Source of the DNA: a virus
Length of the DNA stretch: 25,768 bases
IMG/VR virus record: IMGVR_UViG_3300007345_000239
Coordinates: 1-25,768 of that record
Reading direction: 5' to 3' (one strand)
In this document: piece after piece, positions 1 through 25,768 of the stretch
How the letters are laid out: every line of letters begins with the position of its first letter
Numbering within the stretch: position 1 is the stretch's first letter
Notes under the pieces: generated by a model
Seen by the model: the letters and a program-made list of their open reading frames with translations, nothing else
What the model was told of the DNA's origin: nothing
The model's database searches: none
Translations under genes and position numbers: made by a program

Positions 1-515
1 AGTTCCAGCAACTGTTTGGCTTCTTCTGCCGGGTCGAATGCGTCGACTGCGGCGGCCCCGCCTTCGAGTTCTCCAGCCATCGTGACCCGGATTGGGGTTG
101 CGGTGTCTGTGGACACGTCCATTTGGATCGAAAGGTTGGATTGTTCCATGCCCAACAGTTTTGAACGTCTGTCCATGATGCTCAGCACCTGTTGAATGGC
201 TTTCATGTCGGGTTCGACCGATACTTCTTGGCCGTCGTCCATCGTTACTCGTCGATGTTGCGTCATTGGCCAGATTGCGGCTTGGAGAGCGTCCAGTCGT
301 TCAAGTTCCATGCGGAGAACTTCCGGGTAGGCGTTCAACGCTTCCCGATTCATCTTTTCTAACTGTCGGGAGATCGCTTTTGACACGACCGAGGTTGACA
401 CACCGAATCTGCGGGCGATTTCGTTGGTTGTGATGCCTGCCTGCCGCATTTTGAAGATGCGGAGGTCGCGTTCAGCCAAAAATTCGCGTGTCAAGGCTTT
501 CGAGTCGTCGCTCAT
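1..515 (-). CDS. Terminase small subunit (partial, runs off left edge)
   Basis: DNA-packaging protein that would recognise the phage genome and hand it to the large terminase subunit. The N-terminal part has a helix-turn-helix at about residues 21-45 (motif AGITTNEIARRFGVS). Then comes a helical region where LERLDALQAAIWP is followed by AIQQVLSIMDRRSKLLGME, the pattern typical of phage small terminases of the HTH class. The reading frame is still open at base 1, so the C-terminus is missing. I see no Shine-Dalgarno sequence. A TAGACT -10 box at 522-527 leaves exactly six bases before the ATG, so the mRNA is probably leaderless. The large subunit would be expected just left of the window. The HTH is clear; the terminase role rests on the pattern after it. 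Confidence 0.72.
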   Translation of the reverse strand, partial: MSDDSKALTREFLAERDLRIFKMRQAGITTNEIARRFGVSTSVVSKAISRQLEKMNREALNAYPEVLRMELERLDALQAAIWPMTQHRRVTMDDGQEVSVEPDMKAIQQVLSIMDRRSKLLGMEQSNLSIQMDVSTDTATPIRVTMAGELEGGAAAVDAFDPAEEAKQLLE

Positions 516-553
516 GCGTCAAGTCTACGACAAACCTTGCTGTAGAAAGGGGA

Positions 554-593
554 AAACCCCGGTTGGCTTCCCATTTCCCTCCAACCGGGGTTT
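554..593 (-). terminator. Terminator after ssb
   Basis: A perfect 13-bp inverted repeat (554-566 with 581-593, AAACCCCGGTTGG and its complement) lies directly downstream of the ssb stop codon on the minus strand and upstream of the terminase gene. The run of T at its minus-strand end is short, so it may be partly leaky. Confidence 0.7.
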
Positions 594-609
594 CCTCAAG
601 CGGATTGTA

Positions 610-1041
610 TCAGAACGGTTCGCCTGCGGGTTCAGCCTTCTTCCGAGGTGAAGTTGCCTTCGCCGCCGGGGCTGATCCGCTGCTGTCGCGGCGCTTGCGC
701 TCCAACGACTCAATTGAACGTGCCTGAACACCAATGTTGTTGGCGAGAACGTCGATCGTGGAACGCTTGTTCCCCTCATCGTCGTCCCATGTGCGCTGCT
801 CAAGACGGCCCTGCACGATGACGCCGATTCCCTTTTCCAGAACTGCGGCTGCGTCCTCTGCGAGGTACCGCCATGCTGTGACGTTGAAGAAGGAGGTGCG
901 CTCCTGCTTCTCGCCGTCAGCATCAGTCCAGTAGTGGTTCACAGCGATGGAGAACGCGAGTCGCGCGGCCCCCTGTGCGGTGTACTTGAGTTCGGGTTCG
1001 TTGGTGACGTTCCCGATCAACGTGGTTTCTGATCCTGCCAT
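610..1041 (-). CDS. ssb: Single-stranded DNA-binding protein
   Basis: Binds single-stranded DNA during phage replication and recombination. The 143-residue protein has the SSB OB-fold over about residues 1-105: the opening segment TLIGNVTNEPELKYT, then RLAFSIAVN, the FFNVTAWRYLAEDAA stretch and the KGIGVIVQGRLEQRTW strand. After this comes a Lys/Ala/Pro-rich linker ending in GEPF. The usual acidic tip is weak here (one Glu, then Pro-Phe), so contacts with host partners may differ. The start at 1041 follows a strong Shine-Dalgarno (GGAAGGAAGG). The longer upstream reading is not needed. A terminator follows directly. Confidence 0.93.
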   Translation of the reverse strand: MAGSETTLIGNVTNEPELKYTAQGAARLAFSIAVNHYWTDADGEKQERTSFFNVTAWRYLAEDAAAVLEKGIGVIVQGRLEQRTWDDDEGNKRSTIDVLANNIGVQARSIESLERKRRDSSGSAPAAKATSPRKKAEPAGEPF

Positions 1042-1134
1042 GATTGCCTTCCTTCCGAGGGCATGCCCTCGATACGGGTGACACGGGTTTGTGTCGTTCG
1101 TCATCGTATCAGGTGGGTGTGACAACCGGGCGGG

Positions 1135-1163
1135 TTGCCGAAATCTTTTTTAAGGATTACATT
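1135..1163 (+). promoter_or_regulatory. Promoter for the 1171 gene
   Basis: TTGCCG, a 17-base spacer, then TACATT. The predicted start of transcription falls at or one base before the ATG at 1171, which implies a leaderless mRNA. It lacks the AATAAGCC spacer element seen at other promoters of this window. Confidence 0.55.
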
Positions 1164-1170
1164 GACGGCT

Positions 1171-1479
1171 ATGACCCCAGAAGAAGCACAGCAACACGCC
1201 ATCAAAATTTTCGAACATTTGGTGAACCTTGACGTCTTTACCGCCGATTTCGGTGGTGAGGAGCCGGACGCCGACACGTTGGAGAAGTATCGAGAGGCCT
1301 GCGAGATGATCGCGGGTGTGATTATCGACTCATTGGAGTTGGAGATCCCGGCCGACCAGACCCTTGCCGAGGAAGACGGGCAACTCGTTGTTCTCATCAC
1401 GCCGAAGGACGAGATTGACTTGGGTGACTGGTTGTTGGATTACACCCAAGCCCCAGAAGTCGCAGAAAATCTTGACTGA
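1171..1479 (+). CDS. Small acidic protein of unknown function
   Basis: A 102-residue acidic protein. The N-terminal half is helical (TPEEAQQHAIKIFEHLVNLD) and the C-terminal half includes the strand QLVVLITPKDE. I do not recognise a family. I chose the ATG at 1171 because the -10 box TACATT at 1158-1163 puts the transcription start at this codon; a longer reading from 1135 would begin inside the promoter. It is transcribed away from ssb, which lies on the other strand. Confidence 0.7.
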   Translation: MTPEEAQQHAIKIFEHLVNLDVFTADFGGEEPDADTLEKYREACEMIAGVIIDSLELEIPADQTLAEEDGQLVVLITPKDEIDLGDWLLDYTQAPEVAENLD

Positions 1480-1544
1480 CCGACGCATTTCGTAATCGTT
1501 TGGTAACATAGAGGGACCATCTGCCCCCTCTCAAGGAGTCCGCT

Positions 1545-2231
1545 ATGGCTATTCCTTTATCTCTGGCCGGCAAAGCCATCACATGGCTCGCCTGCATCGG
1601 CGTCATCACCGGAGTCAGCGCAGGCTCCAGAACCGAAGCCGACTACGAAATCGCTCGTCCAGACCACCCAATCGCCACGGTAACACCGGGGCCGTCGAGC
1701 GGCGTCTGGGCCACCAACGATCCGCTGTACGTCGAACCGGCATGGCACGACACCCATGATTCGGAGGAGCGCATCCCGCAGGTGCCGAAGTTGCCTGAAG
1801 GGATCACGCTGGATCCGAACTTTGACGCGGTTCTCAACGACCCAGATCGAATCACCCCAGCGCCCACAACAACTGTTCCACGGGTGACGTCGTGGTCGCA
1901 GTCCCGTCCTGACTGGAGATGCGACGAGTGGATGGAGTTGGCTCGTGAGGTTGGCTGGCCGGAGGAGGAACTGTCTCGGCTGTCGTACACGATTTATCGT
2001 GAGTCGCGGTGTGACCCGACACAGCACAATCCTGACGACCCGATGGGTGGTTCCAACGGTTTGATGCAGATCAACCAGTTTTGGTGTAAGTCGACGAAGT
2101 ACTGGCCTGACGGGTGGTTGCAGTCGCATGGGGTTCTTGATTCGTGTGACGAGTTGTACGAGCCCCGTGTTGTTTTGTCCGCCGGGTTGGCGATTTGGGG
2201 CAACTCTGGCTGGCAACCGTGGTTCCCGTAA
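1545..2231 (+). CDS. Secreted lytic transglycosylase-like protein
   Basis: Likely cleaves peptidoglycan. Residues 1-28 look like a signal peptide or N-terminal membrane anchor (Lys at position 10, then a hydrophobic run ending GVSAGS). A Pro/Thr-rich linker follows to about residue 120. Then comes an SLT/lysozyme-like domain: IYRESRCDP with E153 as the probable catalytic acid, then GLMQIN at 172-177 and WGNSGWQPW near the end. Four cysteines in the C-terminal domain could form disulfides outside the cell. The start follows AAGGAG at a good distance. It could serve in lysis or in DNA entry; no holin gene is visible next to it. Confidence 0.85.
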   Translation: MAIPLSLAGKAITWLACIGVITGVSAGSRTEADYEIARPDHPIATVTPGPSSGVWATNDPLYVEPAWHDTHDSEERIPQVPKLPEGITLDPNFDAVLNDPDRITPAPTTTVPRVTSWSQSRPDWRCDEWMELAREVGWPEEELSRLSYTIYRESRCDPTQHNPDDPMGGSNGLMQINQFWCKSTKYWPDGWLQSHGVLDSCDELYEPRVVLSAGLAIWGNSGWQPWFP

Positions 2232-2249
2232 AGGAATTTTTTCACAAAG

Positions 2250-2278
2250 TTGTTTCTGTGACCAATAAGGGTTAGCCT
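2250..2278 (+). promoter_or_regulatory. AATAAG-family promoter for the 2286 gene
   Basis: TTGTTT, a 17-base spacer with AATAAGGG in the shared position, then TAGCCT. An A/T tract precedes the -35 box. The ATG at 2286 falls at about +1 or +2, so the message is probably leaderless. Confidence 0.75.
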
Positions 2279-2285
2279 TCATGTC

Positions 2286-3479
2286 ATGGAGGCATTGACA
2301 GTTCGTGTCGGCAAAGCCGTACACAACCACATCGAACGTCTGGAAGCAGTCGACCGTTGCTTGCGTTGGCTCCCCCACGAGCCTGACCGCCCGAAGGCCT
2401 TGAGCCTCAGCGACAGCACCGTAAAAAAGATCCTCTCCGGTCGAGCCGCCCCACCCGCATCTACAGCCCAGAGTGGACCTCTCAAGGAACATTGGGCAAT
2501 CCACAGACGCGGGTACTTCCATGACACCTTTGACCATGGCTCACCCGCCGAGCAGGTCATGTACGCCACGATGGCTTGCATCATGGAGGAGTACGCGCTC
2601 ACAGCAGAGCCGACCACATTCGTGTCTAGCGACATGATCGACATGCTCTCCATCGCATCCGAGGAGTTCGACGGCGAAAAACTGTACGCCTCAGACATGT
2701 TCGCCCCCAGCGGAATCGTGTACCTAGAGAAGCCTCTCGTCACCGCTGTCACCACCACCAATGTCAACGAGGAAACGGGCGAGTTCTACAAGAACCCCGA
2801 AGCCGAAATGGTTGGCGTCAGAGCCATCTCGTGGGCAAGGTCCGACCAAGTAATGACCAAAGACCCAGACGGCACCCTTCGCCCCATTGACGGGATGTTC
2901 ATGTACCTGTACACCGACGCTGGATGCTTCAGGTACATCACGGGTGTTGGAGAGCAGATCGACGACTTGATTCCGGACACCAGCCTCATGCTCTTGGACA
3001 GCACGGCATGGGCGTTCGGCTCGGCGTGGAGAACGGCCAGAGAAGACGATACGGCAGAACAGATCATTCGGTTGGCGGACTCGGCGGACGGGACTATCTG
3101 CTCCGAGGATTCCGGCATGGTTCGCAGGTTCATGGTTGCGTTGTTCAGGTTCGTCTGGCAGGAACTCCTCGTCAGAGATACCCCCGAGGAAGTGAATCGG
3201 GCGACTCGTCGTCAAGCACAGAGGTTGACTGGTCTCAAAGAGCCGATCACGATCCTCAAACTTCGTCGTGCTCGTCACGCCAGCGATGGCACGGGTGAGG
3301 GCTGTCGTCTTGACCATCGGGTACTTGTTCGTGGTCACGCTCGCAACCAGTGGTATCCGTCGCTCGGCCCGTCTGATGACCCAGATGCACACAGGTTGAT
3401 TTGGATCGCACCCCACGTTCGTGGCCCTGAGGACGCTCCGTTCTTGACAAAACCGAAAGCCACAGCGATCGTACGTTGA
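2286..3479 (+). CDS. Conserved actinobacterial/phage protein of unknown function
   Basis: A 397-residue soluble protein. The C-terminal part carries the segments VNRATRRQAQRL, LDHRVLVRGHARNQWYPS and RLIWIAPHVRGPEDAP. I recall this ending from hypothetical proteins of actinobacteria and their phages, but no biochemical role is known to me. The middle contains a region with several aromatic residues (MFMYLYTDAGCFRYITG). There is no signal peptide or membrane segment. It has its own AATAAG-type promoter and ends two bases after the -35 box of the next promoter begins. The alternative ATG at 2281 is out of frame. Confidence 0.8.
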   Translation: MEALTVRVGKAVHNHIERLEAVDRCLRWLPHEPDRPKALSLSDSTVKKILSGRAAPPASTAQSGPLKEHWAIHRRGYFHDTFDHGSPAEQVMYATMACIMEEYALTAEPTTFVSSDMIDMLSIASEEFDGEKLYASDMFAPSGIVYLEKPLVTAVTTTNVNEETGEFYKNPEAEMVGVRAISWARSDQVMTKDPDGTLRPIDGMFMYLYTDAGCFRYITGVGEQIDDLIPDTSLMLLDSTAWAFGSAWRTAREDDTAEQIIRLADSADGTICSEDSGMVRRFMVALFRFVWQELLVRDTPEEVNRATRRQAQRLTGLKEPITILKLRRARHASDGTGEGCRLDHRVLVRGHARNQWYPSLGPSDDPDAHRLIWIAPHVRGPEDAPFLTKPKATAIVR

Positions 3480-3504
3480 CGTTCTGTCAATATCGCGGTA
3501 ACCT
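3476..3504 (+). promoter_or_regulatory. Promoter for the HTH gene
   Basis: TTGACG, a 17-base spacer, then TAACCT, followed by exactly six bases before the ATG at 3511. This is a near-ideal leaderless arrangement. The -35 box overlaps the stop codon of the preceding gene. Confidence 0.7.
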
Positions 3505-3510
3505 GTGGAC

Positions 3511-3777
3511 ATGCACGGACTCAGAGAACCACTTCACACCCTGCACGGTGCGTTTGACCACCTCCATGACGAGGTTCGACGACGGATGCTGACTAACGAT
3601 CTGTCAAAACTGACGATCGAAGAACGCCGCTACTGCATCCGGATGTTCATCGACCTCGGGGCTCTCGAACTCCGCGAAGCGGTGAACAAAATCGCTGACG
3701 CATGTGGTGTTTCACGGGTAACCGTGTACAACTACGTCAATGGCAAACGTGTGATAGATTTATCTAAAGAGAAGTGA
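3511..3777 (+). CDS. Small HTH DNA-binding protein
   Basis: An 88-residue protein with a C-terminal helix-turn-helix at about residues 52-80: ELREAVNKIADACGVSRVT followed by VYNYVNGKR. The recognition helix would be VSRVTVYNYV. The N-terminal half is helical and charged. It could be a phage transcription regulator and is one candidate for the factor that reads the AATAAG element. It has a leaderless start and is followed seven bases later by the DUF932 gene, so the two probably form one operon. A GTG six bases upstream is in frame, but it would lie before the predicted transcription start. Confidence 0.8.
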   Translation: MHGLREPLHTLHGAFDHLHDEVRRRMLTNDLSKLTIEERRYCIRMFIDLGALELREAVNKIADACGVSRVTVYNYVNGKRVIDLSKEK

Positions 3778-3784
3778 GGGTCAC

Positions 3785-4804
3785 ATGCACGGAATTGAAA
3801 TCAACGCAGATGGAACAGCCCGGATGGCTTACGCAGGCGACATCCCTTGGCACAAACTCGGCACAAAACTCAACGGACTCGCAACCGCAGAACAAATGCT
3901 GGAAGCAGCCCAAGCCGACTTTGACGTCGTAACAACCAAAGTCGCGGCCGTAGACGACAACGGCCAGTTCATCCTGAACCCCGATGGGACACCAATCCTC
4001 ATCGACAACTCCCGAGCCACCGTACGCAGCAACCCAGACGGGACTTTCGACGGGCTCGCCACAGTCGGCACACGATACGTCCCCACTCAAAACCGGGAAG
4101 CACTCCAACGAGCACTCGACGTCGTGGGCGCATCCAAAGGAGAAGCAGTCGTAGAAACCTGCGGTGTTCTCCGAGACGGCAAAGAGTTCTTCGCCTCCAT
4201 CAACTTGGGTGGACTGGTCATCGACCCGAAAGGTGTCAACGACCGCATCGAACGCTACCTCCTCGTCCGCAACGGTCACGACGGAAAAGTCCCGATCACC
4301 TACGCAAACACGCCGATCCGGGCAGTCTGCCTCAACACCGTAATCATGGCGATGGACTCGGCGAAAAGCGTTTTTACTGCTCGTCACACCAGAAACCAAG
4401 ACACAGCGTTGGAACAGGCCGGCGAAGTTCTTGCGATCTCAACCGAATGGGCACGCAACTTCCAGCAAACCGCTGAACGGATGCTTCGGATCCCAGTCCC
4501 AGCAGGATCACGGCAGTTCGACAAGATTTTTGACAGCGTGTTCCCTGAGAAGTCGGACGCAACGAAGATCCAACGGGAAAATCGTGAGAATCTTCAGATG
4601 ACCGTCCGATCGCTGTACATCTCGAAGAAGAATGCTGGCGGCTACGGGTTCAACGGTTGGGCGGCGTACAACGCAATCGGCGAATACCTTGATCACCACC
4701 GCGAAGCCGGGGCTGAAGACAGGGCCGCTGCGTCAATGGATTACTACTCGTGGGTGACGAAAGCCAAAGCCCGTGCCCAAGACGCAGTCCTAACGCTTAC
4801 CTGA
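3785..4804 (+). CDS. DUF932 phage/plasmid-like protein
   Basis: A 339-residue protein matching the DUF932 / TIGR03299 phage/plasmid-like family. It opens with MHGIEINADGTARMAYAGD and the family's IPWHKLG segment, continues with RYVPTQNREAL, and has the GKVPITYANTPIRAVCLNT region that in this family reads 'n.hdG..a......RVVCxNT'. These proteins are common on phages and plasmids; their biochemical role is not established to my knowledge. The start follows GAGGGTCAC, a usable Shine-Dalgarno, and the gene lies just after the HTH gene. Confidence 0.88.
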   Translation: MHGIEINADGTARMAYAGDIPWHKLGTKLNGLATAEQMLEAAQADFDVVTTKVAAVDDNGQFILNPDGTPILIDNSRATVRSNPDGTFDGLATVGTRYVPTQNREALQRALDVVGASKGEAVVETCGVLRDGKEFFASINLGGLVIDPKGVNDRIERYLLVRNGHDGKVPITYANTPIRAVCLNTVIMAMDSAKSVFTARHTRNQDTALEQAGEVLAISTEWARNFQQTAERMLRIPVPAGSRQFDKIFDSVFPEKSDATKIQRENRENLQMTVRSLYISKKNAGGYGFNGWAAYNAIGEYLDHHREAGAEDRAAASMDYYSWVTKAKARAQDAVLTLT

Positions 4805-4851
4805 TGGTTCTTGTGTCAAAATGTATGTACGGCTCTCGTTAGGGGGTACAT

Positions 4852-5268
4852 ATGTTCGAGAACGAGGATGAGATCACCAGAGAAGATCTGATCGAAATGA
4901 TCGGAGACTTCATGTCTGGCTCCATGAATATTGAGCAGGTCTACCGCTCTCATCTGTGCGACACTTTGGTCTCACGGGTGTACGACGAGTTCGGGACTGA
5001 AGGTCTCGCGGACCTGATGCTCAAGATTGACGGTCGGGCGAACTGGATTACCGACATTTTGTTCGACGAAGCAGATCTTCAGGACGAAATGTTTGCCAAG
5101 TTCGGGTATTTCGATGACGATATTGCGTTCAAGGCCCGCTCCACCATGAAGATGGAAGAGTTAAACAAGAAGATTTGGCGTCTCCGCAAGCGTTACACGA
5201 AGTTGATTGTTGAAGAGATCGTCCAATCCGATAACCCCGAGTTGTTCCCGGCGGAACCAGAGGCCTGA
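4852..5268 (+). CDS. Acidic protein of unknown function
   Basis: A 138-residue, mostly helical, strongly acidic protein (MFENEDEITREDLIEMIGD at the start) with a basic stretch at about 101-121 (KKIWRLRKRYTKL). I do not recognise a family. The start follows AGGGGG five bases upstream. A weak promoter candidate, TTGTGT-17-TCTCGT, lies at 4811-4839. The stop codon overlaps the start of the next gene (TGATG), so translation is probably coupled. Confidence 0.75.
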   Translation: MFENEDEITREDLIEMIGDFMSGSMNIEQVYRSHLCDTLVSRVYDEFGTEGLADLMLKIDGRANWITDILFDEADLQDEMFAKFGYFDDDIAFKARSTMKMEELNKKIWRLRKRYTKLIVEEIVQSDNPELFPAEPEA

Positions 5269-5525
5269 TGTCCCGCTTTTGGTCCAAGATCATCAAGATC
5301 CAGCCGAAGTTCGAAGGTTCCGAGGAAGAAGCGTCAGCGAACGTGGATTCCCACTCGTGGGTGGTTATCGACATGGGTATGGATCACCCAGAAGTCGGTG
5401 AATTTCCTCCGATTGTTCAATGTTCGGAGTGTAAGGCGTTGGCTGACACCGAGAAGTCGCGTTGGCGCTGCGGTTTAGCCCCGGCAGAAATGACCGTTGA
5501 AGAATGGATGCGTACCCGTAGATAG
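5268..5525 (+). CDS. Small protein with a CxxC motif
   Basis: An 85-residue protein starting inside the stop of the preceding gene (TGATG). It has CSECKALADTEKSRWRCG near the C-terminus: one CxxC and a third Cys thirteen residues on. That is an incomplete zinc-ribbon pattern, possibly completed by a His at residue 28 or 40. No family recognised. A hairpin follows six bases downstream. Confidence 0.72.
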   Translation: MSRFWSKIIKIQPKFEGSEEEASANVDSHSWVVIDMGMDHPEVGEFPPIVQCSECKALADTEKSRWRCGLAPAEMTVEEWMRTRR

Positions 5526-5530
5526 CAAAA

Positions 5531-5557
5531 AGCCCGCCCCCTTGTGAGGGACGGACT
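5531..5557. terminator. Imperfect bidirectional terminator
   Basis: A GC-rich hairpin (5531-5540 with 5548-5557, two C-A mismatches) lies between the convergent genes ending at 5525 and 5579. A run of A on its left becomes a T-run for leftward transcription. Confidence 0.45.
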
Positions 5558-5578
5558 CTTGCTGGAAGCCGGGGATGG

Positions 5579-5827
5579 TCAGATTACTGAAGCGTCAAGG
5601 TCTTCGCTGTAGACCAACTCGTCGTTGAGACAGTCCAAGTGGAGAACTTCGATGCCGTTCGTGGCGTTGATGTTGTTTGCGATGGCAACTGCCTGATTGT
5701 ATGAGACGCACTCAAGATTGAAAATCTGTACGTCGCTACTGTCTCCGGTCGGGCTTTGGAACCAGACCTGAATGATGTTGCCGTGGATTGTGGTTGCGAC
5801 GATGTCGCCTTTTTGGGGTTTCTTCAT
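5579..5827 (-). CDS. Small protein of unknown function
   Basis: An 82-residue protein. The N-terminal part is strand-rich (KKPQKGDIVATTIHGNIIQVWFQ) and suggests a small beta-barrel. A segment with FNLECVSYNQAVAIAN follows. No family recognised. I chose the ATG at 5827 because the -10 box TATATT leaves seven bases before it; the reading from 5863 would start inside the promoter. It stands alone between convergent and divergent plus-strand genes. Confidence 0.7.
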   Translation of the reverse strand: MKKPQKGDIVATTIHGNIIQVWFQSPTGDSSDVQIFNLECVSYNQAVAIANNINATNGIEVLHLDCLNDELVYSEDLDASVI

Positions 5828-5834
5828 GTCTAGT

Positions 5835-5863
5835 AATATACTACTTATATGTCTGGGACACAA
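5835..5863 (-). promoter_or_regulatory. AATAAG-family promoter (variant)
   Basis: On the minus strand: TTGTGT, a 17-base spacer with TATAAGTA in the shared position, then TATATT. The ATG at 5827 falls at about +8, so the message is leaderless or nearly so. Confidence 0.7.
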
Positions 5864-6048
5864 CCTCAGAGCGAAAAAAAATCTTTGACCAATAGTTGTT
5901 GCGCTCGTGAACTTGTGATGCTAGGGTTACAGACATCTGGCCCCCACCAGATGACCCCCACAACGGAAGCAACCCTCACGTCCTCTCCTCCTCCCCCTTG
6001 GATAGCAGGACGTGGGGGTTCTTCCTTGTCTACGGCTAGACTAAAAGC
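5864..6048 (+). promoter_or_regulatory. Non-coding stretch before the helicase gene, with hairpin
   Basis: About 185 bases without a convincing gene. A stem of ACGTCCT (5978-5984) with AGGACGT (6007-6013) lies inside C-rich and G-rich flanks (CCCCCAC ... GTGGGGG), so the structure could extend. A possible promoter TTGCGC-17-TAGGGT begins near 5899. A second -10 box TAGACT at 6037-6042 leaves exactly six bases before the GTG at 6049. The hairpin may therefore act as a terminator or attenuator for the upstream promoter. Confidence 0.4.
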
Positions 6049-7944
6049 GTGAACCTGTGGCTAGACACCGACATGCTCCTTGTCGACACCCCTTACGTTC
6101 TCGAAGAAGTCACCGCCATCAAAAAGATTCGTGGCGCAAAATGGAACAAACGCTCGAAACTTTGGGAAATCCCAGTCGCCGAGGTACGGGCCGCCCGGGA
6201 CTTCATAAACCAGTACGGGTACGAGATGACAGAGGAAGTCGCTCTCATCACTTTGCCCGAACCACCCGCCGCAGCAGAACACATCATCCTTCGAGAAAAC
6301 TGGATTTGTATCAAGTTTCCGTACGAACGTGTGCGGATCCGCTCAGTCAAGCAGATCCCCGGAGTCACATGGTCGCCCGACAGCAAAGAATGGCTGGCAC
6401 CGATCACATCCGGTGATGCGGCAATCACCTTCGGAGAACGGTTCGACATCGAAATCTCCCCCGAAGTCCGAGACGCATACACCTCAACCACCGAAACCTC
6501 CAGCAGCCTGATCGAGAAGTCCCGCTCAACGGACGCCGAGGTCAACATCCCCGGATTCCAAGGCGAACTGTTGCCTTACCAGAAAGCCGGAGTCGAATAC
6601 ATCTCAACGGTCAAAAAAGGATTTATTGCCGACGAGATGGGGTTAGGTAAAACGATTCAAGCAATCGCAGCAGTCGAAGTCCAACACGCCTACCCCTGCG
6701 TCATCGTCTGTCCTCCATCGTTGATCCTCAACTGGAAGAAAGAGTGGAATCGTTGGCTGCCGCACCGGGACGTCCAGATTGTTGTGGACCGCAAAGAGTT
6801 CCCAGAGTTCAGCGAGGTGCTGGTTGTCGGTTACTCCAACATCCACCATTGGAAGGATCTGCTCAAAGGTCACAACGGGTACGTTTTTGATGAATCTCAC
6901 TACTGTAAGAGCCGTGACTCGCAGCGAACCAAAGCGGCGAAAGCAATCACGAAGGCTGCCGGGCCCGACGTCCCGGTAATCTTGCTTACGGGTACTCCTG
7001 TGACGAACCGGCCAGCCGAGTACGCACCGCAACTTCAGATCATCGGTCAGGTGGATGCGTTTGGCGGCGAATGGGGGTTTTACCGCAGATATTGTGACGC
7101 TTTCCGTGACAAGTGGGGACAATGGCATCTTGAGGGTGCGTCAAATCTAGAGGAACTGAACGAACGGCTTCGTTCCACTTGCTACATCCGTCGCACCAAA
7201 GATCAGGTGATGACTGAACTGCCTCCTGTTGTTCATGACCCGCTGCTCGTGGAAGTCCCGGCGGCCCAGATGAAGGAGTACCGCAAAGCCGAGCGAGATA
7301 TTGTCCAGTATCTTATTGACAGGGCTGTGGAAATCGCTGAAGAACTTGGGGAAAACCCGAAGTCGGCCGCTGTCAGAGCGCGTTTGAAAGCGGAGGCTAG
7401 TCAGCATCTCGTGCGAATTAGCATCTTGCGCAGATTAGCGGCGAAAGCAAAAATGCCTGCGATTGAGGAGTGGATCGAGGGCCGGCTCGCGGAGTCCCGG
7501 AAAGTTGTTGTTGCTGCCCACCACCGTGACATCGTGGATGCGCTTGCCGACAAATACGGCGGCTACAAGATTCAAGGTGACATGGAACTAGGGGATGTAG
7601 AGGATGCGAAAGAAGCGTTCCAAACCGACCCCGACGCAAAAGTCATAGTTTTGTCGATTCAGGCTGCGAAAACCGGGCACACGTTGACGGCATCGCAGGA
7701 CGTTTTATTTGTAGAACTCCCATGGACACCCGCCGACGTTGACCAAACGTACAGTCGCTGTCATCGAATCGGTCAAACAGGTTCGGTAACTGCGACTTAC
7801 ATGCTGCTCGACGGGACTATCGACGAGGAGATCTACGATCTGGTTGAAAGGAAGCGTCGGGTCGTGTCGCAGGCAACAGATGGTGGCCCTGATGTTGACG
7901 AAGAAGCCGATTTGTCACAACTTGTGTTGGGGTTCCTCGGCTAA
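6049..7944 (+). CDS. SNF2-family DNA helicase/translocase with HARP-like N-terminus
   Basis: An ATP-driven DNA translocase, 631 residues. The N-terminus has two similar modules, each with an I-x-G-x-x-W-x(4)-K-x-W core (about residues 27-43 and 103-119), resembling the HARP repeats of SMARCAL1-type annealing helicases. The SNF2 ATPase core follows: PYQKAGVEY (motif Q), DEMGLGKT at 195-202 (Walker A), DESH at 281-284 (motif II, Ser instead of the usual Ala), TGTP at 314-317, RRTKDQV, and HRIGQTG near residue 571 (motif VI). The likely role is fork remodelling or strand annealing during phage replication. The start is GTG with the -10 box TAGACT six bases upstream, so it is probably leaderless. 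The 3' end overlaps the convergent gene by 30 bases. Confidence 0.9.
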   Translation: MNLWLDTDMLLVDTPYVLEEVTAIKKIRGAKWNKRSKLWEIPVAEVRAARDFINQYGYEMTEEVALITLPEPPAAAEHIILRENWICIKFPYERVRIRSVKQIPGVTWSPDSKEWLAPITSGDAAITFGERFDIEISPEVRDAYTSTTETSSSLIEKSRSTDAEVNIPGFQGELLPYQKAGVEYISTVKKGFIADEMGLGKTIQAIAAVEVQHAYPCVIVCPPSLILNWKKEWNRWLPHRDVQIVVDRKEFPEFSEVLVVGYSNIHHWKDLLKGHNGYVFDESHYCKSRDSQRTKAAKAITKAAGPDVPVILLTGTPVTNRPAEYAPQLQIIGQVDAFGGEWGFYRRYCDAFRDKWGQWHLEGASNLEELNERLRSTCYIRRTKDQVMTELPPVVHDPLLVEVPAAQMKEYRKAERDIVQYLIDRAVEIAEELGENPKSAAVRARLKAEASQHLVRISILRRLAAKAKMPAIEEWIEGRLAESRKVVVAAHHRDIVDALADKYGGYKIQGDMELGDVEDAKEAFQTDPDAKVIVLSIQAAKTGHTLTASQDVLFVELPWTPADVDQTYSRCHRIGQTGSVTATYMLLDGTIDEEIYDLVERKRRVVSQATDGGPDVDEEADLSQLVLGFLG

Positions 7945-8253
7945 ACCGAACTTTGTCCACCAGAGTTCTGGGTTTTTCCGCCATCGCCAACACATTTTTG
8001 CGACTTTTGTCCATTCCATCGGATCTTCCTCGATCCATTTCCTGTTGATTTCGGCAACCAGATCTGGGTCCAACCGGGGCTCCCAGAAGACGTCATGGGT
8101 GTTTCCACGAAGTTGTTCACAACGGTAAATGAGGATCCATTCGGCCAGCAGGGGTTTGGTGTGAAGGATCAACTTCCAGTAGATCATCGAAATGGGCATC
8201 GACGAGTGCTGCGACAGCCTCACCGTTGCGTCCATCACTTGGTCGTACGTCAT
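7915..8253 (-). CDS. Conserved phage protein of unknown function
   Basis: A 112-residue protein, last gene of the oxygenase operon. It is rich in Trp, including KWIEEDPMEWTKVAKMCWRW and ELWWTKFGL. The start at 8253 overlaps the stop of the oxygenase gene (ATGA), which suggests coupled translation. The tail-to-tail overlap with the helicase gene is 30 bases. No family recognised. The tight link to the oxygenase suggests a shared task, but this is inference. Confidence 0.75.
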   Translation of the reverse strand: MTYDQVMDATVRLSQHSSMPISMIYWKLILHTKPLLAEWILIYRCEQLRGNTHDVFWEPRLDPDLVAEINRKWIEEDPMEWTKVAKMCWRWRKNPELWWTKFGLAEEPQHKL

Positions 8254-8741
8254 GTTCGCCACAGATGGGTGACCGCGACGATCCGGCGGCCCCGGCATTT
8301 CTGTACTTCGTGTTGGAGGTGGCCGTCCATGAGGATGACGGTTCCTGCTTTTGGTTTGAAGTCTGCGGGTGGGACGAGAAGTCTGCCGCCTTCGTAGTCG
8401 TCGGTGAGGTAGGCGAGGACTGTGGTGAAGTTGTCGCCGTTTACGACTTCTTCGGGGACTGTGGGGCAGTCAACGTGTGGGCCGAGAGGCTGACGATGCT
8501 CATTCGCCAGCAGATGTGCGAACTTTTTGTCTTGGGAGTGATAGCGGAAATGCTCGCAACGGAAGGTTTTGTCGGCTTCGGCATACAGTTCGTCGCCTCT
8601 GATGTACTTCCACAGGTGTTCGGATGCTGCGAGTTCGTTCTCCAGCAGCAGAGGCCCCGGGTTGTGCTCTACCCAGTTTTGGGACGAGAGGTAGTCAACG
8701 TGCTCTGTGGGGTCAAACCACTTGGGCAAAATCGTCAACAT
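8250..8741 (-). CDS. 2-oxoglutarate/Fe(II)-dependent oxygenase, prolyl-hydroxylase type
   Basis: A probable dioxygenase using 2-oxoglutarate, O2 and ferrous iron; its substrate is unknown. Of 163 residues, the C-terminal half has the double-stranded beta-helix signature: HVD at 89-91, then TTVLAYLTDDYEGGRLLV, the KAGTVILMDGHLQHEV segment with the distal iron ligand H144, and R152/R153 as the 2-oxoglutarate-binding basic residue. The start overlaps the end of the preceding gene by 29 bases. It sits in an overlapping minus-strand operon. A second, distinct oxygenase lies at 9831-10457. Confidence 0.87.
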   Translation of the reverse strand: MLTILPKWFDPTEHVDYLSSQNWVEHNPGPLLLENELAASEHLWKYIRGDELYAEADKTFRCEHFRYHSQDKKFAHLLANEHRQPLGPHVDCPTVPEEVVNGDNFTTVLAYLTDDYEGGRLLVPPADFKPKAGTVILMDGHLQHEVQKCRGRRIVAVTHLWRT

Positions 8742-8958
8742 TTTCCCACATTAGCATTAGGTAATGTAGGGTGTCGTCACCAACGTGATCCTTGTAGAAC
8801 GGATCGAACTTCGTTCCACGGATGTGCTCCGCTAACCCTTGATGGACGTTGTGAAGTTCTTGGAAGAACCATTGTCCGTACCTGAGGCTTGGATGGGCGA
8901 CGCTGTTGAAGCCTTTGACCGTGTTGATACAGAAATCGCTGAACGTCGGCCTTGTCAC
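8713..8958 (-). CDS. Conserved small phage protein
   Basis: An 81-residue protein with the pattern AHPSLRYGQWFFQELHNVHQGLAEHI ... DPFYKDHVGDDTL. I recall this pattern from many small phage proteins of unknown function. The start is a GTG overlapping the stop of the preceding gene (GTGA). The end overlaps the oxygenase gene by 29 bases in another frame. The longer reading from 9120 would run through the preceding gene and is less likely. Confidence 0.75.
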   Translation of the reverse strand: MTRPTFSDFCINTVKGFNSVAHPSLRYGQWFFQELHNVHQGLAEHIRGTKFDPFYKDHVGDDTLHYLMLMWENVDDFAQVV

Positions 8959-9140
8959 CTGTCGGTCACCTTCTTCGGCTCGGCTGGCAACTTTGGAGCC
9001 CCGGTCGATTTGTCCCACATCTTGCGAGACAGATGGCGACCCATCTCCTTGTTGGCCTTTCTTTCGGCTCTGTCGTAGGTCTTGCGACGCTCGTTGCGTG
9101 CTTGGAAGATCGTCTTCCATTGTTCGGTGGTTCTGCTCAC
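8955..9140 (-). CDS. Small basic protein
   Basis: A 61-residue, strongly basic, helical protein (SRTTEQWKTIFQARNERRK at the start, KANKEMGRHLSRKMWDK in the middle). It could bind nucleic acid. The start is a GTG at 9140 overlapping the stop of the preceding membrane peptide gene (GTGA) and preceded by the strong Shine-Dalgarno GGAAGGAAAG. The long upstream reading from 9389 is a shadow of the two preceding genes. Confidence 0.72.
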   Translation of the reverse strand: MSRTTEQWKTIFQARNERRKTYDRAERKANKEMGRHLSRKMWDKSTGAPKLPAEPKKVTDR

Positions 9141-9232
9141 TTGCTTTCCTTCCGTGCGAATAGGGCGATCCAGAGTACCGCCGTGAAACTTAGTCCCACG
9201 ACGACGTAGATGATGGTTCCGAGGGTGCTCAT
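9137..9232 (-). CDS. Single-pass membrane peptide, 31 aa
   Basis: The 31-residue product starts MSTLGTIIYVVVGL, has one hydrophobic helix at about 5-25, and ends in the basic tail ARKESK. It is linked by ATGA to the gene before it and by GTGA to the gene after it, so it fits exactly into the operon. A small membrane protein such as a holin-like or regulatory peptide is possible; nothing identifies a role. Confidence 0.72.
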   Translation of the reverse strand: MSTLGTIIYVVVGLSFTAVLWIALFARKESK

Positions 9233-9402
9233 CCCATCGCCTTTGCTTTGGCGAGGGCTTCCTCACGAGTGGCGTAGACGAATCCGGCTGGGGCGTTCCT
9301 GTTGCCGGTGTCAATGACGATCCATTCGGTGCTGACGATGCCAGCGTCGGGGGTGTCGTCGTCGTAGTAGTGGATGGGCTGAATGTCATACCTGTAGGTC
9401 AT
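9229..9402 (-). CDS. Small protein of unknown function, first gene of the oxygenase operon
   Basis: A 57-residue protein beginning MTYRYDIQPIHYYDDDTPD and ending EEALAKAKAMG, with a central strand TEWIVIDTG. No family recognised. The ATG at 9402 lies seven bases after the -10 box TAAAGT, so it is probably leaderless. The stop overlaps the next start (ATGA). The order downstream is membrane peptide, basic protein, conserved small protein, oxygenase and the 112-residue protein, all overlapping. Confidence 0.72.
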   Translation of the reverse strand: MTYRYDIQPIHYYDDDTPDAGIVSTEWIVIDTGNRNAPAGFVYATREEALAKAKAMG

Positions 9403-9409
9403 GTTTCTC

Positions 9410-9439
9410 ACTTTAGTCTAGGGGTGTAACACCTGTCAA
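9410..9439 (-). promoter_or_regulatory. Promoter of the oxygenase operon
   Basis: On the minus strand: TTGACA, an 18-base spacer, then TAAAGT, seven bases before the ATG at 9402. It lacks the AATAAG spacer element. The -35 box overlaps the stop codon of the upstream zinc-ribbon gene. Confidence 0.65.
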
Positions 9440-9603
9440 GCATTCTTTCGATTGCTTGGATGTTTGCGGACAGCCTGCGTTAGTTTGTATGAGCAGACAG
9501 GGCAAAGCCGGTGTCCACCGACCTTTTCCCAAAGGATTGCGTCTCGATGTTCGATCGAGGTGGTCTTGTGACACGTTGAGCAGACGTAGATAACGTCCCC
9601 CAT
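9436..9603 (-). CDS. Small zinc-ribbon protein
   Basis: A 55-residue protein with two metal-binding knuckles, CSTCHK at about residues 8-13 and CPVC at about 34-37, separated by a strand region with HRD. This is a typical small phage zinc-ribbon arrangement; the role is unknown. The start ATG overlaps a TGA (TGATG) that would end the preceding gene if that gene were read in its intact form. This overlap is evidence for a frameshift in the preceding gene. Confidence 0.78.
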   Translation of the reverse strand: MGDVIYVCSTCHKTTSIEHRDAILWEKVGGHRLCPVCSYKLTQAVRKHPSNRKNA

Positions 9604-9736
9604 CAGTAGTCGTCGTCCTCTTCCAGATCGTACTTGGGTCGTCAATGGCGAGCCATGCGAGGAACAGCATGCCGAGGCCGAACGCTCCTGCCGCAATAAG
9701 AAACTCGCCGAGTGGAATCATCTCTGGGTTGTTCAT
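9603..9736 (-). pseudogene. Small membrane protein gene with a one-base frameshift
   Basis: The reading starts at a leaderless ATG (9736) and encodes MNNPEMIPL, then a hydrophobic helix (FLIAAGAFGLGMLFLAWLA), then IDDP. At the C-run (plus-strand GGG, 9636-9638) the frame goes wrong. One extra C would give IDDPKYDLEEDDDY and a stop at 9603-9605, an acidic tail that overlaps the next start as TGATG. As given, the frame runs on to 9413 through the zinc-ribbon gene. The cause may be a homopolymer error, a real mutation or programmed -1 slippage. Confidence 0.6.
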
Positions 9737-9742
9737 GACTCC

Positions 9743-9771
9743 ATTATGGGGCTTATCACTATAATCGTCAA
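9743..9771 (-). promoter_or_regulatory. AATAAG-family promoter
   Basis: On the minus strand: TTGACG, a 17-base spacer with GATAAGCC in the shared position, then CATAAT. The ATG at 9736 falls exactly at +7 from the -10 box, which implies a leaderless mRNA. Confidence 0.78.
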
Positions 9772-9788
9772 CCCCTTATCGGGATTTC

Positions 9789-9852
9789 TTTTCCACAGAT
9801 TTATCAACAAGATGTGGATAAACTGGCCTCATGGGACACCCTCTTATCCACA
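9789..9852. other. DnaA-box cluster, candidate replication origin
   Basis: Within 64 bases lie two exact TTATCCACA boxes (9813-9821 on the minus strand and 9844-9852 on the plus strand) and two close variants, TTTTCCACA (9789-9797) and TTATCAACA (9801-9809). The stretch is AT-rich compared with its surroundings and lies between divergent genes, although it runs into the start of the plus-strand oxygenase gene. The boxes are seen directly; origin function is inferred. Confidence 0.5.
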
Positions 9853-10457
9853 CCCCACGCATCATCGAACCCGAAAGCGTCATCGAACTCCGAGCATTCG
9901 TCCGCGAACACGGGACTCCGAGCCCGCCGGCGGCAGCAGAAGAAGGAGAAATCAACGTTTTGCTTGCCCCAGACGAAGCACTCCACAACCTGATGTCCGA
10001 CCTCTCCGTCCACATCTGCCAACTCGCCGACAGCCTGTGGCTTGACGCTCACGTTGTGTGGCACGGCTCCATCCGAGAATGGCAACCCGGCGAATACGCC
10101 ACCAGCCACTTCGACTGCTACGACGTCAACGACGGAGCCCCGGTTTTGATGGACGGACTCCAGCAAAGGTATTGCGATTTATCTTGCGTCCTGTTTCTCT
10201 CCGACTCCGCAGGGGACGGCATACTTCAGTTCCCCGAACAGGGCGTGGACATCAAACCAGTCGCCGGTACAGCAGCCCTTTTCCCAGCAACAATCCCTCA
10301 CCAAGTGTCAACCGTTGAGAAAGAACGACTCACAATGGTGTTCTTCTTGTCACGGGCGAGAACTCTCGGGCTCACAGCCCCGATCCTCCCAGATGGCTGG
10401 CAGAACCAGTTGTACCACCCGTCTCGGGCAGAGTTTCTGGCTCAGACTTTAGGGTGA
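9831..10457 (+). CDS. Second 2-oxoglutarate/Fe(II)-dependent oxygenase
   Basis: A 208-residue probable dioxygenase. It has HFD at 93-95 as the first two iron ligands, the strand RYCDLSCVLFLSD, the G-rich turn GDGILQFPEQG, then VAGTAALFPATIPHQV with the distal ligand H157 and R166 for 2-oxoglutarate. It is clearly different in sequence from the oxygenase at 8250-8741 but has the same fold signature. The ATG at 9831 lies six bases after the -10 box TAAACT (9819-9824), so it is probably leaderless. That -10 box overlaps a DnaA box, so DnaA binding could affect expression. Substrate unknown. The 3' end overlaps the convergent gene by 16 bases. Confidence 0.85.
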   Translation: MGHPLIHTPRIIEPESVIELRAFVREHGTPSPPAAAEEGEINVLLAPDEALHNLMSDLSVHICQLADSLWLDAHVVWHGSIREWQPGEYATSHFDCYDVNDGAPVLMDGLQQRYCDLSCVLFLSDSAGDGILQFPEQGVDIKPVAGTAALFPATIPHQVSTVEKERLTMVFFLSRARTLGLTAPILPDGWQNQLYHPSRAEFLAQTLG

Positions 10458-10666
10458 CGCCATTTGTACGGCGAGAAGTGGGCGTTGATAGCGTCAGCGA
10501 CTTCTTCGTTTTCGTACAACCGGACAACGTGATGACACGGATCCAGTCCATCTTCCCAGTCAGCGTCTTCCTTTTCGGACATAGGGATGCCGTCATGCGT
10601 TGAGCAGACAGCGGGGCCACACCACTTGTTGTCAACCCCGATTTGGAGCCATTCGTCGAATGTCAC
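10442..10666 (-). CDS. Conserved small phage protein
   Basis: A 74-residue protein with the pattern TFDEWLQIGVDNKWCGPAVC, then THDGIPMSEKE and DPCHHVVRLYE. I recall this pattern from many actinophage and cyanophage hypothetical proteins. Three Cys and three His could bind a metal. The start is GTG overlapping the previous stop (GTGA), with GGAAAGG upstream as Shine-Dalgarno. Function unknown. Confidence 0.8.
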   Translation of the reverse strand: MTFDEWLQIGVDNKWCGPAVCSTHDGIPMSEKEDADWEDGLDPCHHVVRLYENEEVADAINAHFSPYKWRHPKV

Positions 10667-10797
10667 TCGCTCACCTTTCCACGGCAGGCTTTTTTGGCCT
10701 GCTCCTTACGCTTGTCTGGGATAGTTTGAGCACGGAGGCGTGAGTGGGTAAACGCCCACCGGTCTGCTTCAGACCACTTTTTCTGCTTCGTACTCAT
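10663..10797 (-). CDS. Small basic protein, 44 aa
   Basis: A 44-residue, Lys/Arg-rich protein beginning MSTKQKKWSEADRWAF. It probably binds nucleic acid or another acidic partner; no family recognised. The ATG at 10797 lies seven bases after the -10 box TACAAT, so it is probably leaderless. The longer reading from 10953 would run through the promoter and the preceding gene. The stop overlaps the next start by GTGA. Confidence 0.7.
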   Translation of the reverse strand: MSTKQKKWSEADRWAFTHSRLRAQTIPDKRKEQAKKACRGKVSE

Positions 10798-10833
10798 GTC
10801 AACAATTGTACTGCTAAATGTTGACATCAACAA
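10796..10833 (-). promoter_or_regulatory. Promoter with a perfect inverted repeat (operator candidate)
   Basis: On the minus strand: TTGTTG (10828-10833), a 17-base spacer, then TACAAT (10805-10810). A perfect 9-bp inverted repeat, ATGTCAACA (10796-10804) and TGTTGACAT (10819-10827), brackets the core promoter. A dimeric repressor bound there would block transcription. This repeat is not seen at the other promoters. Confidence 0.6.
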
Positions 10834-10835
10834 CG

Positions 10836-11189
10836 TCAGACCGCCCAATTTGAGTAATCGACTTTCACCGGTGTCGACGCCGCCGGCGCAGTCCCGTCTT
10901 CTCGAAGAACACAGTCCCAACCGCACGCTGAGTAACCAGCCAAATCCGCCCAATTGTCCTCATGTTCGGGAAGCCAAGAGATGCGGCTTAGTTTGAGACA
11001 CATCATCAAAGCGGCAACGTCATGCGGGAGCAGCCGCACCGGGGCTCCGAGCCGGCGCTCCAGATATGCGCTCCACATATCGGCGGTTGTCCGGAAGTCG
11101 GAAATCGGGTCACCGTACTGATCATCTCGGTCACCGTTCACGAGTCGTTCAGCGTTAGCGAGTAAGTCGGTTCGGTTTTGGGAAGACAT
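10836..11189 (-). CDS. DUF6378-like phage protein
   Basis: A 117-residue protein with the family pattern NGDRDDQYGDPISDFRTTADMW, then HDVAALMMCLKLSRISW and WADLAGYSACGWDC. This matches the DUF6378 phage proteins as I remember them; their role is not known. The ATG at 11189 lies six bases after the -10 box AAGACT, again leaderless. A perfect terminator hairpin lies behind the promoter and isolates it from the genes to the right. Confidence 0.82.
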   Translation of the reverse strand: MSSQNRTDLLANAERLVNGDRDDQYGDPISDFRTTADMWSAYLERRLGAPVRLLPHDVAALMMCLKLSRISWLPEHEDNWADLAGYSACGWDCVLREDGTAPAASTPVKVDYSNWAV

Positions 11190-11195
11190 GACGTC

Positions 11196-11224
11196 AGTCT
11201 TCAGCCCCGCCGGCCGCGTGTCAA
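11196..11224 (-). promoter_or_regulatory. Promoter for the DUF6378 gene
   Basis: On the minus strand: TTGACA, a 17-base GC-rich spacer, then AAGACT, six bases before the ATG at 11189. No AATAAG element. Confidence 0.6.
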
Positions 11225-11241
11225 GTGGTGCGTAAACGACG

Positions 11242-11278
11242 GAAACCCCGAGAGTCGGGGGGTGACTCTCGGGGTTTC
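11242..11278. terminator. Perfect hairpin terminator
   Basis: A perfect 15-bp stem (11242-11256 with 11264-11278) encloses the loop GGGGGGT. It lies about 90 bases after the stop of the leftward gene ending at 11366 and just behind the DUF6378 promoter. The T-run is only three bases in either direction. The 87 bases from 11279 to 11365 show a G-rich run and no gene. Confidence 0.7.
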
Positions 11279-11365
11279 GGATGGAAGTGGGGGGGTTTGT
11301 CTGGGGGTTCTGTTGCCACGCCCCCTTTGGCGCCGAGTCTTACTCAGTGTCGGAACGGGTGACCC

Positions 11366-11545
11366 CTAGGAGCCGCAAGGCTCGAAGGGAGACAACCTCT
11401 CTTCGTCGATGCGATGGGATTCGCAAACGACGTCGTCGTCGTTCCACCACTCCCATCCGGCGAAGATATCCCCGTTGCTCATGACAGAGAAGACGTACTG
11501 GGCGTCACACTCCGAGCACGGGTATGTCCCTTCGGAATCTTTCAT
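11366..11545 (-). CDS. Small Cys-containing protein
   Basis: A 59-residue acidic protein with CSEC near residue 9 and CESH near residue 41, a possible zinc site. Two in-frame starts compete. The ATG at 11545 has the strong Shine-Dalgarno GGGGGGAGGTGA. The ATG at 11569 lies exactly at +1 of the AATAAG promoter. The gene starting at 12248/12272 has the same dual arrangement with the same 24-base spacing, so the two upstream regions look like copies. I list the shorter form. Confidence 0.68.
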   Translation of the reverse strand: MKDSEGTYPCSECDAQYVFSVMSNGDIFAGWEWWNDDDVVCESHRIDEERLSPFEPCGS

Positions 11546-11575
11546 TTTCACCTCCCCCCTTGCTTCCATGACTCA

Positions 11576-11604
11576 ATTCTGGGGCTTATTGGTGACAACA
11601 ACAA
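11576..11604 (-). promoter_or_regulatory. AATAAG-family promoter
   Basis: On the minus strand: TTGTTG, a 17-base spacer with AATAAGCC in the shared position, then CAGAAT. +1 falls on the ATG at 11569. Iteron-like repeats begin about 40 bases upstream of the -35 box. Confidence 0.8.
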
Positions 11605-11642
11605 CCTGCAGGGCAAAATATTCCGAAAATTTCTTTACGGGT

Positions 11643-11711
11643 ACAGGTGTTCGATCCCCGAACAAATGTTCGAGAACGCACAAATGTTCGATTTACGAAC
11701 AGATGTTCGAT
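11643..11711 (+). repeat. Four tandem iteron-like repeats with LexA-box-like palindromes
   Basis: Four copies of a 13-base core, ACARRTGTTCGAK, start at 11643, 11662, 11680 and 11699, spaced 19, 18 and 19 bases. Two of them form perfect palindromic half-sites CGAAC-N4-GTTCG (11659-11672 and 11696-11709), the form of actinobacterial LexA (SOS) boxes; a third is degenerate. The spacing near two helical turns resembles replication iterons. They lie just upstream of an AATAAG promoter. Confidence 0.75.
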
Positions 11712-11724
11712 TTAGTGCTAAAGA

Positions 11725-11850
11725 TCAGCGACCGCGACAACCGGGGCATCGACCCCGCCCGTGAACCATCCGGCTGATGAATTTCGCTGCCGGTGGCTTC
11801 TTGGCAACGGGCTTCGGTTCGTCCGGCTTAGCGGGCTCGGCCTTGGCCAC
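11725..11850 (-). CDS. Small Pro/Ala/Lys-rich protein overlapping the gene before it
   Basis: A 41-residue reading from a GTG at 11850, overlapping the end of the preceding gene in another frame. It begins as an Ala/Pro/Lys linker (AKAEPAKPDEPKPVAKKPP) and ends with HGRGRCPGCRGR, which includes a CxxC. Codon third positions are GC-rich as in the real genes here, so it is probably translated. It may be a separate overlapping gene, or the +1-frameshifted extension of the 47-residue protein: an A-rich AAGAAAAAG lies at the point of overlap. Confidence 0.45.
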   Translation of the reverse strand: MAKAEPAKPDEPKPVAKKPPAAKFISRMVHGRGRCPGCRGR

Positions 11851-11971
11851 GGTACTTTTTCTTGTAGTTCTTGGAACCGGGCGACCTCGAAGTCCCGCTC
11901 GTAGCGTGAACACCTTTGTTCTTCTTACGCGGTTCTGGTGTCCAGCCGATTCCGATTCCCGTTTTAGCCAT
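11828..11971 (-). CDS. Small basic phage protein, 47 aa
   Basis: A 47-residue protein that begins MAKTGIGIGWTPEPRKKN and ends SKNYKKKYRGQGRAR. I recall a similar Lys/Arg-rich ending in small phage proteins of unknown role; it probably binds nucleic acid. The -10 box TAGAAT (11978-11983) leaves six bases before the ATG, so it is probably leaderless. A TATAAG sits at the place where other promoters have AATAAG, but the -35 box is poor. Confidence 0.72.
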   Translation of the reverse strand: MAKTGIGIGWTPEPRKKNKGVHATSGTSRSPGSKNYKKKYRGQGRAR

Positions 11972-12053
11972 GAGAAGATTCTATCACTTATACGGGGCTC
12001 GGGAAAAGTGGGGGGTTTTGGCGGTGGGTCGCCACCCTGTGGAGTTCCGAGGC

Positions 12054-12248
12054 TCAGCCTGCGGTCTGAGTGAGGAACAGGGCGATTGCCGCCGTGACCT
12101 CCTCATCCGTGGGCTGGCGATCGAGGTTGGTGTCGTATGCCCACCAATCGACCGCAGTCGCCTCCGAGAGGAACGCATCGACTGCCTCCTGTGGAGTGCA
12201 GAGCGTCCAGTACCCGTCGGCGATCATGCCTGCGAGAGTCTCTACCAT
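12054..12248 (-). CDS. Small acidic protein of unknown function
   Basis: A 64-residue, helical, acidic protein beginning MVETLAGMIADGYWTL. No family recognised. The ATG at 12248 has the excellent Shine-Dalgarno GGAGGTGA five to six bases upstream. A second in-frame ATG at 12272 lies exactly at +1 of the promoter and would add MEAGEEVT. The layout copies that of the 11545/11569 gene. Confidence 0.68.
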   Translation of the reverse strand: MVETLAGMIADGYWTLCTPQEAVDAFLSEATAVDWWAYDTNLDRQPTDEEVTAAIALFLTQTAG

Positions 12249-12278
12249 TGTCACCTCCTCCCCTGCTTCCATGAGTAC

Positions 12279-12307
12279 AGTGTGCACCTTATTCGGCATA
12301 GCAACAA
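12279..12307 (-). promoter_or_regulatory. AATAAG-family promoter
   Basis: On the minus strand: TTGTTG, a 17-base spacer with AATAAGGT in the shared position, then CACACT. +1 falls on the ATG at 12272. The upstream region carries two iterons and two DnaA boxes. Confidence 0.75.
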
Positions 12308-12334
12308 CCTCAGTCAAAAGAAATCCGGAAAAGA

Positions 12335-12396
12335 ACAAGTGTTCGGTTTTCGAACAAGTGTTCGATTTTCACAGGCTGTGGAAAACTTTATCCACA
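12335..12396 (+). repeat. Two iteron-like repeats followed by two DnaA-type boxes
   Basis: The 13-base cores ACAAGTGTTCGGT (12335-12347) and ACAAGTGTTCGAT (12354-12366) are 19 bases apart and match the array at 11643-11711. The second forms CGAAC-AAGT-GTTCG (12351-12364). Right after them lie a TGTGGAAAA variant (12377-12385) and an exact TTATCCACA (12388-12396). Iterons plus DnaA boxes suggest a replication or copy-control site, or an SOS-controlled region. Confidence 0.65.
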
Positions 12397-12438
12397 GGCA
12401 ACAAAAAACCAGAAAACGGGGCTGCGATCCGCGCCCGC

Positions 12439-12468
12439 GCTTACGCAAACATCAACGGTGGCGGAAAG
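12439..12468 (+). repeat. ACGGTGG repeat, copy 1
   Basis: Core ACGGTGGCGGAAAG at 12455-12468. It shares an extra upstream block, GCTTACGCAA (12439-12448), with copy 2 near 14768. Copies 3-5 lie at 17682, 21309 and 25363, all in the same orientation. Confidence 0.7.
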
Positions 12469-12529
12469 GCCGGTTTGAAACGGCCAGTTCGCCCCTCCAC
12501 CCAGTCTCCACTTGTTCTGGATGGAGGGG
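12468..12529. other. Two hairpins in the gap left of the tRNA
   Basis: GGCCG (12468-12472) pairs with CGGCC (12481-12485). CCCCTCCACCCAG (12492-12504) pairs with CTGGATGGAGGGG (12517-12529) with one mismatch. They would form downstream of the tRNA on the minus strand and may terminate or trim its transcript. The gap 12397-12642 holds no convincing gene. Confidence 0.5.
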
Positions 12530-12642
12530 AGGGCTGCTCCTCATCGAAAGGAGGTCCGAGCCCCGTTTCCCCAAGACTACAAAAGAGAAACGTTTCCCGT
12601 GTTGTTTGATGAGGCTACTGGCCACAGCCCTTACGCCTGAAG

Positions 12643-12715
12643 TTCCCCCCGTGGGACTCGAACCCACAACTCTCGGGTTAAAAGCCCGCTACTCTGCCAA
12701 TTGAGTTAGAGGGGA
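12643..12715 (-). tRNA. tRNA-Lys (anticodon TTT)
   Basis: A full cloverleaf reads on the minus strand. The acceptor stem is TCCCCTC with GGGGGGA (one T-G wobble). The D arm is ACTC/GAGT, the anticodon loop CTTTTAA, and the T arm GTGGG-TTCGAGT-CCCAC. The first anticodon-stem pair (27-43) is a G-A mismatch and the other four pair well. CCA is not encoded. It lies at the 3' end of a minus-strand operon, nine bases after a stop codon, so it may be processed from that transcript. Confidence 0.9.
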
Positions 12716-12723
12716 AAGTCCCG

Positions 12724-12930
12724 TCAGAAGAGTGACTCCTCTTGCCATCCGGCTTCCTTCCGTTTCATCATCTCAAAGCAATGTTTATGATAAAACCGAT
12801 ACCCTTCCTGTTCGATTTTGAGAATCGTTTTACCAGAACCAGCAACCCACGCCTCAACCAGCCGGACGCAGGACGGGGCTTTGATGTCGTGGATCGTGTG
12901 CTTGCAGGAATCGCAGTAGTGGAGGCTCAT
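12724..12930 (-). CDS. Small zinc-binding protein
   Basis: A 68-residue protein with CDSC near residue 6, C17, and YHKHCFEMM near residue 47. The C-x2-C ... H-x-x-C spacing suggests one structural zinc site, as in small PARP-finger-like or ribbon proteins. No family recognised. The start lies just after the stop of the preceding gene (TGA-GGC-ATG). It is the last protein gene before the tRNA. Confidence 0.75.
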   Translation of the reverse strand: MSLHYCDSCKHTIHDIKAPSCVRLVEAWVAGSGKTILKIEQEGYRFYHKHCFEMMKRKEAGWQEESLF

Positions 12931-12933
12931 GCC

Positions 12934-13101
12934 TCAGTATCCTACCGGAGCGACATGCAGGTCGTAAAGGACTGATGTGTCGTAATCCTTACGATTTGCT
13001 TCGATCCAGCGGATGCATTCCTCCAGCGTTCCTTCGAACTCCGGGACTTCGGAATCTGGTAGACAGCCGGCAGAGTTGTACCAGACAACGTGCGTGTTCA
13101 C
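12934..13101 (-). CDS. Small protein of unknown function, 55 aa
   Basis: The 55-residue product begins (GTG) MNTHVVWYNSAGCLPDSE, continues FEGTLEECIRWIEANRK and ends LHVAPVGY. It resembles short phage proteins with one strand and one helix. The GTG overlaps the previous stop (GTGA), with AAGGAG upstream as Shine-Dalgarno. The tight coupling on both sides supports it as a real gene. Confidence 0.72.
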   Translation of the reverse strand: MNTHVVWYNSAGCLPDSEVPEFEGTLEECIRWIEANRKDYDTSVLYDLHVAPVGY

Positions 13102-13280
13102 TTGACCAACTCCTTCGTCTCGGTCTCAACGATCTGCCATGTGGCGATCCCTGAGTGGGTCTCGGCGACCTTTTGGACTCCGGATTCGACGACCCGACCG
13201 AAGTAGGACGGGTGCCAGTCCTCGCAGTCCTCGGTGTCCATTGTGAGGTCAATGGTGACTCGAACGGTATGGCGTGCCAT
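13098..13280 (-). CDS. Small protein of unknown function, 60 aa
   Basis: A 60-residue protein, ARHTVRVTIDLTMDTEDCED at the start and TWQIVETETKELVK at the end, suggesting a small alpha-beta fold with two outer strands. No family recognised. The ATG at 13280 follows AAAGGAGAGCC, a good Shine-Dalgarno, just after the preceding gene. It overlaps the next gene by GTGA. The longer reading from 13406 is a shadow of the preceding gene. Confidence 0.72.
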   Translation of the reverse strand: MARHTVRVTIDLTMDTEDCEDWHPSYFGRVVESGVQKVAETHSGIATWQIVETETKELVK

Positions 13281-13291
13281 GTGGCTCTCCT

Positions 13292-13429
13292 TTACTTGAG
13301 TTCCGCTAGTTCCAGCAGGTTGGTGAGGTCTTGGGTCTCGCACCAGTCTTGCCATTGTGCGAGGCAGGGCTGGCAGAGGTCGTTGAGCGACTGTGCGTCT
13401 TCGCACTTCTGGTCGTGTTCACCTGTCAT
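13292..13429 (-). CDS. Small Cys-rich protein, 45 aa
   Basis: A 45-residue product beginning MTGEHDQKCEDAQSL, then DLCQPCLAQWQDWC and a leucine-rich end (LTNLLELAELK). Four Cys, including CxxC, suggest zinc binding. The ATG at 13429 lies seven bases after the -10 box TAGTGT of an AATAAG promoter, so it is probably leaderless. It is the first gene of the operon 13429 -> tRNA. Confidence 0.68.
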   Translation of the reverse strand: MTGEHDQKCEDAQSLNDLCQPCLAQWQDWCETQDLTNLLELAELK

Positions 13430-13436
13430 ACCAATA

Positions 13437-13465
13437 ACACTAGACCTTATTAGCGACAGCAACAA
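13437..13465 (-). promoter_or_regulatory. AATAAG-family promoter
   Basis: On the minus strand: TTGTTG, a 17-base spacer with AATAAGGT in the shared position, then TAGTGT. It drives the operon of four small proteins and the tRNA-Lys. Confidence 0.8.
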
Positions 13466-13467
13466 CC

Positions 13468-13863
13468 TCATTGAGATCTATCCGAAGAATAAAACGCCTT
13501 CGACACCGTTGCCGACGGATTAGACGGAATCCGCTGAGAGAACGACCACTCGTCCCCCTCCGGCTCTTTGTAATCCAACGAACAGTCATCCGAAGCAATG
13601 ATCAGGAAGTCGAGAAGATCGTCGGCGTCCCGCAACTTGGCGTAACCAGAGTCCTTGTCGAACGAGCCGTCGGGCATCTCAACGTAAATGTTGGATAACC
13701 CAAACCATGCGGTCGGGTTCGCCTTCACCCATCCGTCCATCGTCTGAACGAAGTCAAACCTTTGCCATTCCCAGCAGTTTTGGCACTCCGCCGCCGGGGC
13801 TCCCGCGTCGTCTACGCAGCAGCACTCGTATGTGGAAACCGTTTTGATGATGGGTTTAGGCAT
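13468..13863 (-). CDS. Protein of unknown function, 131 aa
   Basis: A 131-residue protein beginning MPKPIIKTVSTYECCCVD, with five Cys in the first 30 residues (ECCCVDDAGAPAAECQNCWEW), so an N-terminal metal site is likely. An acidic region DKDSGYAKLRDADDLLDFLI follows. No family recognised. The ATG at 13863 overlaps the previous stop by eight bases; a GTG twelve bases upstream is also in frame. It is the last gene of the operon starting at 14564. Confidence 0.72.
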   Translation of the reverse strand: MPKPIIKTVSTYECCCVDDAGAPAAECQNCWEWQRFDFVQTMDGWVKANPTAWFGLSNIYVEMPDGSFDKDSGYAKLRDADDLLDFLIIASDDCSLDYKEPEGDEWSFSQRIPSNPSATVSKAFYSSDRSQ

Positions 13864-14038
13864 TTCTGTATTCACACACCTGTCCGTCGCATGAACCGTA
13901 CTCCTTACAGAAGCGAGCGTAGTTCACGCAGTCGTAGACTCTGGGGTTGGGGAAGTTGTTGACAACCGGTTTTGGGGCCGTCTTCCTGCCCCGCCTTTTG
14001 CCCAACTTGTAGATGATGGCGCCCGTGATGATGCCCAT
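13856..14038 (-). CDS. Small membrane-anchored Cys-containing protein
   Basis: A 60-residue protein. The N-terminus MGIITGAIIYKLGKRRGRK is a short hydrophobic segment followed by a strongly basic one, so it may associate with the membrane. The C-terminal half has CVNYARFCKEYGSCDGQVC, four Cys that could bind metal or form disulfides. It starts four bases after the stop of the preceding gene. Confidence 0.7.
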   Translation of the reverse strand: MGIITGAIIYKLGKRRGRKTAPKPVVNNFPNPRVYDCVNYARFCKEYGSCDGQVCEYRNA

Positions 14039-14042
14039 GACG

Positions 14043-14564
14043 TCACCAAATCTCGAATCCGCCGGAGACCAACAGAAACTCTGCGAACTCCTTGACGTTC
14101 TCAACCACGAACGGGTAGTTGTGGGCGAAGTGGGCTTGGGTTCCGATTCCGTCGCAACCGTTACACCAGCCGAAGTCACGACCGACAAGGCTTGCCACTT
14201 CTGGGCTGAGCGCCTTCTCGTGCTGGCCCATGTCGATTCCGACCGTATCCTTGCGAATGCCGGTGGCTCCACAATGTGGGCAAGGTGTGCGAGGAAGTTC
14301 GGCGAGTTGCGCCATGTAATCAAGGCGATACTGCTCCGTCCTGCCGGTTTCGATGTCGTCCAGTAGAGCGTGACCGAGGCGAGTGGCCTCGTCTTCGTTC
14401 AGGCCGTAGCCGTCGTTGTGGAATCCGGAGTCGGCGTCGTTGCCGCAGAGGTCTGGGTGTACCTCACAGCAGTAGCCCCACAGAGGCCTCCAGTACCAGA
14501 CGTTGTTGCGAAAGTATTCGCCCTGTTCCGTGTGGGCGTTCTTTCCGTAGACGTCCATTCCCAT
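14043..14564 (-). CDS. Conserved phage protein (GMDVYGKN type)
   Basis: A 173-residue protein beginning MGMDVYGKNAHTEQGEYF, followed by NNVWYWRPLWGYC. I recall this opening from many phage and bacterial hypothetical proteins. The middle has CPHCGATGI and later CNGCDGIG, two CxxC knuckles that look like a zinc-binding insert of DnaJ-like type. The start follows GAAAGGACAATGAC, a good Shine-Dalgarno with a leader of about 30 bases. Function unknown. Confidence 0.82.
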   Translation of the reverse strand: MGMDVYGKNAHTEQGEYFRNNVWYWRPLWGYCCEVHPDLCGNDADSGFHNDGYGLNEDEATRLGHALLDDIETGRTEQYRLDYMAQLAELPRTPCPHCGATGIRKDTVGIDMGQHEKALSPEVASLVGRDFGWCNGCDGIGTQAHFAHNYPFVVENVKEFAEFLLVSGGFEIW

Positions 14565-14601
14565 GTCATTGTCCTTTCGTCGGGTGTTTTCTGATAATGA
14601 A

Positions 14602-14630
14602 ATACTAGGGGTTATTCGGAACACCCACAA
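14602..14630 (-). promoter_or_regulatory. AATAAG-family promoter (variant)
   Basis: On the minus strand: TTGTGG, a 17-base spacer with AATAACCC in the shared position, then TAGTAT. The leader before the ATG at 14564 is about 31 bases and carries a Shine-Dalgarno. Confidence 0.72.
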
Positions 14631-14690
14631 CCCGAATCCCACAAAAACTTGACGAAATCTGGTCGAACTTCGGAACCCGCCGGCGAAGCC

Positions 14691-14736
14691 CCGTTCTGCT
14701 GTGCCTTTCCCCCATTTTTAGCAAACAGCGGGACGG
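14691..14736. terminator. Hairpin between minus-strand operons
   Basis: A 12-bp stem (14691-14702 with 14725-14736, two T-G wobbles) lies downstream of the gene ending at 14784. There is no clear T-run after it for leftward transcription, so termination is only suggested. No gene is seen between 14631 and 14783. Confidence 0.4.
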
Positions 14737-14743
14737 CCGAAAT

Positions 14744-14781
14744 CGGGCTGCGCTTACGCAACCCAACACGGTGGCGGAAAG
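14744..14781 (+). repeat. ACGGTGG repeat, copy 2
   Basis: Core ACGGTGGCGGAAAG at 14768-14781, with the upstream block GCGCTTACGCAA also found in copy 1. It lies between minus-strand operons but keeps the plus orientation. Confidence 0.7.
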
Positions 14782-14783
14782 GA

Positions 14784-15215
14784 CTACACCTCGTCTTCCC
14801 ACCCGTCCGAGAGCCTGTCGTACTCCGCCTGAGTCTCCTCCTCCTGAGCGATACACGCCGTGCAGACCGACGGGTCGGCGCACTCGTGCCTGCTGAAGCC
14901 GTAGGTGCCACTACCGGAGACATCAAGCAGATACATGTAGATCTGGATGTCGGTGGAGCCGTTGGCGATCATCGCCTTCACCGTGTCGATGACATCGGAG
15001 TAGTTGGGGATGTCGTGGAAGTAGGTGTCTACGAGTTCCAAGTCGGGGAAGGTCTCCGGACGAGCCCAGCGACCGGTGTTGGTCGAAGCGTCAAGGCTAC
15101 GAGTCCAACCGCCGGTGGTGAACATGAGTACGTCCATGCCTTCACCGCTGGAGTCGGCTTCGGTGCGAATGTGCCTTCCACGAAGCGTGCCGTCGGGGTC
15201 AATGAGTTGTTCCAT
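14784..15215 (-). CDS. Protein of unknown function, 143 aa
   Basis: A 143-residue acidic protein beginning MEQLIDPDGTLRGRHIR. Near the C-terminus it has HECADPSVCTACIAQEE, a possible metal site. No family recognised. The ATG at 15215 lies exactly at +1 of an AATAAG promoter (six bases after CATACT), which rules out the longer reading from 15275. Confidence 0.75.
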   Translation of the reverse strand: MEQLIDPDGTLRGRHIRTEADSSGEGMDVLMFTTGGWTRSLDASTNTGRWARPETFPDLELVDTYFHDIPNYSDVIDTVKAMIANGSTDIQIYMYLLDVSGSGTYGFSRHECADPSVCTACIAQEEETQAEYDRLSDGWEDEV

Positions 15216-15221
15216 GAGTTC

Positions 15222-15250
15222 AGTATGGGGCTTATTAGGTACTACGACAA
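15222..15250 (-). promoter_or_regulatory. AATAAG-family promoter
   Basis: On the minus strand: TTGTCG, a 17-base spacer with AATAAGCC in the shared position, then CATACT. The -35 box lies inside the last codons and stop of the upstream gene (ending at 15242). Confidence 0.8.
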
Positions 15251-15667
15251 CCCGAGTTCGGAGATTCTTGAACAAATCCTGAGAAATGCGATGTGGTGGT
15301 CAACCGAATCGGTGTCGTTCGACCAGCCAGTCATCGAATGGTCAATGAAGTTGTTCCACAGGTGCGAATCGACGGGCGTGTAGATGTACGGAGATGGGGA
15401 ACCGTCGTCAAACACATGGGCAATAACGTCGCCGGTCTCCCTGAGTGTGAGTGTTCCGGTGAATCCGTTACCGTGATTCGGGTCGTCGCTCACGGGCTCG
15501 ATAGTCCCGGTCTGCTCAAACACCCAGTCGGTGGGGATGGGTTCGTCGGGAGCGCAAGCGTCCCTGACCCTGAAGATGAGTTCGTCGTCCATAACGATAA
15601 ATATTTTACCGTCTTCGTCCACGACTTCCTCCCACAAGGGCTTATCCATGTCGTCTTCGTTCAGCAT
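15242..15667 (-). CDS. Acidic protein of unknown function, 141 aa
   Basis: A 141-residue protein. It starts MLNEDDMDKPLWEEVVDED, then has KIFIVMDDELIFRVRD and a middle GFTGTLTLRETGDVIAHVF. The pattern suggests a mostly-beta, strongly acidic protein. No family recognised. The ATG at 15667 overlaps the previous stop (ATGCTGA); an internal ATG six codons later is possible. It is the last gene of the operon starting at 16475. Confidence 0.72.
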   Translation of the reverse strand: MLNEDDMDKPLWEEVVDEDGKIFIVMDDELIFRVRDACAPDEPIPTDWVFEQTGTIEPVSDDPNHGNGFTGTLTLRETGDVIAHVFDDGSPSPYIYTPVDSHLWNNFIDHSMTGWSNDTDSVDHHIAFLRICSRISELGLS

Positions 15668-16098
15668 GACGCCCACCCGATGAAGGCGAACTTCTTGTCC
15701 TCCAGCGCAAACCCAACAGCGGGGCCCCACTTGTCGTTGTAGACCTCTTTCATGTGCTTGAGATCGCTCATCGGCATCGCTTCAGCGAGGATTTTGGCGT
15801 CCCTGCGAGCCTTCATTTGCCACGAATACTCGGACTCGGGGGCGTCGAAGGGGTCGTCGTAGTCCCTCATGTCGTGGAGCCAGTTCAGCGCAGCCCCGAT
15901 CATCTCGGTCAGTTCGCCGGCATTGGTTGTCGGGAACTTGTCAATAGGGATCGTGAATGCGACGAACCCGTCCTTTTCTGCGATGGTTCCGGTGTAACCG
16001 CTGTGTCCATGCCAGTAGAAGGCGTCGTCAACAGCCCCGCGATAGGCTTCGGCCATCGTGTCGGCTTGTTGGACTGCTGCGAACGTGGTGGCGCCCAT
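15661..16098 (-). CDS. Conserved phage protein (MGATTF type)
   Basis: A 145-residue protein beginning MGATTFAAVQQADTMAEAY, then HGHSGYTGTIAEKDGF and the ending FAFIGWASC. I recall this combination from conserved hypothetical proteins of actinophages. The start overlaps the previous stop as TGATG. No function is known to me. Confidence 0.8.
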   Translation of the reverse strand: MGATTFAAVQQADTMAEAYRGAVDDAFYWHGHSGYTGTIAEKDGFVAFTIPIDKFPTTNAGELTEMIGAALNWLHDMRDYDDPFDAPESEYSWQMKARRDAKILAEAMPMSDLKHMKEVYNDKWGPAVGFALEDKKFAFIGWASC

Positions 16099-16475
16099 CA
16101 GACGACCACCGTGACGCCCGAGGTGTCCGACGAGGCGAACAAACCTATCCACTGGCTCGCTGAGCACGAGACATCGCCGTAGGTCACGAGTGGTTCGGCG
16201 TTGTGCCTGAACGTCACCGTTGGCGAGGTGTAGTTGATGTCATCCCAGTCTCCGACGATGATGCCGAAACCCGTCGTGCCACCTTCTAAGCCTGTGAGCG
16301 TGTCGAAGATGATGCGAGTGGCATATGGGGAGTCTTGAAGTCTTCCAGCCTCCTGAGCCTTCCTGAGCCCGTCTGCGAGGGTGCGAGAGATCTCGCCACC
16401 CGTCCAATGGGTGTAGAGGGTGAGTGGAGTGGCTTGGTTTTCTTGGTAGATGGTGATGGTGGCTCTTGCGCCCAT
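16098..16475 (-). CDS. Conserved phage protein (MGARATIT type)
   Basis: A 125-residue protein beginning MGARATITIYQENQATPLT, then LYTHWTGGEISRTLADGL and YATRIIFDTL. These segments match a widespread phage hypothetical family. The protein is strand-rich. The start follows AAGAAGGG about eight bases upstream within a leader of about 31 bases. It is coupled by TGATG to the MGATTF gene; I have the impression that the two often travel together. Confidence 0.82.
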   Translation of the reverse strand: MGARATITIYQENQATPLTLYTHWTGGEISRTLADGLRKAQEAGRLQDSPYATRIIFDTLTGLEGGTTGFGIIVGDWDDINYTSPTVTFRHNAEPLVTYGDVSCSASQWIGLFASSDTSGVTVVV

Positions 16476-16506
16476 GTCATTTCCCTTCTTGGTCGGTGTT
16501 GATTTC

Positions 16507-16535
16507 AGTATGGGGCTTATTCGTGGCACCTACAA
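16507..16535 (-). promoter_or_regulatory. AATAAG-family promoter
   Basis: On the minus strand: TTGTAG, a 17-base spacer with AATAAGCC in the shared position, then CATACT. It drives the operon 16475-15242. Confidence 0.8.
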
Positions 16536-16549
16536 CGTGATGCCGAGAT

Positions 16550-16738
16550 TTATTTGACAACTTCCCACGAGTCCTCACCCACGATGAGGCCGAGCAATGC
16601 TCCGTTGTCCCACTTCACATGGATGGTTCCCATGTCGTCGATGAACATGACCGTTCCGAGAGCCCCGTAGGGCATGGTCGTGTACGGGTCTGCGCAATGG
16701 ATGAGGCGAACCCTGTCGCCCTTAGTCTCAGTCGGCAT
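16550..16738 (-). CDS. DUF4314 protein
   Basis: A 62-residue protein matching DUF4314: KGDRVRLIHCADPYT, then GALGTVMFIDDMGTIHVKW and DNGALLGLIVGED. This is a small SH3-like beta-barrel family found on phages, plasmids and mobile elements; its role is unknown. The ATG at 16738 overlaps the end of the preceding gene by 11 bases. The longer reading from 16840 is a shadow. Confidence 0.85.
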   Translation of the reverse strand: MPTETKGDRVRLIHCADPYTTMPYGALGTVMFIDDMGTIHVKWDNGALLGLIVGEDSWEVVK

Positions 16739-16952
16739 CGTCTTCCTCCTCCAACTCTGCGACGCATGTCGGGCAGAGCAGGCCATCGCCCTCGTCGTCC
16801 CAGCCCTCGTCGCTGAGATGGTTGCGAAATGCCTCCTCAAACTCCGACATCATCATCCAGTCGTCGATCGTGAGCGTGATGTCCCTCCAGCAGTCGTCAC
16901 CCGTGCAGTCAAGGGTGGCGGTCATTTCGGTTTCGATGTCTATTTCGGTCAT
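16728..16952 (-). CDS. Small acidic Cys-containing protein
   Basis: A 74-residue, very acidic protein beginning MTEIDIETEMTATLDCTGD, with a CTGDDCW motif and a C-terminal CPTCVAELEEEDD. The two Cys pairs could form one zinc site. The ATG at 16952 is exactly at +1 of its AATAAG promoter. It is the first gene of the last minus-strand operon before the array changes direction. Confidence 0.75.
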   Translation of the reverse strand: MTEIDIETEMTATLDCTGDDCWRDITLTIDDWMMMSEFEEAFRNHLSDEGWDDEGDGLLCPTCVAELEEEDDAD

Positions 16953-16958
16953 GGCTTC

Positions 16959-16987
16959 ATTCTGGGGCTTATTCGCTGTAAAGCCAA
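16959..16987 (-). promoter_or_regulatory. AATAAG-family promoter
   Basis: On the minus strand: TTGGCT, a 17-base spacer with AATAAGCC in the shared position, then CAGAAT. It is back to back with the plus-strand promoter at 17067, so the array changes direction here. Confidence 0.77.
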
Positions 16988-17066
16988 CGTCCAAAAAAAG
17001 ATTTCCGCAAAACCGCAGGTCAGAGGCCATTTTTTTCTTTTCTCGGAGATTTCTTTACTTTCGAGG

Positions 17067-17095
17067 TTGGTGCTGTACCGAATAAGCCGTATCGT
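17067..17095 (+). promoter_or_regulatory. AATAAG-family promoter
   Basis: TTGGTG, a 17-base spacer with AATAAGCC in the shared position, then TATCGT. The ATG at 17103 is at about +1 or +2. Confidence 0.78.
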
Positions 17096-17102
17096 TCCAT
17101 CC

Positions 17103-17474
17103 ATGAAGCCATACGACGTTTCCACAACCGACCTCACCGAACACGACGCATCGGTGACCTACCTACTGTTCGACGTTACCGACTCGTCGGCACTCTCCAC
17201 GCTCGTCATCACGGCATGGAAGTACGACATCTCGTCGGACGTTCGCCACGAGATGGCCGTACACATCAACTACGCATCGAACCCCGAAGTGGCCTACTTC
17301 TACAAGTTCGTCGGTGCGACCGCCTGTAGCGACCTCTACATGGCTCTCATGGGCGAGGAGTCCGCAGGCAAGTTCGCCACCTACGTTCGCAACAACGCCG
17401 ATGGTGTGTCCAAGCACGTTGACGGCAAGGTAGAATTTCTCCCCCCTCGCAAAACCATGAAGGAGGCCGTGTGA
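17103..17474 (+). CDS. Protein with a KTSC-like C-terminal segment
   Basis: A 123-residue protein beginning MKPYDVSTTDLTEHDASVT. The part VAYFYKFVGATACSDLYMAL followed by ESAGKFATYVRN resembles the KTSC domain (a small 'Y.Y..V......SaG.f....i' unit), but this is tentative. The ATG at 17103 is the leaderless start; the long reading from 16674 crosses the promoters and is a shadow. It overlaps the next gene by GTGA. Confidence 0.72.
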   Translation: MKPYDVSTTDLTEHDASVTYLLFDVTDSSALSTLVITAWKYDISSDVRHEMAVHINYASNPEVAYFYKFVGATACSDLYMALMGEESAGKFATYVRNNADGVSKHVDGKVEFLPPRKTMKEAV

Positions 17475-17665
17475 ACGTGCCAAAAGTATGCCCACGATGC
17501 GGAGACTGGATACCGAACAACATCCAGCCCGGCGCCTACCCCGGGGCTCTCAGCCGCGTCGACAACAAGACCGAGATCTGCTCCGAGTGCGGTTCGATGG
17601 AAGCCATCGAGCAATACACGACCGGAGCACCCAACGGGAAGGACACTTGGAAGACCCCAACCTGA
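17471..17665 (+). CDS. Small zinc-ribbon phage protein
   Basis: A 64-residue protein with the widespread phage pattern VCPRCGDWIPNN, PGAYPGALSRVDN and EICSECGSMEAI. Two CxxC knuckles, about 31 residues apart, form a zinc ribbon. Similar small proteins occur in many actinophages without known function. The start is a GTG overlapping the previous stop; AGGAGG lies four bases upstream. A second GTG six bases on is possible. Confidence 0.82.
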   Translation: MNVPKVCPRCGDWIPNNIQPGAYPGALSRVDNKTEICSECGSMEAIEQYTTGAPNGKDTWKTPT

Positions 17666-17671
17666 GGTCTT

Positions 17672-17695
17672 TCAACCCTTCACGGTGGCGGAAAG
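17672..17695 (+). repeat. ACGGTGG repeat, copy 3
   Basis: Core ACGGTGGCGGAAAG at 17682-17695, preceded by TCTTTCAACCCTT, which it shares with copy 4 near 21309. Confidence 0.7.
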
Positions 17696-17737
17696 CCCCT
17701 GATCAGAGGCCAATTTCAAATTTTTCTCCCGATCAGG

Positions 17738-17766
17738 TTGTCACGTTACGACATAAGCCGTAGCGT
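17738..17766 (+). promoter_or_regulatory. AATAAG-family promoter
   Basis: TTGTCA, a 17-base spacer with CATAAGCC in the shared position, then TAGCGT. The leader is about 45 bases, with a Shine-Dalgarno (AGAAAGGACA) before the ATG at 17818. Confidence 0.8.
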
Positions 17767-17817
17767 GTCACTCGTAAACAACACGGCCCCCTGCAAAAGG
17801 GCCAGAAAGGACAGACA

Positions 17818-18180
17818 ATGAAAATTGTCGACACCGCATCGCCGAGTGCGACCAAGGTGGCCAGAACAGCCGACGGACAGGTGGATCACGACGCATACAA
17901 AAACGTGTTAGCCATCTACACCATCGACGGACTGGACATCAACGTCAGAATCGACGACGCAAGAACACGGTTCGGACATCTTGACCTGCTGGTCACCCCT
18001 CTGAACGGGGCTGGCGAACGTTGGGTTGAGCGCAAGAACCTTCAGATCCCTAGCGACCCTGCTGACGCAGCACCTGCCGTCACCCCGTGGGGAATCGCCA
18101 AGGAAAGCCCCGCTGGGGCACCAACACCTTCCCTTGAGGATCAGGTGTTGTCCATCATCCAGAAAACCTCCGTCAAGTGA
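17818..18180 (+). CDS. Protein of unknown function, 120 aa
   Basis: A 120-residue protein beginning MKIVDTASPSATKVARTAD. The middle (NVLAIYTIDGLDINVRIDD, then TRFGHLDLLVTPLNG, then GERWVERKNLQI) suggests a small beta-rich domain, followed by a Pro/Ala-rich linker. No family recognised. It is coupled to the next gene, whose alternative GTG start overlaps this stop. Confidence 0.75.
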   Translation: MKIVDTASPSATKVARTADGQVDHDAYKNVLAIYTIDGLDINVRIDDARTRFGHLDLLVTPLNGAGERWVERKNLQIPSDPADAAPAVTPWGIAKESPAGAPTPSLEDQVLSIIQKTSVK

Positions 18181-18197
18181 CGGGAAAGGACAGCAAC

Positions 18198-18488
18198 ATG
18201 AGCGGTTATCGCATCGTGTTCGAGGAGCCGCCTGCGGCTCGTCGTGGTCAGGCCTCGAATGGGTCTCTTCAGAAACTCATCGAAGATCTGGACAAGAACC
18301 ACAGGAACAAGTGGGCTCGTGAGTCGAAGGCTCGCAAGCACATCTCGTACCTCTACGGGCTTCGCAAGAAGTACCCGAACATGAGGATTGCCACCCGCAA
18401 GAACCCCAACGGGACGTTCGGCGTGTGGATTCGCATGGAGGACGCTCCGGTGGCACTCCAGCACAACGGTTCCAAGACCAAGAAGTGA
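18198..18488 (+). CDS. Small basic protein, 96 aa
   Basis: A 96-residue, strongly basic protein (SGYRIVFEEPPAARRG at the start, then ARESKARKHISYLYGLRKKY and RIATRKNPNGTFGVWIR). The last part resembles a short DNA-binding beta-hairpin. No family recognised. The ATG at 18198 follows AAAGGACAGCAAC. A GTG at 18177 overlapping the previous stop would add seven residues. A terminator follows. Confidence 0.75.
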   Translation: MSGYRIVFEEPPAARRGQASNGSLQKLIEDLDKNHRNKWARESKARKHISYLYGLRKKYPNMRIATRKNPNGTFGVWIRMEDAPVALQHNGSKTKK

Positions 18489-18497
18489 TCGCCCTTC

Positions 18498-18558
18498 GTG
18501 GGGGCGGGTTCGTTGAGAGCAACAGCCAGCCCGTCCCCACATGGGTATTTTTTTTGAC
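18498..18558 (+). terminator. Rho-independent terminator
   Basis: GTGGGGGCGGG (18498-18508) pairs with CCCGTCCCCAC (18530-18540) with one wobble. An eight-base T-run follows a few bases later. The T-run also serves as the A/T tract upstream of the next promoter. Confidence 0.75.
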
Positions 18559-18562
18559 CACG

Positions 18563-18591
18563 TTGTCAAGTGACGTAATAAGCCTTACCAT
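18563..18591 (+). promoter_or_regulatory. AATAAG-family promoter
   Basis: TTGTCA, a 17-base spacer with AATAAGCC in the shared position, then TACCAT. The leader is about 25 bases with the Shine-Dalgarno AGGAGGGGCA before the ATG at 18623. Confidence 0.85.
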
Positions 18592-18622
18592 CTCCTGTAC
18601 CTACTAGAAACAAGGAGGGGCA

Positions 18623-19270
18623 ATGCCCAACTGGTGCGACTATTCCATCGAAATCAAGGGAGAGCCTGAGCACATCGCTGCTCTCCACCAAATCTTCTCC
18701 ATCCCAGAGGATGAGCAAGTCGAATCATACGACTCAATGAAGGAATACGACATCGCTCGTATCCATCCCGTCCCTGAGGAACTACAAATCATGGCTGGCT
18801 TCATGAACGAGGACGACCCCGAGTACCCTGCGTGGGTCGCCCAAAAGGAAGCCAACGTACAAAAGTACGGTGTATCCGACTGGTACTGGTGGTGCGTCAA
18901 GAACTGGGGAACCAAGTGGCCTCCCAGCATCTCCAACTACGACGTTGACGACACCAGCATCACCGTGTCTGGCATGTCGGCATGGTCGCCACCCGACGGC
19001 ATCGCTCGCCACATCACCGAGAAGTACCCTGTCAAGGTTCTCGTTCGCTACGACGAGGGAGGCATGTGCTTCGCTGGTGTCGATTCGTTCGCTAACGGCG
19101 AGTGCGTCTACAACGGATACTTCGAGTATTCCAACATCACGCCTGAGGCTGAGGAGCCTGAGGACTCCATGTCCGACGAGTGGTACGAGTGGTACGAGGC
19201 GGCTCGTGACAAGATTCATAACTTGGTGGACGCTCAGGAGAGCATCGCTGCGATGGCGGTGGACTGGTGA
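18623..19270 (+). CDS. Api92-like protein (DUF1281-type)
   Basis: A 215-residue protein beginning MPNWCDYSIEIKGEPEHI, typical of the Api92-like / DUF1281 ferredoxin-fold family. It also has the family's DWYWWCVKNWGTKWPPS signature and ends in an acidic, Trp-rich tail (SDEWYEWYEAARDKI). The family is frequent on phages and plasmids; function unknown. The start has a strong Shine-Dalgarno. The stop overlaps the next start as TGATG. Confidence 0.87.
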   Translation: MPNWCDYSIEIKGEPEHIAALHQIFSIPEDEQVESYDSMKEYDIARIHPVPEELQIMAGFMNEDDPEYPAWVAQKEANVQKYGVSDWYWWCVKNWGTKWPPSISNYDVDDTSITVSGMSAWSPPDGIARHITEKYPVKVLVRYDEGGMCFAGVDSFANGECVYNGYFEYSNITPEAEEPEDSMSDEWYEWYEAARDKIHNLVDAQESIAAMAVDW

Positions 19271-19482
19271 TGCCGGTTCGTCGCCACCGCTGGTCAGACA
19301 GCCCCGACCACGAGTTTGTCAAGGCGCAAGCGGAACAAGCAGTATCGGCTTACTGTAACTGGCTCAGGATCGCAGCGCGGGACTCCAACGCGGAGACTTC
19401 ACCGCTGCTGGCTCAGGTGGGGGACGCCCTCATCGAGTTGGCGGAATTTGTCGGAATTTCTGTCCATATTTATGGGGAATGA
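19270..19482 (+). CDS. Small protein of unknown function, 70 aa
   Basis: A 70-residue, mostly helical protein (MPVRRHRWSDSPDHEFV, then QAVSAYCNWLRIAARDS, then LAQVGDALIELAEFVG). The ATG at 19270 overlaps the Api92-like stop (TGATG); the in-frame GTG just before it is less likely. The next promoter begins three bases after its stop. Confidence 0.73.
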   Translation: MPVRRHRWSDSPDHEFVKAQAEQAVSAYCNWLRIAARDSNAETSPLLAQVGDALIELAEFVGISVHIYGE

Positions 19483-19484
19483 GG

Positions 19485-19513
19485 TTGTTGTTGTCATGAA
19501 TAAGCCCCAAACT
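19485..19513 (+). promoter_or_regulatory. AATAAG-family promoter
   Basis: TTGTTG, a 17-base spacer with AATAAGCC in the shared position, then CAAACT. The ATG at 19520 is exactly at +1. Confidence 0.8.
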
Positions 19514-19519
19514 GAAGTC

Positions 19520-19843
19520 ATGAACACATCCACGCTATGGAGCGACGTACAAGACCACATCGAAGACACCATCCTCATCGCATGGGATGGGTGCCACAAG
19601 ATCTACATGGCACTTGACGACCACGAAGCCGCATACTTTCGTTCCGGCTACCCCTACATTGTCGAAGACTCCGCAGAAGCGATGCTCGCCACCCTCATGG
19701 ACTGGTACGACGCTTCCTGCGGACTGAAGTTCGTGTCCGGTGTTCGCTACAACGCCGAAGATCCGAACGCCGGTTTCATCTCGCTCATTGAGCAGTTCGA
19801 CGATCGTGACCCCGACATGCAAATCGACGAGGAGGAAATCTGA
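19520..19843 (+). CDS. Acidic protein of unknown function, 107 aa
   Basis: A 107-residue acidic protein beginning MNTSTLWSDVQDHIEDTIL and ending DRDPDMQIDEEEI, with a central strand-helix pattern (CHKIYMALDDHEAAYF). No family recognised. The leaderless ATG excludes the longer reading from 19316. It is coupled to the next gene by TGATG. Confidence 0.75.
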   Translation: MNTSTLWSDVQDHIEDTILIAWDGCHKIYMALDDHEAAYFRSGYPYIVEDSAEAMLATLMDWYDASCGLKFVSGVRYNAEDPNAGFISLIEQFDDRDPDMQIDEEEI

Positions 19844-20355
19844 TGGGACTGGACAACATCCCCACCACCTACGCCTGCAAGAATCAAGGAACGGCGGTCA
19901 TGATCCCGTTGCTTGACAAAGACAGCAAGCCCGTCATCGACGAAAACGGGTTGCCCGAAGTCGGACTCTCTTGCGAAAAAACGCAGGAAGCCGGTGGTTG
20001 CCCGTGGAAAACCGTCCTCGGCGACAAAGACGGACAAGCCCTCGGCATCTTTGGTACCGACTGCTGGTATCGGGGCAAGTACGGCGTGTGGCTCTTGGAG
20101 CAAGTCGGCTTGGAGAGCCATGTTCTGTACGGCGAAGGCACAGAGGTGGGAGCCGGTCATCTCAGCGAGAGCGATCTCATGAGCGTCTACAACGGCATCG
20201 AAGCCTTATTCACCGACGACGACGGTACTCGCATCACCGAATACATCATCAACGACAACGGTGCGGATCGTGACATCGGTGCGGACTTGTGGTACCTCGC
20301 AGAGTGGTGTCGTTTTACTGCTAAATACTGCGGCGGAGCGGAGTCGTGGTACTAA
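19843..20355 (+). CDS. Conserved phage protein (MGLDNIP type)
   Basis: A 170-residue protein beginning MGLDNIPTTYACKNQGTAV. It has CEKTQEAGGCPW, then FGTDCWYRGKYG and a C-terminal WCRFTAKYCGG. I recall the MGLDNIP opening from phage hypothetical proteins. Several conserved Cys suggest a metal site. It starts inside the stop of the preceding gene (TGATG). Function unknown. Confidence 0.8.
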   Translation: MGLDNIPTTYACKNQGTAVMIPLLDKDSKPVIDENGLPEVGLSCEKTQEAGGCPWKTVLGDKDGQALGIFGTDCWYRGKYGVWLLEQVGLESHVLYGEGTEVGAGHLSESDLMSVYNGIEALFTDDDGTRITEYIINDNGADRDIGADLWYLAEWCRFTAKYCGGAESWY

Positions 20356-20562
20356 ATGGCTGACATCGACCTAAACAACGAGGAATTCGGTTGTTTGGTC
20401 ATGCGGGAATGCGGGACGAGAGACTGGTCGTTTGGCGGAGCGCACGCTTCTGTCTGCCGGTTCTGTCAAGGCATTCTTCACAGCGCACGGGAGTTGCGTG
20501 AGAAAGGGCTAGAAATTGCCCCCGACGGATCTCTCGTGCCACGTTGTCAAGAGTCTGAATAA
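20356..20562 (+). CDS. Small Cys-containing protein, 68 aa
   Basis: A 68-residue protein. It begins MADIDLNNEEFGCLVMREC, has CRFCQGILH in the middle and CQESE at the end; five Cys suggest zinc binding. The ATG directly follows the previous stop (TAA-ATG). Its last codons and stop contain the -35 box and the AATAAG element of the next promoter, so protein end and promoter share bases. Confidence 0.75.
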   Translation: MADIDLNNEEFGCLVMRECGTRDWSFGGAHASVCRFCQGILHSARELREKGLEIAPDGSLVPRCQESE

Positions 20563-20572
20563 GCCTTACCCT
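20544..20572 (+). promoter_or_regulatory. AATAAG-family promoter embedded in a gene end
   Basis: TTGTCA, a 17-base spacer with AATAAGCC in the shared position, then TACCCT. The TAA inside AATAAG is the stop codon of the preceding gene. The ATG at 20602 follows GGAAGGACA in a leader of about 23 bases. Confidence 0.82.
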
Positions 20573-20601
20573 TACAAGTACCAAACGGAAGGACAAATGA
20601 C

Positions 20602-20814
20602 ATGACCACTACCAACGACCAGTTGGTCACCATCACGCTGTCGGTTGAGCAAATCGACTTGCTGAGGGGGCTAGTCGAACCGATCAACAAGACTGAACAA
20701 TGGCGCGGCGAGTGGCGAAAGCAGTTTGACCCCGAGGGTCTTCGGTACGGTCGTATAGCGGCTGATTTGGCGTTCATCCTGCTCCAAGCAAGACTATCGG
20801 TGGAGGACAACTGA
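20602..20814 (+). CDS. Small helical protein, 70 aa
   Basis: A 70-residue protein beginning MTTTNDQLVTITLSVEQID, then LLRGLVEPINKTEQW and LAFILLQARLS. Mostly helical; no family recognised. The stop is one base from the next start (TGA-C-ATG), so the two are co-translated. Confidence 0.72.
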   Translation: MTTTNDQLVTITLSVEQIDLLRGLVEPINKTEQWRGEWRKQFDPEGLRYGRIAADLAFILLQARLSVEDN

Positions 20815-20815
20815 C

Positions 20816-21178
20816 ATGGGAGCAGACTTCATCTTCGAAGTGGTCGAGGCCGGTCGACCCATCCAATACTGGCAACAAATCCTCGGCGAACTCGACGACG
20901 GCCAAGTCCAAGAATTCGCCAAAATGCCGTCACTCGACTACCTGTGGGACGAAATGACCGAACAGCAGATCGTTGAGAGAATCGACGAAGCCTTCAAGGT
21001 CGTCTACAACAGCGACAGTCGCGAAATCGGCTGGTTCAATGACGACGACAAACGCTGGGTAATCACCGGCGGCATGTCATGGGGTGATGATCCAACGGAC
21101 TGTTATCGGGACTTCGAGATCGCCGCAGAGTTCCAAAGATTCGCGGGAACTCGTGGTCTTCTCCCTGATCTGAAGTAA
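20816..21178 (+). CDS. Conserved phage protein of unknown function, 120 aa
   Basis: A 120-residue acidic protein beginning MGADFIFEVVEAGRPIQYW, then SREIGWFNDDDKRWVITGG, then MSWGDDPTDCYRDFEI. The last segment (GGMSWGDDPT) resembles conserved phage hypothetical proteins. No function known to me. A terminator follows 15 bases downstream. Confidence 0.78.
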   Translation: MGADFIFEVVEAGRPIQYWQQILGELDDGQVQEFAKMPSLDYLWDEMTEQQIVERIDEAFKVVYNSDSREIGWFNDDDKRWVITGGMSWGDDPTDCYRDFEIAAEFQRFAGTRGLLPDLK

Positions 21179-21193
21179 CCCCGAAACGCAGAA

Positions 21194-21222
21194 ACCCCCG
21201 CCCTGTGAGATCGGGTGGGGGT
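21194..21222 (+). terminator. Hairpin terminator
   Basis: ACCCCCGCCC (21194-21203) pairs with GGGTGGGGGT (21213-21222), a ten-pair stem with one wobble. It follows the plus-strand operon ending at 21178; the T-run is poor. From here to 21324 only repeat copy 4 is seen. Confidence 0.6.
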
Positions 21223-21298
21223 GTTCCGAGTCCCGCCATCAGGCTGCGAACTGGTTCTGCGCCCCCCGGTAGCGTTGGGGGCCACCGCAGGGTGTCTT

Positions 21299-21322
21299 TC
21301 AACCCTTTACGGTGGAGGAAAG
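21299..21322 (+). repeat. ACGGTGG repeat, copy 4
   Basis: Core ACGGTGGAGGAAAG at 21309-21322, with the TCTTTCAACCCTT prefix shared with copy 3. The arms ACCCTTT and AAAGGGT around it could form a small hairpin here. Confidence 0.7.
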
Positions 21323-21324
21323 GG

Positions 21325-21519
21325 TCACTTGCCGCGCTTGCTGCGCTTTCCGAACTTCGGCTCCTCCTCGGCGGCCGGCTCAGAAACCTCAGAAACTTCG
21401 ACTTCTTCCTCGACTGGCTGCGGGGCTGGCGCGGGCGCCGGCGCTGGGGCTGCGGCGGGCTTCGAGTCACCGGGGACGAAAATCCCGAATTCGTTTGGCT
21501 GTCCAGATCGTTTACGCAT
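21325..21519 (-). CDS. Small Pro/Ala-rich protein
   Basis: A 64-residue protein in three parts: a start MRKRSGQPNEFGIFVPGD, a low-complexity Ala/Pro linker, and an acidic stretch ending in KFGKRSKRGK. It looks like a tether or disordered adaptor. The only minus-strand gene between 16952 and 24680. The start has GAGGAGA as Shine-Dalgarno. A -10 box TACAAT lies at 21547-21552, followed by a leader of about 25 bases. Confidence 0.68.
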   Translation of the reverse strand: MRKRSGQPNEFGIFVPGDSKPAAAPAPAPAPAPQPVEEEVEVSEVSEPAAEEEPKFGKRSKRGK

Positions 21520-21546
21520 GAGAATCTCCTCTACGAGTGCTTACAC

Positions 21547-21552
21547 ATTGTA
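21547..21552 (-). promoter_or_regulatory. Probable -10 box for the Pro/Ala-rich gene
   Basis: TACAAT on the minus strand, preceded by TTTGG. No good -35 box at 17 bases and no AATAAG element, so this promoter is of another type. Confidence 0.4.
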
Positions 21553-21599
21553 CCAAATAGGAGCCCCGGAGTTTGTTCGAAGATTTTTTTCGAATCAGG

Positions 21600-21628
21600 T
21601 TGTCGAGTGAAATAATAAGATCCATCAT
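21600..21628 (+). promoter_or_regulatory. AATAAG-family promoter (weak -10)
   Basis: TTGTCG, a 17-base spacer with AATAAGAT in the shared position, then CATCAT. A seven-base T-run (21584-21590) lies upstream. The leader to the ATG at 21675 carries GGAGGAAAGGAG. Confidence 0.7.
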
Positions 21629-21674
21629 GGCTCTGTTCGGCGGAACGGCCGCCGGCGGAGGAAAGGAGAAATAA

Positions 21675-22136
21675 ATGTCGATTTCTGTCGAGTTCATCAA
21701 TTCCGAGTGGGCTGCCGACTGGGAGAAGGCGAAAGCCGAGTACGGGGCTGCCGCTGCCGTGCCGCACGAAGTGACGTCGAAGATTTCTGAGAAGAATCGC
21801 GCACTTTATGTGTTGCTTTCGAACCCTGACGCGGATCCCGTGCCGGTTCTCAAAAATTACAATGTTTCTGCGTCCATGATCGAGGAGATCGGCGAGTTAC
21901 TCGGAGTCGATGTGGACGTCGAGTCGAGCCCCGGGCCAAGGCCGAAGATTGCTGACAAGTACGGGGCTCTCGACGAGTGGGCGAAGGAGCATCCGGGGGA
22001 GCAGATCGCTCCGGACGGTCTCGTGGATTTGTCCGGACTTTCTTACGCGTCGGTCATGAAGTACCTGAAGGACACGCCTAGGTACAAGAAGGTGAAGAAC
22101 GGCGTGTACGAAGCGTATTTCGATCAGCCCAAATAA
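21675..22136 (+). CDS. Protein with a C-terminal winged-helix-like segment
   Basis: A 153-residue protein beginning MSISVEFINSEWAADWEKA. The middle VPVLKNYNVSASMIEEIGEL could be a first HTH. The C-terminal LSGLSYASVMKYLKDTPRY followed by KKVKNGVYEAYF reads like a winged helix with its wing. It may therefore bind DNA and is another candidate regulator. The start has a strong Shine-Dalgarno (AAAGGAG) eight bases upstream. Confidence 0.75.
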   Translation: MSISVEFINSEWAADWEKAKAEYGAAAAVPHEVTSKISEKNRALYVLLSNPDADPVPVLKNYNVSASMIEEIGELLGVDVDVESSPGPRPKIADKYGALDEWAKEHPGEQIAPDGLVDLSGLSYASVMKYLKDTPRYKKVKNGVYEAYFDQPK

Positions 22137-22150
22137 ATTTGTCTGACACG

Positions 22151-22179
22151 TTGTGAGTGGCCCGAATAAGGTCCACGAT
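22151..22179 (+). promoter_or_regulatory. AATAAG-family promoter
   Basis: TTGTGA, a 17-base spacer with AATAAGGT in the shared position, then CACGAT. The ATG at 22186 is exactly at +1. Confidence 0.77.
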
Positions 22180-22185
22180 ATTGCT

Positions 22186-22404
22186 ATGACTACTTACAGC
22201 GACGCAATCCAGTACGACGTTCGTCAGGCCGACCTTGGCAAGCCCTATCGGGTGTGCCTCGTCGACGAGAACGGCAACACCTACTTTGACTCGTGGTGGG
22301 CAACCATCGATGATGCTCTCGTGCAAGAGGCTCAACTCCGCGAGCAAATCAAGCCGGAGTTCGTGTATCGCATCGCGATCTTCAAGTGCATCCCGACCTC
22401 GTAA
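22186..22404 (+). CDS. Small protein of unknown function, 72 aa
   Basis: A 72-residue protein (MTTYSDAIQYDVRQADLG, then YRVCLVDENGNTYFDSWW, then FVYRIAIFKC). The pattern of strands around one helix suggests a compact alpha-beta domain. No family recognised. Leaderless start; the longer reading from 22153 overlaps the promoter. Confidence 0.73.
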   Translation: MTTYSDAIQYDVRQADLGKPYRVCLVDENGNTYFDSWWATIDDALVQEAQLREQIKPEFVYRIAIFKCIPTS

Positions 22405-22423
22405 AGAAATTTTGCGAATCAGG

Positions 22424-22452
22424 TTGTTGCTACCCCGAATAAGCCTTACCCT
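22424..22452 (+). promoter_or_regulatory. AATAAG-family promoter of the AAA+/VWA operon
   Basis: TTGTTG, a 17-base spacer with AATAAGCC in the shared position, then TACCCT. The leader is about 30 bases, with GAAAGGACTGAG before the ATG at 22488. Confidence 0.83.
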
Positions 22453-22487
22453 TACCACTGTCATCAACTACAAACGAAAGGACTGAG

Positions 22488-23201
22488 ATGACAAACGTAA
22501 CCTACCCCGAATGCTGGAGCACCTTCCAGAAGGTCATCGACGCGGGCGTTGATCGCGTCATCCTCTACGGACCCCCAGGAACCGGCAAGACCTACGCTGG
22601 TCTCCACTACGGCAACGTCAACGCTGGCGCGTTCAGGCTCGTCTGCACCGAAGACATGACCAACATGGATGTCACCGGAGGCTTCATGCCTTCCGACAAC
22701 GGCTTCCAGTGGCTCACCGGCTCCGCGCTCAAAGCGTGGGAGGGTGACGGTCTCACCGGCGGTCGTCTCGTCGTCGACGAAATCGACAAGGCTGGTGGCG
22801 ACGTGTTCGCAACCTTGCTCTCCATGTTGGACTCCGAAGACTCCGCAGAGTGGGAGCATCCGGTCACCGGTCGCACCCACAAGCCGAAGACAGGGTTCTC
22901 AGCCGTCATGACGACGAACATCGAAGACATGAACGACCTTCCCCCAGCGTTGCTGGACAGGTTCCCAGTGCAGATTCGCATCGATCGTCCGCACCCTGAT
23001 GCTCTCGCTCGCCTTTCTCGCGACTTGTGGAGCGTCGCCAACAATCTCGCCGACGGCGGTGATCGTCGCGTCTCGCTCAGAGCATTCTTTGCATTCGACA
23101 ACCTCAGGAAGTCGCTTGGCACCGACGAAGCAGCGAAGGTGATCTTCCACCATCGCGCAGAGTCCATTCTTGACGCGATGAAGGTCGACGCGGTCTCATG
23201 A
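22488..23201 (+). CDS. MoxR-type AAA+ ATPase
   Basis: A 237-residue AAA+ ATPase of the MoxR/AAA_5 kind that would act as a chaperone-like motor on a VWA partner. Walker A is GPPGTGKT at about residues 28-35. Walker B is GRLVVDEIDKAG at about 92-103. Sensor 1 is SAVMTTN near 139-145. An arginine finger lies in PPALLDRFP, and a short helical lid follows. It has its own AATAAG promoter and overlaps the next gene (ATGA). The ATPase-VWA order matches MoxR-VWA and CobS-CobT-like pairs. Confidence 0.9.
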   Translation: MTNVTYPECWSTFQKVIDAGVDRVILYGPPGTGKTYAGLHYGNVNAGAFRLVCTEDMTNMDVTGGFMPSDNGFQWLTGSALKAWEGDGLTGGRLVVDEIDKAGGDVFATLLSMLDSEDSAEWEHPVTGRTHKPKTGFSAVMTTNIEDMNDLPPALLDRFPVQIRIDRPHPDALARLSRDLWSVANNLADGGDRRVSLRAFFAFDNLRKSLGTDEAAKVIFHHRAESILDAMKVDAVS

Positions 23202-24646
23202 GCATCGGAGTAGAACCCGAAGTTCTATCTCGCTACGACACGGAGCACGGTCGTTGGACAACGAAGGTCGTCCCCAACAAGAGGGGACTGCCGATGACCA
23301 ATCCGGTCGAAAAAGAGATGAGAGCACCGGACGGTGACGACCCATCCGCTCGCGCCACTCGCGCTCACGAGATGATGCACGCCAAAGTCTCCCCAGCCCA
23401 CGACATGCAGGCGTGGATAGACAGAGGCATCGCGTCGCACGAATCGCTGACGGTATGCGAGGAACTACGCGTCAACCTCTTGTGCTCCAAGGCAGGGTTC
23501 GACATGGATGCTCTCTCCGACGACGGCGAAACCGCTGACGGTGAAAGAGCAGCGATCACCGGCGACTGGGCATCCACGGTCAGGTTCGCGATCGCGGTCG
23601 CAGGCACTGGCTCCGCAAAGAAGTACCTGAACGGCGTTCGTCGCCACAACAGGGTGTGGGGCAAGGCTCTGTTGGACATCCAAAAGAGAGCCGTCAAAGA
23701 GATGACGAAGGCATGGAAGACAGGCACGCTTGCTTCCACCGAAGTGCATCCCGACACCGGTCTGTCACCGTTGGGTTTCAGGCACACCGAAATGATGGCC
23801 GAATGGCTTGACAGAATTTGTGGGATGACTCCACCCGACGAAGACGAAACCACCGACGACAAGTCCGAAAAGGGCGAAGACGACGGCGACTCGTCAGGCA
23901 AGGGTGTCAAAGCCCACGTTTCTGTCGAAACCGAAAAGCCGAAGAAACTCGGAGACTTCAAAGACGAATTGAAGGGTGTCAAGCCCTACGAATCGATGTC
24001 TCACGGCGACATCCCTCGCTGGGGAACGCTGGAATGGGAGCACATCCCTCTGGACGCGACCAGCACCGGCTCAATGTCGAAAAAGAGGACTCCGACGAAC
24101 GTCGGTCGCAACCCTCGTCGCATGCATCGGTACATGACCGACCCCCAGCGTCGCGTGTTCGACAAGACAACTCGCGGTAAGGGTGGCATCGTCGTCGTCG
24201 ACGTGTCCGGTTCCATGTCATGGAACATGGAGCAGGTTCAGACGATCGTCGAAAACGCTTCCGGAGCGACCGTCATGGCCTACTCGTGGTCTCGCGAAGG
24301 TGGACCGAACGCGTGGATTCTTGCGAAAAACGGCAAGATGGCTCGCGATATCTCGTCGGTCACAACCGCCGGTAACGGTGTCGACTTCCCTGCGCTCCAA
24401 TGGGCAGTGGAGAATCGTCGTCGCCATGAGCCGATCGTGTGGGTCACCGACGGCGGTGTCACCGGCGTTGGAGACGGATGGCACGCGGTTCTCGCGAAGC
24501 AGTGTCGCGAGTTCGCCGACAAGCACGGCATCGTGATCGTGTCGAACATGGAGAACGCGGTCAAAGCGTTCAAGCAGATGGCCAAAGGCAAGAAGCCCGA
24601 AGCCAGCATCCCATCCATGCTCTGGCCGTCAGCGTTCAGCGCCTAA
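23198..24646 (+). CDS. VWA-domain protein with an HExxH metallopeptidase-like N-terminus
   Basis: A 482-residue partner of the ATPase. The N-terminal part has HEMMH at 57-61 followed by VCEELRVN at 86-93, the arrangement of a zincin metallopeptidase (as in the putative metallopeptidase domain often paired with VWA). An acidic linker lies at about 210-240. The C-terminal VWA domain has the MIDAS motif D335-V-S337-G-S339 and a later WVTDGGVTG that supplies another metal-site Asp. It resembles CobT-like VWA proteins. With the MoxR ATPase it may remodel or cleave a phage or host target; the target is unknown. The coupled ATGA start makes the two proteins a likely complex. Confidence 0.87.
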   Translation: MSIGVEPEVLSRYDTEHGRWTTKVVPNKRGLPMTNPVEKEMRAPDGDDPSARATRAHEMMHAKVSPAHDMQAWIDRGIASHESLTVCEELRVNLLCSKAGFDMDALSDDGETADGERAAITGDWASTVRFAIAVAGTGSAKKYLNGVRRHNRVWGKALLDIQKRAVKEMTKAWKTGTLASTEVHPDTGLSPLGFRHTEMMAEWLDRICGMTPPDEDETTDDKSEKGEDDGDSSGKGVKAHVSVETEKPKKLGDFKDELKGVKPYESMSHGDIPRWGTLEWEHIPLDATSTGSMSKKRTPTNVGRNPRRMHRYMTDPQRRVFDKTTRGKGGIVVVDVSGSMSWNMEQVQTIVENASGATVMAYSWSREGGPNAWILAKNGKMARDISSVTTAGNGVDFPALQWAVENRRRHEPIVWVTDGGVTGVGDGWHAVLAKQCREFADKHGIVIVSNMENAVKAFKQMAKGKKPEASIPSMLWPSAFSA

Positions 24647-24658
24647 TGATCGCCCGAA

Positions 24659-24692
24659 GGGGAGCCGGTGTAGTCAGTCCTACCGGCTCCCC
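24659..24692. terminator. Bidirectional hairpin terminator
   Basis: A perfect 11-bp stem, GGGGAGCCGGT (24659-24669) with ACCGGCTCCCC (24682-24692), lies between the convergent genes ending at 24646 and 24680. It covers the stop codon of the minus-strand gene. Confidence 0.7.
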
Positions 24693-24871
24693 CGACGGTC
24701 AATCGGAGCGGTCAACGTGAGCCAGAAGATTCGATGCAACGTGTACAGCGCGGCAAGTGCACCAGACTGTCGCCAACTCAGATCCCAGTCGATAGCCCCG
24801 CTGTTCGACAAAACTCGTGACGCTGCCCAGAAGGTAAACGACGTCGCGAGCAGTGTGAACGCGAAAACCAT
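24680..24871 (-). CDS. Small membrane protein
   Basis: A 63-residue protein with one or two hydrophobic stretches: MVFAFTLLATSFTFWAASRV at the N-terminus and ALAALYTLHRIFWLTLTAP near the C-terminus, ending in RRGSR. It lies 22 bases after the HTH gene. No Shine-Dalgarno is seen before the ATG at 24871; an upstream GTG inside the preceding gene is possible. It may be a membrane partner of unknown role. Confidence 0.6.
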   Translation of the reverse strand: MVFAFTLLATSFTFWAASRVLSNSGAIDWDLSWRQSGALAALYTLHRIFWLTLTAPIDRRGSR

Positions 24872-24893
24872 GAACGCGTTCGAACGCGGAACG

Positions 24894-25295
24894 TCAGAAT
24901 GGGAAGTTGCCGACACCGACACGCTCCTCGACCCGATCAGCCACAATCTGGTGGATCCGCTGCCTCGACAAACCGACAGAATCAGCGATTTGTTGGAGCG
25001 ACTCGCCGGCCGCACGTCGAGCCATAATTCGAGAATTTCGCTCTTTGTTAGTTCGTGGGCCCGGCTTCAGCGGCCCCCACTGCCATCCGGGAACCTGTTC
25101 GAGGGCGGCCACCCGGTCTGCAGGAAGTTTGCCGGCCCGCTGCCGCTGACGGATGTAACCGACCCAAGCGCCAAGGCGGACTTCGCGGCCGTCAACGATC
25201 TCGATGTGCAACGCGGGAACATCGGGGCTGCCCACCCGCTGCGAGTACTGGACGAGCGCGGTCACGTACATGAGGAATCTGTCTGTGTTGTTCAT
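24894..25295 (-). CDS. Helicase-associated-domain and HTH protein
   Basis: A 133-residue protein. Residues 32-72 (EVRLGAWVGYIRQRQRAGK, then LPADRVAALEQVPGWQW) match the helicase-associated (HA) domain, a small DNA-binding helical unit. Residues about 94-126 hold a sigma-like HTH, ARRAAGESLQQIADSVGLS then RQRIHQIV. The protein is probably a DNA-binding regulator or replication accessory factor. The ATG at 25295 lies seven bases after the -10 box TATTGT (25303-25308 on the minus strand), so it is probably leaderless. No AATAAG element is present at its promoter, as would suit the regulator of the others. Confidence 0.82.
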   Translation of the reverse strand: MNNTDRFLMYVTALVQYSQRVGSPDVPALHIEIVDGREVRLGAWVGYIRQRQRAGKLPADRVAALEQVPGWQWGPLKPGPRTNKERNSRIMARRAAGESLQQIADSVGLSRQRIHQIVADRVEERVGVGNFPF

Positions 25296-25352
25296 GAGAT
25301 GTACAATAATGGCAGCGAGAGTAAAAAACGCCGGCGATTACAAAAAGTTATC

Positions 25353-25376
25353 TCAACTATCGACGGTGGTGGAAAG
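25353..25376 (+). repeat. ACGGTGG repeat, copy 5
   Basis: Core ACGGTGGTGGAAAG at 25363-25376, with CAAC eight bases before the core. Here the GGAAAGGG at its end also serves as the Shine-Dalgarno of the next gene. Confidence 0.65.
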
Positions 25377-25384
25377 GGCCGCTC

Positions 25385-25768
25385 ATGACGGACGAAAATC
25401 AGGAATGGCCAACCGAACAAGACATGGTTGCATACCTGATGTCGCTGCCGGCGGACGCGCAAGCAAAACTCGCGAATATTATGGAAACTTGGAAAACCGA
25501 GATGCTCGCCGCCACGGATCACGAACAGGCGGAGTTACTCTTTTGCGGCGCAGACGGAGAAAAAGTCATAAAATGCTTGCACTACCGGGCGGACGTCCTC
25601 GGCGGCGAAGAAGGACCCATCTTGTTACCGTCGAGTAACCCAAAAGTTGTCGTAGGCGCCGTATCAGACGAACTCATTATCCGAAAAGTCGCCGAATACA
25701 ACGACTTGTACCCGGACCAACTCACGCGGGAACGCCGCTGGGAAATGTACCTGAACTCCCTCGCTGTC
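25385..25768 (+). CDS. Protein of unknown function (partial, runs off right edge)
   Basis: The first 128 residues of an acidic protein, beginning MTDENQEWPTEQDMVAYLM. It continues AQAKLANIMETWKTEML and later RKVAEYNDLYPDQLTRERRW. No family recognised; the reading frame is open to the last base. The start follows GGAAAGGG. A possible -10 box TACAAT at 25302-25307 on the plus strand overlaps that of the divergent HTH gene. An overlapping frame from 25312 is a shadow. Confidence 0.72.
   Translation, partial: MTDENQEWPTEQDMVAYLMSLPADAQAKLANIMETWKTEMLAATDHEQAELLFCGADGEKVIKCLHYRADVLGGEEGPILLPSSNPKVVVGAVSDELIIRKVAEYNDLYPDQLTRERRWEMYLNSLAV

Follow-up and report, generated by a model that had tools for sequence, protein, structure and literature searches.

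The two overlapping reading frames at positions 22,488 to 24,646 of IMG/VR virus record IMGVR_UViG_3300007345_000239 raise the question of what kind of molecular machine they encode and on what it might act. A first-pass annotation of the window (the whole 25,768-nucleotide stretch that we analysed, whose coordinates are used below) had proposed a MoxR-like ATPase coupled to a protein combining an HExxH motif with a VWA part. The coordinates of both frames proved exact: the ATPase gene (P1) and its partner (P2) overlap by 4 nt at 23198-23201, within the sequence ATGA. We therefore asked how the pair is organized and distributed, what its domains resemble, and which of several possible roles fits best.

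Organization and distribution of the gene pair

The pair and its immediate surroundings comprise the following features.

22422..22443, + strand: promoter-like element GGTTGT-N10-AATAAG, 12/12 match
22477..22482, + strand: ribosome-binding-site-like AAAGGA, by direct reading of the sequence
22488..23201, + strand: P1, MoxR/midasin-class AAA+ ATPase, 237 aa (Pfam AAA_5 at 8.6e-16; PDB profile)
23198..24646, + strand: P2, partner protein, 482 aa (HExxH domain, linker, basic segment, VWA)
24659..24692, + strand: 12-bp hairpin 3' of the P2 stop codon, possible terminator (RNA folding energy)
24894..25295, - strand: convergent gene with HA and HTH domains (Pfam HA, 1e-10)

The AATAAG promoter that had been suggested for the pair was borne out by the distribution of the longer motif. 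GGTTGT-N10-AATAAG was over-represented in the window, with 32 sites at three or fewer mismatches compared to 12.4 expected (0/100 shuffles). The perfect copy ends, at its 3' side, 44 bp upstream of the ATPase start, and the nearest relatives (L004, L005, L023, and L068) have copies at a similar place ahead of their ATPase gene. The short spacing of the motif is unlike that of a sigma-70 promoter, and a phage-specific polymerase or sigma factor may recognize it. Across the window, motif copies lie at 2248, 17065, 17736, 18561, 19483, 20542, 21598, 22149, and 22422 on the + strand and at 5844, 11585, 12288, 13446, 14611, 15231, 16516, and 16968 on the - strand; the latter series suggests that much of 11.5-17 kb may be transcribed leftward.

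Beyond the P2 stop codon, the hairpin region has a minimum free energy of -31 kcal/mol for 61 nt (z -3.8) and is not followed by a T run. The HA-HTH gene is convergent to the pair in 40 of 41 loci; it bounds the unit and is no part of the machine. A downstream gene on the + strand that seemed conserved (cluster c10) was discarded as the antisense shadow of this convergent gene. With its own promoter, a hairpin after the stop codon, and the convergent HA-HTH gene beyond, the pair is by layout a self-contained transcription unit.

A search of viral sequences with P1 returned 104 contigs, of which 80 were kept. Apart from one near-identical record (L003, 99.9% identical to the window over the shared 13.3 kb), the ATPases on these contigs were 61-73% identical to P1. 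A P2 homologue directly followed the ATPase in 79 of the 80, the exception (L078) being a contig that stops just past the ATPase; the viral P2 homologues were 38-55% identical to the window P2 in the non-redundant set. Given that many related records span 100-172 kb, the 25.8-kb window, although a whole IMG/VR record, probably covers just part of a large phage genome, and WhiB-type regulators nearby indicate actinobacterial hosts.

We also assessed the locus through a second search with the replication-initiation-like protein encoded downstream, counting only loci with at least 9 kb of upstream sequence. The pair was present in 41 of 44 eligible loci, 1.7-6.3 kb upstream of the replication-initiation-like gene, in a set whose query was built from pair-bearing loci and in which many contigs overlap those from the P1 search. 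On this count the pair belongs to the core of a large phage lineage and is situated near replication genes. Searches of the literature, incomplete in coverage, found no publication on this phage group or family.

Domains of P1 and P2

Within the two proteins, the following features could be placed.

22569..22592, + strand: Walker A GPPGTGKT, P1 residues 28-35 (G28, P29, G31, G33, K34, and T35 invariant, n=31)
22767..22781, + strand: Walker B, P1 residues 94-98 (D97 and E98 invariant, n=31)
23198..23839, + strand: probable minigluzincin-like N-terminal domain, P2 residues 1-214 (AlphaFold pLDDT 93.5; PDB fold class)
23366..23380, + strand: HEMMH, P2 residues 57-61 (invariant, n=69; inside helix 49-64)
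23459..23476, + strand: EELRVN, P2 residues 88-93 (E89, R91, and N93 invariant, n=69; helix 81-98)
23840..24007, + strand: variable acidic linker, P2 residues 215-270 (entropy; low pLDDT)
24068..24175, + strand: basic segment, candidate pore finger, P2 residues 291-326 (conservation, charge, position)
24200..24214, + strand: MIDAS motif DVSGS, P2 residues 335-339 (D335, S337, and S339 invariant)
24446..24457, + strand: second MIDAS motif TDGG, P2 residues 417-420 (D418 and G419 invariant)

P1 is a complete MoxR/midasin-class AAA+ ATPase with the motif set expected of an active enzyme: Walker A, Walker B, sensors, and an arginine finger. Its Pfam match to AAA_5 lies above the cut-off, while its bpMoxR score was 16.0 bits against a cut-off of 27, and in PDB profile searches midasin was its best solved relative (3.9e-24), with NorQ at 1.3e-5. 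In addition to the Walker motifs, P1 carries sensor-1 TTN144, Arg158, and Arg198, and its functional residues are invariant across 31 phage sequences.

P1 also matched PHROG 249 (‘porphyrin biosynthesis’) and, at a distance, cyanophage CobS, and the corresponding partner protein of phage DSL-LC01 is named ‘cobalamin biosynthesis protein’, labels that would make the pair a CobS/CobT-type cobaltochelatase acting in B12 synthesis. We regard such a function as extremely improbable. No match to CobT (PF06213, E<1) appeared in P2 or its family members, nor in the cultured-phage partner proteins checked, and CobN was found in 0 of 19 large relatives, although these records are possibly incomplete and a host CobN is possible. 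On the absent CobT match and the absent CobN we ruled the cobaltochelatase out; the B12 and porphyrin labels are, for the same reasons, probably wrong for this phage group. As argued below, phage genes so labelled here would be remodelling machines rather than metabolic genes.

The N-terminal domain of P2 was not recognized by sequence-family libraries (Pfam and others, searched with the window P2 and family members). Nevertheless, the HEMMH motif and the downstream Glu motif noticed by the first-pass annotation are among its most constrained parts. In a set of 69 phage and cell proteins, the cellular ones being 31-36% identical to the window P2, invariance is limited to 16 of the 214 N-domain positions, and H57, E58, H61, and E89 are among them (chance of all four falling there, p about 2e-5). 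E89 follows HExxH at a distance of 25-28 residues. H57, H61, and E89 are the presumed zinc ligands and E58 the presumed catalytic residue. In zincins, the Glu of HExxH serves as the catalytic base, not as a metal ligand; since E58 is as invariant as the presumed ligands, catalysis is favored over mere metal carriage.

In a whole-chain fold search against the PDB only the VWA stood out, so the N domain was folded alone. The predicted structure (AlphaFold, pLDDT 93.5) has three short strands, with HEMMH in the middle of helix 49-64 and E89 on the following helix, 81-98; the refuting outcome named in the first-pass annotation, HEMMH away from a zincin active-site helix, thus did not occur. The top class among solved folds was formed by selecase, abylysin, and jannalysin, all minigluzincin peptidases, with matches of about 50 residues at 3.2-4.4 A and E 1.6-6, none of them significant; their Foldseek probabilities were 0.13-0.47, compared to at most 0.07 for the other matches listed. 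A PDB sequence-profile search with the N-domain core returned only selecase, at E 0.5. We consider the N domain a probable, though unproven, minigluzincin-like zincin. Minigluzincins, to which Wss1/SPRTN are similar, differ from the P2 domain in that the latter has extra C-terminal helices, is joined to a VWA, and is served by a MoxR ATPase.

It could also be that the N domain is inactive, or a structural zinc domain, which docks the target without cleaving it. The N-terminal domain of NorD, a leverage point with no enzymatic function, offers a precedent for a pure remodeller of this kind, and so does a related pair (L290, on contig C30 of G171) that retains the ATPase, basic segment, and VWA while lacking HExxH. 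We counted L290 against a protease reading, as it implies that cleavage is dispensable in some such machines. The genome bin that contains L290 has another pair (L289), with HELGH and EEVRIN, and comparison of the two suggests a modular arrangement of remodelling core and zinc domain. However, E58 is invariant in the 69 sequences and HE..H in the nine partner proteins of cultured actinophages, and we judge pure remodelling unlikely for P2. The L290 contig, which matches at 6916 and again at 50775, a repeat 43.9 kb apart, is perhaps a phage or plasmid, circular and assembled past its own end.

The C-terminal part of P2 is a VWA domain with a MIDAS. Single-sequence Pfam left it below detection (E 0.24), while hhalign of P2 to the VWA of DUF2201 proteins gave a probability of 81-89%, and Foldseek with the full chain matched VWA domains including that of NorQ-bound NorD (9qh6). 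Together with the invariant DVSGS motif, these matches uphold the VWA assignment, including D335, that had been made from the letters alone. Between the zinc domain and the VWA, the linker at 215-270 has the highest entropy within P2 (2.38 bits) and the segment at 291-326 the lowest (0.93 bits). The latter has 11 K/R versus 2 D/E, lies directly before VWA strand 1, and is mostly of low pLDDT when P2 is modelled alone. In NorD, a finger joined to the MIDAS via a single strand enters the ATPase pore, and it has been proposed that ATP hydrolysis twists the VWA relative to the N-terminal domain, via the linker (PMC9976466, PMC13036017). By position and conservation, residues 291-326 fit this scheme, and they may enter the pore of P1 in a like manner.

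NorQ-NorD and CbbQ-CbbO likewise join a MoxR-class ATPase to a VWA partner with an N-terminal domain, linker, finger, and MIDAS (PMC13036017, PMC9976466). No protease domain is reported for NorD, whereas P2 bears an HExxH domain; moreover, our pair has no NOR or Rubisco context, and P1 is nearer in sequence to midasin than to NorQ. Midasin (Rea1/Mdn1) also is an AAA+ ring that acts with a MIDAS domain, but as one eukaryotic chain of 4900 residues rather than as two small proteins with a zinc domain.

Architecturally, P1/P2 are closest to MoxR + DUF2201 pairs. DUF2201 proteins (PF13203 ‘putative metallopeptidase’ and PF09967 VWA-like) similarly place HExxH before VWA in one protein, and a MoxR-type Walker A adjoined them on the same strand in seven of nine loci examined (five upstream, two downstream). 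In our reading, the acidic residue of their helix motif A-x-D-x-x-IN aligns with E89 of EELRVN; the third position is Asp there and Glu in P2, and the lengths and finger segment differ. By profile, P2 is not a DUF2201 member: hhalign of the N domain to DUF2201_N gave 0.7%, and PF13203 was unmatched at E<1 in 45 members.

The order HE..H, E-E-x-R-x-E, VWA recurs in proteins encoded by cultured phages of Gordonia and Microbacterium and by phage DSL-LC01. A profile comparison linked the N domain of these cultured actinophages to that of the window (p 3.6e-4 versus 0.45 for the control), while tblastn against cultured phages left P2 unmatched at E 10 and the cellular homologue unmatched at E 1. 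A P1-related AAA+ ATPase is adjacent or one gene off in DSL-LC01 and the Gordonia phages and lies elsewhere in the Pumpernickel genome. The cultured-phage HExxH-VWA proteins are larger (about 560-760 aa), as are the Gordonia ATPase genes. This related architecture in cultured Gordonia and Microbacterium phages makes the family testable in laboratory strains, examples being Gordonia phages Phendrix and Forza (on G. terrae 3612) and Microbacterium phage Zooman (on M. foliorum). The HExxH-VWA proteins of these cultured phages and of DSL-LC01 (L083, L084, L086, and L207-L212) carry ill-fitting labels (AAA-ATPase, cobalamin biosynthesis protein, hypothetical).

Chromosomal relatives and competing roles

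The pair also turned up in a scan of genomes, on bacterial contigs of which some are long (296 kb for L115, 282 kb for L093), and at every cellular locus the ATPase adjoins a P2 homologue. Record titles are mostly Acidimicrobiaceae or actinobacterium. Within the class of L115, Acidimicrobiia, the pair was present in 12 of 198 sampled genomes; a class search that started from L093 brought up mostly those genomes again, which suggests that Acidimicrobiia contains both cellular lineages. In a phylum-wide sample, the pair occurred in 6 of 396 genomes, all previously found in Acidimicrobiia. In the tree, phage proteins separate from cell proteins as two clades with 100% support, each on a long stem. 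The pair defines an unnamed two-gene family, core to widespread uncultured actinophages and shared with Acidimicrobiia chromosomes. Two bins titled Bifidobacterium breve (L091 and L092) hold pairs that hardly differ from those in bins of freshwater actinobacteria; both group with the Acidimicrobiia set, and the titles look wrong. The second cellular lineage has an extra VWA protein upstream of the pair (L092:7150-8355) and, downstream, a conserved 400-aa protein with no assigned family (L093:8282-9010).

On the chromosomes, the pair is usually followed by genes for a LysM protein, nrdR, a PIG-L-like protein (our own reading of that gene), and dinB, and in several loci lexA lies upstream. In Acidimicrobiia, the LysM gene is preceded by two LexA-type boxes in tandem (GAAC-N4-GTTC, spaced by about 25 bp; L096-L125, ~2.1 kb after the ATPase start, in nearly all loci reaching that far). 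Only 4 of 33 loci (L099, L102, L120, and L121) have an exact LexA box in the 140 bp that precede the ATPase, and in two of these (L099 and L102) a divergent lexA lies directly upstream of the ATPase. SOS control of the chromosomal pair did not find general support, as the tandem boxes precede LysM and not the pair.

These neighborhoods bear on whether the module belongs to an arms race. The first-pass annotation had raised an attack on the host, defence, or counter-defence, and MoxR-VWA ternary systems have indeed been proposed as conflict systems in multicellular bacteria (PMC7159879); the comparison class includes VMAP, iSTAND, FtsH, and beta-propeller components. Across the 41 phage loci, however, no effector gene recurred directly with the pair, and no third component was evident there. 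PADLOC models gave no match beyond the P-loop, with only 28 P-loop residues matching IetA, and we rejected a known anti-phage defence system on this ground. The locus is also core and near replication genes, and its chromosomal sister clade sits in a conserved housekeeping neighborhood. An anti-host, defence, or counter-defence module is accordingly very unlikely; a housekeeping function, either in replicating the phage or in maturing an enzyme, fits better than a variable arms-race gene.

Enzyme maturation would make the pair an activase for cofactor or metal insertion, as in NorQD/CbbQO, in which the ring and VWA open an enzyme and H57, H61, and E89 carry the metal. MoxR-VWA pairs of established function do act as activases (PMC13036017). 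The candidate target would be the phage's own adenosylcobalamin-dependent ribonucleotide reductase, a family matched in 17 of 19 large relatives, with both members checked (2/2) scoring above the curated NCBIfam cut-off of B12-dependent RTPR; the Acidimicrobiia pair, in turn, usually lies near nrdR. Set against this, phage records place the reductase at a great distance from the pair (e.g., 51 kb versus 142 kb in G311), metal carriage has no need of an invariant E58, and the pair was in only 12 of the 198 sampled Acidimicrobiia, among which nrdR is general. We regard an activase as possible but rather unlikely. A divergent ribonucleotide reductase was seen to be encoded in L279-L282 as well as in the 17 of 19 large related viral records.

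A tentative mechanism and neighboring genes

The reading that we favor, with a little under even confidence, is that P1 and P2 form an ATP-driven remodeller whose zinc domain clips the target. P1 would assemble as a hexameric ring, into whose pore the basic segment 291-326 of P2 would insert, as the NorD finger does in NorQ, while the MIDAS would hold on to an acidic peptide in the target. Hydrolysis of ATP could then twist the VWA head relative to the N-terminal domain, by way of the linker, and so open the target, which the minigluzincin-like zinc domain would clip. Given that the unit lies 1.7-6.3 kb upstream of the replication-initiation-like gene, the target is probably one of the phage or host proteins that act early in infection or in replicating DNA. 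Against this reading, characterised MoxR-VWA pairs are remodellers or metal-insertion chaperones and are not known as proteases.

The nearest functional parallel may be Wss1, which works with its AAA+ partner Cdc48 (PMC4559962), by analogy and with no kinship implied. In its strongest form, this parallel would make the module a minigluzincin protease powered by a MoxR ring, which extracts and cuts proteins at replicating DNA. The Acidimicrobiia pair does lie beside lexA, nrdR, and dinB, yet we hold this specific form to be doubtful. If the protease reading is true, the module couples a MoxR ring directly to proteolysis, and we know of no such coupling in any MoxR-VWA pair. Our verdict is that P1/P2 form a conserved core module and represent a new family of a known kind of machine, whose probable protease part is unusual.

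Several other genes were recognized in the window.

1545-2231, + strand: weak lysozyme-like protein
3785-4804, + strand: DUF932/TIGR03299 protein
6049-7944, + strand: SNF2-type helicase
9831-10457, + strand: 2OG-Fe(II) oxygenase
12642-12715, - strand: tRNA-Lys(ttt)

In relatives, a proteasome/HslV-like peptidase gene lies on the opposite strand, at least ~7 kb beyond the pair (L045:19644-20279, -). Of 41 loci, 19 have it at the equivalent position; some of the contigs end before that point.
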